A DNA stretch of 64,000 bases from Deltaproteobacteria bacterium (GTDB lineage Bacteria; Myxococcota; XYA12-FULL-58-9), in the NCBI GenBank assembly GCA_016218825.1, contig JACRCV010000042.1, forward strand, positions 50,041 to 114,040, read 5' to 3'. This document shows, piece by piece, positions 1 through 64,000 of the stretch. Positions within the stretch are counted from its first letter, which is position 1. Each line of letters begins with the position of its first letter. The notes under the pieces are model-generated. The model was given only the letters and a program-made list of their open reading frames with translations, did no database searches and was not told where the DNA came from. Made by a program: the position numbers and the translations under genes.

Positions 1-774
<774 letters not shown>

Positions 775-950
775 GTGGCGCCGGACCTTAGCAACCGAAC
801 GGCCTCACTGCCAAGATCCAAACGACGAGGCAAGGGCTGAGGACCGGATCCCGATGCCGCGCACCCTTGACGGCGCTTTGATCGCTCGGTGACACTCGCG
901 TTCCGAGTCGATCCTTCGCAGAAGTGCCCGATCGCGGGCGGGGAGCGCGC

Positions 951-1664
951 ATGCAGCAATACGAAGGCAAGGCCAAGCGGGTGACGGTGCGCGACGACGG
1001 CGACGTCGAGATCTACTACAAGGACGACGCCACCGCGTTCAACGGCCAGAAGCACGAGCTGTTCGCCGGCAAGGGCGCGTTGAACAGTCAGATCGCGGAG
1101 CGGCTGCTCGTCTACCTGCAGCAGCGCGGCACGCCGACGCACCACGTGCAGCGCCTCGACGACCGGACGCTGTTGGCGAAGCGGGTCAAGATCTTCCCGC
1201 TCGAGGTGGTGGTGCGCTTCAAGGTCGCCGGCTCGCTCGCCAAGCGCACCGGCCTGCCCGACAACACCGTGTGCGCGCCGCCGATCGTCGAGACCTACTA
1301 CAAGCGCGACGACTTGGGCGACCCGATCGTCAACGACGATCACATCCGCCTGCTCGGGATCGCGACGCCGGCGGACGTCCTGACCCTGCGGCGGATGGCG
1401 CTGAAGGCGGCGTTGGATCTCAAGGCCCTGTGCGACAAGGCCGAGATCGACCTCGTCGACCTCAAGCTCGAGTTCGGCCAGAGCGGCGCCGGGATCCTGC
1501 TCGCCGACGAGGTGTCGCCCGACACCTGCCGCTTCCGCGACAAGAAGACCGGATCGAGCCTGGACAAGGACGTCTTCCGCCAGGGCAAGGGCGATCTGCT
1601 CTCCGGCTACCGCGAGGTGCTGCAGCGCTTCGAGAAGGCCCTGGCGGAGGTGGTCCGTGCATAG
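951..1664 (+). CDS. purC: Phosphoribosylaminoimidazole-succinocarboxamide synthase
   Basis: MQQYEGKAKRV...YYKDDATAFN...LVDLKLEFG...LADEVSPDTCRFRD; SAICAR synthetase motifs. Start placed at the internal ATG of the 924 ORF. Confidence 0.96.
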   Translation: MQQYEGKAKRVTVRDDGDVEIYYKDDATAFNGQKHELFAGKGALNSQIAERLLVYLQQRGTPTHHVQRLDDRTLLAKRVKIFPLEVVVRFKVAGSLAKRTGLPDNTVCAPPIVETYYKRDDLGDPIVNDDHIRLLGIATPADVLTLRRMALKAALDLKALCDKAEIDLVDLKLEFGQSGAGILLADEVSPDTCRFRDKKTGSSLDKDVFRQGKGDLLSGYREVLQRFEKALAEVVRA

Positions 1665-1908
1665 GGTGGACCTGATCGTCCGGCCGCGCACCGGGGTGCG
1701 CGATCCGCAAGGCGACGCGGTCGAGGAGGCGCTGCGTGGCATCGGCTACGATCGCCTGAAGGTTCACTGCGTCGGTCGCTTCCTGCGCATGGATCTGGAC
1801 GTCCCGACCGAAGCCGAAGCGCGGCGGCTCGCGGACGAGATGTGCAAGCGCCTGCTCGTCAATCCGAACCTCGAGACCTACGACCTGAAGATCGAGAGCC
1901 TGGGATGA
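1657..1908 (+). CDS. purS: FGAM synthase subunit PurS
   Basis: 83 aa, VDLIVRPRTGVRDPQGDAVEEALRGIGYDRLKVHCVGRFLRMDL; position between purC and purQ. Confidence 0.95.
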   Translation: MHRVDLIVRPRTGVRDPQGDAVEEALRGIGYDRLKVHCVGRFLRMDLDVPTEAEARRLADEMCKRLLVNPNLETYDLKIESLG

Positions 1909-2585
1909 GCGCCGGCCGGCCCGTCGCCACCGTCGTCGTCTTTCCGGGCTCGAACGGCGATCGCGATCTGTTCGAGACCTTCGAGCGGGTCGGCTTCAGC
2001 TGCCGCTACCATCCCTCCGACCGGCCGCTCTCGGGCGACAGCGCCGTCGTCGGGCTGCCGGGCGGATTCTCCTATGGTGACTATTGGCGCGCCGGCATGC
2101 TCGCGAGTCAGGCGCCGGCGGTGGCCGATCTGCCGCGGCACGTCGAGCAGGGCGGGTTGGTGATTGGCATCTGCAACGGCTTCCAGATCCTGGTCGAGGC
2201 CGGGCTGCTCCCGGGCGCGCTGTCCTACAACGACCCCCCCGGTTTTCGGCACCGGTGGTTGACGCTCAAGGTCCAGTCGGCGTGCCCGAGCCCGTGGTTT
2301 GCCGCGGCCGCGATCGGCGACCGTTGGCGCCTGCCGATGGCGCACGGCGAGGGCAACTACTTCCATCCCGACGGCGCGCAAGCGATCCAGGGTCGGGTGC
2401 CGCTGGTCTACGACCAGAACCCCAACGGTTCGCTCGCCGACGCCGCGGCGTTGCTCGACGCGACCGGTCGGGTCCTCGGGGTGATGCCGCACCCGGAGCG
2501 CGCCAGCGACCCGGACCTCGGGAGCGGCGACGGCCTGCAGCTCTTCAGGGCGGCGTTCGCCGCGGTGCGGAGGGACGCGCTGTGA
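1905..2585 (+). CDS. purQ: FGAM synthase glutaminase subunit PurQ
   Basis: VVFPGSNGDRD, GGFSYGDYWRAG, GICNGFQILVEAGLLPGAL, MPHPERASDP; ATGA overlap with purS. Confidence 0.96.
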   Translation: MSAGRPVATVVVFPGSNGDRDLFETFERVGFSCRYHPSDRPLSGDSAVVGLPGGFSYGDYWRAGMLASQAPAVADLPRHVEQGGLVIGICNGFQILVEAGLLPGALSYNDPPGFRHRWLTLKVQSACPSPWFAAAAIGDRWRLPMAHGEGNYFHPDGAQAIQGRVPLVYDQNPNGSLADAAALLDATGRVLGVMPHPERASDPDLGSGDGLQLFRAAFAAVRRDAL

Positions 2586-4780
2586 GCCTGAGCGCGGTCG
2601 AGGTCTTGAGCGCCGACGGGGTCCGCAGCGTCGCGGCGTCGATGGGCCTGTTGCCGACGGAGGTCGACGCGATCGTCCAAGGCCTCGGGCGACTCCCCGG
2701 AAAGACCGAGCTCGTGGTGTTCGCCGGGATGTGGAGCGAGCACTGCTCCTACAAGTCGACGAAGACGATGCTGGCGACGTTGCCCAGGGAGGGCGCGCGG
2801 GTGCTCGCGGGGCCGGGCTCGCACGCCGGGGCGATCGACATCGGCGACGGCTGGGCCTTCGCGTTCAAGGTCGAGAGCCACAACCACCCGAGCGCGGTCG
2901 AGCCCTTTCAGGGGGCGGCGACCGGGGTCGGCGGCATCCTCCGCGACGTGATCGCGCAAGGGGCGCGGCCCTGCGCGGTGATGGACTCGCTGTGCTTCGG
3001 GATGCCCGACAGCCCGCGGATGCGCCACCTGGTCGACGGCGTCGTGGCCGGCATCGCCGGCTACGGCAACGCCTTCGGGGTCCCGAACGTCGGCGGGCGG
3101 ACGGTCTACGACCCGGGCTACGAGGGCAACCCGCTGGTGAACGCGCTCGCGGCCGGGTTCGTGCGCGCCGGCGAGATGCGGCTCGGGGTCGCGAGCGGCG
3201 CGGGCAACGCGGTCGTCTACGTCGGTGCCACCACCGGGCGGGACGGCATCCTCGGGGCGGCCTTCGCCTCGGAGGAGCTCGGCGCCGACAACACCGCGCG
3301 GCGGACGCACGTGCAGGTGGGCGATCCGTTCACCGGCAAGAAGCTGATGGAGGCCTGCCTGTCGTTCACCCCGGAGGCCGGGCTGTGTGGGTGTCAGGAC
3401 ATGGGCGCCTGCGGGCTTTCTTGTGGGCTGTTCGAGATGGCGGCGGCCGGCCAGGTCGGCATGGACATCGATCTCGGCGCCATCCCGTTGCGCGAAGCGG
3501 ACATGAGCGGTCACGAGATCTTGCTGTCCGAGTCCCAGGAGCGCTTCCTGTTCGTCGTCCGCCAGGGCGCCGAAGCGCAGGCGCTGGCGCACTTTCGCCG
3601 CCACGGCCTGCACGCGGCGGTCTGCGGCCGGGTGACCGAGAGCGGCCGGGTGTGCGCACGGCTGCACGGCGAGGTCGTGGTCGATCTGCCGGCGGCGCTG
3701 GTGGCCGGCGGTGCGCCGTTGATCCGATGGCCACAGAGCGCGGCGTTGCCGCTGCCACGGCCGTACCCGGAGTTTGGCGCGCCCACCGACTTGGGCGCGA
3801 CGCTCCTGGCGCTCCTCGGTCAGCCGGGCCTGTGTGATCCGGTCGGCGTCTACGATCACTACGACCAGACGGTCGGCAACCGCACGGTGCGCGGCCCCGG
3901 GCAGGCGGAGGCCGCGGTGCTCAAGGTCCCCGGGACCCGTCGCGGTGTGGCGCTGACGGTGACCAGCCGCGGCGATCTGTTGCGGGCCGATCCCTATGCC
4001 GGCGCCCAGGCCACGGTGGCGGCGGCGTGCCGCAACCTCGCGTGCGTCGGGGCGGCGTTGGTGGCGGTGACCGACGGCATCAACCACGGCTCGCCGCGCG
4101 ATCCGGTCGAGTGCCGGCGCCTGGCGGAGGTGATCCGCGGCCTCGGTGATGCGCTGCGGGCCCTCCGGGTCCCGGTCACCGGCGGCAATGTCTCGCTCTA
4201 CAACGAGTCGCCGCATGGCGCGATCCCGCCGACGCCGATGGTGGGCGGGGTCGGCCTCGTCGACTCCTTGGAGCGCTTGCCGACCGCCGCGCTCGCTCCC
4301 GGCCACACGCTGTTCCTGCTCGGCCTGTGGGTCGGCGAGCCGTCGGCCTCGTTCTACGGCGGCTGGCGGACCAAGGGCGCGGTCGGGCCGGTGGCGCAAG
4401 TCGACCTCGCGGCGGAGACGAAGTTGGCGGCGTTGCTCGTCGCCGAGGTCGAGCGTGGTCATGTCGCGGCCGCCAAGGACGGCGGCAAAGGGGGACTCGG
4501 GGTGGCGTTGGCGAAGATGTGCGCGCGCGGCGGCTGCGGCGCCGACCTCGAGCTGCCGGCGGTGGCGCGGCGGGACTGGGCGCTGTTCGGCGAGCGGCCG
4601 GCCTCCGCGTGGGTCTCGGTGCCGGCGGCGCACGCCGCGGCCTTCAGGGAGAGCGCCGAGCATCACGGCGTTCCCTGGGTGCAGGCCGGGGTGAGCGGTG
4701 GCGACGTGCTTCACATTCGGGACCTTCTCGAGGTGCGGGTCGCGGCGCTCGCCGCGGCGTTCGCGGGCGGCGGAGGCTAG
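2582..4780 (+). CDS. purL: FGAM synthase subunit PurL (small type)
   Basis: GTG start overlapping the purQ stop; WSEHCSYKSTK, VESHNHPSAVEPFQGAATGVGGILRD, YDHYDQTVGNRT, KDGGKGGLGVAL. Confidence 0.97.
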   Translation: MSLSAVEVLSADGVRSVAASMGLLPTEVDAIVQGLGRLPGKTELVVFAGMWSEHCSYKSTKTMLATLPREGARVLAGPGSHAGAIDIGDGWAFAFKVESHNHPSAVEPFQGAATGVGGILRDVIAQGARPCAVMDSLCFGMPDSPRMRHLVDGVVAGIAGYGNAFGVPNVGGRTVYDPGYEGNPLVNALAAGFVRAGEMRLGVASGAGNAVVYVGATTGRDGILGAAFASEELGADNTARRTHVQVGDPFTGKKLMEACLSFTPEAGLCGCQDMGACGLSCGLFEMAAAGQVGMDIDLGAIPLREADMSGHEILLSESQERFLFVVRQGAEAQALAHFRRHGLHAAVCGRVTESGRVCARLHGEVVVDLPAALVAGGAPLIRWPQSAALPLPRPYPEFGAPTDLGATLLALLGQPGLCDPVGVYDHYDQTVGNRTVRGPGQAEAAVLKVPGTRRGVALTVTSRGDLLRADPYAGAQATVAAACRNLACVGAALVAVTDGINHGSPRDPVECRRLAEVIRGLGDALRALRVPVTGGNVSLYNESPHGAIPPTPMVGGVGLVDSLERLPTAALAPGHTLFLLGLWVGEPSASFYGGWRTKGAVGPVAQVDLAAETKLAALLVAEVERGHVAAAKDGGKGGLGVALAKMCARGGCGADLELPAVARRDWALFGERPASAWVSVPAAHAAAFRESAEHHGVPWVQAGVSGGDVLHIRDLLEVRVAALAAAFAGGGG

Positions 4781-4781
4781 G

Positions 4782-6154
<1,373 letters not shown>

Positions 6155-6158
<4 letters not shown>

Positions 6159-7225
6159 GCAAGCGACCGGTGCAGCGCAAGAACGCCCGGAACAAGGGGC
6201 TGACCTACAAAGCCGCGGGCGTGGACATCGCCGCCGCCGATTCGTTCGTCGCCAGCGTGGCGCAGAAGGCGCGCGCGACCTTCTCACCCTTGGTCTTCGA
6301 GCACGCCCTCGGCTACTCGGGGCTGATGCGGCCGGCGCTCGACGGCGTCCGTGAGCCGCTGATCGCCGCGACCTGCGACGGCGTCGGCACTAAGCTGCTG
6401 TTGGCCCGGGCCGCGGCGCGCTACGAGGGCTTGGGTCAGGATTTGGTGGCGATGAGCGTCAACGATCTGTTGCCGGTCGGCGCCCGGCCGCTGTTGTTCT
6501 TGGACTACATCGCCGCCGGCAAGCTCGACGCCAAGGCCATGGCGACGGTGATCGACGGCGTGGTGCGCTCGTGCCGCGAGGTCGGCTGCACCCTCCTCGG
6601 CGGCGAGACCGCGGAGATGCCCGGCCTGTATGCCAAGGGCGACTTCGACCTCGCCGGCTTCGCGGTGGGCATCGCCGATCGGACGCGGCTGCCGCGCCCG
6701 GAGACCATCCAGGCCGGCGATCGGGTGCTGGCCCTGGCCTCCACCGGGATCCACGCGAACGGGCTGTCGCTCGCCCGGCGGGCGTTGTTGGGGCGCGGCA
6801 AGATGAAGCTCGGGGCGCGGCCGCGCGGCCTCGGCAAGACGCGCGTCGACGAGCTCCTGACACCCACCGCGCTCTACGTGCGCCCGGTGCTGGATCTGAT
6901 GCAGAAGACCACGGTGAAGGCCGCGGCGCACATCACCGGCGGCGGCCTGTTGACCCGCACCGAGAAGCTGGTGCGAGGCGACCTGCGGCTGGTCATCGAG
7001 CCGCAGAGCTATCGCCGCCCGCCGATCTTCGACCTGATCGCGGCGGCCGGCGCGGTGTCCGCCACCGAGATGGCGCGCACCTTCAACATGGGCCTCGGGT
7101 TCGTCGTCGTGCTCGACGCCGAAGCGGCGACGAGCGTGGTGGCGAGCGGGATCGATCCCTGGATCATGGTCGGCGCGGTGGTCCCCGGCCGACACGGAGT
7201 CGACCTTGGCTACGCCCGCAGCTGA
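6155..7225 (+). CDS. purM: Phosphoribosylformylglycinamidine cyclo-ligase
   Basis: TYKAAGVDIAAADSFV, CDGVGTKL, SVNDLLPVGARPLLFLDYIAAG, GGETAEMPGLY, HITGGGL; ATGA overlap with purF. Confidence 0.96.
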
Positions 7226-7820
7226 GCTTCGCTTCGCGATCCTCGCCTCCGGCCGCGGCTCGAACGCCGACGCGCTGATGGACGGCTTCGAGAGCGGCCT
7301 GATCCCCGCGACCTTGGCGCTCGTGGTCGCGAACGTCGCCGGCGCCCAGGTGCTCGAGAAGGCGGCGCGGCGCGGCTACAAGGCGGCCACCGTGCCGCAC
7401 AAGGGCAAGAGCCGGGAGGCGCACGAGGCGGAGGTCCTGCGGCTGCTCGCGGACCAGGGCATCGATCACCTCTTGCTTGCCGGCTACATGCGGATCTTGA
7501 GCCCGGAGTTCTTGAAGGCCTTCGGGGGCGCGGTGTTGAACATCCACCCGGCGCTGCTGCCGGACTTCCCCGGGCTGCACGCCGCGCGGCGGCAGTGGGA
7601 GGCGCAGCGCAAGGTGGTCGGCGCGACGGTGCACTTCGTCGATGCCGGGGTCGACACCGGACCGATCATCCTTCAAGGATCGATCGTCGCGACCGGCGAC
7701 GAGGACGCCGAGCGCCTCGAGGCGCGGATCCGCACCGAGGTCGAGCACGTGATCTATCCGCGCGCGGTGCGGCTTTTCTTGGATCGGGGCGGCAGGCCGG
7801 CCCCCACGGAGGGACGATGA
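7206..7820 (+). CDS. purN: Phosphoribosylglycinamide formyltransferase
   Basis: FAILASGRGSNADALMDGF, LAGYMRILSPEFL, NIHPALLPDFPGLHA, GATVHFVDAGVDTGPII. Confidence 0.96.
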   Translation: MATPAAELRFAILASGRGSNADALMDGFESGLIPATLALVVANVAGAQVLEKAARRGYKAATVPHKGKSREAHEAEVLRLLADQGIDHLLLAGYMRILSPEFLKAFGGAVLNIHPALLPDFPGLHAARRQWEAQRKVVGATVHFVDAGVDTGPIILQGSIVATGDEDAERLEARIRTEVEHVIYPRAVRLFLDRGGRPAPTEGR

Positions 7821-9364
7821 CCACGACCAAGGTGCGACGGGCCCTGTTGTCGGTGCACGACAAGCGCGGGCTCTTGGATCTCGGCCGGGCGCTCGCGGCC
7901 CAGGGCGCCGAGCTGTTGGCCTCCGGGGGCACCGCGACCCATCTCAGGGACGGCGGGCTGGCGGTGACCGCGATCGAGGCGTTCACCGGCAGTCCCGAGG
8001 TGTTGGACGGGCGGGTGAAGACCTTGCACCCGAAGGTGGCGGCCGGGATCCTCGCCGACCGGCGCAACGGCGCGCATTTGCAGCAGCTCAAAGACCAGGG
8101 TTGGGTCGAGATCGATCTGGTGGTCTGCAACCTGTATCCGTTCGCGGCCACGGTCGCGCGCCGCGCCTCGCCCGAGGAGATCATCGAGAACATCGACATC
8201 GGCGGCCCGACCTTGGTGCGGGCGGCCGCGAAGAACGCCGCGGGCGGCGTCGCGGTGGTGGTCGATCCGGACGACTACGGGGCGGTCGAAGCGGCGCTCG
8301 CCAACGGCGACGGCCTCGATGCGGCGCTGCGCCGCCAGCTCGCCGCCAAGGCCTTCGGGGTGATCGCGGCGTACGACGCCAGCATCGCCGAGTGGTTTGT
8401 GGATCGCGACCAGGACGGCGCGTTCGCGCCGCGCCTCGGCGGCTTCGTCCGGGAGACCGCGCTGCGCTACGGCGAGAACCCGCACCAGCAGGCCTGCCTG
8501 TACCGACTCGAAGGCGAGGCGCGCGGCGTCGCTCACGGCGAGCAGCTCGCGGGCAAGGAGCTGTCGTACAACAACTACCTCGACATGGACGCGGCGTTGC
8601 GCGCCGTGATCCGGCTGCCCGGGCAGGCGTGCGCGATCGTGAAGCACACCAACCCGTGTGGGCTGGCCGAGGCGGAGTCGCAGGCCGAGGCGTTCCGCCG
8701 GGCGCTCTCGGGCGATCCGCTCGCGGCCTTCGGCAGCATCCTCGGCTTCAACCGCGGCCTCGAGATCGACGCCGTCCAGGCGATCAAGGACAGCAAGCTG
8801 TTCGTCGAGTGCATCGTCGCGCCGGACTTTGCCCCCGAGGTCCTCGCGGCCCTCGCGAAGCGGGAGAACCTCCGCCTGTTCCGGGTGCCGGGCGCCGACG
8901 CGGCGCCGGGGTATCACGCGCATCGCATCGGCGGCGGCCTGCTGGTGCAGAGCGTCGACAAAGGCCCGAAGGCGCCGGCCGCTTGGCGCGTCGTGACCCG
9001 GCGAGGCCTGGAGCCCGGCTGGCTCGAGGATCTCTGGTTCGCGATGCACTGCGCCGCGGTGCTCAAGTCGAACGCGATCGCGATCACCACGGGCAAGATG
9101 CTCGTCGGCGCCGGCGCCGGCCAGATGAGCCGGGTCGACGCGGTGGAGCAGGCGGTCAAGAAGGCCGGGGCCCGGGCGCAGGGCGCCTTCCTGGGGTCCG
9201 ACGCCTTCTTCCCGTTCCCCGACGGCATCGAGGCGGCGGCCAAGGCCGGCGTGGTCGCGGTGGCGCAGCCGGGGGGCTCGAAGAAGGACGCCGAGGTCAT
9301 CGCCGCCTGCGATCGCTATGGCCTGGCGATGGTGTTCTGCGGCGAGCGTCACTTCCGTCACTAG
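7817..9364 (+). CDS. purH: Bifunctional AICAR formyltransferase/IMP cyclohydrolase
   Basis: RALLSVHDKRGLLDLGRAL, EVLDGRVKTLHPKVAAGILADRR, RYGENPHQQA, KHTNPCGLA, GAGAGQMSRVD, SDAFFPFPDGIE. Confidence 0.97.
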   Translation: MTTTKVRRALLSVHDKRGLLDLGRALAAQGAELLASGGTATHLRDGGLAVTAIEAFTGSPEVLDGRVKTLHPKVAAGILADRRNGAHLQQLKDQGWVEIDLVVCNLYPFAATVARRASPEEIIENIDIGGPTLVRAAAKNAAGGVAVVVDPDDYGAVEAALANGDGLDAALRRQLAAKAFGVIAAYDASIAEWFVDRDQDGAFAPRLGGFVRETALRYGENPHQQACLYRLEGEARGVAHGEQLAGKELSYNNYLDMDAALRAVIRLPGQACAIVKHTNPCGLAEAESQAEAFRRALSGDPLAAFGSILGFNRGLEIDAVQAIKDSKLFVECIVAPDFAPEVLAALAKRENLRLFRVPGADAAPGYHAHRIGGGLLVQSVDKGPKAPAAWRVVTRRGLEPGWLEDLWFAMHCAAVLKSNAIAITTGKMLVGAGAGQMSRVDAVEQAVKKAGARAQGAFLGSDAFFPFPDGIEAAAKAGVVAVAQPGGSKKDAEVIAACDRYGLAMVFCGERHFRH

Positions 9365-9375
9365 GAGAGCGATCG

Positions 9376-10632
9376 ATGCGGGTGCTGGTGGTGGGTGGCG
9401 GTGGCCGGGAGCACGCGATCTGTCGGGCGCTGCAGACGGGGAGCGTGCGCCCGGAGCTCGTCATCGCGCCCGGCAACGCCGGCACTGCCCGACTCGGGCG
9501 CAACGTCGCTGTCAACCTTCAGGAGCCGGCGCAGCTGGTGGCGGTGGCGCGGCAGGAGCACGCCGAGCTGGTGATCGTCGGGCCGGAGCAGCCGCTGGTG
9601 CTCGGGCTCGTGGACCGGCTCGAGGCGGCCGGCATCCGCGCCTGCGGGCCAAAGATGGCTGCGGCGAAGATCGAGGGCTCGAAGGCGCATCTGCGCGAGC
9701 TCGCGGCGAGCGCCAACGTGCCCGGCCCGGCCTTCGCCATCCTCACCGAGGTACACCAGGTGGCGCGCGCCGTCGGCCGCTTCGCCGCACCGCCGGTGGT
9801 GAAGGCCGACGGCCTGGCGGCGGGCAAAGGGGTGTTCTTGCCCGCGACCCACGAAGAGTGCATCGCCCAAGCAGAGGCGTTGCTCGCCGGCAGCCTCGGC
9901 GACGCCGGGCGCACCGTGGTGCTCGAAGAGCGGCTGACGGGCGTCGAGGCCTCGGCGTTCTTCGTTTGCGACGGTGACGTGTGCGTGCGCTGGCCGTCGG
10001 CTCGGGACCACAAGCGGCTGCGGGACGGCGATCAGGGACCGAACACCGGCGGCATGGGCGCGGTCAGTCCGAACCCGGCGCTCGACGACGACACGCTGCG
10101 GGAGATCGAGGCGCAAGTCGTGCGTCCGACGCTCGCCGCCCTGGCGCGGCGCGGCACGCCGTACAGCGGCTTTCTGTTCGCCGGGCTGATGCTCTGCGAA
10201 CGGCGGCCGATGCTGTTGGAGTTCAACGCCCGCCTCGGCGACCCGGAGACGCAGGCGATCCTACCCCGACTGCCGGCCGGCGCCTTTCTCGAGCTCGCGG
10301 ACGCGTGCAGTCGCCACTCGCTGCGACCGGCGGCGGTGGCCGAGGACCCGCGGGTCACGTGTGCGGTGGTGCTGGCGGCCGCGGGCTACCCTGAACGGTC
10401 GCGGCTCGGGGATCCGGTCGACATCGAGCCCGGGCTGGAGAGCGCGGACCGCTGGTTGGACTATTCCGGGATCAAGGCGAAGAACGGCCGGCTGGTGACC
10501 AGCGGCGGCCGGGTCGCCACGGTGGTGGCGCGGGCAGACAGCTCGACGGCGGCCGGCGGGCTTGCCTATCGAGGGGTCGCCATGGTCCGATTCGCCGGCG
10601 CGCAGCACCGCCGGGACATCGGCGGGCGCTAG
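9376..10632 (+). CDS. purD: Phosphoribosylamine-glycine ligase
   Basis: MRVLVVGGGGREHAICRAL, APGNAGTA, VVKADGLAAGKGVF, RDHKRLRDGDQGPNTGGMGAVSP, EFNARLGDPETQ. Confidence 0.97.
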   Translation: MRVLVVGGGGREHAICRALQTGSVRPELVIAPGNAGTARLGRNVAVNLQEPAQLVAVARQEHAELVIVGPEQPLVLGLVDRLEAAGIRACGPKMAAAKIEGSKAHLRELAASANVPGPAFAILTEVHQVARAVGRFAAPPVVKADGLAAGKGVFLPATHEECIAQAEALLAGSLGDAGRTVVLEERLTGVEASAFFVCDGDVCVRWPSARDHKRLRDGDQGPNTGGMGAVSPNPALDDDTLREIEAQVVRPTLAALARRGTPYSGFLFAGLMLCERRPMLLEFNARLGDPETQAILPRLPAGAFLELADACSRHSLRPAAVAEDPRVTCAVVLAAAGYPERSRLGDPVDIEPGLESADRWLDYSGIKAKNGRLVTSGGRVATVVARADSSTAAGGLAYRGVAMVRFAGAQHRRDIGGR

Positions 10633-10643
10633 AGGAGGCAATC

Positions 10644-11186
10644 GTGGCGAGGGCGACAACGGTCAGAGCCGCTGGCAAACCGCTGGTGAGCGTGATTATC
10701 GGCTCGGCGTCCGACGCCGAGGTCATGCAGGCGTGTCGGCTGGCGCTGGCGAGCTTCGGGATCGCGCACGAGGCGCGGGTGCTGTCGGCGCATCGGACGC
10801 CGAAGGAGCTGGCGCGCTATGTGGAAGCGCTGCCGGGGCGCGGCGTGAGGCTGGTGATCGCCGCGGCCGGTATGGCGGCGCACCTGGCCGGCGCGGTGGC
10901 CGCGCACACGAGTCTGCCGGTGCTCGCGGTGCCGCTCGCGAGCGGCGCGCTCCAGGGAATAGACGCGCTCTTCGCCACGGTGCAGATGCCGGGCGGTGTG
11001 CCGGTGGCGTGCTTCGGGATCGGCGCCGCCGGGGCCAAGAACGCGGCGTACATGGCGGCGCGGATCTTGGCGCTCGCCGACCGTGACCTGGCCGTGCGGA
11101 TGCGCGGCGTGTTGCAGCGCGATCGGGAGCAGGTCCGCAAGGCGAGGTGGCCGGCGCCGGCCGCGGCCAAAGGAAGACCGTCGTGA
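10644..11186 (+). CDS. purE: 5-(carboxyamino)imidazole ribonucleotide mutase / AIR carboxylase family
   Basis: [90 protein letters not shown] upstream of a GTG start. Confidence 0.92.
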
Positions 11187-12484
11187 TTCCGCGCTATCGG
11201 ACGGCGAAGATGGAGGCGATCTGGAGCGAGGACGCGACCTTCCGGCGCTGGACCGCGGTCGAGATCGCCGCCTGCGAGGCCTGGCATGCGCGCGGCGAGA
11301 TCCCGGACGCGGAGATGAGCGTGATCCGGACGCGCGCCAGTCACCAGAGCGCCGCCCGGGTGGCAGAGCTCGAGGCGGTGACCCATCACGACGTCGTCGC
11401 GTTCGTGCGCGCCGTCGGCGAGGCGGTGGGCGAGCCGGCGCGCCGGCATCTGCACCGCGGTCTGACGTCCTCCGACGTCGTCGACAGCGCGTTGGCGCTC
11501 GGCATGAAGGCGAGCCTCGAGGTGGTGCTCGACGGCGTCGGTGCGTTGCAGGCGGCGGTCGGGCACCGGGCCCGCGAGTTCAAGAACACCCTGTGTGTCG
11601 GGCGCACCCACGGCGTCCACGCCGAGCCGACCACGTTCGGGCTGCGGCTGGCGGGGTTCTTCACCGAGCTGCAGCGCAACCGCGAGCGCCTGACGGCGGC
11701 GACGCAGCAGATCGCGTTCGGCAAGCTGTCGGGCGCGGTCGGCACCTTCAGCCAGACCGATCCGGCGTTCGAGGCCTTCGTGCTCGGCAAGCTCGGGCTC
11801 GCCTGCGAGCCGGTCGCGACCCAGGTGGTGCCGCGCGACCGGCACGCGGCGGTGATGTGCGCCCTGGCGATCTTGGGCGCGAGCCTGGAGCGCTTCGCGA
11901 CCGACCTGCGTTCGTTGCAGCGCACCGAGATCCGGGAGGTCGAGGAGCCGTTTGCCGAGGGCCAGACCGGCTCATCGGCGATGCCGCACAAGCGGAATCC
12001 GATCAGCGGCGAGCGGGTCGTGGGTCTGGCGCGGCTCTTGCGCGGCTACGCGCTGAGCGCTCTCGAGGACGTCAGCCTGTGGCACGAGCGCGACATCTCC
12101 CATTCGTCGGTGGAGCGGGTGATCGTGCCCGACGCCTTCCACGTCGCGGACTACATGTTGGCGATCCTCCTCGCGACCGTCGCCAAGCTGCGGGTCTACC
12201 CTGAGCGCATGCTCGAGAACCTGCAGCTGTCGCGCGGCCTGGTGTCGAGCCAGACCGTGCTGCACGCGCTGCTCGCCAAAGGGCTGGATCGGCAGCGGGC
12301 CTACGGCGCGGTGCAGCGGGCGGCGATGGCGGTCTGGGAACGACGGCAGCAGGACTTTCGCGCCGCGCTCGGCGCCGAGGCCGAGGTCACCGCGACCCTC
12401 ACGCCTGCCGAGCTCGAGGCGGCGTTGGCCTTCGAGCCGCACCTGCGCCACGTGGATGCGCTGTTCTCGCGCGCGGGGTTGTAG
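11183..12484 (+). CDS. purB: Adenylosuccinate lyase
   Basis: [74 protein letters not shown] overlap with purE. Confidence 0.96.
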
Positions 12485-12532
12485 GGCACCGTAACGGTTG
12501 CGGGCGACCGGGTCGCCGGAGGAGAGGGAGCC

Positions 12533-13816
12533 ATGCCAGCCATCGTCATCGTCGGCGCGCAGTGGGGCGACGAGGGAAAAGGGAAGGTGACCGACTACCT
12601 GGCGCGCGAGGCGGACACCGTCGTGCGCTACCAGGGGGGCAACAACGCCGGTCACACCATCGTCGTCGGCGGCTCGACCTACCGTTTTCACCTGATCCCC
12701 TCCGGGATGTTGCATCGCGACAAGACCTGCGTCCTCGGCAACGGCGTGGTGATCGATCCCGAGGAGCTGCTCGCCGAGCTGGACGCGCTCGCGGCGCAGA
12801 AGGTGGACACCTCGCGCCTGATCGTCTCCAGCCAGGCGCACTATATCCTGCCGACCCACCAGGTCCTGGATCGCCAGGCCGAGGCGCGCAAGGGCGCGGC
12901 GAAGATCGGCACGACCGGTCGCGGCATCGGCCCGGCATACCAAGACAAGGTCAACCGCTGCGGCATCCGCCTGAGCGATCCGGCGCACCCCGAGCGCCTG
13001 CGGCAGAAGCTCGCGGCGCACCTCGAGGAGCACCGCGCCGATCTCGCCGGCTGTGACTGGACCTTGGACCGCCTGCTCGCCCACTTGACGGCGGCGCACG
13101 GCCGCCTCCGACCCTACATCGGCGACGCCTCGATGGTGGTCAACGACGTCCTGGATCGGGGCGGGCGGGTGTTGTTCGAGGGCGCGCAGGGCACCCTGCT
13201 CGACATCGATCACGGCACCTATCCGTTCGTGACCTCATCGAGCCCGACCGCCGGCGGCGCTTGTCTCGGCGCCGGCATCGGTCCGACGCGCATCGACCGG
13301 GTCGTCGGGGTGGCCAAGGCCTACGCGACCAGAGTCGGCAGCGGTCCGTTCCCGACCGAGCTCGCGACCGATCCCGTGGGGGCGAAGCTGCGCGAGCGCG
13401 GCAAGGAGTTTGGCACCACCACCGGCCGGCCGCGGCGATGCGGCTGGCTCGATCTGGTGGCGTTGCGTTACGCGGTGCGCGTCAATGGGATCACCCAGTT
13501 GGCGATCACCAAGCTCGACGTCCTCGACGAGTTCGAGTCGCTACAGGTCGCGACCGCTTACAAGGTGAACGGGACGTTGACGCGCGAGTTTCCGACCGCG
13601 ATCGAGGACCTCGAGGTCGCGGAGCCGGTCTACGAGACCTTGCCGGGCTGGAGGGCCTCGTGCAGCGCCGCCAAGACCTGGTCGGATCTGCCGGCCGAAG
13701 CCACGGCCTACGTCGCTCGCCTCGAAGACTATCTCCGGGTGCCGGTGGCGCTGTTGTCCATCGGCGCCGAGCGCAGCGCGACCTTCTCGCGGCTGGCGCT
13801 CTGGGAGCCGCTGTAG
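12533..13816 (+). CDS. purA: Adenylosuccinate synthetase
   Basis: IVIVGAQWGDEGKGKVTDYLA, QGGNNAGHT, GTTGRGIGPAYQDKVNR, FEGAQGTLLDIDHGTYPFVTSSSP. Confidence 0.97.
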   Translation: MPAIVIVGAQWGDEGKGKVTDYLAREADTVVRYQGGNNAGHTIVVGGSTYRFHLIPSGMLHRDKTCVLGNGVVIDPEELLAELDALAAQKVDTSRLIVSSQAHYILPTHQVLDRQAEARKGAAKIGTTGRGIGPAYQDKVNRCGIRLSDPAHPERLRQKLAAHLEEHRADLAGCDWTLDRLLAHLTAAHGRLRPYIGDASMVVNDVLDRGGRVLFEGAQGTLLDIDHGTYPFVTSSSPTAGGACLGAGIGPTRIDRVVGVAKAYATRVGSGPFPTELATDPVGAKLRERGKEFGTTTGRPRRCGWLDLVALRYAVRVNGITQLAITKLDVLDEFESLQVATAYKVNGTLTREFPTAIEDLEVAEPVYETLPGWRASCSAAKTWSDLPAEATAYVARLEDYLRVPVALLSIGAERSATFSRLALWEPL

Positions 13817-13841
13817 ACGGGCGGCGCGCCGCCGGCGCCGC

Positions 13842-15152
13842 TCAGGCGACCCGATTGGCGATGGCGTCGAGGCGCGCTTCGGCGGCCGCGAGCTCGGCGC
13901 GGCTCGCGAACGCCTTGCGCCGGGAGGGCTGCACCGGGTCGAAGCCGCCGTAGAGCGGTCGTTCTCTGGTGAGCGCGGTGAGCAGCTCGCGATCTCGCCG
14001 GTCTTGGCTGTAGTCGTCGGTGTCGGCGGTCGGGGCCTGGAGCCACTGGGCGACGACCGGATCGCTCGCCAACGCCCGCGCCTCGTGTTGCAGGGCGGTC
14101 ACCGCGGCGTGGCCGGTTTGGAACAGCTGCCGCAAGGGACAAGTCGCGAGCAGGCTCGAGGCGGCGGTGACCGCGCCGGGGTCGGCGGGGTTGGCAATGC
14201 CGAGCTCGGCGCCGATCGCCAGCTCCAGGCCCAACGACACCGTGTCGCGGACGCGGGCGGCGATCAGGGTGACGTGGGTGACGTCGCGCGGCGACTCACC
14301 ATAGGCGAGGATCGCGGCGTTGATGAGATAGACGACGTCGCTCTCGATGCTGGTGAGCAGCGTCGGATCCGAGAGCGCCGCCAGCGCGCGCGTCAGCAGC
14401 GAGCCCTCCAACAACGGCTGCATATAGACCGCCGGCACCCGGGTCGGGGTCGCCGGCGCGCGGCGCGGCAACGCCACTTTCGGCGGCGGCGCGAACAGCC
14501 GCAGCGCTTCGTCTTTGGGCGGGAAGCCCAAGTCCTCGAGGCGGCCGCCGCGGAAGCCATAGGCGATCTCCTCCAGCGTGCTCATCAGCTCCCAGCGTGC
14601 GGCGGTCAGCAGGCGGTAGGCCTCTTCGGCGTCGGCGGCATAGAGCGCGGTGACGAGCGCGAACGGCTCGAGATCGAGCACGACCTCGGGTCGGGGCAAC
14701 AGGACGAAGAAGGCGTCGGGGGTCGTCATCCTCGGCACGTCGTCCGGGGTCTCCGGTGCCGATTCGTCGTGGGCCTCGTAGATATCGAGGGTCTCGGCCA
14801 ACAACCAGACCTGGAGCTCCGGATCCAGGCGGACGAACGCCGCGGCGGCGGCGGTGTAGCTCTCGGCGGCGAAGCTCGAGAGCCAAGCGTCGAGCTCGAG
14901 CAGGTCGGGGCGGTCGTCGCGCCAACAGTCCAGATCGATGAGCGTCTGCAGCTGTTCGTCGGTCGCGTGCTTGAGGATCGGCAGGGCGTCGCCGACGCCG
15001 AGCTCCTTGACGATGAAGTAGGCTTCGAGCGGCTCGAGGGCGGCGACGAGGTCAGGCAAGTCTTTGGCGACGAGGAGGTCCTTGCCGCGGCGCGCCAGCG
15101 CCCGGTTGGCGTCCGCGTGAAAGGCCGACCCGGGAGCGGCGAGGTCGGTCAT
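13842..15152 (-). CDS. DUF6178-like protein
   Basis: MTDLAAPGSAFHADANRALARRGKDLLVAKDLPDLVAALEPLEAYFIVKELGVGDALPILKHATDEQLQTLIDLDCWRDDR..., resembling the DUF6178 N-terminal pattern by memory. Start set at the internal ATG. Confidence 0.6.
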   Translation of the reverse strand: MTDLAAPGSAFHADANRALARRGKDLLVAKDLPDLVAALEPLEAYFIVKELGVGDALPILKHATDEQLQTLIDLDCWRDDRPDLLELDAWLSSFAAESYTAAAAAFVRLDPELQVWLLAETLDIYEAHDESAPETPDDVPRMTTPDAFFVLLPRPEVVLDLEPFALVTALYAADAEEAYRLLTAARWELMSTLEEIAYGFRGGRLEDLGFPPKDEALRLFAPPPKVALPRRAPATPTRVPAVYMQPLLEGSLLTRALAALSDPTLLTSIESDVVYLINAAILAYGESPRDVTHVTLIAARVRDTVSLGLELAIGAELGIANPADPGAVTAASSLLATCPLRQLFQTGHAAVTALQHEARALASDPVVAQWLQAPTADTDDYSQDRRDRELLTALTRERPLYGGFDPVQPSRRKAFASRAELAAAEARLDAIANRVA

Positions 15153-15195
15153 CGGCGGCGCGGTATCAGAACCGCCGGGCCTGCCGGCAGCACGC

Positions 15196-16158
15196 TCAGG
15201 CATCGGCCCGGGTCTTCGCCGATGGCTCGCCGTCCGCGGTCGTGCCCGCGGCCAAGGTCGGACCTTCGGCAGTGTCGTGCGTCTGGTCCAGGTCGGCGTC
15301 GTCGGTGGCGGGAGCGCTCGGGGCCGCCTCGAGGTCGCGCGGTTTCGGCGGGACAACCTCGCCCTTCAACAGGGCGAGCTCGCTCACCGCCTCGTAGTAT
15401 TGCCGCCCGAGGCCCCGCACCCGGTCCTCGAGGACTTCGGTCTTGCTCTTGGTCACGACGTCGATGCGGCGCAGGCTCTCGACACGTTTGCGCAACGCGG
15501 CGAGCTCGCGCTCGGTGCCGGCGTGGTCTTCGCGACCGGCGGCGAGGGTCTCGCGCAGCCGCTGGTTCTCGGCCTCGAGGCGCTCGAGGCGGGCGGCGAC
15601 CTCGGCGGCCTTCGGTTCGACCGCAACGCTTGGAGCAGGCGGCGCCACGGCTTCCGGCGCCGGCTTGGCCTTCAGATCTTCCGTTGCCTTGGGTTTCGGC
15701 TCCGCCGGCGGCTTGGCGGCGGCGCCGATCTTGGAGGGCTGCGGCTTGTCCTCAAAGGCCGGGCGGCTGTTCTTGGTCCGGTCCAGCTCCTCGCTCAGGC
15801 GTTTGACCTCGGCTCGCAGGCTCTTGGTCTCCTCGTCGCGGTTGTGGCCCTTCTTGCGCTGCTGTCCGAGGTCGGTCTTGAGCTCCTTGAGCTCATCGCG
15901 GCGGGCCTCGAGCTCCTTGGCCTGCTTGCGCTCCTTGTCGAGCAGCGCCCGGTGCGCTTCGGTGGTGCTCTGGTGCTCGACGCTCAGGGCCTTGAGGGCG
16001 CGTTCCGCCGCCCGCAGCCGCATCACGACTACGGCCAAGGCGATCACCGCGGCGGCGCCGACGAGCGCCAGCGCCACGGTGACGTTGGCGCCGGCATCGA
16101 CCGCGGTCTGTGTGACGAATGACGACAACAGCGGCTGCAAGGGTGTGGGGTTCATCAA
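15196..16158 (-). CDS. Membrane-anchored coiled-coil protein of unknown function
   Basis: One N-terminal TM segment (VTVALALVGAAAVIALAVVVM), then a long Lys/Glu-rich heptad-like region and a Pro/Ala-rich linker. Confidence 0.7.
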   Translation of the reverse strand: MMNPTPLQPLLSSFVTQTAVDAGANVTVALALVGAAAVIALAVVVMRLRAAERALKALSVEHQSTTEAHRALLDKERKQAKELEARRDELKELKTDLGQQRKKGHNRDEETKSLRAEVKRLSEELDRTKNSRPAFEDKPQPSKIGAAAKPPAEPKPKATEDLKAKPAPEAVAPPAPSVAVEPKAAEVAARLERLEAENQRLRETLAAGREDHAGTERELAALRKRVESLRRIDVVTKSKTEVLEDRVRGLGRQYYEAVSELALLKGEVVPPKPRDLEAAPSAPATDDADLDQTHDTAEGPTLAAGTTADGEPSAKTRADA

Positions 16159-16243
16159 CGAGTCCTCGGGTGAGCCCGCGTCGGTTCGCGGGGCAGGGAT
16201 CGCCTTCTTGCCCCGGGGGGGTGCGAAGTGTCAAGCCGACGCC

Positions 16244-17416
16244 CTAGAAGAACAGCGCCGCCAAGGCGTCGCCAAAGCGCATTCCCACCGGCGTTGGCCG
16301 CACCCGGCTGCCGTCACGGGTGATCCAGTAGCGGCGTTTGGCGGCCGCGAGCGCCGGCTCGATCCAGGTCAACATGCCGGCGAACGCCGGCTCTCTGAGG
16401 TCGATGCCGTCGACGTAGCGCAGGCCGCAGAGGATGCGCTCCCGGGCCAATTGCTCTTGGCTCAGGGTCTCGACCGCCTCGGTGGTCGGACCCTTGGGCG
16501 GCGGCAGCCCGCGGTTGCTGACCGCCTCCCAGGCGGCGACGTAGGCCTCGGGATCGCGGCGGCCCTCCCAACGCCAGCCGTGGCGCCACTCCTTGTGGGT
16601 GAAGCTGTGCGCCCCGGCGCCGACGCCGAGGTACTTGGCGCCGGTCCAATAGAGGGTGTTGTGCACCGCCCGCCGTCCGGGCCTGGCGTAGTTCGAGACC
16701 TCGTAGTGCTCGAGGCCGGCGTGGGTCAGCAGCAGGTCGATGCGATCCATCATGTCGCTCTCGAGGTCTTCATCGACCGGCGTCAGGCGGCCGGCCCGGC
16801 GCCGGGCCTCGAAGTCGGTGCCGGCATGGTAGGTGAGCGCGTAGATCGAGACGTGCTCGGCCTCCAGCGCCAGGACCTTCTCGAGGTCGGCCTCGAGATC
16901 TGCGAGGCTCTGGCCCGGGACGGCGAAGATCAGGTCGACGCTGACGTTCTCGAAGCCGGCGCGCCGCGCCTCGCGCACCGACTCCAGGCCCTGCGCCGCG
17001 GTGTGGGCGCGACCGAGGACCGCGAGCAGCCGATCCGAGGTCGACTGTAGGCCGAGGCTCAGGCGGTTGCAGCCCAGCTGTCGCAGGCTCGCGAGGTGCG
17101 TCGGATCGAGGGTGCCGGGGTTGGCCTCGAGGGTGATCTCGGGAGCGGCGCCGACCGCGAATTGCTCGCGGACCGCCGCGAGCACCCGGCCGATGGTGTC
17201 GGCGGGCGCGAGCGACGGGGTGCCGCCACCGAGGTAGACGCTGGCCACCGTGAGCCCGGCGAACGCCGAGGCGCGGGCCTTGACCTCGGCGGTGAGCGCC
17301 GCGGTGTAGCGCGGCCACGGCGGGTCGGCGATCGCGACCGAGTTGAAGTCGCAGTACGGGCACCGCGAGCGGCAATAGGGCACGTGGACGTAGATGCCGA
17401 AGGCGTCGCCGCTCAC
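16244..17416 (-). CDS. hemW: Radical SAM heme chaperone HemW (coproporphyrinogen III oxidase-like)
   Basis: FGIYVHVPYCRSRCPYCDFNSVAI, YLGGGTPSL, EANPGTLD, NRLSLGLQS, VSVDLIFAVPGQ. GTG start at 17416 overlaps the upstream stop. Confidence 0.92.
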   Translation of the reverse strand: MSGDAFGIYVHVPYCRSRCPYCDFNSVAIADPPWPRYTAALTAEVKARASAFAGLTVASVYLGGGTPSLAPADTIGRVLAAVREQFAVGAAPEITLEANPGTLDPTHLASLRQLGCNRLSLGLQSTSDRLLAVLGRAHTAAQGLESVREARRAGFENVSVDLIFAVPGQSLADLEADLEKVLALEAEHVSIYALTYHAGTDFEARRRAGRLTPVDEDLESDMMDRIDLLLTHAGLEHYEVSNYARPGRRAVHNTLYWTGAKYLGVGAGAHSFTHKEWRHGWRWEGRRDPEAYVAAWEAVSNRGLPPPKGPTTEAVETLSQEQLARERILCGLRYVDGIDLREPAFAGMLTWIEPALAAAKRRYWITRDGSRVRPTPVGMRFGDALAALFF

Positions 17417-18882
17417 GGGGTCGCCTCCGCGCGCGGCAGCAGGTCGAGGCTCAGGATCTTCAGGCGGCCGAGCAGCATCACGATCCGCGCCTGGTCCGAC
17501 GGATCGCCGGCGGCGAGCTTGATGTGGGTCACATCGGCCACCGGCTGGTTCCACGTCGGGTCGACGGCGATCCAGCGACCGTTCGACCAGACCTCGTTCC
17601 AGGCGTGCCACCCGAAGCCGTCGCCCGGTGGCCAATAGGCGATGCCGACCGCCACCCGAGCCGGAATGCCGACGGCGCGCGCCAAGGCCACGAACAGGAC
17701 GCTGTGCTCGGTGCAGTCGCCGCGCTTGGAGCGCAGCGCGTCGAGGGCGTTGGAGTAGGCCGGGACGTACTCGTCGCGGATGTAGCCGTAGACAAACTGC
17801 ACCAGGCGGCGTGACGCGGTCCGGACGTCGGTCGCGTCGCCGATTGCCTCGCGGGCGGCGTCGCGGATCTCGGCGGCGTCCTTCTGGATGAAGGGCGTCG
17901 CCTCGAGCTCGGCCCCGAGCCCGGCGGCACGCGCCTTCCGGCCGACGCCGGCGAGGCTGTCCTTGTCAGGCTCGGCGTCGCTCGTCAGCGTCAGCGTGAC
18001 CTCGCCGCTCGCGCGGCTGACCACCTGGCGCGCCGAGCTCGGCGGCGCGCTGTCGCCGAAGCCGGTGAAGGTGATCTTCAGGCCGTAGAGCTTCGTCGGG
18101 GTCGCGAGCGGCTGCGGCGGCCTGACCACCGCGCCCACCAGCAGATCCTGTTGGTAGTCGAGGCGCTTGGCCTCGGCCTCGGGCTCGAGGCGGGCGACGA
18201 AGAAGCCGCCGACCTGCGACTCCAAGATCTTGCCAGCCTCGTCCACCCAGGCGTGTTCCTCGACGCCGAGGTCGGGGTACGCCGACCGCAGGCCAATCAC
18301 CCGGGTCAGCACGCCGGCGAAGGCCTTCTTCTCCACCGCGGTCACGGTGTGGGTGATCGTGACGCTCTTTTGAATCGAGGGGTCGAAGTGCTGCACCGTG
18401 ACGCTCGCGCCGACCGCCGCCTTCGCCAGGCGCAACACCGCGAGGGCGTCGGCGAGGGTCTCGTGCACCTCGGCGGTTTGGGTCTGCGACTGCTGGCCGG
18501 CGTCGACGCGATAGGTGAGCGTGCCGTTCTTCACCTGACCCTCGACGTGCACCTCGCCGGTGGCGGCGCGCTGGGTAAAGGCGACGCGGGTCAGACCACC
18601 GGTCTTGCGGTCGTAGCGGCTCTCCTCGTCGAGCTCGACGTTCGAGGTCTTGCCCATGCCGGCCACCGCGGCCTTGAGGGTGGTCGACAGCACGACGTCG
18701 CCCTCCACCTGGAGACGGGAGCGCATCCAGCCGACCTTCGAGGCGTTCAGATAGACACCGTAGTAGCGGTCGTAGGGCTCGGGGAGCGCCGGCTCTTTGG
18801 GCCCGGCGTGGGTGGCCGGGGCCGCGATCCCGAGCGCGAGAGCGACGAGCGGCAGCGACGACGACAGGTGGGGGCGTGGCAT
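17413..18882 (-). CDS. Secreted transglutaminase-like domain protein
   Basis: Signal peptide (LPLVALALGIAAPATHA) and transglutaminase core RGDCTEHSVLFVALARAVGIPARVAVGIAY...GWHAWNEVWSNGRWIAVDPTWNQ (Cys/His/Asp triad region). Confidence 0.88.
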   Translation of the reverse strand: MPRPHLSSSLPLVALALGIAAPATHAGPKEPALPEPYDRYYGVYLNASKVGWMRSRLQVEGDVVLSTTLKAAVAGMGKTSNVELDEESRYDRKTGGLTRVAFTQRAATGEVHVEGQVKNGTLTYRVDAGQQSQTQTAEVHETLADALAVLRLAKAAVGASVTVQHFDPSIQKSVTITHTVTAVEKKAFAGVLTRVIGLRSAYPDLGVEEHAWVDEAGKILESQVGGFFVARLEPEAEAKRLDYQQDLLVGAVVRPPQPLATPTKLYGLKITFTGFGDSAPPSSARQVVSRASGEVTLTLTSDAEPDKDSLAGVGRKARAAGLGAELEATPFIQKDAAEIRDAAREAIGDATDVRTASRRLVQFVYGYIRDEYVPAYSNALDALRSKRGDCTEHSVLFVALARAVGIPARVAVGIAYWPPGDGFGWHAWNEVWSNGRWIAVDPTWNQPVADVTHIKLAAGDPSDQARIVMLLGRLKILSLDLLPRAEATP

Positions 18883-18906
18883 GGCGAGTCCCGATCGCAA
18901 GCAGGC

Positions 18907-21129
18907 TTACGAGCTGTGGCGCGGCGGCGCACCGAGGATGATCGTCTGCCGGCGCGCGGGACGGCGGTCGAAGGTGGAGAGGTAGTGAATCAGATCCGCT
19001 TCGCCCTTGCCGGCGAAGCGATCAAACTCGACGCCGATGCCGGCGCCGGCGTCGTGCTGGGCGCCCTCGGTGGGGAGGTCGACGCGAACCACGTGACCGG
19101 TGGCCTCGACCGCCGGCGCGCTGTCGCCGAGCCTGAATGACACGCTGACGTCGGTGCCCACCGGCGGCATCTGTTCGCAGCGCAGCATCACGCCGCCGCG
19201 CGACATGTCGACGGCGCGCGCCGCGAACACCCGCCCACCGTAGCGGAGCTCGGCGGCGCAGTCGGTGGTGAAGCGCACGAAGGTGCGGCCGTGGCGAATG
19301 TCGGCGCGCAGGCGGTTGATCGTCTCGGCCAGCACCACCGCGGGGTCGTTGCGGCTGCGCACCGCGCTGCGATCGGCCTCGGAGCCGGCGGCGAGCTGCG
19401 CGCCGGCGTCGGCGAGATAGATGATCGGCACCAGCCCCAACCCGGCGCGGCCGCGGAAGCTCTCGGCGACGCGGCCGGCGGCGCAGCTCGGCAGCTGACT
19501 GTCGAAGATCACCGCTTGGTAGCTGTTGATCGTCACGCGCTCGACGCCCTCGGCGAGGGTCGGGGTCACGTCGATCTCGAAGCCGCGCTTCTGCAGCCCG
19601 TTCGTGACCCGCTCGACGAGCTTCAAGTCGATCGACAGCAACAGCACCCGGGCGTGGGACTTCGGGGTCTCGGACACCGCGGTGGCCGGCGACGCCTGGC
19701 TCGTGGTCGCGGCCATGATGGTGGCGCGGACCGCCGCCAACACCCGATCGATGTTGAAGGGCTTGTAGAGGATGTCGACCGCGCCCACGGCGGTCGCGGC
19801 GCGGATCCACTGCGGCTCGAGACCCTCGGTGACCGCGACCACCGGCACCAGGCGGGTGCTGTTGGCGAGGGCGCCGTTGAAGACCTCGGCGGCGAAGCCG
19901 GCGGACGCCACGTCGACCAGGATCATGTCGGGCGGGTTGAGGCTGGAGACCGACTCGACGAAGGTCTGCGCGATCTCGTGGGTCTCGACGCGATAGCCGC
20001 GGGACAACAACAGCTCGTTGAACGCCGCCTGCGCCTTGACGTCCCGGGTGCACAACGCGATCAGCTGGCCGGAGCCGCGGTCCGGGCCGACGCCGGCCAG
20101 ACCCTCGCGCAGCTGCAGCTCGCTCAGGTGCTCGCGCAGGAACACCTTGCGGACCAACGCCGCGACCCCGAGTGACATGTCGCTCGCGGCCGGGAGCATC
20201 GGCTGCAGGGCCTGCAACATCTCCCCCGCGGTCTCGTAGCGGTCCTGGGGCCGGCGCTCGAGGGCCTTCAAGAGGATCGCCTCGAGCTCGGGCGAGATCG
20301 CCGGGTTCACTTTGCTGGGGCGGGGCACCTTGGCGCGACGGTTGAGGCGCATCACCTTGTCGGTGTCGTCGCCGACGAACAGGCGCTCACCGGTCAGGAC
20401 TTCGTAGAGCATCACCCCGACCGCGAACAGGTCGGCGCGCTGGTCGACCTCGGCACCCTCGAGCTGCTCCGGCGCAAAATAGCCCAGCTTGCCGGCGAGC
20501 TCGCGGGCCTTCTCGACCTCGGCGGCGGCGATCGCAGAGACCCCGAAGTCGCCGAGCTTGACGTGGCCGTCGTAGGACAAGAAGACGTTCGCCGGGTTGA
20601 CGTCGCGGTGCACGAGGTTCAGGCGGTTGCCGTCGGCGTCCAACAGCGCGTGCGCGTAGTCGAGCCCTTTGAGGATCTCGCCGATGATGTGCAGCACCAC
20701 CGGGATCGGGATCAGCTGCCGGGCGCGCTTGCAGCGCATCGCGAGCTCGTCGAGATCGCGGCCGTCGATGTACTCCATCGCGATGAACAGCTTTTGGTCC
20801 TGCACCCCGGCCTCGAAGGTGCGGACGATGTTGGCGTGGTTCAGCATCGACAGCACGTAGGCCTCGTTGCGGAACAGCGCCACCACCTGGGGGTTCTGCG
20901 ACAGCTCGTCGTGCAGGATCTTGATCGCGAACGAGCTCTCGGCGTACCCGGGGTGGATGTGGCGGGCGCGCATCACCTTGGCGACGCCGCCGGCGCCGAT
21001 GTCCTGGATCAGCTGGTAGGGGCCGAAGAACGCCGGCCCCGACGGTGTTGCCTGGGTCTTGGTTCCCGCGGGGGGCTCTACGGGTATGTCGACATCGAGC
21101 CCGTCGAGGAGGTTGACGGTGTCTTCCAT
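18907..21129 (-). CDS. Serine/threonine protein kinase with two receiver-like domains and a C-terminal PilZ domain
   Basis: Kinase: YQLIQDIGAGGVAKV, HRDVNPANVFL, LGDFGVS, GYFAPEQ. Two CheY-like segments (PDMILVDV...DILYKPFNID; HARVLLLSIDLK...AVIFDSQLPS). PilZ: ELRYGGRVFAARAVDMSRGGVMLRCEQMPPVGTDVSVSF. Confidence 0.88.
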   Translation of the reverse strand: MEDTVNLLDGLDVDIPVEPPAGTKTQATPSGPAFFGPYQLIQDIGAGGVAKVMRARHIHPGYAESSFAIKILHDELSQNPQVVALFRNEAYVLSMLNHANIVRTFEAGVQDQKLFIAMEYIDGRDLDELAMRCKRARQLIPIPVVLHIIGEILKGLDYAHALLDADGNRLNLVHRDVNPANVFLSYDGHVKLGDFGVSAIAAAEVEKARELAGKLGYFAPEQLEGAEVDQRADLFAVGVMLYEVLTGERLFVGDDTDKVMRLNRRAKVPRPSKVNPAISPELEAILLKALERRPQDRYETAGEMLQALQPMLPAASDMSLGVAALVRKVFLREHLSELQLREGLAGVGPDRGSGQLIALCTRDVKAQAAFNELLLSRGYRVETHEIAQTFVESVSSLNPPDMILVDVASAGFAAEVFNGALANSTRLVPVVAVTEGLEPQWIRAATAVGAVDILYKPFNIDRVLAAVRATIMAATTSQASPATAVSETPKSHARVLLLSIDLKLVERVTNGLQKRGFEIDVTPTLAEGVERVTINSYQAVIFDSQLPSCAAGRVAESFRGRAGLGLVPIIYLADAGAQLAAGSEADRSAVRSRNDPAVVLAETINRLRADIRHGRTFVRFTTDCAAELRYGGRVFAARAVDMSRGGVMLRCEQMPPVGTDVSVSFRLGDSAPAVEATGHVVRVDLPTEGAQHDAGAGIGVEFDRFAGKGEADLIHYLSTFDRRPARRQTIILGAPPRHSS

Positions 21130-21337
21130 GCGGTCCCGACCACCACCCTTGCGCGCTTCTCGTCCCCCGACAGCCAGATACGGCGCAATCCCGCTAGTCT
21201 ACGCGTAAACCGCCGCGATCGCCAACGGCAAAGGGGCAAAGCGGCTGTGGCGGCCGCGGTCCGGAAGGGGCCGGGGTTGCGAGCGGGCGCACGAACGACG
21301 TAAACCTCTGATGGATGACTCCATCGTGGTGGGCAAC

Positions 21338-22000
21338 ATGCGCCTCTTGATCGTGTACTTGGGCGGCAGCCGAAACCAGGCGGGTGTTCCGAGCGAGGCC
21401 CTCCGGGTCGAGGCCGGCGCCACCGTCGCCGACGTGCAACGCGCCATCGCCGCGCTGCACCCCGGTCTCGCCGCCCTCTTGCCCTCGGTCCGCTGGGCGC
21501 GCAACCACCAGTTCGTCGAGCTGTCGACCGCGCTCGCGGACGGCGACGAGGTGGCGGTGTTACCCCCGGTGTCAGGTGGGGTGGCGCGCGCCGTGCTCAC
21601 CGAGGCGCCGCTGGACGTATCGGAGGCCCTGCTCGCGGTCGCCGACCCCGGGGTCGGGGCGACGGTGCTGTTCGTCGGCACGGTGCGCGACCAATCCCGC
21701 GGCAAAGGTGTCACCGCGATCGAGTACCAGGCCTATGAGCCGATGGCAGCGGCAGAGCTCGAGCGCGTCGCCGCCAAGCTCTCCGACCCGGCGCGCCGGA
21801 TCGACGTCCGGATCTTTCACCGCCACGGCCGTCTCGCGGTCGGCGAGGTCGCGGTCGTGATCGCCGCCGCCGCGCCGCATCGAGAGGCGGCCTTCGAGGC
21901 CTGCCGTGCCGCGATCGAGGGCATCAAGAAGGACGTACCGATCTGGAAGCGCGAGACTACCGAGGACGGCGACACCTGGGTCGGCTGGAGCGGTGGCTAG
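21338..22000 (+). CDS. MoaD-MoaE fusion (molybdopterin synthase small plus large subunit)
   Basis: MoaD-like part ends LPPVSGG and is followed directly by a MoaE-like part (ATVLFVGTVRDQSRGKGVTAIEYQAYEPMA...IFHRHGRLAVGEVAVVIAAAAPHREAAFEACRAAIEGIKKDVPIWKRE). Alternative start at 21311. Confidence 0.92.
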   Translation: MRLLIVYLGGSRNQAGVPSEALRVEAGATVADVQRAIAALHPGLAALLPSVRWARNHQFVELSTALADGDEVAVLPPVSGGVARAVLTEAPLDVSEALLAVADPGVGATVLFVGTVRDQSRGKGVTAIEYQAYEPMAAAELERVAAKLSDPARRIDVRIFHRHGRLAVGEVAVVIAAAAPHREAAFEACRAAIEGIKKDVPIWKRETTEDGDTWVGWSGG

Positions 22001-22024
22001 CTCGAGAGCGCCAATGACGCCGCG

Positions 22025-23656
22025 ATGAAAGTGGCCTGCATCAGCCCGCCGCCTTTGAAGCCGTCCGAGCCCGGGCTGTCGGCGCCCGCTGCCGCAAAGG
22101 TGCTCTGCGAGCTCGGCGTCGAGGCGCTCGCGATCGACGCCGCCATCGGTTGGCACGCCTTCGCGCTCGCTCCGGAGCGCCTCGACCTCTGTCTCGAGCA
22201 CCGCCGGGCGCACGGTGCGAGCCACACCGAGCTCGCCACCCTGCGCCGCTCCAAGAGCAGCCTGGCATTGCGACCCGCGCTGCTGCGCCTGCCGGAGACC
22301 TACCGCGATCGGCGGCGCTACAGCTCGGCCATCAGCCACCTGGAGAACGGCTTGCGGCTGGCGGCCGCGCCCTTTCCTGACCTCAAGCTCGGCGTCGGCA
22401 CCATCGCTGGCACCGCTCCGAACGCCCGACCCGAGTCGTCCGCGTGGCTCGCCGCCTTCGCCGCGGCGCCGGGCCCGTTTGACGCCTACTTCACCGAGGT
22501 CTTGATCCCACGCCTGCGAGACGAGCGCGCCACCCACGTCGCGGTGTCGGTCACCTTTCAAGCGCAGGCCGCCGCCGCGTTTCGGTTCGCCGTCTTCGCG
22601 CGCGACCACCTGCCGGGTGTCACGCGGATCCTCGGCGGGCCGCTGGTCTCGTGCTTGCACGCCGTCGGGATCCAGACCGACCGCGAGCCCTTCACCCTCT
22701 TCGATCGGGTCGTCGGCGGCAGCGACGCCGACCTCCGCCAGCTGGCGCGCGAGGCTCTTGCCGCGCCCGTCGCTGGTGGCGCCGTGGGGCCGCTCTCAGC
22801 CCCGTTGGCGCTGTGCGCGGCGGACGCCTACTTGGCCCCGGAGCCGATCATTCCGGCGGCGCTCGGGCGCGGCTGCTACTGGCGGCACTGCACTTTCTGC
22901 CCGGAGCGGCTGATGGCGACCAGGACCGCTCGGGGAATGGGCGGGATCGAGGCGTGGCTGCAGGGCGTGGCCGCGCGTTTCCCGCGCGGCTCGATGCTGC
23001 ACCTGACCGACGCCGCGCTGCCGGTCGACGAGCTGCTTCGTATCGCCGCGGTGATCGCCCGCGATCGCTTGCCGATCCGTTGGCACGGCTTCGTGCGCCT
23101 CGAGGCGGAGCTGGCGCAAGCCGAGGTCGCGGCCGCTTTGGCGGCCGGCGGCTGCGTGATGTTGCAGCTCGGGGTCGAGACCGGGTCGCCGCGGCTGTTG
23201 TCGCTGCTCGCGAAGGGCGGCTCGCCGGAGCTCGCGCGGCAGGTGCTGCGGACGACGGCCGCGGCCGGGATCAAGAACGAGGTCTACCTGCTCTTCGGCC
23301 TGCCGACCGAGACCGACGCCGATCGCGAGGCGACGCTCGCGCTCGTCGAGGCCGAGGCCGAGAGCATTCACGCCGTGAATCCGGCGTTGCTGAACCTACC
23401 GCGAGGCAGCGCGATGCAGCGGGCGCCGGCGCGCTTCGGGATCACCGAGATCCGCCCCTTCCATCCGGCCACCGACCTGTCGCTCTATGACGACTTCCGC
23501 TGCGGCGCGCGCCACCCTCGCCTCGAGGCCCGGCGCTACCTGGCGCGGCGGTTCTTCAAGAGCCGCGCGGTGCGGGCGCTGGGCGTGGACCTGCGCTCGC
23601 CGCTGAAGGCCAACCACCTGTGCTTCTTGCTGGCCGACGCCGAGCGCCGCGCCTAG
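22025..23656 (+). CDS. Radical SAM protein with N-terminal B12-binding-like region
   Basis: ALGRGCYWRHCTFCPERLM cluster motif, LQLGVETGSPRLLSLLAKGGSPE, NEVYLLFGLPTETDADREATL; N-terminus MKVACISPPPLKPSEPGLSAPAAAKVLCELG. Confidence 0.85.
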   Translation: MKVACISPPPLKPSEPGLSAPAAAKVLCELGVEALAIDAAIGWHAFALAPERLDLCLEHRRAHGASHTELATLRRSKSSLALRPALLRLPETYRDRRRYSSAISHLENGLRLAAAPFPDLKLGVGTIAGTAPNARPESSAWLAAFAAAPGPFDAYFTEVLIPRLRDERATHVAVSVTFQAQAAAAFRFAVFARDHLPGVTRILGGPLVSCLHAVGIQTDREPFTLFDRVVGGSDADLRQLAREALAAPVAGGAVGPLSAPLALCAADAYLAPEPIIPAALGRGCYWRHCTFCPERLMATRTARGMGGIEAWLQGVAARFPRGSMLHLTDAALPVDELLRIAAVIARDRLPIRWHGFVRLEAELAQAEVAAALAAGGCVMLQLGVETGSPRLLSLLAKGGSPELARQVLRTTAAAGIKNEVYLLFGLPTETDADREATLALVEAEAESIHAVNPALLNLPRGSAMQRAPARFGITEIRPFHPATDLSLYDDFRCGARHPRLEARRYLARRFFKSRAVRALGVDLRSPLKANHLCFLLADAERRA

Positions 23657-23763
23657 ATGAAGTCGCGGCCCGAGACCAACAGCGTCACCTCGGCGCCGGT
23701 CCCGGTCTCGCCGTAGATGCCGCGGCCCCGCAGCGACACGCCGAGGCGGTCGACGGTGATCAT
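23653..23763 (-). CDS. Putative 36-aa small ORF
   Basis: MITVDRLGVSLRGRGIYGETGTGAEVTLLVSGRDFI*, preceded on the minus strand by AAAGGAG-9nt-ATG. Not in the ORF track because of its length. Confidence 0.4.
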   Translation of the reverse strand: MITVDRLGVSLRGRGIYGETGTGAEVTLLVSGRDFI

Positions 23764-24066
23764 CCGTTAGCACTCCTTTGGCGAGCGTGAACGTTCTCGT
23801 GGCAATCGTCGCGACGCTTCGGCATGCCGAGCTCAATGTGGGTCGCCACGAGAACCCCGACCGGGCACCATGACCACGCCGGTGCAGGTGCGCGCGCTCA
23901 CGGATCCGGACGCTGCCTTTGGCCGCGGCTACTTCTTGGGGACGTCGAGCATCGAGCAGGCGCCGAACTTGCCCGTCCTTCGGCTCGACCACGGCGGCCT
24001 CCTTATCGGTGATGCAGTCCCGGCATCGTATCTGGGCAAGGTCGTCCTGTCCACGGCGTCCGCGGC

Positions 24067-24507
24067 TCAGGCGCGGTGGTAGGGCTCGCCTTTGAGGATG
24101 GTGTGCGCGCGGTAGAGCTGCTCGAGGAGCAAGACGACCGCGAGGCGGTGCGGCAAGGTCAAGCGCGACAGCGCCAGGCGCTCCTGGCCGCGGGTGAACA
24201 GGTCCGGGTGCAAGCCGTCGGCGCCGCCCACCACCAGCGCCACGTCCTTGTTCGCGGCCCGCCACCGCTGCACCTTGCGCGTCAGATCCATCGTGGTGGT
24301 CTGCTCGCCGCCTTCGCACAACAGCACCACGTGCTCGTCGTCGCGAAGGCGGTCGAGGATCACGTCTCGCTCCTCTTTCAAGGTCGCGTCTTTGAAGCGG
24401 CACAGCTCGGTGGGGACGTAACGCGTCAGGCGTTCGAGGTACGCCTCGGCGGCATCGACGAGCGGGTCACGGGCGCGGCGTCCGACCGCGAGGATGCGGT
24501 AGCGCAC
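24067..24507 (-). CDS. rlmH: 23S rRNA (pseudouridine1915-N3)-methyltransferase RlmH
   Basis: LLCEGGEQTTTMDLTRKVQRW, DVALVVGGADGLHPDL, ALSRLTLPHRLAVVLLLEQLYRAHTILKGEPYHR (C-terminal YHR hallmark). Confidence 0.93.
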   Translation of the reverse strand: MRYRILAVGRRARDPLVDAAEAYLERLTRYVPTELCRFKDATLKEERDVILDRLRDDEHVVLLCEGGEQTTTMDLTRKVQRWRAANKDVALVVGGADGLHPDLFTRGQERLALSRLTLPHRLAVVLLLEQLYRAHTILKGEPYHRA

Positions 24508-24516
24508 GGCGCGGCC

Positions 24517-24921
24517 TCAAGAGCGGCGTCGGGACTTGGGGGCGCTCACCGCCTCGACGGTCAGCCGCGGCGCGTCTTTCCACAGGTCTTCGAGCTTGTA
24601 GACCTCGCGGGTGAAGGGATGGAAGACGTGCAGCACGACGGGGCCGTAGTCGACGAGCGCCCACTGGCCTTCGCGCAGGCCCTCGACGCCGATCGGGTGC
24701 CGGCCGGTGGCGCCGTTGAGCCCGTCCCGGACCCCTTCGGCCACCGCCTGCACGTGGCGGTCGCTGGTGCCGGTGGCGATCACCAGGAAGTCGGCGTAGC
24801 CGGAGCGCTCGCGGACGTCGATGACGACGATGTTCTGGGCTTTGTGGTCGAACGCCAGATCGGCGACCTGGCGAGCCAGCGCCTCTACGGCATCAGGTTT
24901 GGAGGATCGTTTCTTCGCCAT
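24517..24921 (-). CDS. rsfS: Ribosomal silencing factor RsfS
   Basis: DHKAQNIVVIDVRERSGYADFLVIATGTSDRHVQAVAEGV, GLREGQWALVDYGPVVLHVFHPFTREVYKLEDLW. Confidence 0.92.
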   Translation of the reverse strand: MAKKRSSKPDAVEALARQVADLAFDHKAQNIVVIDVRERSGYADFLVIATGTSDRHVQAVAEGVRDGLNGATGRHPIGVEGLREGQWALVDYGPVVLHVFHPFTREVYKLEDLWKDAPRLTVEAVSAPKSRRRS

Positions 24922-24963
24922 TCGTGGTGGTCGTGTACCTTCTTTGGCCCCCATCTGGCAAGC

Positions 24964-25956
24964 TCAGCGCGCCTTGGCCCCTTTGTCGGCCTTGCCGCTC
25001 TTCGCCGGCTTGTCCGTGTCGGGCTCCAGGTACTCGCTGAAGAACCCGAGGAGGTTCTTCGGGCGGTCGACGCGGCGAAACTCGGGGATGCTGTCCGGCG
25101 CCTTGACCGCCGCCACTTTGCCGACCTCGGTGATGCCGGCGTCGAAGCGCACCTGTAGCTGTGTCGGGCGAACCTGGCGGTCGGCGATTTCGAGCTGGCC
25201 CTCGAGCTGCAAGCGCATCATGACCCCGGTCGTGGCGTCGATCCAAAGCGCGCCCTGCAGATCGAGCGGCCGCGCCAGCTCGCGCCAGCGCGACGGCGGC
25301 GCGACCGGCAGGATCGGTCGTGGCAACGCCGTCGGCACCGGCGTCGCCTCCTCGGGCTTGGTGGCGAGGGACAGGCTGTAACGGGTGGCGTTGCGGCCGG
25401 CCACCACCTCGGGGCGGGGCTCGGCGAGCCTGAGCTTCGGCGAGAACAGGCTCAGGGCCTCGCGCATCGACGCGAACGCGACCTCGGTCCAGAACTCGGG
25501 CTCGAGGTCACGGCGCGGCTTGGAGCGCAGGTAGCCGCGGTCCTGGCGCACGTAGAGGGTCTCGCCGATGAGGTAGACCTCGGTCTCGTTCTCGGGCGTG
25601 TCGAGGACGACGTGGAAGTTCGACTGCGAGTCTTGGACCACCACCGAGACGTCGTTCTGCTCGTACTCCTCGGTGCCGCGGCTGAAGACGAAGGTCGAGC
25701 GGGCGGTGAACTTCAGCGACGCGAGCCTTGCCGCGGCCTCGCCGAAGGGCATCAGCAGCACGCGCCCGAACACCGCCGGATCGGCGGGGAAGGCCGTCAG
25801 GTCGATGGCGCCGACGTCGTACGACGGCTTGCCGGATCGCGGCGTGGTGCTGACCGCGGGCTTCTTGCAGCCGCCCACCGCCAGGGTCAGGAGGACGAAC
25901 GCGAGCGAGCGTCGTCGAAGCCCTTTCGCTGGGGGCGCATGCATGGCCGTCGGCAT
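24964..25956 (-). CDS. Putative lipoprotein of unknown function
   Basis: Signal/lipobox LAFVLLTLAVGGCKK; beta-rich body with SFQ-like pattern, C-terminal Lys-rich tail. Confidence 0.75.
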   Translation of the reverse strand: MPTAMHAPPAKGLRRRSLAFVLLTLAVGGCKKPAVSTTPRSGKPSYDVGAIDLTAFPADPAVFGRVLLMPFGEAAARLASLKFTARSTFVFSRGTEEYEQNDVSVVVQDSQSNFHVVLDTPENETEVYLIGETLYVRQDRGYLRSKPRRDLEPEFWTEVAFASMREALSLFSPKLRLAEPRPEVVAGRNATRYSLSLATKPEEATPVPTALPRPILPVAPPSRWRELARPLDLQGALWIDATTGVMMRLQLEGQLEIADRQVRPTQLQVRFDAGITEVGKVAAVKAPDSIPEFRRVDRPKNLLGFFSEYLEPDTDKPAKSGKADKGAKAR

Positions 25957-26125
25957 CACAGGCTCTCTTACGGTGTTTTTTCCCGGCGTGCAAAGGCCGG
26001 CGGCGACCCTCGCGCCCGGCATTTCCTTGCGAGATCGAGGGGGCCGTACTAACCTTAGATGAGGACGTACCGCTGTCGGCCGTGGCTCATGGGAGCGCGT
26101 CACGACCGCGACCTGGAGCAATCGT

Positions 26126-29100
26126 TTGAAGAACAAGCTGCTGTTGGCCGGCCTCGTCGCGGCGGTCCTTCCCATCGCCCCCGCCGCGCTCCTGTGGCAC
26201 CGGCAGGCCACTTTGCCGCTCGAGTCGCAGGTCACCAAGGCCTCGTTGGATGACGCCGCCGCCTCGCTCGACGAGGGGCCGGTGCCGGTGACGGGCGCCG
26301 GCTACGATCTGAGCGCCCACCAGACCCTGAGCCGCGTGGTTATCCTCATCAAGGAGAACTACGTCGAGCCGGAGCGCATCCAGCCCTATCCGATGCTGCT
26401 CGCGGCCTTGGACTACATCCAGAAGACCGTCCCCGAGGTGATGGTGGACGACAGCGAGGCGCCGAAGCGCATCAAGGTCTCGGTGGGCAGCGCTCAGCAC
26501 TCCTTCGATCTCGAGCGCCTCGGCGGTCTGGACCAGCTCTGGGAGGTGACGCTGGCGCTGCGTGACGTGTTCCGCTTCATCCAGAGCCACATCGCCGATC
26601 CGGAGCGGCAGCGCGACATCGAGTACGCCGCGATCAACGGCATGCTGTCGACCTTGGACCCGCACTCGGTGCTGCTGAAGCCCGAGAGCTTCGACGAGGT
26701 CAAGCTGTCGACCAAGGGCGAGTTCGGCGGCCTCGGGATCGTGATCTCGATCCGCGACGGCGCGCTCACCATCATCTCGCCGATCGAGGGGACGCCGGCG
26801 GCGCGCGCCGGGCTCAAGGCCAAGGATCAGATCGTCAAGATCGGCGAAGAGTCCACGGTCAACATGAACCTCGAGGAGGCGGTGCAGCGCCTGCGCGGCA
26901 AGCCCGGCACCAAGGTCAACGTCTGGATCCTGCGCAAGAGCTGGACCGAACCGCGGCGCTACTCTTTGACCCGCGCCAACATCAAGATCGAGAGCGTGTC
27001 CTCGGAGTCGCTCGACGACGGCATCGGCTACGTGAAGATCAAGAGCTTCCAGGCCAACACCTTCGACGACCTCGACCTGCACCTCGAGAAGCTCAAGAGC
27101 CGCCATCAGGGGAGCTTGAAGGGCCTGGTGTTGGATCTGCGCAACAACCCCGGCGGCCTCTTGGATCAAGCGATCCTGGTCTCCGACCGCTTCGTCGACC
27201 GCGGCCCGATCGTGATCACCGTCGGCGAGGGCAACCGCAAGCGCGACGTCAAGACCGCGCACGTCGCCGGCACCGACCTGGACTATCCGATCGCGGTGCT
27301 GGTCAACGGCGGCAGCGCCTCGGCCTCGGAGATCGTCGCCGGCGCCCTGAAGAACCTCGGGCGCGCGATCGTCATCGGCCAGCAGACCTTCGGCAAGGGC
27401 TCGGTGCAGGTGCTGTACGACTTCAAGGATCGTTCGGCGCTGAAGCTGACGATTGCCCAATACCTGACGCCCGGCGACTTGTCGATCCAATCGGTCGGCA
27501 TCACCCCCGACGTGCAGCTGGTGCCGGCGACCATCAGCAAGGACGCGCTGCACGTCTTCGTCGAGGAGGACGGCACCCGCGAAAAGGATCTCGATCGCCA
27601 CCTCGACACCCCGACCGCGGTCGGCCAGAACACCGACTCCAGCGTCGACCTCGCCGACCTGTCGAAGCCGGTGATGCACATCGTCCACCTGGCGCCGGTC
27701 GAGGCCGAGCCCGCCGCCGAAGAGGCCGCCGGCGAAGGCAGCGAGGCCGAGCCCGACAAGTTCAAGTACGACTTCGAGATCCACCTGGCGCACGACGTGT
27801 TGGTCGGCGCCACGAGCCGGGAGCGCAAGGCGATGCTGCAGGAGGCCCGGCCGCTGTTCGCGGCGCGCGGCGACGAGGAGGAGAAGCACATCGTCGACGA
27901 GCTCGGCAAGCTCGGCGTCGACTGGACGACGGCCGCCAAGGAGGCGACCGCGCGGGTCGAGGCGACGCTGCAGCTCAAGGGCGGCAAGACGGTGGCGGCG
28001 GGGACGGTCGCGGTGCTGCAGGCGACGGTGAAGAACGTCGGCGACGGCGCGCTCTGCCGGGTCTACGGCGTGACCAGCTCCGAGAACCCGCTGTTCAAGA
28101 ACCTCGAGTTCCCGTTTGGCCGGATCGCCGCCGGCGCGACCAAGCGCTGGGAGGTCAGCGTCAAGCTGCCGCAAGACCTGAACCCGCGCGCCGATCTCGT
28201 GACCTTGTCGCTCGGCGATCTCTACCAGCAGTCCGCGAGCGTCCGCGCGTCGACGATGATCGAGGTCGCCGAGGTGGCGAGGCCGAGCTTCTCGTATCGC
28301 TACTGGCTCGACGATCGCCGCGGCGGCAACGGCGACGGGTTGTTGCAGCCGAACGAGGACGTCGACTTCAAGGTCGTGGTGTTGAACAACGGCCGCGGCA
28401 AGGCCGACGACGTCACGGTGGCGGTGAAGAACCTGGCGGCGAAGGGCGTGTTCCTGAAGAAGGGCCGCGAGAAGGTCGGGGTGTTGAAGCCCGGCAGCAG
28501 CAAAGAGGTGACCCTGGAGTTCGCGCTCAAGTCGCCCGAGGACGAGGTCGGCGTGCGCCTCTCGGTCTGGGACGCGACCCTCGGTGAGGCGCTCTCCGAG
28601 GAGGTCAAGCTCCCGGTCGCCGTCGGGCGCAAGGCCAAGCCGGAGCGCGCCGGGCTGAAGGTCACGAACGGCGCCGGCGCCCCGGTGTACGCCGGTGCCG
28701 ACGACGGCGCGCCGGTGATCGGTCAGGCCAAGGCCGGGGCGGCGTTGAAGAGCGACGCCAGCTTCGCCGGCTTCTACCGCGTCCTCGGCGACGGCGACGC
28801 CTTCGGCTTCGTCAAGACCGACGACGTCAAGGCGCAGGGCGGCGGCAAGGGCGCGGCGAGCACCATCCGCTGGAGCCGGGCGCAGGCGGCGCCGGTGATC
28901 GCGCTGGAGCGGCCGTCGTTGATCACCCGCGAGCCCACGGTGCGGCTCTCCGGCAGCATCACCGACGAGCGCCACCTGAAGGACGTCTTCATCTTCGTCA
29001 ACGACAAGAAGGTCTACTATCAGTCGCTCGACGACCAAGAGCCCGGAGACCAGGGGGTGCGGGCGCCGTTCGACGTGACCGTGACCTTGAAGACCGGCGA

Positions 29101-29224
29101 GAACGGCATCGCGATCGTGGCGCGCGAGAGCAAGGATCTCGTCAGCCGCACGGTGTTGGGCCTCTATCGCGAGCCCGCCGAGGTCGTGGCCGAGGTGCCC
29201 GCCAAGAAGCCGGTCGCCCAGTAA
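26126..29224 (+). CDS. S41-family (C-terminal processing) peptidase with PDZ domain and long C-terminal extension
   Basis: PDZ region GLGIVISIRDGALTIISPIEGTPAARAGLKAKDQIVKI; VLDLRNNPGGLLDQAI; catalytic NGGSASASEIVAGAL...GQQTFGKGSVQ; 1032 aa. Confidence 0.9.
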   Translation: MKNKLLLAGLVAAVLPIAPAALLWHRQATLPLESQVTKASLDDAAASLDEGPVPVTGAGYDLSAHQTLSRVVILIKENYVEPERIQPYPMLLAALDYIQKTVPEVMVDDSEAPKRIKVSVGSAQHSFDLERLGGLDQLWEVTLALRDVFRFIQSHIADPERQRDIEYAAINGMLSTLDPHSVLLKPESFDEVKLSTKGEFGGLGIVISIRDGALTIISPIEGTPAARAGLKAKDQIVKIGEESTVNMNLEEAVQRLRGKPGTKVNVWILRKSWTEPRRYSLTRANIKIESVSSESLDDGIGYVKIKSFQANTFDDLDLHLEKLKSRHQGSLKGLVLDLRNNPGGLLDQAILVSDRFVDRGPIVITVGEGNRKRDVKTAHVAGTDLDYPIAVLVNGGSASASEIVAGALKNLGRAIVIGQQTFGKGSVQVLYDFKDRSALKLTIAQYLTPGDLSIQSVGITPDVQLVPATISKDALHVFVEEDGTREKDLDRHLDTPTAVGQNTDSSVDLADLSKPVMHIVHLAPVEAEPAAEEAAGEGSEAEPDKFKYDFEIHLAHDVLVGATSRERKAMLQEARPLFAARGDEEEKHIVDELGKLGVDWTTAAKEATARVEATLQLKGGKTVAAGTVAVLQATVKNVGDGALCRVYGVTSSENPLFKNLEFPFGRIAAGATKRWEVSVKLPQDLNPRADLVTLSLGDLYQQSASVRASTMIEVAEVARPSFSYRYWLDDRRGGNGDGLLQPNEDVDFKVVVLNNGRGKADDVTVAVKNLAAKGVFLKKGREKVGVLKPGSSKEVTLEFALKSPEDEVGVRLSVWDATLGEALSEEVKLPVAVGRKAKPERAGLKVTNGAGAPVYAGADDGAPVIGQAKAGAALKSDASFAGFYRVLGDGDAFGFVKTDDVKAQGGGKGAASTIRWSRAQAAPVIALERPSLITREPTVRLSGSITDERHLKDVFIFVNDKKVYYQSLDDQEPGDQGVRAPFDVTVTLKTGENGIAIVARESKDLVSRTVLGLYREPAEVVAEVPAKKPVAQ

Positions 29225-29225
29225 C

Positions 29226-31127
29226 GTGTCCCCGTCCGACGCCGCGAGTCATCCGAGCGCCGCCCGCCCTGTAGCGCCGTCGTCGCCGCGGTGTTCTCTC
29301 TGGCGGCAGCGGGTCCTCTGGACCCGACTCGTGGTCTTGGCGCTGTTCGCCGCGGCGCTCAGCGAGCTCGTGATCGAGGCGCCGTCGTTCTCCCACGACC
29401 GCCGCTTCCTCGAGCTGCTGCGCGCGCACGGCTGGCTGCTCTGGGCGTTGTGGGCGGCGTGGGCGGGGGTGTTGGCGCTGCGGCGCCGCCTGGACCCTTC
29501 GACGACGGCCGTGGTGCTCGAGTCCCGCCTGGTCTACGGCCTCACGGTCGCGGCCCTCGGCGTGACGCTCGCGGCGCCTTTCACCAACGCCTACTTCAGC
29601 CACGTGACCCACCCGTGCCTGGGTCTCTTCATCGCCTGGAGCGTCTGGCCGGTCGTCGCCCGGCTCTGGGGCCGTGGCGGCGCGCGCTTGGTCGCGATCG
29701 CCGGCCGCGGCGCCGATCTCGCGCCGTGGTTGTTGGCGCTTTGCTGCGCCCTGGTGATCTTCCTGCAGTCGTACCGGCGCTACTGGTGGTTCGGGGCCGG
29801 CGGCAAGGACCTCGGGCTGTTTCACCAGAGCGTCTGGCTGCTGTCGCGCTTCGAGGCGCCGCACAACACGGTGATGGGCCTGCACGCGTTCGCCGACCAC
29901 CTGGAGTTCATCGACGTGCTGCTCGCGCCGGTCATGTGGATCTGGGCGGACGCCGGCGCCCTGCTGTTGTGCCAGGCGCTCATCGTCGCGGCCGGCGCGG
30001 TGCCGATCTTCCTGCTCGGCCGCCGTCACCTCGGGTCGGGGATCGCTGCCGCGGCGATGGTCGCGGTCTACCTGATCGGCATCGATCTGCAGCAGGCGTA
30101 CATGTTCGACTTCAACCCGACCACCTGCGGCGCCGGCCTGTTGCCGTGGGTCGTCTGGGCCTTCGAGCGCGAGCGGCCGATCTTGTTCGCGCTCTTCCTG
30201 GTGCTGGTCGCGCTCACCAAGGAGAACCTGGTTCTCTACGGCCTGGGTTTGTGCCTGACGCTCGCCTGCGGCGTTCGCCGCCGTTTGCCGCTCGCGGCCG
30301 CGGCCTTGCTCGCCGGTTTCTTCGTGCTCGAAATGAAGGTGATCTTCCCGCTGTTCGCGCCCGAGGGCTTTCGCCACCTGCGCTTCGAGGCGATGGGGGG
30401 CTCGGCGACCGAGATCTTGTGGAGCGCGGTGAAGAGCCCGGCGGCGGCGTTCGCGCTTTTGTGGACACCGGGGAACAAGATCAACGGGCTGTTGTCGCCG
30501 TTCTCCACCATGGCGTTCGCGGCGCTGCTCGCGCCCCGGTACGCGTTCGCGCTCGCGCCGGTGATCCTCGAGCGCTTCTGGTCGAGCCACGCGAACCGCT
30601 GGTGGGGTTTCCATTACGGCGCCGGCGCCGGGGTGCTGGCGCTGCTCGCCGGCATCGAAGGCCTGGCGCGCTTTCGCCGCTTCGCGGCCGGGCGGGCGGC
30701 GTACTTGGGCGACGTCGCGGTGTTGGGGGTGTTGCTGGCGGCGGTGCTCGTGAGCTCTGCGGCGCGCTTCGGGCCGGGGCCGGTGTGGCTCTGGCGGCAG
30801 TCGTACTTCACCACCGCGGCCGACCGCGTCGACGCGCAAACGGTGCTGGCGCTGATCCCACCCGAGGCCGAGGTCGCGGCGCAGAACCACCTGTTGCCGC
30901 ATCTGAGCGGCCGGCGGCACATCGTCGAGATCCACCGGCCGGTCACCGCGGAGTACGTCGCGCTCGATCTGCGCCAGGACGCTTGGCCCTACGGCGCCGA
31001 CTACGTCCGGCCGCTCGTCCGCGACCTGCGGCAACAGGGCTACGGGGTCATCGCCTGCCGGGGAGACGCGCTGTTGCTCCAGAGGGGCGCGGCCTCGGTC
31101 GACTGTCCGGCGCTCGCCGGTCCGTAG
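29226..31127 (+). CDS. DUF2079-like polytopic membrane protein
   Basis: DLGLFHQSVWLLSRF...LHAFADHLEFIDVLLAPVMWIW...LLLCQALIVAAGAVPIFLLGRR and many TM segments. Confidence 0.8.
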   Translation: MSPSDAASHPSAARPVAPSSPRCSLWRQRVLWTRLVVLALFAAALSELVIEAPSFSHDRRFLELLRAHGWLLWALWAAWAGVLALRRRLDPSTTAVVLESRLVYGLTVAALGVTLAAPFTNAYFSHVTHPCLGLFIAWSVWPVVARLWGRGGARLVAIAGRGADLAPWLLALCCALVIFLQSYRRYWWFGAGGKDLGLFHQSVWLLSRFEAPHNTVMGLHAFADHLEFIDVLLAPVMWIWADAGALLLCQALIVAAGAVPIFLLGRRHLGSGIAAAAMVAVYLIGIDLQQAYMFDFNPTTCGAGLLPWVVWAFERERPILFALFLVLVALTKENLVLYGLGLCLTLACGVRRRLPLAAAALLAGFFVLEMKVIFPLFAPEGFRHLRFEAMGGSATEILWSAVKSPAAAFALLWTPGNKINGLLSPFSTMAFAALLAPRYAFALAPVILERFWSSHANRWWGFHYGAGAGVLALLAGIEGLARFRRFAAGRAAYLGDVAVLGVLLAAVLVSSAARFGPGPVWLWRQSYFTTAADRVDAQTVLALIPPEAEVAAQNHLLPHLSGRRHIVEIHRPVTAEYVALDLRQDAWPYGADYVRPLVRDLRQQGYGVIACRGDALLLQRGAASVDCPALAGP

Positions 31128-31160
31128 CGACTTGCGCCCCATCGCCAACGCAGCGCGGTC

Positions 31161-32168
31161 GTGCTACGTACGGCTACCGTGACGAAGACCGCCCGCGTCG
31201 CCGCCACCCTCGGTCTGAGCCTCGTGCTCGCGTTGTTCGCCACCCATCGGGCGCTGATTCACATGCCTCCTCCAGATCCACGAGACCCGACCGCGTCGAT
31301 GCCGCCCGGGCTTCCGGCCGCCCTCGAGAGGCATACCAGGAAGCTCGCGGTCGACATCGGCCCGCGCCACCTGGGGCGCGGCGATACCCTGGGCGCGGCC
31401 GCGGACTACATCGCCCAGGCGCTGACGACCGCCGGCTATCAGCCGAGCCGGCAGCGGTTCGCGACCGCCGACGGCGACGCGGCCAACGTCGAGGCCGTCC
31501 TCGAGGGCAGCGGCAGCCCGGCGCGCTCGGTCGTCGTCGGCGCCCACTACGACACGGTGCCGGAGACCCCGGGCGCCGATGACAATGCCTCCGGTGTGGC
31601 GGTGCTGATCGAGCTCGCGACGCTGCTGCGCGCCAGCCACCCGGCGCAAACGGTGCGCTTCGTCGCGTTCGCCAACGAGGAGCCGCCGTACTTCAAGACC
31701 GAGGCGATGGGGAGCCTGGTGTATGCCCGTGGGCTCGCCAAGGCCGGCGCCGGCGTGACCGCGATGCTGAGCCTCGAGTGTCTGGGCTATTTCTCGAAGG
31801 CGGCGAGCTCGCAGCACTACCCGTTCCCGGTGGGCTTCTTCTACCCGTCGACCGGCGACTTCGTGAGCATGGTTGGAAACGTGAGGTCGCGGAAGTTGGT
31901 GAAGGAGGCGGTGCGGACCTTCGGGCGCGGCACCACGCTCGTGGCGCGCGGCGCGGCGTTGCCGGAGCTGGTGCGCGGCGTCGGCTATTCGGACCACTGG
32001 TCGTTCTGGCAAATCGGCGTGCCGGCGCTGATGGTCACCGACACCGCGTTCTTCAGAAACGACGCCTACCACAGCGCCGCCGACCTGCCGGAGCGCCTCG
32101 ACTTCCGGGCGATGGCCGAGGTGACGATGGGCCTCGCGGCGGTTGTTTCGACCCTCGCCGCCGAGTGA
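31161..32168 (+). CDS. M28-family zinc peptidase
   Basis: VVVGAHYDTVPETPGADDNASGVAVLIELA, FVAFANEEPP, YSDHWSFWQIGVPALMVTDTAFFRNDAYHSAADLPERLD. Confidence 0.9.
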   Translation: MLRTATVTKTARVAATLGLSLVLALFATHRALIHMPPPDPRDPTASMPPGLPAALERHTRKLAVDIGPRHLGRGDTLGAAADYIAQALTTAGYQPSRQRFATADGDAANVEAVLEGSGSPARSVVVGAHYDTVPETPGADDNASGVAVLIELATLLRASHPAQTVRFVAFANEEPPYFKTEAMGSLVYARGLAKAGAGVTAMLSLECLGYFSKAASSQHYPFPVGFFYPSTGDFVSMVGNVRSRKLVKEAVRTFGRGTTLVARGAALPELVRGVGYSDHWSFWQIGVPALMVTDTAFFRNDAYHSAADLPERLDFRAMAEVTMGLAAVVSTLAAE

Positions 32169-32204
32169 GTCAGGCGAAGAAGCGCGCCAGGTGCGTGCGC
32201 AGCC

Positions 32205-32735
32205 GTGCTCGAGTCGGCCGCACTGCGGTGCTCGGGGGGCCGTGCTCGAGTCGGCCGCACTGCGCTGCTCGGGGGGCACCGCTCGCCTCCGTGGGTGCCT
32301 TCGACTTGGCGGTGCCTCGGTCGACGTTGAGTGCCGTATGCGATCTCGGCGCCTTCGACTGACGCGCCACCGTCGGCTTCGCGGCCCCCCTCTGCGCTGC
32401 TCGCGCGGCCGCGTTTGAGTCGCCGCACTGCGGTGCTCGGGGGCCGTGCTCGAGTCGCCGCACTGCGGTGCTCGGGGGCCGTGCTCGAGTCGGCCGCACT
32501 GCGCTGCTCGGGGGGCACCGCTCGCCTCCGTGGGTGCCTTCGATCTGGCGGTGCCTCGGTCGACGTTGAGTGCCGCATGCGATCTCGGCGCCTTCGACCG
32601 ACGCGCCACCGTCGGCTTCGCGGCCCCCCTCTGCGCTGCTCGCGCGGCCGTGTTCGAGTCGACCGCACTGCGGTGTTCGGGGGGCTGTGCTCGAGTCGGC
32701 CGCACTGCGCTGCTCGCGCGGCCGCGCTCGGTCCC
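32205..32735. repeat. Complex short-plus-long direct repeat array
   Basis: About seven degenerate copies of GTGCTCGAGTCGGCCGCACTGCGGTGCTCGGGGGGCC starting near 32205, 32242, 32413, 32446, 32481, 32650, 32687, plus a ~170-bp direct duplication (32242-32411 versus 32481-32650) with few mismatches. Confidence 0.85.
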
Positions 32736-32785
32736 CCCGCTAGGTTGAATGGGGAGCGCGGGCGCAGCGCCCGCGCGGGAATCAA
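32736..32785 (+). repeat. GC-rich inverted-repeat element (GGTCCCCCCGCTAGGTTG...GCGGGAATCAA), copy 1
   Basis: GGTCCCCCCGCTAGGTTGAATGGGGAGCGCGGGCGC-A-GCGCCCGCGCGGGAATCAA; perfect 10-bp arms 32756-32765/32767-32776. Confidence 0.8.
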
Positions 32786-32871
32786 GAGCCGAACCTGGCA
32801 CAACGAGCGATTCGCCCCCGCCCCACCCGGGGGCGGGATCCGGCGCGGCTTGGAAGGATTCAGGGGTGGGG

Positions 32872-32908
32872 GTGGGGAGCGCGGGCGCGGCGCCCGCGCG
32901 GGAATCAA
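32872..32908 (+). repeat. GC-rich inverted-repeat element, copy 2
   Basis: GGGGAGCGCGGGCGC-G-GCGCCCGCGCGGGAATCAA; perfect 10-bp arms 32879-32888/32890-32899. Confidence 0.8.
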
Positions 32909-32980
32909 AAGACGGAACCGGCAGACCGAGAAACGAAAGGCCGTATTCGAAGAACGCGATCCGGTGGAAAAAGTCAGCGC

Positions 32981-33856
32981 TCAGTGCACCAGGAAGTTGC
33001 GCTTGAAGACCTCGTCGCGCGGGTAGTCGCCGGCCGCCTTGGCGTTCTTCTGCACCTGCTTGTGCATCGTCGCCAGCTCGGTGAGGCCGTCCTTGCGATA
33101 GAGCACGCCGCAGTACAGCTTCTTGCCGTACTCTTCGGCGATGCGGTAGGCCGCGATCTTGTCCGACGGGTCGTGGTTGAGGTCGGCGAGCAGCTCCGAC
33201 TTGGCCTTGAGCTCCTTCGACTGGTCTTCCTCGCGACCGTAAGTGACGCACGGCGAGTGGACGTCGATGAAGGCGAAGCCCTTGTAGCGGATGCCCTCCT
33301 CGATCATCTTCGTCAGCCCCTTGAGGTCGTGGGTGCCGCCCTGGGCGACGAAGCCGCAGCCGGACGCCAGCACCTGCAGCAGCGGGTTCACCGGGGTCTC
33401 CGACAGCCCGTACGGCGTGGTCACCGAGATCGTGCCGGGGACCGTGGTCGGGCCGGCCTGACCCTTGGTGAGGCCGTAGATGTGGTTGTCCATCACGATG
33501 TAGGTGATGTCGGGGTTGCGGCGCACCGCGTGGCTGATGTGACCGCCGCCGATCGAGAAGCCGTCGCCGTCACCGCCGGCCGCGAGCACCGTGAGCTCGG
33601 GGTTCGCGACCTTGACGCCGATCGCCATCGGCAGCGATCGGCCGTGGACCGAGTTGAAGCCGTACGCCGTGGTGTACCCCGGGATGCGGCTCGAACAACC
33701 GATGCCGGAGAGAAACGCGAGCCGGTGCGGCGGCACGCCCACCGCGGCCAGCGCCTGGTAGATGCAGCTCAAGACCCCGAAGTCACCGCACCCCGGGCAC
33801 CAGATGGGCTTCAGCTCGCTCTGGTAATCCTTCTTGGTGAAGACACAGCCTTCCAT
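32981..33856 (-). CDS. 2-oxoacid:ferredoxin oxidoreductase beta (TPP) subunit
   Basis: PIWCPGCGDFGVLSC, SGIGCSSRIPGY, HGRSLPMAIGVKVANPELTVLAAGGDGDGFSIGGGHISHAVRRN, DNHIYGLTKGQ. Confidence 0.93.
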   Translation of the reverse strand: MEGCVFTKKDYQSELKPIWCPGCGDFGVLSCIYQALAAVGVPPHRLAFLSGIGCSSRIPGYTTAYGFNSVHGRSLPMAIGVKVANPELTVLAAGGDGDGFSIGGGHISHAVRRNPDITYIVMDNHIYGLTKGQAGPTTVPGTISVTTPYGLSETPVNPLLQVLASGCGFVAQGGTHDLKGLTKMIEEGIRYKGFAFIDVHSPCVTYGREEDQSKELKAKSELLADLNHDPSDKIAAYRIAEEYGKKLYCGVLYRKDGLTELATMHKQVQKNAKAAGDYPRDEVFKRNFLVH

Positions 33857-33869
33857 GGATACACTCACT

Positions 33870-35627
33870 TCAGTTGGCGAGAACGGTTTCTTTGATGCGA
33901 CCCACGAGCTCTTGCGGTTGCCAGACGGCGCCGCCGCTCCGGTGGATCGCGTGCGTGGCCTTCGGCAGATCGAGCTCGGTGCGCAAGTAGGCCGCCAGCT
34001 GGCCTTGGTAGTTGAGCTCGATCACCCCGAGGCGCTCGACCCCCTTCAAGAAGGCCTTGAAGCTCTCGGTGGGGAGGGGTGCCACGAGCAGCGGCACCAG
34101 GAGCTTGGTCTTCTTGCCTTGCGCCTTGAGGATCTCCATCGCCTCGCGCGCCGGGCCCACCGAGCCGCCCCACGCGATGAGCGCGTCCTTGGCGTCGGCG
34201 TCCCCGAAGGTCAGCACCAGATCGGCGCGCTTGCGGATCGGTTGCAGCTTCTCGATGCGCTTGGCGTTCATCACGTGGTGCAAGGTCGCGTCCGAGATCG
34301 GCCGGCCGACCTCGTCGTGCTCGATGCCGCTCGCCAGGTAGCTGCCGCCCTCCGTCCCCGGGATCGACATCGGGCTGATGCCGTCGGCGTAGCGCTTGTA
34401 GCGGCTGTAACCGGCCTTGAGCTCTTCGGCCGTCGGCACCTTCCGGTAGCTCACCGGGTAGAGCTTCTTGTTGGCGAGGTCCGGCAGCTCGCAGACCTGC
34501 TTGCCCAGCGCCATGAAGGCGTCGGTGAGCAGGACCACGGGGGTCTGATAGGTCTCGGCGAGGTTGAAGGCCTCGAAGGTCAGGCGCACCGCCGACAACA
34601 CGTCGTAGGCCGCGAGCACCGGCCGCGGCGCGTCGCCGTGCGCCGAGTACAAGGCCTGGTTGAGATCGGCCTGTTCGCCCTTGGTCGGCAGCCCGGTCGA
34701 CGGCCCACCGCGCTGGACGTTGACGATGACGAGCGGCAGCTCGGCGATGCTCGCCATGCCGATGAGCTCGGCCTTCAGGCTCATGCCCGGCCCCGAGGTG
34801 GTGGTCATCGCCTTGGCGCCGGCGAACGACGCGCCACACACCATCGCCATCGCCGCGATCTCGTCCTCGGCCTGGACCACGGTGCCGCCGAAGCGCGGCA
34901 GGTTGACCGCGAGCCACTGCATGACCTCGGTCGACGGCGTGATCGGATAGCCGGCGAAGACCTGCAGCCCCGCCGCCGCGGCCGCAGCGGCGACCGCGTA
35001 GTTGGCGTCGGTGATCATCTTCGGCGCGCTCGGGGCGTACTCGAGCTCGGGCCAGGTCTCCTTGCGCAACGACTTCGCCAGGCTGTAGCCGGCGTTGTAG
35101 GCGTTGCGGTTCATCTCCAGGACCTCTGGGCCCTTCTTGGTGAACTTCTTGTCGAGGGAGGACAGGAAGCGCTCCTTGCGGATGTTGGCGAGAGCGCTGA
35201 GGATGCCGATGGTGAGGACGTTCTTGGCGCGCTTGGCGCCGGCCGCGTCGGCGAGCTTCTGGAACTCGACCGGCACGACCTCTTTCGCCTTGATCCCCGG
35301 CGGCACGCCTTCCATCGCCACCTTGGGATCGGCCTCGCAGAAGATGACGCCGTTCTCGGCCATGTTCAGCTCGCCGCTGAACCGGTGGTAGTCGCGCCAG
35401 TTCAGGACGATGAGGTAGTCGAGGCCGCTGCCGGTGTTGTCCACCGGTGTGGTCGACACCCGCACCCGCATCGAGCTCTCGCCGCCTCGGATCTGCGGTC
35501 CGAAGCTCTTGCCCGCGATCGCGTACAGCCCTTCTTCGGCTACCGCGTTCAACACCATGTCGCCGGAGGTGACGACGCCATCGCCGCCGGAACCCACCAT
35601 GGCGACGGCCAGAGTCTTGACCTTCAT
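33870..35627 (-). CDS. 2-oxoacid:ferredoxin oxidoreductase alpha subunit with fused N-terminal gamma domain
   Basis: VGSGGDGVVTSGDMVLNAVAEEGLYAIAGKSFGPQIRGGESSMRVRVS (gamma) then YPITPSTEVMQWLAVNLPRFGGTVVQAEDEIAAMAMVCGASFAGAKAMTTTSGPGMSLKAELIGMASIAELPLVIVNVQRGGPSTG. Confidence 0.93.
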   Translation of the reverse strand: MKVKTLAVAMVGSGGDGVVTSGDMVLNAVAEEGLYAIAGKSFGPQIRGGESSMRVRVSTTPVDNTGSGLDYLIVLNWRDYHRFSGELNMAENGVIFCEADPKVAMEGVPPGIKAKEVVPVEFQKLADAAGAKRAKNVLTIGILSALANIRKERFLSSLDKKFTKKGPEVLEMNRNAYNAGYSLAKSLRKETWPELEYAPSAPKMITDANYAVAAAAAAAGLQVFAGYPITPSTEVMQWLAVNLPRFGGTVVQAEDEIAAMAMVCGASFAGAKAMTTTSGPGMSLKAELIGMASIAELPLVIVNVQRGGPSTGLPTKGEQADLNQALYSAHGDAPRPVLAAYDVLSAVRLTFEAFNLAETYQTPVVLLTDAFMALGKQVCELPDLANKKLYPVSYRKVPTAEELKAGYSRYKRYADGISPMSIPGTEGGSYLASGIEHDEVGRPISDATLHHVMNAKRIEKLQPIRKRADLVLTFGDADAKDALIAWGGSVGPAREAMEILKAQGKKTKLLVPLLVAPLPTESFKAFLKGVERLGVIELNYQGQLAAYLRTELDLPKATHAIHRSGGAVWQPQELVGRIKETVLAN

Positions 35628-35841
35628 CGCTGCTACCTCGCTAACCCTCACCCGTGTGTCGACCGCAGTCCGGGGAAGACCAGTCTCCCGAGGCCGAAGG
35701 CCGACGGTACTTGCGGCGAATTACTCCTATGGGGTGGAAGATGCAAGCGATCGGCGATCGTCCGCGCTTCACCGGCGGCCGGGCGTGTCGAGAGTGGGTG
35801 GGGTCGCGCGTTGGCCGCCGGGCGCGGCCCCTTGGCTCCGA

Positions 35842-36641
35842 CTAGACGCGAGCATAGGCGGAGATGTCGGGAGCCTCCGGATGCAGGCGAACCACGACGC
35901 ACGGCGCGGCCGGTACCGTAACGGCGCCCAACAAGGTTGGCGCCGAAAAGGCGGGGAGAAGAATTCGCACGGCTTCGCGATACACGGGAAACGACGGGTC
36001 GCGACAGGCGGTGCCTGCGAGCAGGCGATTCGCTGCGGCAGCCACCGCTTCGGCGTCGGCGCGTCCATCGGGTTCAAGCGCCATGGCCACCTGCTCGTCC
36101 AGAGCCGAGAGCGCGCCGGCGTCTTCTGCCGGGCCGCGCGACCACTCGACGTCGGCCACAATGACGGCGTCGAGCTCGCCGAGCTGTCCGCCCGTCGCCT
36201 CGCGGATGATGCGATCGCAGTGAAGCGGATAGGCGAGACTTGCCCCGAAAAGGTGCCAGGGACTCCAACGGGGGCTCACCCCTTCCCGGCGCTCAGGGAA
36301 CCGGTTGTGGCGGCATGCTCGAGCGCCACCGAGATCTGCTCGCGGCCGACCTCGGCGCCGAACGCCAGCCCCGGAAACAGCGCCGCCCACTCCTTCGCCT
36401 GGATCTTGGTGTCGCCCACGTCGCCGCCTCCGATCCGGGCGCAAAGCACTTCGCGATGTGTGTGCTTAGGCCTTACTCCTTGTCTCCTTCGCAGCGCATG
36501 CGGCAAGAGCCATGATGAGCCGCTGGTCGGGCTTGCGCTCAGCCTCGAGAGCGTCGCCGCGCTCTCTGAGAATCGCCTGCGCGACCACCAACATCGCATT
36601 CGAGTCGTGATACCCGGTGCGCTGTTGGTCAAAGGCGGCAT
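35842..36641 (-). pseudogene. Probable frameshifted/split CDS of unknown function
   Basis: Two overlapping minus-strand frames (36276-36641 and 35842-36444) each show plausible composition on one side of a break near 36240-36280, where a REP-like sequence sits. Confidence 0.45.
36242..36264. repeat. REP-like sequence GCCCCGAAAAGGTGCCAGGGACT
   Basis: Near-identical 22-23 bp also at 41784-41805. Confidence 0.55.
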
Positions 36642-37518
36642 TGAGCGTTTTGAGGGGTTCGCCGGTCAGCGCGTGCACGGCGGTTAGCATCGCACTCGAA
36701 TCGTGGTAGCCCGTCTCGGCTTGGCGATAGGCGGCATTGAGCTGCGCTATCGATTTCCCCGAAAGGGCGTGCGCCATCACTAACGTGGCTCCCGAGTCGT
36801 GGTAGCCGGTCTCGGTCGCTTCGTAAGCGGCGTTGAGCTCCGCCATGGGTCTCCCCGAAAGGGCGTGCGCCATCACCAACATGGCTCCCGAGTCGTGGTA
36901 GCCGGTCTCGGTCGCTTCGTAAGCGGCATTGAGCTCCGCCATGGGTTTCCCCGAAAGGGCGTGCGCCATCACCAACATGGCTCCCGAGTCGTGGTAGCCG
37001 GTCTCGGTCGCTTCGTAAGCGGCATTCAGCTCCGCTATGGATTTCCCCGAAAGCACGTGCGCCATCACCAACATGGCTCTCGACGCGTGGTAGCCCGTCG
37101 CAGTCTCGTGGTAGGCCGCGTTGACCGCGGGGATCGATGCGCAACCGGCGGCGGCGGCGACAACCAGCATGCCGCCCGAGTCGCGGTAGCCGGTCTTGGT
37201 GAGCGCGTACTGACGGCGAACATCATCCACGGCGACCGCGCGGACGTCCTGCGCCGTGACAGCGCTGGCAACGTCTTGCGGCCGACGAAGACGATTGCCA
37301 CCATGGCCTGGGGTCCAACGGATGGCCCTTTCTTTGCTCGGGGTCGCATCCAGCCCTTTGACTGCCCCGACGACCTCGGTCACAGCAACGAGGTCCAGCT
37401 GCAGATCGGTGGCAATCTTTGCCACATCGGCCTTTTCAGAACCTCCTGCCGCAGTTACGGCGGCGCAGACCTGCGCCCGAGCTTCTGGGGACATCTGGTC
37501 CGCGCGGCTGGTCTTCAC
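36466..37518 (-). CDS. Protein with 32-residue tandem repeats (TGYHDSGAMLVMAHALSGKPMAELNAAYEATE), unknown family
   Basis: Six to seven repeats of 32 aa / 96 bp; central copies nearly identical at DNA level (cccgagtcgt at 36791, 36887, 36983). Confidence 0.8.
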   Translation of the reverse strand: MKTSRADQMSPEARAQVCAAVTAAGGSEKADVAKIATDLQLDLVAVTEVVGAVKGLDATPSKERAIRWTPGHGGNRLRRPQDVASAVTAQDVRAVAVDDVRRQYALTKTGYRDSGGMLVVAAAAGCASIPAVNAAYHETATGYHASRAMLVMAHVLSGKSIAELNAAYEATETGYHDSGAMLVMAHALSGKPMAELNAAYEATETGYHDSGAMLVMAHALSGRPMAELNAAYEATETGYHDSGATLVMAHALSGKSIAQLNAAYRQAETGYHDSSAMLTAVHALTGEPLKTLNAAFDQQRTGYHDSNAMLVVAQAILRERGDALEAERKPDQRLIMALAACAAKETRSKA

Positions 37519-37635
37519 GGTCGGCCTCCGTCAGGCGAGAGACGATCCCATGTACCCTAACAGCGGCACCTCGTAGAATCTAGTCGTTTGGGTTGGGGGC
37601 TGGGTGCGAACGGGCTGCGGAGCCGCCGGCGGGCT

Positions 37636-39633
37636 CTAGAGCCCGAAGCCGCTGCAGTCGGAGGTCGAGAACGGGATGATCGCGCCCACCTGGCCGGCGA
37701 CGTCGGCGGCGTAGGGCTCGATGGAGCCGATGCCGCTGTCGTTCCACTTGATGTCGGCCACCAGCCACGCCTGGGCGTCGGTGAGGGTGCGGCGGTACTC
37801 CGCCACCTGGATGCCGTTCAAGTAGACGCGCACGGTGTTGCGGGTCGGCTGGGTGCCGCGCCAGTAGTGGATGGCGATGCGGTAGCTCGCCGCCACCGGG
37901 GCGTCGATGTTGATGTTCTCCGGCCCGAGGCCGTTGGTGTCGTCGATGTCGAGGCGCGGGTTCGGCCCGGCGCCGGCGGGGGCGGTGTTGAGCCACACCG
38001 GCTCCTTGTTGGCGAAGTAGCAGTCCCACGGCTCCTCGCAGACGTTCGAGCTCTGCGGCAGGTACATCAAGTGCAGATCCTGGTCGTTGGTCGAGTCGTC
38101 CCAGGTCAGCTGGATGTGGATCCGCGAGCCGGGGATGACCTCGAACTCCACCCGGCTGTCGACGGTGTCGCCGCTCTCGATGCCGTCGGTGTTCGCGACC
38201 TTGAGCGCCACCACGTAGTGCCCGGCGAGCGGCAGCCAGAAGCTGTAGAGCGGCGTGTCGACCCCCTGGTGCTGGAAGTCGAGCGGGTTGGTGCCGATCG
38301 GGTACTCGACGACCGTCCAGGTGTACGAGGTGATGAGGCCCGGATCGGTCGGGTCGCGCGGATCGTAGCTCTGGCGACCGTCGAAGTTGACCCGCCGCAA
38401 CGGCTGGATGTCGGTCGGGTCGGTGTACGGCGCGCCCGGGTTCAGCGGATCGAACTCGCGGAAGCGCGCGATCGCCACCGGGGCGTTGCGCGAATAGGCC
38501 ACCACCGGGATCTCGATCACCGGCTCGTCCGGATCGGTCGACTCGACCACCAGCGTCGTGTGGTACTCGCCCTCGACGTCGGGGGCCTGGAAGTTCACCG
38601 GAATGGTCACCGCTCCCTCGGCGCGGCGGTTGGGGTTGATGGCGTCGGCGCAGTCGAGGTTGCGCTGCAGGATGTCGAAGGGCACCCGGGTCGAGCTGCC
38701 GAAGTAGAAGCGGCCGTCGTCGTTGGTGCCGGGCTTGAAGCCGATGCCGAGGTCGAACGCGGCGCCGTCCTTGTCGACCGTCAGCGCGCACAGCGTGCAG
38801 GCGTCGACGCCGATGAAGGGCTGGCACAAGGCGGTGTTGCGGATCGTCAGCGGCGCGGTGCCGACGGCGGTCAAGCCGATGTTGCCGAAGCTCATCGCGT
38901 TCGCCGCCGGGATCACGCAGGCGCCGCCGCTGCAGTCCTCGACCATCGGCCCGGCGTAGTTGTTGTAGTGGATCTCGACGTCGGGGGCGCCGTTGAAGAC
39001 CGCGGTGGCGGTGACCGAGAGCGTCATCGGCGCGCCGTTTACGGCGTTGGCGGCGTTGGAGTGCACCTCGGCCTGGAGCATGTGCTCGCCCTCTTCGAGC
39101 GGCTGGTAGGCGATACCGAGCAGGTAGACGCCGAAGGCCGGCACCTCGGTGATGCACTCTTTGGCGTCGATGCACGCGGTGTCGCAGCCGTTCACCATCG
39201 CCGGCACCTGGTCGTCAGGACACGCCGGGGCCGCGAGCGCGCAGGTCCTGTGCTCGAGGTTGCAGTCGTAGAGCTTCTTGCCGGCCGCCGGGCTCGAGAA
39301 CGGCCGCTCGCGGTCGGTCGCCGCGACGCCCTCGTAGCTCAGCCAGTGGGCCTCTTGCCAGCGCTGGCCGACGCTCGCGGTGAAGCGGACGCCGCCGATC
39401 TTCAGCGGGATCTGGGTCGGGTTCGACATCTGGAAGATCGCCCACTTGGTGGCGTACACCGGCACCTCGCCGAGGGCGATGCTCAACGTGGCGTCGTCGA
39501 AGCCGTCGTAGGCCTGGCCGGTGGCGTACACCGTCATGTCGAGCCGCGGCGCATGCCGGGTGAGCTTGTCCTCGCGGCAGGCGACGAGCGCCGTCACCAC
39601 GCACAGAATCACTGGTGCAACCGAGGTGCGCAT
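37636..39633 (-). CDS. Secreted lipoprotein with PKD-like and YfaP-like beta domains
   Basis: Lipobox VILCVVTALVACRE; VNFDGRQSYDPRDPTDPGLITSYTWTV...GHYVVALKVAN; IHIQLTWDDSTNDQDLHLMYL...ENINIDAPVAASYRIAIHYW. Confidence 0.82.
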   Translation of the reverse strand: MRTSVAPVILCVVTALVACREDKLTRHAPRLDMTVYATGQAYDGFDDATLSIALGEVPVYATKWAIFQMSNPTQIPLKIGGVRFTASVGQRWQEAHWLSYEGVAATDRERPFSSPAAGKKLYDCNLEHRTCALAAPACPDDQVPAMVNGCDTACIDAKECITEVPAFGVYLLGIAYQPLEEGEHMLQAEVHSNAANAVNGAPMTLSVTATAVFNGAPDVEIHYNNYAGPMVEDCSGGACVIPAANAMSFGNIGLTAVGTAPLTIRNTALCQPFIGVDACTLCALTVDKDGAAFDLGIGFKPGTNDDGRFYFGSSTRVPFDILQRNLDCADAINPNRRAEGAVTIPVNFQAPDVEGEYHTTLVVESTDPDEPVIEIPVVAYSRNAPVAIARFREFDPLNPGAPYTDPTDIQPLRRVNFDGRQSYDPRDPTDPGLITSYTWTVVEYPIGTNPLDFQHQGVDTPLYSFWLPLAGHYVVALKVANTDGIESGDTVDSRVEFEVIPGSRIHIQLTWDDSTNDQDLHLMYLPQSSNVCEEPWDCYFANKEPVWLNTAPAGAGPNPRLDIDDTNGLGPENINIDAPVAASYRIAIHYWRGTQPTRNTVRVYLNGIQVAEYRRTLTDAQAWLVADIKWNDSGIGSIEPYAADVAGQVGAIIPFSTSDCSGFGL

Positions 39634-39822
39634 CAGATCTCCTCCTTACGCTCACCGAGCCCGCGGCCTGTGTATGCGTACAGGACTGTTACCGACTCCG
39701 TCAACACCCGCTGAGTGGTCTTGACGCTGCAGCCCGCGACCGTCACCTGGCTCATCGCGTGCCGGTCCTGCACGGCGAGATCCGGTCGAAACGGTCCGCG
39801 AGCTCCGCCTCGACGCCGGCCC

Positions 39823-39860
39823 AAAGAAAAGGCCCGGGCGCCATCGCTGACGCCCGGGCC
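39823..39860 (-). terminator. Rho-independent terminator for the 39889-41568 gene
   Basis: Perfect 10-bp arms ggcccgggcg (39831-39840) / cgcccgggcc (39851-39860), followed on the minus strand by TTTTCTTT. Confidence 0.8.
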
Positions 39861-39888
39861 CTGGGGGTTCACGGACTGCGTCGTTCGA

Positions 39889-41568
39889 CTACGGAACTGC
39901 GCCCGCGAGGCACGCTTGCAGCGCGTCGGTCTTGGTCCAGCCGCACAGCCCGTCGGCTTGGCGCTCGCAGGTGGCGTTCGCGAAGCAGGCGTACCGGTCA
40001 ATGCAGGCGGAGAAGATCGGCACGTCGGCGCAGATCTCGCCCGAGCAGCCGCCGATGACGCAAGGCGCCGGCGCCTCGCACAGCCCGGCGTCGACGCACG
40101 GCCCGAAGCAGGCGCCGATCACGGTCGGCACCTTGCCGCCGTCGCACATCGGCTGGACCATGTCGCACAGCGCGTGCGAGAGGTCGCAGTCGAAGGAGTA
40201 CAGACACTCGCCGTTCCAGCACACGCCGGGGCCGAAGCCGTCGAAGCCGCAGTCGAAGTCCGACTGGCAGGGGATCGGCGCCGGCACGCAGACGCCAACG
40301 CCGCCGAGGCAGTTCGTGCTGCCGGTCGCGGGATCGGTGCAGTTCGGCAGCTCGCACTTGAAGCCGGGGCCGCACTCGCGGTCGGTGCTGCACCCTTGCT
40401 CCGCCGGCACGCAGATGCCCTGCGGCGCCACGAGGCCGCTCGACGAGGACCCTGGAGCCGCGTCACCGCTGCCGGTGCCACCGATCACGCCGCCCATCTC
40501 GCAGATCTCGCCCGGGGCGCAGTCGCCGTCGCTCCAGCAGTAGCGCGAGGCCTCGACGCAGATCCCCTGGCAGAGCGCGATGTCGGCGCACGGCATGTTC
40601 CCCATCGGCTCGCAGGTCGGCAGGCAGTTCATCTCGCACACCGTGCCGTACGGGCAGTCGCGGTCGGAGAGGCAGCCGTTCTGCGCCGCGACGCAGCTGC
40701 CGCCACCGGGGTACGGCGGGGCGAACGACGGGTCGCTGCTGGCGCCGTTCGGATCGCTGCCGGCGCTGCTACCGCCGGAGTTGACGTAGTCGTAGAGCTG
40801 GCAGACGAAGCCCTCGGGGCAGTCCTGGTCGCTCGTGCACTCGGTGGCCGTCGGCTCGCAGACGCCGCTGCACTCGACCGGCGGGCACTCGGCGTCCATC
40901 GGGCAGGCGCCGGTGCAGAACAGCTGGCAGGCCATCCCTCGCGGGCAGTCGCTGTCGCTCCGGCACTCGGTGGGCATCGGCACGCACTCGCCGACGCAGG
41001 GCGGGCAGAAGCCGTCCTCGGCGCAGGCCATCATCGGGCACATCCGCTGCTCGCAGACGAAGCCCGCGGGACACCCGGTGTCGTCGGTGCAGCCCGACTC
41101 GATGATGCACCGGCCATCGACGCAGCGGCCGGCGCCGTTGGCGCTCGAGCTCACGCAGTCGTCGTCCGACTGGCACTCCGGCTCGGTGGTCACGCACGAC
41201 GAGAAGATGATGGCGCCGTCGATGTAGGCGCAGACGACGCAGTCCGGGTCGGGGAGAGTCACCACGACGCAGCCGACCGCGGTGGTGCCGCAGCCCTGGT
41301 CTTCGGTCGTGCCGTCGGGGAGGATGCAACGCTGGCAGGTCGTGCCGGTCCGCATGTCGACGTCGACCTCGACCGTCTCGCAGCTGCCGGTGTACGGGAG
41401 CGTCTGGCACTCGCCCTGATCATTGCAGTACTGCAGGTCGCCGTTCGCCAGACGGTTGAACGTCAGAGTCTTGGTGTTCCCGAGGTTGTCGCCGGACCCC
41501 TGGCTACACGCCAAGAGCCCGACGGTACACAGCGCGCCAAACCCCATCATCGCCAATTGCTTCGACAT
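39889..41568 (-). CDS. Cys-rich lipoprotein with repeated C.SD.DCP.G..C motifs
   Basis: Lipobox ALCTVGLLACSQ; recurrent ECRSDSDCPRGMAC, ECTSDQDCPEGFVC, GCLSDRDCPYGTVC, GCSTDRECGPGFKC, PCQSDFDCGFDGFGPGVC. Confidence 0.85.
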   Translation of the reverse strand: MSKQLAMMGFGALCTVGLLACSQGSGDNLGNTKTLTFNRLANGDLQYCNDQGECQTLPYTGSCETVEVDVDMRTGTTCQRCILPDGTTEDQGCGTTAVGCVVVTLPDPDCVVCAYIDGAIIFSSCVTTEPECQSDDDCVSSSANGAGRCVDGRCIIESGCTDDTGCPAGFVCEQRMCPMMACAEDGFCPPCVGECVPMPTECRSDSDCPRGMACQLFCTGACPMDAECPPVECSGVCEPTATECTSDQDCPEGFVCQLYDYVNSGGSSAGSDPNGASSDPSFAPPYPGGGSCVAAQNGCLSDRDCPYGTVCEMNCLPTCEPMGNMPCADIALCQGICVEASRYCWSDGDCAPGEICEMGGVIGGTGSGDAAPGSSSSGLVAPQGICVPAEQGCSTDRECGPGFKCELPNCTDPATGSTNCLGGVGVCVPAPIPCQSDFDCGFDGFGPGVCWNGECLYSFDCDLSHALCDMVQPMCDGGKVPTVIGACFGPCVDAGLCEAPAPCVIGGCSGEICADVPIFSACIDRYACFANATCERQADGLCGWTKTDALQACLAGAVP

Positions 41569-41783
41569 GTTTGCTCTCCTCCGGTTGAGGTGAATCCCTC
41601 AGCGTTCGGAAGACTGCATGTGCTCGAACTGTGCCAAGCGCCGCAGGATAGAAAACCGTTACTATTCCAGGCGTTGATCGGCACGTAGGTGTCAACACCA
41701 GTAAGCGATCGGTGTAGACAATAGGCAGCACAGCGCACACATCGGTTCCCCCGCCCCTGGGCCTTCCCGCCCCCCCGAAAGGT

Positions 41784-41805
41784 GCCCCGAAAGGTGCCAG
41801 GGACT
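41784..41805. repeat. REP-like sequence GCCCCGAAAGGTGCCAGGGACT
   Basis: Second copy of the 36242-36264 sequence, intergenic; preceded by an extra CGAAAGGTGCC unit. Confidence 0.55.
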
Positions 41806-41971
41806 TCTGGCAGGAGCCATTCGGCCAATTCCTGATGTTGCTGGGCCGAGATAGATGCACCGCTGGATGCAGATGCAGCCCACTCGATCGCCCTCGCCTC
41901 GACCCCGCGCGTGCTGGCGCGCAAGTCCGAAACGTGATCTGGTCGGCGGTCTCCACCAGAAAGGACCAGTC

Positions 41972-42739
41972 ATGAAGAAGCGCATCATGTCGACCACGGT
42001 TCTGTCGTTGATCCTCACGCTCGGGGGCGCCGCGCGAGCCCAAGAGCCTGCTGCCGCCGAAGACCAGAAGCTCGGGCTCCTGTTCGCGTTCGGCGGCCTC
42101 GGCTTCAGCACGGCCGGCTTCGAGACCGGACCGACCACCGGCACCAGCATCCTCACGGCATTGACAGGCGGTGGCGCGGGCGGCGGCCTTGGAGTCAAGT
42201 ACATGGTGATGCCGAGCGTGGGAGTGCGAGGCATGCTCAGCTTCGCGACCGCCGGCGCCAAGGACCCCGCCAACCCCGACACCGGCGAGATCGGCGCCGA
42301 CGGGTCGGCGTCGGCGACGGCGTGGGGAGTGGGCGCCGCTGCCGAGTACCACGTCATGACCGGGAAGATACAACCCTATGTGGGCGGCACCCTCCGCTAC
42401 GGCGCCACCAGCACGAAGTCGAAGAACTCGGTTGTGGTCCCGTCAGGCAACGCTCTCGATCAGACAACGGTGGAGAACAACGCGGACTGCGAGACGATCG
42501 CGGGTCGAGAGTACTGCGGCGGCGCCGCCTGGGGCCTCGGCGCCTTGGTCGGCATCGAGTTCTTCCCGTGGCAGAACGTGAGCCTCGCGGCCGAATACCA
42601 AATCGGCTACGCCGCGATCGCCCGCGCCGACCAGAAGGCCACGCTTGGGAACACGACGGTGACCACCAAGCTCGGGGACGAGCACCAATTGGGGATCACG
42701 ACCCTCGGGCTCCTGACGTTGTCGTTCTACTTCATGTAG
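41972..42739 (+). CDS. Outer-membrane beta-barrel-like protein
   Basis: Signal peptide MKKRIMSTTVLSLILTLGGAARAQ; alternating Gly/aromatic strands, terminal LTLSFYFM. Confidence 0.78.
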   Translation: MKKRIMSTTVLSLILTLGGAARAQEPAAAEDQKLGLLFAFGGLGFSTAGFETGPTTGTSILTALTGGGAGGGLGVKYMVMPSVGVRGMLSFATAGAKDPANPDTGEIGADGSASATAWGVGAAAEYHVMTGKIQPYVGGTLRYGATSTKSKNSVVVPSGNALDQTTVENNADCETIAGREYCGGAAWGLGALVGIEFFPWQNVSLAAEYQIGYAAIARADQKATLGNTTVTTKLGDEHQLGITTLGLLTLSFYFM

Positions 42740-42815
42740 CCCGAAGGCGGCGCGATCCGCCTCTCGCCTGAGTGGCAAATCGCCGGAGCGGGCCGCGCGC
42801 GGCGGCGGCGCCGGG

Positions 42816-43328
42816 TCAGATGAAGATGATCTGCGCGCCCTCGGCCTTGTCGAAGAAGTCGATGGCCGTCAGCACCCCTTCGATCTGCGGCACGAGGTCG
42901 TCCTTGGTGAGCTTGAACATGTCCATCGCCATCCCGCAGGCGTAGAGCTTGGCGCCGGCGTCCGCGAGGATCTGCAACATCTCGGGGACGTCCGGGATGT
43001 CGAGCTTCTTCATGCCCCGGGCCATCATCTTCGTGGCCATGGCCTCCATCCCCGGCAGACCGCCGAGCATGGTCGGGATGTGCATCGACGGATTGCCCAC
43101 GGTCGGGACGCGCAGCGCCGCGGCGCGCTTCTTTTGAATGATCTCGAGGCCCCAGAAGGTGAAGAACATCATCACGTCGATGCCGCTCATGCGTGCGGCG
43201 TTGCCGAGGATGAGCCCGGGGTACGCCATGTCGAGCGTGCCCTTCGAGCAAATGATGGCGACCTTGCGGGTCGGCTCGGCGTCGGCGCGGGGCGCGGCAT
43301 GCAGGACAGGGGTGGCGGTGGATTGCAT
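42816..43328 (-). CDS. DsrE/DsrF/DrsH-like sulfur-trafficking family protein
   Basis: VAIICSKGTLDMAYPGLILGNAARMSGIDVMMFFTFWGLEIIQKK...AGAKLYACGMAMDMFKL. Confidence 0.88.
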   Translation of the reverse strand: MQSTATPVLHAAPRADAEPTRKVAIICSKGTLDMAYPGLILGNAARMSGIDVMMFFTFWGLEIIQKKRAAALRVPTVGNPSMHIPTMLGGLPGMEAMATKMMARGMKKLDIPDVPEMLQILADAGAKLYACGMAMDMFKLTKDDLVPQIEGVLTAIDFFDKAEGAQIIFI

Positions 43329-43346
43329 GGTGGTCTCCGCGGCTGC

Positions 43347-43661
43347 CTACAAGCAGCTCTTGGGTTTGGGGATCCCGGCGAGCTTGGCGGCGAGCTTGCC
43401 CGGGCCCTTGGGGAACAACCGGTACAAAGCCTTCATGTCGATGCCCGAGAGCTGGGCGACGCGCCGCACCCCGGGCGACACCCCCTGGCGCGCGAAGTCC
43501 TCGCGGCAGAAGGTCAACACCTGCCAGTGCTCGGGAGTGAGCGTCATACCCACCTCGCGCGCGAGGGCTTCGGCGAGAGCCGGAGTCCATTGAGCGGAGT
43601 CACACAGGAACCCATCGACGTCTCGTGTCGGCATCGGCGTGGCGACGGCTTCGCTGACCAT
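43347..43661 (-). CDS. TusE/DsrC family sulfur-relay protein
   Basis: DVDGFLCDSAQWTPALAEALAREVGM-TLTPEHWQVLTFCREDFARQGVSPGVRRVAQLSGIDMKALYRLFPKGPGKLAAKLAGIPKPKSCL; C-terminal Cys-X. Confidence 0.9.
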   Translation of the reverse strand: MVSEAVATPMPTRDVDGFLCDSAQWTPALAEALAREVGMTLTPEHWQVLTFCREDFARQGVSPGVRRVAQLSGIDMKALYRLFPKGPGKLAAKLAGIPKPKSCL

Positions 43662-43665
43662 GGTG

Positions 43666-44931
43666 CTAGCTCCCCTGGGTTTGGCTCGCGCTCGGCGAGG
43701 CGAATTCGAGGCGCTTGCCGGACATCGACAGGCGCGCGGAGACCGGAATCGGGCGACCGGGCAACAGGCCGTTCCAGTAAAGCCAGCGGAACGCCAGCTT
43801 GCCGAGGTGATTCATGCGGCTCTCGGAGAGCAGGCTGAACGGCCCGAGGCCGGCGATCGGGTAGCGGCCCGGCAGAGGATCGACGTCGTAGTTGAAGTCG
43901 ATGAGCATCGCCTTGCCGTGCCCGGTCTCGACGAAACAGTTGGCGTGACCGTCGAACTCCGGCTTCGGTGCCCGGCCGGCGATGGCTTCGAGCAGGTTGG
44001 TCTCGAGCACCTCGGCCTGGAAATGGGCCACCGAGCCGGCCTTGGAGGAGGGCAGCGCGGTCGCGTCGCCGAGCGCGAAGAGCCGTTCCTGGCCTTCCAC
44101 CTGGAGGGTCTGCTTGTGCGTCGGCAGGAAGGCGAGCTCGTTGCCGAGGCCGCTGTCCTCCACGAAGGCGGCTCCCGAATGGGTCGGGATGGAGACCAGG
44201 AGATCGTAGGCGAGCTCGCGTTGGTCGTAGGAACGCAACAGCTTGTGCTCCGCGTCGACCTCGCCGGCGGCGAACTCCCGCTCCAGGGCAATGCCTTTCT
44301 GGGCGAGCAGGTGCTGCATGTGCTTGGCGCACAACGGCCGGGTGAAGGCCGAGTCGAGCGGCGTCGCGTACACCAGCTCGACCTTGTCGCGCATGCCCCG
44401 GCGCGTGAAGAAGGCATCGGCGAGGAAGAGAAACTCGAGCGGCGCCACCGGGCACTTGATCGGCATCTCGACCACGTTCACCACCAGCCGCCCACCACCA
44501 AAGCCGGCGAGGGCCGTGCGTAGGGCTTGCGCGCCTTCGAGGCTGTAAAAGTCGTGAACGTCGCCCCGGGCCCGGCCATCATCGAGGCCCGGCGTCATGT
44601 CGAAACGCAGCCGGGCCCCGCTCGCGACCACCAGGAAGTCGTAGGTGAGGTTCTGGCCATCGTGAAGCTTCACGCTGCGGTGCAGAGGGTCGACCGCCGT
44701 CACCCCGCCCTCGATCCAGGCGACGCCCGAGCTCAGCGTGCGGCGGCGCGGCCTCAACATCGCCGCCTCGTCGTTGGCGCCAAAGGGGAGAAAGAGCAAG
44801 CCGGGCTGATAGAGGTGCAGGGCGGCCGGGTCCACGACTGTGATCATCCAGTCGGCGCCGAGCCTCCTCCGCATCCGGTTCGCCACCATCGTCCCGCCCG
44901 ACCCGGCACCCAACACCAACAGCTGCTTCAT
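43666..44931 (-). CDS. Sulfide:quinone oxidoreductase-like FAD protein
   Basis: KQLLVLGAGSGGTMVANRMRRRL, LYQPGLLFLPFG, VVASGARLRFDMTPGLDD, EMPIKCPVAPLEFLFL, LFALGDATALPSSKAGSVAHFQAEVLETNL. Confidence 0.85.
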   Translation of the reverse strand: MKQLLVLGAGSGGTMVANRMRRRLGADWMITVVDPAALHLYQPGLLFLPFGANDEAAMLRPRRRTLSSGVAWIEGGVTAVDPLHRSVKLHDGQNLTYDFLVVASGARLRFDMTPGLDDGRARGDVHDFYSLEGAQALRTALAGFGGGRLVVNVVEMPIKCPVAPLEFLFLADAFFTRRGMRDKVELVYATPLDSAFTRPLCAKHMQHLLAQKGIALEREFAAGEVDAEHKLLRSYDQRELAYDLLVSIPTHSGAAFVEDSGLGNELAFLPTHKQTLQVEGQERLFALGDATALPSSKAGSVAHFQAEVLETNLLEAIAGRAPKPEFDGHANCFVETGHGKAMLIDFNYDVDPLPGRYPIAGLGPFSLLSESRMNHLGKLAFRWLYWNGLLPGRPIPVSARLSMSGKRLEFASPSASQTQGS

Positions 44932-44971
44932 CCGCGCTCCTCGCCCTTGAAACAATGACTGCCATGTTTCT

Positions 44972-44988
44972 AAGCACAAACAATGCCA
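44972..44988 (-). promoter_or_regulatory. Candidate sigma-54 (-24/-12) promoter upstream of the SQR-like gene
   Basis: Minus strand TGGCATTGTTTGTGCTT; GG and GC have the invariant spacing; GAGGAG Shine-Dalgarno before the ATG at 44931. Confidence 0.5.
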
Positions 44989-45049
44989 AACACACTTGCC
45001 CAATAACGCTTGGCAAACAAAGACGCGCTAGGTCGGACCTGAACAATTC

Positions 45050-45070
45050 GTTGCAACATAACAGTGCAAC
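45050..45070. promoter_or_regulatory. Candidate activator-binding inverted repeat
   Basis: GTTGCA-N9-TGCAAC about 60-80 bp upstream of the candidate -24/-12 element. Confidence 0.35.
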
Positions 45071-45153
45071 GTTTCGTGTCACCGGCCAGTTACGAAGCCA
45101 TCGTGAGGACCCCGCGAACGCTCACCGTTTTCGTCACGTTCCTGAAGTCGGGT

Positions 45154-46539
45154 CTAGAGGCCGAGCTCTCTGAGTTTCCGCCACAGGGTCGTGCGGCTGA
45201 TACCGAGGGCGGATGCGGTCTTGGAGCGGCTCCAGTGGTTGTCTTCGAGCGCGCGCCGCAGCGTGTGGTATTCGTCGTCCGGTTCGCCGGGGCGCTGGTG
45301 CTGTGGGGGTCGGTCCTTCCGGGGGTCGGTCGCGGCGGCGGGTGGCGGGGTCGTCCTGACCTCGACCGGGAGATCTTCCGGCAGCACCGTCTGTCCTTTG
45401 CAGACGGCCAAGGCGTACTCGAGGGAGTTCTCGAGCTCGCGGACGTTGCCGGGCCAGGCGTAGCTCAAGATGCAGCGCAAGGCATCGGGCGAAAAGCGGA
45501 GCTCACGCCCGGCGCGGGCCGCCACCCGCCCGAGGAGCCGCCGCGCCAAGGGCTCGATGTCCTCGCGGCGGGCGCGCAAGGCCGGCAGCTCGATCGGCAC
45601 CACGCGCAGGCGGTAGTACAGATCCTCACGAAAAGCGCCGGCGTCGATCGCCCGGCGCAGATCGCGGTTGGTCGCCGCGATGATGCGGGCGTCGGTGCGT
45701 CGCTCCGCGGTCTCGCCGACGCGCTCGAACGCCCGCTCCTGTAGCACGCGCAGCAGCTTGACCTGCAGCACGACCGGGACATCACCGACCTCATCGAGAA
45801 AGAGGGTACCGCCCGCGGCCGCCTCGAAGCGGCCGACGCGATCGCGCACCGCGCCGCTGAACGCCCCGCGCACGTGACCGAACAGCTCACTCTCCAAGAG
45901 CTCCCCCGGCAGCGCCGCGCAGTTGACCGCGACGAACGGGCCGTTGCGGCGCGGGGATTGGTCGTGGATGGCGCGGGCCACGACGCCCTTGCCGGTGCCG
46001 CTCTCGCCGACCAGGAGGACAGTGGCCTCGCTGTGCTGCAGATTCTCGACCAGGCGCACGACCTGCGCCATCGCCGCGGAGCGGGCGACGAGATCCCCGA
46101 GCGCCGGCAATGGGGCGTCGCCGATGGTTTCGGCGGGTCGCATCACCACCAGGTACTTGGCCCCTGGGTCGCAGGCGCCGTGGCTGTCGCGCTGCAGGGG
46201 TGCGGCGCTCACCGCGACCAGGCGCGCGCGATCGCCGCCGAGATTCAACATGCCGCGCCAACCCTCGCGACGCTCGCCCTGCTCGAGGGCGCGACGGAGA
46301 TCGGCCTGCGGCGCAAACAGCTCGTCACCGAGCAGCTCCGCGGCGGGGCGGCCGAGCAGGCGAGCCGCCGCCCCGGGGCCGAGCAGGCCGTCCAACTGTG
46401 GCGAGGCGTGGCGGATGCAGAAGTTGAAGTCGAGCGCCACGCACAGGCGCCCGAGGGACGCGAACGCCATGGTGACGGCGGCGAAGCTCGCCCGGATCGT
46501 GGCGTCGGTCGGCGGCACCGGCGGCTGCGCGTCGCTCAT
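45154..46539 (-). CDS. Sigma-54-dependent transcriptional activator (PAS-like, AAA+, Fis-type HTH)
   Basis: [85 protein letters not shown]. Confidence 0.93.
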
Positions 46540-46563
46540 CGAGTCCCGGGCTCCCGGAGGCGG

Positions 46564-48486
46564 TCAGGGGACGCAGGCGGAGACGTTGAAGCTGCAGTTG
46601 GTGTTGCAGGTCAGGTCGCCGCTCGCGTAGCCGAGGATCCGGCAGGTCGCGCCTCTCATGGCCGAGCCGTCGCACTGCTCGTTCCCCTGAGCGCGCCCGT
46701 TGCCGCAGCGGGTCGGCGGGTTGGTGCACGACGACAGGTCGTAGCCGCCACAGGTGGGCAAGCACGAGATCGCCGAAGTGGCGTCGTTGTAGCCGAAGAA
46801 TAGGCAGTTGACGGCGAGCCCCAGGTCGGTGCCGTCGCAGATCTCGAGGGCATCGATCTGGTCGTTGCCGCAGACCGGCGCCGCCGAGCAGCCGGTGAAA
46901 TCATAGCCGTCGCAGGTGGGGCTGCAGGCGAGCGTGCCGGTGCCGGCGTTCAGAGACTGGCAGCTCTGGCCGCGCAGGTCGGCGCCGTCACAGATCTCCG
47001 GCCAATCGGCGCGGTTGTTGCCGCAGATCGGCGTGAGGTTGCAGCCGCTCACGTCGAAGATGCAGGCGGTGTTGCAGCCGAGGGTGCCGCCGGTGAAGCC
47101 CAGGTCGGTGCAGGTAGTGCCGCGCAGGTCGGTGCCGTCACACATCTCGTCGCCTTCGGCCACGTTGTTGGGGCAGACCGGACCGGTCCCGGTGCAGGTC
47201 GAGGAATCGATGCGGCAGGCGGTGCACGTCAAGGTGCCGCCGGTGAAGCCTTCGCTCTGGCAGGTCGCGGCGCCGAAGTCCGCGCCCTCGCACCCCTCGG
47301 AGAGGTCCCGGACCCCGTCGCCGCAGGTCGCGGTGGAGCCGAAACAGAGCAGGGTGTTGAACGTGCAACCCTGGGTGCACAACAGCGTGCCGCCCTGGAA
47401 GGTCAGATCCCGACACCGGGTCCCGGCGAGATCGGAGCCGTCGCACTGCTCCACGGCTTGGTTGACCGCGCCGTCGCCACAAGACGGCGTCGTGCAGCCG
47501 CTGGTGTCGAAGGTGCAGCTCGCGGTGCAGGCGAGGGTGCCGGCGCCGTGGCCGAGGTCGACACAGGTGGCGTTGCCGAAATCGGTGCCGTCGCAGTCCT
47601 CGCCGGGCTCTTTGGTGCCGTTCTGACAGGCGGGCAGCGTGCAGCCGCGGGGGTCGTAGCTGCACGAGTTGTCGCAGGCGAGGGTGCCGCCGGTGTAGCC
47701 CAGATCCTGACAGCCGCGGCCGCCGAGGTCGGCGGCGTCGCACTCCTCCAGGCCGTTCTTGACGGTGTCACCGCAGACCGCCGGGGTGCCGACACAAGCG
47801 GTGGTGTCGAACCGGCAGTCCGGCTGGCAGGCCAGGGTGCCCGAGGTGTAGCCGAGCTCGACACAGCCCAAGCCGTTGGTGTCGGCCGCGTCGCACTGCT
47901 CCAACCCCTGCGCGCTGCCGTCGCCGCAGAAGGGCGCGGTGCCGGAGCAGCCGCCGGTCACCAGCCGGCAGGTGGCGTCACAAACGAGGACGCCGCCGTT
48001 GAAGCCGAGCGCGGCGCAGTCGAGCTGCCGCAGGTCGATGCCGTCGCACTCTTCCAAGCCCACGGCATTGGCATCGCCGCACACCGAGCCGCTGCCGGTG
48101 CAGGCGCTGGTGTCGAAGGTGCAGCCCACGCCGCAGCTCAGGGTGCCGCCGTCGAAGCCCAACGTCCGGCAGGTCGCGGCGTTGAGATCGGCGGCGTCGC
48201 ACTGCTCCGGGCCTTCGGCGCTACCGTTGCCGCACGCCGGACCGACGCCGGTGCAGGCGCTGGTGTCGAACAGGCAGTCGCTCGAGCAGCCCAGGGTCCC
48301 GCCCTCGTAGCCGACCGAGGTGCAGCTCCGACCGGCGACGTCGGTGCCGTCGCACTGCTCGACGTCGCGGCGGACGTCGTTGCCACACTCCGGGGGCGGC
48401 TCGGTGTTGACGCTGGTCGCGGTGACCCCACGGTCGCACGCGAGAGCCGTCAAGGCCCAGGCCAACATCATCGCGCGTCGAAACAT
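46564..48486 (-). CDS. Cys-rich repeat lipoprotein (about 12 repeats)
   Basis: Repeated CGNG.AEG.EQCDG.DL.G.TC..LGF.GGTL.C...C.FDTS.C; signal with ALTALACDR. Confidence 0.85.
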   Translation of the reverse strand: MFRRAMMLAWALTALACDRGVTATSVNTEPPPECGNDVRRDVEQCDGTDVAGRSCTSVGYEGGTLGCSSDCLFDTSACTGVGPACGNGSAEGPEQCDAADLNAATCRTLGFDGGTLSCGVGCTFDTSACTGSGSVCGDANAVGLEECDGIDLRQLDCAALGFNGGVLVCDATCRLVTGGCSGTAPFCGDGSAQGLEQCDAADTNGLGCVELGYTSGTLACQPDCRFDTTACVGTPAVCGDTVKNGLEECDAADLGGRGCQDLGYTGGTLACDNSCSYDPRGCTLPACQNGTKEPGEDCDGTDFGNATCVDLGHGAGTLACTASCTFDTSGCTTPSCGDGAVNQAVEQCDGSDLAGTRCRDLTFQGGTLLCTQGCTFNTLLCFGSTATCGDGVRDLSEGCEGADFGAATCQSEGFTGGTLTCTACRIDSSTCTGTGPVCPNNVAEGDEMCDGTDLRGTTCTDLGFTGGTLGCNTACIFDVSGCNLTPICGNNRADWPEICDGADLRGQSCQSLNAGTGTLACSPTCDGYDFTGCSAAPVCGNDQIDALEICDGTDLGLAVNCLFFGYNDATSAISCLPTCGGYDLSSCTNPPTRCGNGRAQGNEQCDGSAMRGATCRILGYASGDLTCNTNCSFNVSACVP

Positions 48487-48596
48487 CGGGTGCCTCCTCG
48501 TTCTTGAACGGCGCGGCCACCCTAACACCGGCGCCCCGACACTTCCAAGCCGACACCGCACCGCGCGGCTCGCGATGCCGCCCGGCGGACGCTCTG

Positions 48597-48708
48597 GGAG
48601 GCACCGAGCATCTGGCTCTGCCAGTGCGAGGTGCGGGGGTTCGGGGGGACGCAGAGCCGGCGCGCCGCGCCCCGAGAGAGCCTCGGGTATCGAGCCGGCG
48701 GGCGGTGC
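48597..48708 (+). repeat. Dispersed structured repeat, copy A (3' arm truncated)
   Basis: GGAGGCACCGAGCATCTGGCTCTGCCAGTGCGAGGTGCGGGGGTTCGGGGGGACGCAGAGCCGGCGCGCCGCGCCCCGAGAGAGCCTCGGGTATCGAGCCGGCGGGCGGTGCC. Confidence 0.9.
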
Positions 48709-48741
48709 CGAGAGAAGGTGCCCCGGAATCTCTACGGGGTT

Positions 48742-48990
48742 CTAGCGGGGCGGCTCACCCGCAAACGGCGGCTGCAGCGCGAGGGTGGGGTTTGCAGCGG
48801 CTTCTGGGCAGTTCTCGCGGCGCCAGGCCTTCTCACGCTTGAAGTCGTCGACCACATACGCGGCCTGCGGACGGTGGCGGTCGATCACGACGCCAACCAC
48901 GTCGACCAGATCCCACGCCAGAGCGCCCAGAAACTCGAAGAACGGCAGACGCGGAGTGCAACGATCGACGTTCGATGTCTCGCTTGCCAT
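48742..48990 (-). CDS. Small protein of unknown function (82 aa)
   Basis: MASETSNVDRCTPRLPFFEFLGALAWDLVDVVGVVIDRHRPQAAYVVDDFKREKAWRRENCPEAAANP...; GAGGAGG Shine-Dalgarno at good spacing. Confidence 0.6.
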   Translation of the reverse strand: MASETSNVDRCTPRLPFFEFLGALAWDLVDVVGVVIDRHRPQAAYVVDDFKREKAWRRENCPEAAANPTLALQPPFAGEPPR

Positions 48991-49162
48991 GTGGAACCTC
49001 CTCGAGGATGAAGAGCAAAGCCCTGGCCGTTTACAGCCGAGTGACTCGTTATCGGCGACCCTCCGGCGGTGTTGCGCCAACCGAAGTCGACACCGTCTCT
49101 CGCCAACGCCGAGAATGTGCTAGGGTGCCGCCGCGCTTCGAAAGCCCGAGGAGGTCAGAATC

Positions 49163-49435
49163 ATGAACCGCATCAAAGCGTTGGTCATCCTGGTGGCGGC
49201 GGCGGCGACTGTCTCCGTCATCGGTTGTGGCAGCACCGGCGCCTGCGTCGGCAGCGGCGGCGTGCTGTCGTCCCCGGAGTGCAAGGAGGATTGGAGCGAG
49301 GCGGAGTGCGACGACTGGGGCGCCCAAGGGGTCAACGGCGCCGCCTGGACCTACCACGGCGGCGACTCCTGCAGCGACCTCGGCTACACCTCGCAGTGCT
49401 CGGACGGCAGCTTCCGGCTGCCGGGGAACTGCTAG
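49163..49435 (+). CDS. Small lipoprotein (90 aa)
   Basis: MNRIKALVILVAAAATVSVIGCGS lipobox; Cys-rich mature part; GAGGAGG upstream. Confidence 0.8.
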   Translation: MNRIKALVILVAAAATVSVIGCGSTGACVGSGGVLSSPECKEDWSEAECDDWGAQGVNGAAWTYHGGDSCSDLGYTSQCSDGSFRLPGNC

Positions 49436-49556
49436 GAGGCATCGAGCATCTGGCTCTGCCAGTGCGAGGTGCGGGGGTTCGGGGGGACGCAGAGCCGGCG
49501 CGCCGCGCCCGAGAGAGCCTCGGGTATCCAGCCGGCGGGCGGCCCCCCCGCTCTAG
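49433..49556 (+). repeat. Dispersed structured repeat, copy B
   Basis: Same consensus as copy A, immediately abutting the stop codon of the 49163-49435 CDS; ends GGGCGGCCCCCCCGCTCTA. Confidence 0.9.
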
Positions 49557-49599
49557 AGCCCGGATCACGCCGGTTTGGCGTCGAGCGCTTCGGTGACGC

Positions 49600-51369
49600 C
49601 TAAGGCACCGTCCTGTACGCCCCGGCGTCCCACGGCGCGCTCAGTGCCCGCCCGGCGAGATCCACCAGGAACGTGGACGACATCGGGAAGTCCGGATCGA
49701 ACGCATATTGGGTCGCGAACAGCGCGCTGTAGCTCTCGAAGATTGGCTGCAACACCGCCGTCAGGTCGGCGCCGGAGCCGATACAGGCGGCACCCGCCGT
49801 CGGGTCGAGTTGATAGTCGCCGCCGGCGGCGTCGGCGAACACCGCGCTGCTCGCCGAGACGCAGTTGCCCTCGGCCACCGACCCGGTGCTCGTGCCGTCG
49901 ACGGTGAAGCCGGCCCCGGGGCTCGCGAAGGCAAACAGGTTGTTCGCGATCCGCGCATCGGTCGAGCTGTCGGCGAGCGGCACCGGGCCGTTGCCGACCA
50001 GGGTGTTGTTCGCGAACACCAGGCCGACCGAGTGCCGAAAGGCATAGCGACCGCTGCTGCCGTTTTCCGCCAACAGGTTGCCGTAGAACACCTCGTCGTA
50101 CGACACGCCGCCGGCCTGCTTGGCGTACTCCTCGATGATCCAATACCCGGCGTTGTCGTGGATCGCGTTGCGGCTGAAGAGGTTCTGGCGATGGCCGTTC
50201 GGGGCGTTGTGCAGCGGCCCGTGATCGTACGACAGGATCATGTCGCCGCTGCAGCCGGTCACCTCGTTCTGCACCACCAGCGACCGATAGTTGCCGGAGA
50301 GAGCGATGCCGTCGCCGCAGTCGGCGCGCCCGAAGGCGCTCGGGTCCGCGAACGCCGCGTAGCGGCCGAGATCGATCGTGGTGTAGCCGCCGCCGACGAC
50401 GAGCGCGTTGAAGCGGGCGTAGCTGGTCACCAGGTTGTTGTAGACGACGTTGTAGTTGCCGCAGCCGATGTCGAGGCCCATGGTGCTGCCGACGATGACG
50501 TTGTCGTAGGCCTGGACGTTGTCGGCGAGCTCGTTGCCGATACCGGCGCCGACGCTCGAGCCGCCGATGTCGTAGATCAGGTTGCGGCGGATGACGATGC
50601 GGCGCGGGCGCTGGGCGAGCGGCGGAGTGCCACCCCAGGTGCCCTGGACGTCGATGCCGGACCAGTCGCGGTTGCTGTGCACCACCGAGTCCTCGACGAC
50701 GATGTCGTGGGTGTTGCGGCCCTGGATCTTGATGATCTCCTCGCCGACGTCGTGGACGTCGAGGTTGCGCAACACGATGTCGTGGCTGCCGTCGGTGCTC
50801 GTGCCGGAGGTCGCGCTCACCAGCACGCCGTAGCGCTCGGCGCCGGTGTTCGCGATCTCCAGGTTCTCGATCGTGACGTGATGCCGGCCGATGAGGTTCA
50901 ACACCCCGCGCCAGCTGCCGACGCTGCCGCCGCCGGTGAGCAGCGCGCTGCGATCCGCCGGGCCGCGCACGACGATCGCGCCGCCGGCCTCGCCCGACAC
51001 CGTGACGTCGAACTGCCCGGCGTAGGTCCCGGGCCGCACCTCGATGACGGTGCCCGGCGTCGCGGTCGACAGCGCGGTCTTCAGCGCCGCGGCGGAGGCC
51101 ACCACCATCACGCCGCTCGGATCGACCACCGGGGCACCGGCGTCGCTCGGGGTGCTCGGGTCGCCGGAGTCGCCGGAGTCGCCGCCGGTCGGGCACGGAT
51201 CACCGGCGCTCGCCGGGTCGGCCCCGGCATCGGCCGCGTCGTCCTCCGCCACCTCCGACCCCGACGCCAACGCCGCGGTCCCCAACGTGCCGCTGCAGCC
51301 CGGCGCCACGATGATCACGAAGAGGGCGAGACCGCAGGCGCAAACAACTGCCGAGCACCGAGTCACCAT
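49600..51369 (-). CDS. Secreted parallel beta-helix lipoprotein (polysaccharide-lyase/DUF1565-like fold)
   Basis: Lipobox LFVIIVAPGCSG; VVASAAALKTALSTATPGTVIEVRPGTYAG...HHVTIENLEIANTG...HDIVLRNLDVHDVGEEIIKIQG...RIVIRRNLIYDIGG. Confidence 0.85.
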   Translation of the reverse strand: MVTRCSAVVCACGLALFVIIVAPGCSGTLGTAALASGSEVAEDDAADAGADPASAGDPCPTGGDSGDSGDPSTPSDAGAPVVDPSGVMVVASAAALKTALSTATPGTVIEVRPGTYAGQFDVTVSGEAGGAIVVRGPADRSALLTGGGSVGSWRGVLNLIGRHHVTIENLEIANTGAERYGVLVSATSGTSTDGSHDIVLRNLDVHDVGEEIIKIQGRNTHDIVVEDSVVHSNRDWSGIDVQGTWGGTPPLAQRPRRIVIRRNLIYDIGGSSVGAGIGNELADNVQAYDNVIVGSTMGLDIGCGNYNVVYNNLVTSYARFNALVVGGGYTTIDLGRYAAFADPSAFGRADCGDGIALSGNYRSLVVQNEVTGCSGDMILSYDHGPLHNAPNGHRQNLFSRNAIHDNAGYWIIEEYAKQAGGVSYDEVFYGNLLAENGSSGRYAFRHSVGLVFANNTLVGNGPVPLADSSTDARIANNLFAFASPGAGFTVDGTSTGSVAEGNCVSASSAVFADAAGGDYQLDPTAGAACIGSGADLTAVLQPIFESYSALFATQYAFDPDFPMSSTFLVDLAGRALSAPWDAGAYRTVP

Positions 51370-51519
51370 GGCTCCTCCAGTTCGAGTTGCCGCGTCGCCA
51401 AAACAACAACGATCCGGGCCGGCCGTTCTTTCCGCGGCCCGCGGCGACGATAAAAACACTCATCAATACGGCATGTTATGATGGCAAACGCGCGGCGCCG
51501 GCCGCGGCCCGGGGGAGGC

Positions 51520-52899
51520 TCAGTCGGTGACGCAGCGCACGAGCGGTGCGACGACGCTCTTGTCGGCGTCGGCGTCCTTGCCGGCCGCGAAGTCGAGCAC
51601 CCAGGCGTTCGGCGCCACCTGCCCGCGGCGGCTGGTGCCGCTCCAAAAGGGCGACGGCGGGGTGCCAACGAAGGCGGTGGTGTCGGTCGCCGCGTCGGGG
51701 CTGTTCGGGGTGCGGATGTCGGCGAGGCTCAAGAGCTCGTTCAAGTTCGGCAGCCGCCAGTTGCTGCGGCCACCCCAATCGAGGCTGTCGCAGTAGGCGA
51801 GCGCGCCCTGCCAGTCGAAACCGGCGGCTGCGCCGACGGCGCAGCTCGAGCCCGACATCCCCGCCGGGCAGCCCTGCCAGAGGAGGCCGGTCCGCGAGTC
51901 GCGGACCGTTCGGTCGCTGGCGGTGTCCACCTCGTAGCGCACCAGGGGCAACGGGACGGTCGCGTGGTCGGTGCGGACGCAGCGCACCGAGCAGAGGTTG
52001 GTCTTGCCGTAACCCCGAGAGAGACCGCCGCTGCCGAGGTAGACGACCCAGCCGGTGCCGTCCCACTGCGCGGTCGCCGAGGTCCAGGCCCAGAGCCCCG
52101 AGGCGATGCCGGGGAACACGCCGGCATCCAGCGCCGGCGCCGGCACCTCGAAGTCGATGATCGAGCGGGCCTCGAACGGGTCGGGCACGCGCCAGTCGTC
52201 GAAGCCGCTCCAGACCAGGTCTTCACACTCGGTGTGCGCCCTGTCGAAGGTAAAGCCGTCGGTCGAGCCCGTGAGGTTGGCGCAGCCGGCGCCGCCGCGC
52301 CCGACGACGCAGGCGAGCCACATCAGGCCGGTGACCGCGTCGGTCACCACCGGCTCCTCGGCGGCACCGAAGACGTGGCGCACGAAGCGCTCGCCGACGG
52401 ACGGGTGCAGGACGTCCCAACCGACCTGCGCGTCCTGGCCGTAGAACGGCTCGCCCGACTGCGGACAGGCGCCCAGCACGCCGGCGGCGTCGTAGCAGAG
52501 GGTCACGCTGGTGTCGGGGATCGCGAAGCCGGGGCCGGGCGGGTTGCACCCCGGTGTCCCGCAGCCCGGCGACGCGCACCCTTGGTCGATGCAGAGGTCG
52601 TAGCTGAAGCCCGGCGGGTCCGCGGTGTTGCAGCGGCTCAGGTCGGGCAGCGCTGCGCAGGAGCTCGGCAGGCACTCTTGGCCGGCCGGGTCGTAGCCGG
52701 GATCACAGACGCAGCCGGCCGCGCCGCCGGCGTCGACGCAGCGCCCGTGGTTCGAGCACCGGACCCCGATGCACACCGGCGGCAGGCCGTGCTCGACGAT
52801 GTCGGAGCGCCCGCACGCCGCCATGAGCGCGAGCCCGGCCAAAGCGACGACCGCGAAAGAACGCAGCGCGAGACGGGAAGGATCAGCGCGTCGCACCAT
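51520..52899 (-). CDS. Lipoprotein with EGF-like Cys region and two DUF1566-type domains
   Basis: VVALAGLALMAACGRS lipobox; VTDAVTGLMWLAC...DDWRVPDPFEARSIIDF and RTGLLWQGC...SNWRLPNLNELLSLAD...PFWSGTS. Confidence 0.85.
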   Translation of the reverse strand: MVRRADPSRLALRSFAVVALAGLALMAACGRSDIVEHGLPPVCIGVRCSNHGRCVDAGGAAGCVCDPGYDPAGQECLPSSCAALPDLSRCNTADPPGFSYDLCIDQGCASPGCGTPGCNPPGPGFAIPDTSVTLCYDAAGVLGACPQSGEPFYGQDAQVGWDVLHPSVGERFVRHVFGAAEEPVVTDAVTGLMWLACVVGRGGAGCANLTGSTDGFTFDRAHTECEDLVWSGFDDWRVPDPFEARSIIDFEVPAPALDAGVFPGIASGLWAWTSATAQWDGTGWVVYLGSGGLSRGYGKTNLCSVRCVRTDHATVPLPLVRYEVDTASDRTVRDSRTGLLWQGCPAGMSGSSCAVGAAAGFDWQGALAYCDSLDWGGRSNWRLPNLNELLSLADIRTPNSPDAATDTTAFVGTPPSPFWSGTSRRGQVAPNAWVLDFAAGKDADADKSVVAPLVRCVTD

Positions 52900-53947
52900 C
52901 GCATCCTAGTTCTAGACGCAAGGCGCTGACCAGCGTCTCGTAGCGTCCGGCGGGGAATCGGCGTTGGTGACGCTTGGTCGCCGCGCAGCCGGCCTCCGGG
53001 TCTTTGAGCCGGGACGCCAGCACGTCGCAGAGCTCGTAGCTCAAGCTCTCCTCGAGATCGCGGTCATGAAGCTCGGGGAGCACTTGCTGCAGGCGCAGGG
53101 CGAGGTCGCGGAAGCGCTTGCGGATCCGGAGCTCCTCGAGCTCGGCCAAGACCGCGGCGACGTCCAGAGGCGCGCGAGCCTCCGCCAGCGCCGGCCGGGG
53201 GGAGAGACGACGCCCCTTGATGGCCTTGGCGACCGGAGCCTTCGCAGCGCTCGCCTGGAGCACGTCCACCGCGGGCAGGTCCACCGCGGGGCTGCGGTCG
53301 GGAGCCGGCGCCGGCCGCTCCGGCCAATCGAGCCCTTGGCCCGGCCCGAGCGTGACCTCGGCGCGGTTCGGCCGGTGAAACTTGACCTTGCCCTCGTGCA
53401 CCGTGACGTGACCGCCGCCGTCCCCTTGGACGATCGTGAAGCGGGTCCCGACGACCTCGATGCTGCCGTCCGACACCGCGACCACGAACGGCGGCAGCGT
53501 GCGCGGCCGCGGCGCCACGGTGAGCTCCACCTGCCCGAACACCACGCGGAGGTCCTTGCCCTCGCGCCGCACGTGGCTCTTCGGGAAGACCGCGAGCCGC
53601 ACCCCGAGCGCCGCCGAGTGGAGCTCGGCGCTCCCGGCCGCCACCCGAACGCCGTCGTGCCCGTCGGCCTCGAGGCGGAGCGCGCCCTGTCGGGACGCCA
53701 CCTCGAACCCGGCGATCGGCATCGACCGGCGGTGCGCCACGACGACCGCCAGGCCCGCCGCCACCGCGGCGGCGAAGCTCAGCCCCAACGCCAGGCGTCT
53801 CGTCCACGGCCGGGCGTTTGTGACCCGGCCGGCCCGCTCCGCCCGGAGCTGCCGGAAGGAACCGGCCGGCGCCTCGAGATCGGTGAGGTCGGCGTCGAGC
53901 GCGAACAGGGCGCCCTTCAGGTCACGAACCCGCGTCGGCTCAACCAT
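52883..53947 (-). CDS. FecR-domain protein
   Basis: One TM, then GSAELHSAALGVRLAVFPKSHVRREGKDLRVVFGQVELTVAPR...VSDGSIEVVGTRFTIVQGDGGGHVTVHEGKVKFHR. Confidence 0.88.
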   Translation of the reverse strand: MVEPTRVRDLKGALFALDADLTDLEAPAGSFRQLRAERAGRVTNARPWTRRLALGLSFAAAVAAGLAVVVAHRRSMPIAGFEVASRQGALRLEADGHDGVRVAAGSAELHSAALGVRLAVFPKSHVRREGKDLRVVFGQVELTVAPRPRTLPPFVVAVSDGSIEVVGTRFTIVQGDGGGHVTVHEGKVKFHRPNRAEVTLGPGQGLDWPERPAPAPDRSPAVDLPAVDVLQASAAKAPVAKAIKGRRLSPRPALAEARAPLDVAAVLAELEELRIRKRFRDLALRLQQVLPELHDRDLEESLSYELCDVLASRLKDPEAGCAATKRHQRRFPAGRYETLVSALRLELGCDGATR

Positions 53948-54497
53948 CGCCCACCTCGAAGCCCCGATCGCGCAAGCGCCCTGCCGCCCTCTTCAGGAGC
54001 TTCGAGACCTGCCCTTCGCTCCGCGCCAGCGCATGCGCGATCTCGGTCTGCGACCGCCCGTCCAAGTGCTTCATCACCACCGCGGCGCGCTCCTCGGCCG
54101 ACAGGCTCGCGAGCGCCTCCCAGAGGTGGCGCCAATCGCGCCGGGTCTGCACCGTGCGCTCCGGCGACGGCGGCGCGCTCCTCCCGGGCTCGGCGGCGAG
54201 CGCCGCCTGCACCCGCGCAAAGACGCCGCGCTCGCGCCGCTGCCGATCGATGCACAGCCGGGTGGCGACGGTCAGCAGCCAACCGGCGATGTTGGCGCCG
54301 CGGTCGAGGCTCGAGGCGTTCGCCATCAGCCGCATGAAGACGTCGTGGGTCGCGTCGGCGGCGAAGTCGCGGTCACCGCTCGCGAACATCAGGCAGCGGC
54401 GGTAGACCAACGGTCCGTGCCGGGTGTACTGCTCCTCCACGAACTCCTCCTCGTCGGAGGATAACGAACGAACGGGCTCGGTCTTTCCGGCGCTCAC
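53940..54497 (-). CDS. ECF-type RNA polymerase sigma factor
   Basis: LVYRRCLMFASGDRDFAADATHDVFMRLM...IAGWLLTVATRLCIDRQRRE...LSAEERAAVVMKHLDGRSQTEIAHALARSEGQVSKLLKRA. Confidence 0.92.
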   Translation of the reverse strand: MSAGKTEPVRSLSSDEEEFVEEQYTRHGPLVYRRCLMFASGDRDFAADATHDVFMRLMANASSLDRGANIAGWLLTVATRLCIDRQRRERGVFARVQAALAAEPGRSAPPSPERTVQTRRDWRHLWEALASLSAEERAAVVMKHLDGRSQTEIAHALARSEGQVSKLLKRAAGRLRDRGFEVGDG

Positions 54498-55450
54498 GGC
54501 GCGGCATCATAGGCGAGAGTGAGGGCCGCCGCGAGGCGGGCCGGCGTCGCCTCCCAGAGCGTGGTGCCGGTCTCGCGGTCCTCGTGCACCCGCCGGACCC
54601 GCGACAGGACCAGCCGCAGCTCCAACCCCAGCGCGAGCCCGGCGCCGACCCGAAGCCCGCCGGCGACGCTTGAATCAACAACGAAATCATACCGTTTGCC
54701 GCGGTCGCCCGGGCCGTCGCCGTCGTCGAAAGCGAAGTGGTGCGCCCACAAGCCGAGGCCCGCCACCGCCGTGAGGCTCGCGCGGTCTCCGGCGGCGCGC
54801 ACGCCGACGCCGGCGCGCGGCTCCCACTCGAAGATGGACAGGCGCCTGTCGACCCCGAGCGCCCGGGCGGCGGTGACGCCGAGGGCGCCCTGCCACCAAC
54901 CGGTGCGCGGCCCGAGCCACGCCTGGAGGTCGACGAGGGCGGAGACGCTCCCCGGGTTCCAGAGACCGCCGAGCCCCAGCTTCACGCCCTCGGCAAACGC
55001 CGACACCGGTGGCGGCGCGGGCGCCGGGCCGGGCGGCGGCGGCGAGGCGTCCACGGCCGGCGCAACGAGATGGACGCGGGCTTCGCGCAGCAGCGTGATC
55101 GCACGGTGCAGGGTCGCGAGGTGGGCGTCCTCGAGGCCGTGGCCGCGCCACACCACTCGATCCTCGTAGCTGCCGGCCTCGGAGCGCACGACGACGAGGA
55201 GGGTGTCGGCCTCGGGCTGCGACAGGGTCAAGACCAGGGCCGCGACGCCGCCGGAATCGACCGCGGCCAGGCCCTCCTGGGTGACGCGCAAGAGCAGGCT
55301 CTTGTAGAGGTCGCCCACCCGTAGCCGTTCGTAGGCGGCGTGGTCGATGCCCCGGACCTCGATCGCGACCGTGGGCGGCGGGCGGTCTTGGGCCGGGGAC
55401 GCCGCTAAGCACACCGAAACAAGGGCCGCCGCGAGAGCAGTCATCAGCAT
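54494..55450 (-). CDS. Secreted protein of unknown function, co-operonic with ECF sigma/FecR
   Basis: Signal LMTALAAALVSVCLAA; ATGA overlap with the sigma-factor gene; beta-rich C-terminus. Confidence 0.75.
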   Translation of the reverse strand: MLMTALAAALVSVCLAASPAQDRPPPTVAIEVRGIDHAAYERLRVGDLYKSLLLRVTQEGLAAVDSGGVAALVLTLSQPEADTLLVVVRSEAGSYEDRVVWRGHGLEDAHLATLHRAITLLREARVHLVAPAVDASPPPPGPAPAPPPVSAFAEGVKLGLGGLWNPGSVSALVDLQAWLGPRTGWWQGALGVTAARALGVDRRLSIFEWEPRAGVGVRAAGDRASLTAVAGLGLWAHHFAFDDGDGPGDRGKRYDFVVDSSVAGGLRVGAGLALGLELRLVLSRVRRVHEDRETGTTLWEATPARLAAALTLAYDAAP

Positions 55451-55496
55451 CGCTTGCGCCGACCATGCCACAGTGGGCCGCGCGATCAATGGGGCG

Positions 55497-55551
55497 GCGC
55501 CGCGCCCCGAGAGAGCCTCGGGTATCGAGCCGGCGGGCGGTCCCCCCGCTC
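55497..55551 (+). repeat. Dispersed structured repeat, partial copy C1 (3' half)
   Basis: GCGCCGCGCCCCGAGAGAGCCTCGGGTATCGAGCCGGCGGGCGGTCCCCCCGCT. Confidence 0.85.
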
Positions 55552-55552
55552 C

Positions 55553-55675
55553 AGGAGGCATCGAGCATCTGGCTCTGCCAGTGCGAGGTGCGGGGGTTCG
55601 GGGGGACGAGAGAGCCGGCGCGCCGCGCCCGGAGAGAGCTTCGGGTGTCGAGCCGGCGGGCGGTCCCCCCGCTCT
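55553..55675 (+). repeat. Dispersed structured repeat, copy C2
   Basis: GGAGGCATCGAGCATCTGGCTCTGCCAGTGCGAGGTGCGGGGGTTCGGGGGGACG...GCCGGCGGGCGGTCCCCCCGCTCTA. Confidence 0.9.
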
Positions 55676-57758
55676 AAAGGAACTTCTGCGCGAACTCCGC
55701 GCTCTTCAGCATGTCGGCGGCACGCTCAACCCGGTTGCCGGCGTTGATGGCGTCGATGGTGGACGCGAGGCCGCCGGGGTCCGCTTCCCGCCCGAGGATG
55801 CCGCGGTAGAGCTCCTTCGCCAGCTGCTCCGCGGTGAGCTGCGAGCGCTGCTCTGCATACTCCGGGCTCGAGAACAGCGTCTGGCAGAAGGTCTCCATCG
55901 TCATGCCGTTCGTGATCGCGTCGGTGTAGCTGGCGAGGCCACCCGCGTCCGGCTCGCGGCCCAGGATGCCGCGGTAGCCGTGGGTGACCTTGATCGAGGC
56001 CGCGGAGGCGGTGGGAGGCTGCGGCGTCCCGGGCGTCTGGCCGCTGCCGACGACGATGGCGACGTTCGTGGACTTGGCGCCGAACCAGGCGACGGCGTCC
56101 TGGAGCATCTGCCACTGGAAGTTGTAGGTGCCGGCGGCGGCGGGCGCGGTCAGGGTCGCGCTGAGCTCGGTGGTGGCGCCGCTGGGCACGCTGGCGGCCG
56201 CGGGGAACGCGATGCGGTTCGTGCCCCAGGTCATGTTGTCGCGGGGGTTCTCGGAGCCGAGGTAGTAGCGGGCCGCGAGCGACCAGGTCGCAGAGCCGGT
56301 GTTGCGCATCGAGATCCTGACCGTGAAGCGCTGCCCCGGGCTGACGCTCGCCGGCACCACCTGCGACACGAACAGGGCGGCGTTGGCGCCGGTCGGCGTG
56401 ACCGGTGGCTGTGGATTGTCGCCGGGCGGTGGGGTGCTGGGCAGGCTCGAGCCGAGCGGCCGCTCGCCGCGCAGCATCTTGGTGGCCTCGCCGGCCAGCC
56501 GCAGGTACCAGTCGCTCGGCACCGCCTCGCCGTCGACGTCGAGGGGCAGGAACGACGCCTGCACCGGGGTCGCCGCGGTCGTCGCCGCGACCTTCAGCAT
56601 CGCGGTGCCCTCGTCGACCTCGTCGAACATCGCGCCGAAGAGCATCTTGCTGCCGGCGGCGATCGCGTTGTAGGCCTGACGCCAGTAGAACCGGCCGCCG
56701 CGCCGTGGGATCAGGTTGTACGGCGAGTCCTCGCCGCGCACCCGCATGAGGTTGTGCCAGGAGAAGCCCGGGAAGATGACCGGCATGTAGTCGCGGCCGT
56801 TGTTCCTGGCCTCGGCGAGGTCGGCGCTGATGGTCCGCTTGTAAGAGTCGGCGCCGGCGTCGTCGCCAAACGCGCCCACCGCCCAGGGGCTGATGATGTC
56901 GAAGGAGCGATAGATGGCGGCCCAGGCGGGATCGGTCTTCGACGCGCCGCCAAGGCTGCGCCAATGAAGCGGCACGCCGCCCAAGAGCGTCACCTGCTCG
57001 GCGCCCGGCGCGCTCCTTTGGAAGTGATCGATGATGGCGCGCGCCTGGTCGGGGGTGCCGACGCGGTCGTTGAAGCCCAGGCCCCAGATGGCCAAGACCG
57101 GCTTGCCGTTGTGCCGCAGGTAGCGCGAGCTCTCGGTGATGCGGAGGGTGTTCACCATGTATGCCCAGTCGCGCTTCACGACGTCGACCAGGCTCGACTC
57201 ACTCGCGCCGGAGACGTCGTACATCAGCGCGAACACCCGGCCGTGGGCCTCGGCGCCGGCGCGCACGTTCGCCGCCACCTTGTTGCGGAAGTCGAACAAG
57301 GCGGCGTTGCCGAGCTCGCCGGTGAAGCGCTGCAGCAAGACGCCGTCGATGCCGTAGTCCTGCATCCACTTGAAGTGGCGGACCACGGTCTTCTGCCGAT
57401 AGGCCGAGTAGAGCGGCGCGGCGCTGCCGTCGGGCTTGGTGAAGCCGGTGTTGCAGCGCTCGTCGGCGTCCAGCTCCGACATCTCGGGCCAGAGATCGAC
57501 GGTCGGGGTGCTCGGTGACGCGCGGCCTTGGAACCAGTGGACCCAGTTGTTGACCCGCGAGCCGTCGCCGGGACACCCGAACCAGCCCTGGTACCCCATC
57601 ATCATCTTGCCGTTCATGCTGTCGGTCGAGACCAGGCTCTGGTCCTCGTCGCCCGGCTCGAGCACCTCGAGGGCGGCCTCGGTGCCGCACGCCACCGGGA
57701 GCGCGAGGGTGGCGAGAAGCGAGGCGAGGCGCGGCGCGCTCGGAGCGAATGCGGTCAT
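55674..57758 (-). CDS. GH71/GH99-like secreted protein with NBR1-Ig-like domain and two DUF4214 repeats
   Basis: GKMMMGYQGWFGCPGDGS...HFKWMQDYGIDGVLLQRF...; FVSQVVPASVSPGQRFTVRISMRNTGSATWS; YRGILGREPDAGGLASYTDAI and LYRGILGREADPGGLASTIDAI. Confidence 0.85.
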   Translation of the reverse strand: MTAFAPSAPRLASLLATLALPVACGTEAALEVLEPGDEDQSLVSTDSMNGKMMMGYQGWFGCPGDGSRVNNWVHWFQGRASPSTPTVDLWPEMSELDADERCNTGFTKPDGSAAPLYSAYRQKTVVRHFKWMQDYGIDGVLLQRFTGELGNAALFDFRNKVAANVRAGAEAHGRVFALMYDVSGASESSLVDVVKRDWAYMVNTLRITESSRYLRHNGKPVLAIWGLGFNDRVGTPDQARAIIDHFQRSAPGAEQVTLLGGVPLHWRSLGGASKTDPAWAAIYRSFDIISPWAVGAFGDDAGADSYKRTISADLAEARNNGRDYMPVIFPGFSWHNLMRVRGEDSPYNLIPRRGGRFYWRQAYNAIAAGSKMLFGAMFDEVDEGTAMLKVAATTAATPVQASFLPLDVDGEAVPSDWYLRLAGEATKMLRGERPLGSSLPSTPPPGDNPQPPVTPTGANAALFVSQVVPASVSPGQRFTVRISMRNTGSATWSLAARYYLGSENPRDNMTWGTNRIAFPAAASVPSGATTELSATLTAPAAAGTYNFQWQMLQDAVAWFGAKSTNVAIVVGSGQTPGTPQPPTASAASIKVTHGYRGILGREPDAGGLASYTDAITNGMTMETFCQTLFSSPEYAEQRSQLTAEQLAKELYRGILGREADPGGLASTIDAINAGNRVERAADMLKSAEFAQKFL

Positions 57759-58035
57759 GGGCAGTTCTCCTCGTCCTTCGCAGAACGCACGATCCATGCC
57801 GCCGTACGCCGCGCGGCCGGGGTTGGGGAAGCCGGACCGCCGGCGAGGATTATCTCGAATACTCGGCTAATTACGGCGACTGCGCGGCCGGGCGCGCGAA
57901 CGGCGGACGGCCGCGAAGAGCGCGCGCGTAGCCAGGCTGCTACTCGGGAACGCCCGGGTGCCTCGGCGCCGGGTCGGATTTGCCGCTACCCCGGGTCTTG
58001 GGGCATGCTGACTCACCTTCCGGAGGGGCGCTCGC

Positions 58036-58869
58036 ATGCGACATTATCGGCCGGCAGAGAATCCATCCGCGTTTCGCAAGCTGGCGGCGGCGATGTGGCA
58101 CGCGCCGAACGACCCGCACATCTTCGGCATCCTCGACCTGGATCTCACCGAGGTGTTGAAGTTCCTCGAGCAGTACAACAAGGAGCGCGGCTGCAAGGCG
58201 ACGATCACCCACGTGATGACGCGGACGCTGGCGATGACGCTCGCGAAGCACCCGGAGTACAACGCCAAGATCGGCTGGAGCCAGATCCGGGTCCGCAATT
58301 CCGTCGACATCTTCTGCCAGGTGTCGACCGACGGCGGTCGCGACCTCTCGGGCTACAAGATCCAGGGCGTCGACAAGCTCTCGATCGCCGGCATCGCCGC
58401 CGCCCTCACCAAGGCCGCAGGCGACATCCGCGCCGACCGCGACCCGGCGTTCAAGCGCAGCCGCAACATGCTCCAGACCCTGCCGCTGTGGGCGCTGCGC
58501 ATCATCCTGTGGTTCATGAACCTGCTCACCAACAAGCTCGACCTCGACCTGCCGAAGCTCGGGATGCCGCGCGACCCCTTCGGCAGCGCGATGGTGACCA
58601 GCGTCGGCATGCTCGGCATCGACGCCGGCTTCGCGCCCTTCACCCCCATCGCGCGGTGCCCGATCATCATCACCGTGACCCGGGTGAAGCCACGCCCGTG
58701 GGTGGTGGGGGACAAGGTCGAGCCGCGGCCGGTGCTGCGCTTGTGCGGAACCTTCGATCACCGCGTCATCGACGGCTACCACGCCGGCGTCATCTCCGGC
58801 GACATCGAGCGGCTAATCGCCGAGCCTGGGCTCTTGCTCACGGATGCGGAGCAGCCGACGGCACGCTGA
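58036..58869 (+). CDS. Stand-alone 2-oxoacid dehydrogenase acyltransferase (E2) catalytic-domain protein
   Basis: Ends ...PVLRLCGTFDHRVIDGYHAGVISGDIERL (DHRVxDG active site); no lipoyl or E3-binding domain in the 277-aa ORF. Confidence 0.82.
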   Translation: MRHYRPAENPSAFRKLAAAMWHAPNDPHIFGILDLDLTEVLKFLEQYNKERGCKATITHVMTRTLAMTLAKHPEYNAKIGWSQIRVRNSVDIFCQVSTDGGRDLSGYKIQGVDKLSIAGIAAALTKAAGDIRADRDPAFKRSRNMLQTLPLWALRIILWFMNLLTNKLDLDLPKLGMPRDPFGSAMVTSVGMLGIDAGFAPFTPIARCPIIITVTRVKPRPWVVGDKVEPRPVLRLCGTFDHRVIDGYHAGVISGDIERLIAEPGLLLTDAEQPTAR

Positions 58870-59013
58870 GACGGCCCGCTCCTGCGATCCGACAGGGAGC
58901 ACGCGCCCTACTCACGCCCCGCGCCTCGAGCTCGGCCGCGCTATTGCATCGCCGCTACCGGCCGCTGCCCCGAGACCGTCGGCCTGAGCCCGGCGGCCTC
59001 GGGGCCGAGCGCT

Positions 59014-61494
59014 TCAGAGCTTCGCCGCGGCCGGCGTCGCGGCCGTGGGTGCCGGCGACGCGACCGCCAGCTCGGTGCTGTGCACCTGGAGATAGACGTC
59101 GACGATCGCGCCCTCGCGCAGGTGGCCGGCGGTGTCGACCCAGAAGAAGCGGGCCCGCAGCCCTTCGCAGTTGCCGCGCGCGTCGCAGCGCGAGCCGGCG
59201 CTGTAGTCCAGCTCCAAAGAGACGATGCCGAGCGCGCCGACCGGCTCGAGCTCGTCCGGCGTCGAGATCCGATCGCCGTCCAGGTCCGCCCAGGCGACGA
59301 GGTCGGTGAAGCTCGAGTCGAGGCCGTCGACGACGCCGTCTTGGTTGTCGTCCATGGTGGCGAGCGCCTCGAAGCCGTGCGCCGCGTGGCCGCCGTCGAC
59401 CGGGGTCGCCGAGCCGAACAGCTCTTCGCCCGAGGAGATGCTGCCGTCGCCGTCCCGGTCGTAGGCCAGCCACGGGGTGGCCGCCGTCGGCCAGTCGGTG
59501 CGGAGGATGGGCGCCTCGCCGGCCGCGGCCAGGTTGAAGCTGCCGGCGCCGTCGTCGGCGTTGTAGCTCACCGGCGCCTCGGGGTCGAACACCAACACCA
59601 GCGGCGTGGTGCAGGTGTAGGTCGTGCAGCTGGACGCCTGGTAGCAGCTGAAGGTGTCGCCGGACCGGACCACGGTGCCGGAGCAGCGGGCATCGACCCA
59701 GTCCCGGTGCGCTCTGTCCCACGCGGTGCCGCCGTCGACGGCCCGATGGCACCAGAAGGACAGGTAGCTCGCCGAGCAGTGGTTGGGGTTCTCGGTCATG
59801 CATTGATCGGCCAAGGCGTTCCGATCGCCGTTCGTCAGCATCGCGCCGCTCCAGCGGTTACAGGCGTAGAAGTTGGTGCAGGTCGACGTCGTCTTCACGC
59901 CTTCGTCGGTCTTCCCGTCGCAGTCGTTGTCCTTGCCGTCACAGACCTCTGCCGGCACCGCGCCGCACGAGCCGCAGATGTTCGTCACGTTCTCGTCGAT
60001 CTGGCCGTCGCAGTCGTTGTCTCTGCCGTCACAGACCTCGACCGGCACCGCGCCGCAGGCGCCGCAGATGTTCGTCACGCCCTCGTCGATCTGGCCGTCG
60101 CAGTCGTTGTCCCTGCCGTCACAGACCTCGACCGGCACCGCGCCGCAGGCGCCGCAAATGTTCGTCACGCCCTCGTCGATCGCGCCGTCGCAGTCGTTGT
60201 CTCTGCCGTCACAGACCTCGACCGGCACCGCGCCGCAGGCGCCGCAGGCGTTCTTCACGCCCTCGTCGATCTCGCCGTCGCAGTCGTTGTCGGCGCCGTC
60301 GCAGAGCTCGGCCGGGACCTCGCCGCAGGCGCCGCAGATGTTCGTCACGTTCTCGTCGATCTGGCCGTCGCAGTCGTTGTCGGCGCCGTCGCAGAGCTCG
60401 GCCGGGACCTCGCCGCAGGCGCCGCAGGCGTTCGTCACGCCGTCGTCGATCTCGCCGTCGCAGTCGTTGTCGACGCCGTCGCAGAGCTCGGCCGGGACCT
60501 CGCCGCAGGCGCCGCAGGCGTTCTTGACGTCCTCGTCGATCTCGCCGTCGCAGTCGTTGTCGACGCCGTCGCAGAGCTCGGATGAAGGCACGCAGCAGCT
60601 CGGCGCCGCGTCGCAGTCCTCGCTGTCGTCGCAGTCGGCGAGGCCGTCGCAGTCGTCGTCCTTGCCGTTGCCGCAGTCCTCGGCCATGTCGATCGCGACC
60701 GGCTCGCAGGTCAGCTCGCCGTCGACGCAGTTGAGGGTGCTCTGGGCGCACTCGCCTTCGCCGGGGCCGCAGGCGTCGCCGCCGTCCGGGTTGCCTTCGT
60801 CGATCTCGCCGTTGCAGTTGTTGTCGCGCGCGTCACAGACCTCGGCGTCGTCAGCCAGGCAGCCCACGCCCGGCGTCGGCGTCGTGGTGCAGGTGCTGCC
60901 GGCCTTGATCTCGAAGTCGACGATGCCCTGGGGATAGATGCGGTCGTAGGTCAGGCAGACCTCGACGGTGTCGCCGGCGTCGATGCCGCGGTCGAACTTG
61001 ACCCCGTGGATCGAGTCGCACTCCGGATGGTCGAAGTCGCCGAGATCAGGGGCGGCCACGCTGTCGCCGTTCAGCGTGACCTCGACCAGATGGTCGTCGC
61101 AGGCCGCCAACGTGCCGACCACCCAGTGACTCACCTCGGGTTGCGCCATCCCCTGCAGCTGGTAGCAAGCCGTCGTCTGGCACGCCTCGTCGTTCTGGTC
61201 GTACGAGATCAGGATCACGCGCGCGGCGCAGCGGCAGCTCGGGTCGGTGCAGTCGCTGCACGCGACGCAGGTGCTGTCCGTGCACGCTTCGCCGACCTGA
61301 CAATCGCTCGCGGTCTCACAGGCCTGCGCCTCGAGGCCGCCGGCGGCGCTGGCGCTCACCTGCGACCGATCGCGGGAGTCGTTGGCCCGGACCATCCCCG
61401 CCTCGCAGGCCGGCAGGAGCACGGCCAGCAACACCAAACACCCAAACCCCGCGCTGTTCTTCGACCCCCCGGCCTGCAAAACAACTTGGAACAT
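59014..61494 (-). CDS. Lipoprotein with MopE-type putative metal-binding repeats and EF-hand-like C-terminus
   Basis: CLVLLAVLLPACEAG lipobox; tandem CDGxDNDCDGxIDEGVTNxCGACGxVPxEx; DRDGDGSISSGEEL and DLDGDRISTPDEL. Confidence 0.88.
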   Translation of the reverse strand: MFQVVLQAGGSKNSAGFGCLVLLAVLLPACEAGMVRANDSRDRSQVSASAAGGLEAQACETASDCQVGEACTDSTCVACSDCTDPSCRCAARVILISYDQNDEACQTTACYQLQGMAQPEVSHWVVGTLAACDDHLVEVTLNGDSVAAPDLGDFDHPECDSIHGVKFDRGIDAGDTVEVCLTYDRIYPQGIVDFEIKAGSTCTTTPTPGVGCLADDAEVCDARDNNCNGEIDEGNPDGGDACGPGEGECAQSTLNCVDGELTCEPVAIDMAEDCGNGKDDDCDGLADCDDSEDCDAAPSCCVPSSELCDGVDNDCDGEIDEDVKNACGACGEVPAELCDGVDNDCDGEIDDGVTNACGACGEVPAELCDGADNDCDGQIDENVTNICGACGEVPAELCDGADNDCDGEIDEGVKNACGACGAVPVEVCDGRDNDCDGAIDEGVTNICGACGAVPVEVCDGRDNDCDGQIDEGVTNICGACGAVPVEVCDGRDNDCDGQIDENVTNICGSCGAVPAEVCDGKDNDCDGKTDEGVKTTSTCTNFYACNRWSGAMLTNGDRNALADQCMTENPNHCSASYLSFWCHRAVDGGTAWDRAHRDWVDARCSGTVVRSGDTFSCYQASSCTTYTCTTPLVLVFDPEAPVSYNADDGAGSFNLAAAGEAPILRTDWPTAATPWLAYDRDGDGSISSGEELFGSATPVDGGHAAHGFEALATMDDNQDGVVDGLDSSFTDLVAWADLDGDRISTPDELEPVGALGIVSLELDYSAGSRCDARGNCEGLRARFFWVDTAGHLREGAIVDVYLQVHSTELAVASPAPTAATPAAAKL
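59941..60590 (-). repeat. 90-bp (30-aa) coding tandem repeats in the MopE-like gene
   Basis: Repeat start positions 59941, 60031, 60121, 60211, 60301, 60391, 60481, 60571 are exactly 90 bp apart. Confidence 0.9.
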
Positions 61495-61789
61495 CGTCGC
61501 GCCCCCTTGTTCGTGGTTGAAGAAGGTAGCGAACCTGACTGCAACCGCCGGGCCGCCGCCCGGGGCCGTGAGGCGCCGGCGACCGCGAAAGAGAGATCGG
61601 CCGGAGATCAACCGGATCCGTCAGATCAAAGACGGTCAGCGCCACCCCGGCTGAGCCGCGAACGGGAACAGCGCGGCTCCTGGAGAAATCGTCGTGTTCT
61701 CGAGCAAGTGTGGGACACGTACCCACCGGCGCGTACACTGGGAACCTCGGTCGCTGTCACCTGGATCGGCTCCCCTTGCCCCACCCGGG

Positions 61790-61908
61790 GGCACCGAGCA
61801 GCTGGCTTTGCCAGGGCGAGGTGCGGGGGCACGGGGGGACGCAGAGCCGGCGCTCCACCTTCCGCGTGGTCCATGGACGGAGCGCCGGCGGGCGGTCCCC
61901 CCGCTAGG
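61790..61908 (+). repeat. Dispersed structured repeat, copy D (divergent inner arm)
   Basis: GGCACCGAGCAGCTGGCTTTGCCAGGGCGAGGTGCGGGGGCACGGGGGGACGCAGAGCCGGCGCTCC...GGAGCGCCGGCGGGCGGTCCCCCCGCT. Confidence 0.88.
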
Positions 61909-61955
61909 TTGGCTGGGGGTGGTGAGCGTGGCCGCATCGGCCGCGCGGGAATCAA
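61908..61955 (+). repeat. GC-rich inverted-repeat element, copy 3
   Basis: TAGGTTGGCTGGGGGTGGTGAGCGTGGCCGCATCGGCCGCGCGGGAATCAAA; arms 61926-61934/61938-61946. Confidence 0.78.
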
Positions 61956-61969
61956 AGGTGCAGCGCGCC

Positions 61970-63802
61970 TCAGTGGTTGGTGGTCAGGGTCCCGATGGTA
62001 ACGAGCGCGGTGGCCGGGGAGAGCCGGACGGTGCTCGACTGGCGCTTCTCGTCAAAGCGGCCGTAGTTGGTGAACAGGTCGACCCTCAACGTCACCGGGC
62101 CGCGACCCTGCGCCTCGTCCGGGAAGCCGACCTCGACGGTGTAGGTGCCGGGGAGCGCGCGGCGCAGGACGTACTCCTCGGGGCCGTAGCCGCCGACGAT
62201 GTCCTCGAGGAGGCGGCCGCCGATGCTGGTGCGGGGGTGGGCGTGATCGGCGCGCTCGCCCGAGGGCTCGGTCACCACCAGATCGAAGTCGAGCCGGTCG
62301 CTCTCCGAGCTGACGACGACGCGGACGTCGAAGTCCAAGAGCTTGATGAGCCGCAAGTCGAGGGGCAGCTTCGACACCCCGGCGGCGCGGGCCCTGGGGA
62401 GCATCGCGTTCAGCTCGATGAGCGCCGTCAGCTCGATGCCCTCGGGGCGCGGCCACGGCCGGAGCACGACCTGTGAGAGCAGCGCCAGCGCCTGCGCGTA
62501 CTGGCGCTGGCTGAATGCCGCGAGCGCGAGATCACGCCATGACTGCGGCTCGTCGGGCCGCAGTCGCGAGATCGCCTCGAACACCGCGGTGGCGAGCTCG
62601 GGCTCCTTCACCTGCTGCAGCCGCCACGCCAGCACCCGCAGCCGCCGGACGTCGCCGGCGGCGAGCTCGGCGACGTTCCCGAGCACCTGCAGCCCCAGGT
62701 CGTTCTGCTTCTTCCGGTAGAAGAAGTCCGCGCAGTCGAAGTAGAACAGCGGCACGGCGCCGTAGAGCTGCTTCTCTGCCAGATACACCGAGAGCCAGTC
62801 GCCCTTGGCCGCGCCCTCGAGCGCGCGAGGGTAGGGAGCGTCCTTCCCCCAGGGAGGGACGCCGTCGTCCGACTCCGTGGCCACGGCGGCGGCCGGCGTC
62901 TCACCCGCGGCGGCGCGCGACTCGGACTCCGGCTGACGCGGCTCGGTCGCGACCGGCGTGACGCGCTTCTTCGGGACCGCGTCGCGGAGCTTGGCGCCCT
63001 GCGGGTACTTGAAGCTCGTGCTCCACCACTCGACCAGGTCCTGCCAGCGCGCCACGAGCCGTTCGAGCCGCTCGTCGTCTGGGGGTTCCGGCGGGGGCTC
63101 CGGCGCGGCGTCCGGCGCGGGTGCAGTCATGGGTGCCTGCCGGGCGGCGGCTGGTTTTGGGGGCGCGGGCGGCCGCAGCGCCAGGGTCGCCGCGAGCTCG
63201 TCGTTTGCGCCGGCGGTCAGCGCGGCGTAGAGGCCGCCGCTCTCGAGGGCGAGCTGGGACAGGAGCGACGCCTCGGGGCCGGGATCGGCGGTCGTCACCA
63301 TCACCGGCGCCCTGAGGCGGAGCGGTGGCGGCGTGCCGAAGGACGACCGGCCGTCGGAGAACACCCAGTAGTAGTCCGGCACGCGCGCGCCGGTGAGGGG
63401 CGAAAGCGCCTCGAGGTTGGTGCCGCCGTCGTAGACCACGCCCGAGAGCGCGTCGAGGAGCAAGGTGGCGTCGCCGTGGTCGACGACGAAGCGGCGCGCC
63501 GGCGCGGCGCGGTGCCGGAAGACGACGAGGTCCACGGTGACGCGGACGTCGGCGAGCCTCACGAGCACGTCACGGACGAGCGCCAGCTCCGGGGCGTGAT
63601 CGGTCGAGGCGCGCGAGCCCGAGGCGTCCCAGAAGATCGTCAGGCGCGTGGGCTTGGCCGCCGGTCGCGGCGCCGGCGCGGCCGGGACCGGATGGCCGGC
63701 GACGTTGTCGGCGTTCGCGGCCGCGGGCGGCGGACCCTCTTCGGCCGGGCTCGCCGAGCTCATGCAAAGCGTGACGAGCAGTGCTGGAACGGCGCCGGTC
63801 AT
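61970..63802 (-). CDS. Secreted vWA-like protein with C-terminal DUF2135/YfaP-like domain
   Basis: LTIFWDASGSRASTDHAPELALVRDVL...DYYWVFSDGRSSF; C-term DFDVRVVVSSESDRLDFDLVVTEPSGERADHAHPRTSIGGRLLEDIVGGYGPEEYVLRRALPGTYTVEVGF. Confidence 0.82.
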   Translation of the reverse strand: MTGAVPALLVTLCMSSASPAEEGPPPAAANADNVAGHPVPAAPAPRPAAKPTRLTIFWDASGSRASTDHAPELALVRDVLVRLADVRVTVDLVVFRHRAAPARRFVVDHGDATLLLDALSGVVYDGGTNLEALSPLTGARVPDYYWVFSDGRSSFGTPPPLRLRAPVMVTTADPGPEASLLSQLALESGGLYAALTAGANDELAATLALRPPAPPKPAAARQAPMTAPAPDAAPEPPPEPPDDERLERLVARWQDLVEWWSTSFKYPQGAKLRDAVPKKRVTPVATEPRQPESESRAAAGETPAAAVATESDDGVPPWGKDAPYPRALEGAAKGDWLSVYLAEKQLYGAVPLFYFDCADFFYRKKQNDLGLQVLGNVAELAAGDVRRLRVLAWRLQQVKEPELATAVFEAISRLRPDEPQSWRDLALAAFSQRQYAQALALLSQVVLRPWPRPEGIELTALIELNAMLPRARAAGVSKLPLDLRLIKLLDFDVRVVVSSESDRLDFDLVVTEPSGERADHAHPRTSIGGRLLEDIVGGYGPEEYVLRRALPGTYTVEVGFPDEAQGRGPVTLRVDLFTNYGRFDEKRQSSTVRLSPATALVTIGTLTTNH

Positions 63803-63867
63803 GGCGCAGTGCTATCGCTTCTTCGTCCGAGGCTCCAGCGACGTGGCGCCGGCGTCAGCGTTACCGT

Positions 63868-63943
63868 TCACGGGGGACCGCCCGCCGCGGGAAGATCCTC
63901 GGCGAAAACAAGGCGTTGTGGCGCGGCTCTGCGTCCCCCGTGA
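63868..63943 (-). repeat. Dispersed structured repeat, divergent inverted copy E (second hairpin only)
   Basis: Minus strand TCACGGGGGAC-GCAGA-GCCGCG...CGCGGC-GGGCG-GTCCCCCGTGA; same loop sequences as copies B-D with a different stem sequence. Confidence 0.75.
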
Positions 63944-64000
63944 GCCCCACGCTCAGGACCGACAAAGCCGGATCCTTCGCGTCTACGGCCAGTTACGAGA

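Follow-up and report, generated by a model that had tools for sequence, protein, structure and literature searches.

Copies of the repeat at the locus

The window analysed here is a 64-kb stretch (positions 50041-114040 of contig 14) of a 6.54-Mb draft genome in 121 contigs, and several of its spacers carry copies of a short, structured repeat (Table 1). The original prediction had listed copies A, B, C1, C2, D and an inverted copy E, and all six were recovered where it had placed them. Copy E is 42 nt longer than had been noted, hairpin 1 having been missed. The loss of the 3′ outer arm in copy A, the A-C mismatch in the outer stem of copy B, the changed loop strand of copy C2 and the pairing-preserving changes in the inner stems of D and E were all seen again. 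The statement that every copy lies between genes must be qualified for B and C2, each of which is in contact with an adjacent gene at its stop codon.

Table 1. Copies of the element and related features in the 64-kb window
Feature	Position	Strand	Remarks
Copy A, A-type, core only	48598..48712	+	Covariance-model boundaries; hairpin 2 without 3′ outer arm
Copy B, A-type, core only	49436..49552	+	Starts at TAG stop of gene 49163-49435; CTAG on both flanks
Copy C1, A-type, 5′-truncated	55497..55551	+	Immediately upstream of C2
Copy C2, A-type	55555..55673	+	3′ end adjoins TAG stop of minus-strand gene 55674-57758
Copy D core, B-type	61788..61905	+	Covariance-model boundaries
Copy D shell, 5′ hairpin remnant TTGCCCCACCCGGGGGC	61774..61793	+	
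Copy D shell, 3′ REP-like module GGTGAGCG-palindrome-CGCGGGAATCAAA	61920..61957	+	
Copy E core, E-type	63868..63985	-	Covariance-model boundaries
E-type element terminal inverted repeat, GTGAACGGTAAC on minus strand	63858..63871	-	Other end beyond the window
Decayed shell copy: core right end only (GGTCCCCCCGCTAG) and 3′ module	32730..32785	+	
Shell copy without core: 5′ hairpin, G-rich linker, 3′ module	32812..32909	+	

Structure and covariation of the core

The core is 85-125 nt long and is made of hairpin 1, a GCGGGGG linker and hairpin 2. Hairpin 1, as exemplified by GCACC-GA-GCA-x-CTGGC-TTT-GCCAG-TGC-GA-GGTGC, contains tandem G.A mismatches and has the tip GGCTNNGCC. Hairpin 2 reads CGGGGGGAC-GCAGAG-inner stem-variable part-inner stem-GGGCG-GTCCCCCCG; its two loop strands, GCAGAG and GGGCG, are constant, being near-invariant, and Watson-Crick pairs exchange freely with tandem G.A/A.G mismatches in the inner stem. 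Folding predictions place two extra pairs in this hairpin (GACGC with GCgGTC), leaving AGA opposite GG. The cores of Holophagaceae measure about 85-90 nt, their apical part being reduced to a short cap. Where copies occur in tandem they are arranged head-to-tail. Over two phyla the loop strands are better conserved than in most REPs, which could indicate a role in addition to spreading.

Of the two strands, the one described here is probably the one that folds, because its recurrent tandem G.A mismatches turn into C.T when the opposite strand is read. Predicted folding energies alone leave the two strands indistinguishable. Counts of G.T versus A.C favour the same strand in one alignment set (51 versus 24), though not clearly in the set anchored on the loop strands.

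In an alignment of 40 diverse copies, standard pairs accounted for 96% of the pair cells, and the covariation score was 0.405, compared with 0.106 for shuffled and 0.03-0.05 for slid partners. Covariation was also tested in the manner of R-scape on 74 copies of less than 90% identity, with a tree derived from the alignment, ancestral states assigned by parsimony, and substitutions redistributed over columns for each branch. Under this phylogeny-preserving null, 11 of the 28 structural pairs were significant at E<0.05, and none of the non-structural pairs reached significance. Because the alignment of this test had been fitted to the model, pairing was counted again as a control on 99 copies aligned by the two loop strands alone. 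Inner pair 2 was paired in 93% of these copies (52% shuffled), inner pair 4 in 71%, with a further 20% A.G (38% shuffled), and outer pair 6 in 85% (39% shuffled). The core structure is under selection. The case that the original prediction had made for selected structure, from helices that covary and from conserved loop strands rich in purines, is supported: the covariation is significant against a phylogenetic null, and the structure reaches across phyla.

Distribution across genomes

The covariance model gave at least 57 matches in the own genome of the window, where BLAST found 44 places; four or more subfamilies are present there. A genome of the same genus has two copies, and its assignment to Myxococcota puts the window in that phylum. 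The exact hairpin 2 pattern, searched in 85,462 named genomes, occurred in 39 stretches, most of which were confirmed by the covariance model. Model-confirmed carriers are Myxococcales AS27yjCOA_73, Deltaproteobacteria NC_groundwater_1658, Holophagaceae, Geothrix, another Acidobacterium and MH_R1_5, the last titled Bacillota yet grouped with Acidobacteriota by genome classification. Distant pattern matches (Streptomyces, Alistipes, Microbispora and others) obtained no model score and were discarded as chance. By the covariance model, the other genomes hold 30, 24, 11, 6, 4, 3, 1 and 1 copies, the single ones being those of G198 and G199.

Among 396 sampled Acidobacteriota genomes, 25 contained a total of 129 pattern matches, and a reversed control pattern gave 0 matches in the same 396 genomes. 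When 195 genomes of the own phylum were searched with the model, in an insensitive mode that scores just 18 candidates per genome, the element was detected in the own genus only. Viral contigs gave no match to the element, nor did plasmids or phages for the copies tested. The element had no match in Rfam at gathering or permissive thresholds, in agreement with the novelty that had been supposed, and searches of the open literature by words and sequence strings returned no description of it. No RNA or repeat family catalogued in these two sources corresponds to it.

Placement at gene ends

Genes were placed with a small codon-usage gene caller, and expected counts assume that each copy could lie anywhere in its spacer with equal chance. 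On the right (3′) side of the element, the stop codon of a converging gene lay at most 9 nt away in 25 of 53 cases, for an expectation of 7.4; the left side, used as a control, gave 7 cases with 7.0 expected. In an independent Acidobacteriota set, the right neighbour presented a converging 3′ end 20 times and a start 6 times. Surviving copies lie where genes end; as a rule, the 3′ foot of hairpin 2 coincides with the stop codon of an opposite-strand gene or comes immediately after it. Several copies complete the stop codon with their own end (TA-GATC and T-GATC in G201 and G001), and in the E type a TAA stop is found inside the terminal inverted repeat. In L095, L116 and L119 it is a terminator T-tract that precedes the core, and the singleton L115 is located between SRP RNA and a tRNA.

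In spacers between two genes that share one direction, the folding strand is antisense to these genes in 45 of 62 cases (17:6, 15:9 and 13:2 in three sets). The 141 neighbour proteins were assigned to 178 Pfam families, with nothing recurrent beyond TPR; the genes are chromosomal and unrelated to one another, and many have housekeeping roles.

Carriers and insertion

The copies had been described as one repeat family. A common core is indeed present in all of them, but they do not form a single repeat, as the core travels on three carriers. The A type (copies A, B and C of the window) is the bare core, with CTAG-like flanks. In the B type (copy D) the core lies within a shell that comprises a CCCC..GGGG hairpin, a linker rich in G and a REP-like hairpin with CGCGGGAATCAAA at its end; at least 105 exact occurrences of the 3′ module of this shell were found, mostly without a core. 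In the E type (copy E) the core lies within an element bounded by terminal inverted repeats (TIRs), with GTAACCGTTCACGG at one end and GTGAACGGTAAC at the other; there is overlap between the right TIR and hairpin 2, in the 3′ arm of the latter.

E-type insertions are flanked by 8-bp target duplications, for example GCGCCCCG, GGCGTAGG, TCGGGCGC and GCCAAGCC, and the related insertions of AS27yjCOA_73 likewise combine terminal inverted repeats with target duplications of 8 bp. For most distinct insertions of both kinds the flanks agree at 7-8 of 8 bases. Among the flank matches listed, strand duplicates included, there were 11 for the E type versus 0.7 shuffled, and 17 for AS27yjCOA_73 versus 1.0 shuffled. 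A blind scan over offsets and lengths recovered the E-type 8-bp duplication with a z of 9.6; the same kind of scan gave no target duplication above noise in the A, B, Holophagaceae and G201 subfamilies. DNA transposition has taken place on one vehicle, the TIR element. The original prediction had opposed selected structure to a decaying repeat: the structure is real, but the denial of a repeat does not hold, as the TIRs and target duplications of the E type show that copies multiply as mobile DNA; the element is a selected structure and a mobile repeat at once.

No clean pre-insertion site was readable in the same-genus genome, whose DNA is only about 66% identical. From the GTAAGCG end and the 8-bp duplication, IS66 was chosen as the candidate parent of the E type; the IS66 transposase is absent from the own genome, and an IS66 parent residing there was rejected as the E-type source. 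Orientation relative to the replication strand was 17:17 when scored by GC skew in 20-kb pieces, in which the skew is too weak to decide.

Nature of the element

In our reading this is a new mobile element, structured and REP-like, that extends across phyla. That it is non-autonomous and REP-like, with one folded core kept across Myxococcota and Acidobacteriota, appears to us the probable explanation. It is supported by the copy numbers in the own and other genomes, the three carriers, the 8-bp target duplications, the tandem copies, the unrelated neighbours, the covariation and the closeness to stop codons. The constant loop strands GCAGAG and GGGCG would provide a recognition surface for a mobilising or binding factor, and the form recognised would be single-stranded DNA or RNA. 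The position past stop codons would mean that insertion is tolerated there, and the element may in addition act as REPs do, on translation where it ends or on the 3′ end of the mRNA. Several observations count against this explanation: the mobilising enzyme was not found among Y1 and IS66, the A, B, Holophagaceae and G201 subfamilies show no target duplication, the loop strands are more conserved than in most REPs, no bias towards one replication strand was seen, and the G.T and A.C counts of the anchored set do not clearly favour the folding strand.

The element may instead be a functional structured RNA, for example a small RNA or a 3′-UTR element acting as a processing or termination signal, that underwent many duplications and for which E-type mobility would be incidental hitch-hiking. 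This possibility is a doubtful one. The strong covariation, the conserved purine-rich loop strands and the tandem G.A motifs, which are typical of RNA, would suit it, as would the single copy per genome in some species (G198 and G199), singletons such as L115 and the location at transcript ends. Yet there is no tie to any gene class, the lineage-specific expansion is fast, and the folding strand is mostly antisense to same-direction genes and therefore would not be in their mRNA.

A more radical form of the mobile-element reading, which we hold to be unlikely, is that of a selfish cross-phylum family whose mobility hangs on the conserved three-dimensional fold of the transferred strand, as a single-stranded DNA or RNA intermediate. 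Such a family would have its own recogniser enzyme, not yet tied to such repeats, and a fixed orientation at gene ends, and would be a bacterial counterpart of SINEs rather than a REP.

Membership of a REP family mobilised on single-stranded DNA by a RAYT or another Y1 (HUH) transposase would account for the subterminal hairpins, the missing target duplication in most subfamilies, the CTAG-like flanks of the A type, the extragenic location at high copy number and a closeness to stop codons like that of E. coli REPs (PMC12306157). An architecture of two hairpins is nevertheless not the one tagged palindrome of that class (PMC3733652). We consider RAYT mobilisation improbable because Y1_Tnp is absent from five of the six carrier genomes checked (G195, G196, G197, G200 and G202). 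None of the three Y1_Tnp genes of the own genome is flanked by the element, and the comparison with known REP families found no REP/RAYT association.

By analogy with integron attC sites, the element might be a site of recombination whose folding strand is antisense to the gene beside it. attC sites, which have a conserved GTTRRRY core and occur in cassette arrays with an integrase, likewise come after stop codons, and it is their bottom strand that folds and recombines; the folding strand of the element is also antisense to the gene whose stop it adjoins. The copies do not appear to lie in cassette arrays, however, and with unrelated chromosomal neighbours this origin is very improbable. A riboswitch or other cis-regulator, such as a relative of the c-di-GMP riboswitch, hardly deserves consideration: the element resembles the ACGCAAAGCC string of that riboswitch (ACGCARAGCC), but this lead was dropped. 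Rfam gave no match even at permissive thresholds, and the context contradicts such a role, with no recurring downstream gene, a mostly antisense orientation to same-direction neighbours and unrelated neighbour genes that argue against a riboswitch of one regulon.

Acidobacteriota and Myxococcota share one complex fold whose loop strands are near-invariant, and at least three vehicles carry it. It offers a testable case of a repeat in which selection keeps structure and not only sequence, and of an element landing in fixed orientation at gene ends. Screening against the element is advisable for intergenic candidates for structured RNAs in both phyla and for breaks in draft assemblies. Both the consensus and the covariance model are sufficiently simple for deposition as a new family.

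Comparison with known systems

With the structured RNAs of Rfam, including the motifs Acido-1 and Acido-Lenti-1 described in Acidobacteria (PMC2864571), the element shares a conserved secondary structure, covariation and occurrence in Acidobacteria; it differs from them in being dispersed, mobile and without an Rfam match. The E type and the AS27yjCOA_73 family resemble MITEs in their TIRs (GTAACCGTTCACGG / GTACCCGTTCACGG), 8-bp target duplications and lack of an ORF. Unlike MITEs, the other subfamilies have no TIR or detectable target duplication, and IS66, the transposase looked for, is absent.

REP-like repeats are normally lineage-bound, simple palindromes. A REP is a single palindrome of 20-40 bp tagged with unpaired GTAG or CGTC (PMC3733652), whereas the element is not a palindrome of this kind and has two hairpins over 85-125 nt with conserved internal loop strands. 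Its tandems run head-to-tail, in contrast to the inverted pairs of REPs, and no RAYT or Y1 transposase flanked by the repeat was found; CGTC-class REPs, too, are without a dedicated transposase. REPs of E. coli within 15 nt of stop codons affect translation (PMC12306157), and the element also is often found within this distance of a stop codon. Like REPs and BIMEs, it is short, extragenic and hairpin-forming, it reaches high copy numbers (57 in the own genome and 3-30 in six others), and it has diversified into lineage-specific subfamilies.

Shell family

The shell, a larger carrier in which the two-hairpin core sits at some sites, is REP-like, and is built of CCCCGCCCCACCCGGGGGCGGGG, then a G-rich linker, then GGGGAGCG-palindrome-CGCGGGAATCAAA, often with CTAG at the end. 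In the genome from which the window derives, the 3′ module of the shell occurs in exact form at least 105 times; the palindrome of this module varies among copies, with matched changes. Like the core, the shell tends to end near a converging stop codon.

Many contigs of the same genome break off some 155–170 bp from the shell 3′ module, an effect of a small number of longer repeats that occupy the loop of the shell's 5′ hairpin. These repeats are probably insertion sequences, which seem to favour the shell as a target. In the window, GC-rich tandem repeats with periods of 37 bp and 239 bp immediately adjoin the decayed shell copy.

Core copies at gene boundaries

E-type insertions, in which the core lies inside a terminal-inverted-repeat (TIR) element, were mapped to gene ends in L110 and L104. 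There, the stop codon is provided by the GTAA of the TIR or by the duplicated target, and the protein loses one residue or none. Elsewhere, a core copy separates the gene for the small SRP RNA from a tRNA gene downstream, lying a few bases ahead of the latter.

Positions of the shell, core and adjoining features
Feature	Location	Coordinates
Tandem repeats	window	32190-32720
Shell, decayed	window	32730-32785
Shell	window	32812-32909
Shell	window	61774-61957
Shell	own genome	
Contig ends near shell	own genome: L033, L040, L041, L043, L044, L052, L053, L056	
E-type insertion	L110 (G000 contig 12)	
E-type insertion	L104 (contig 98)	
Core copy	L115	701-809
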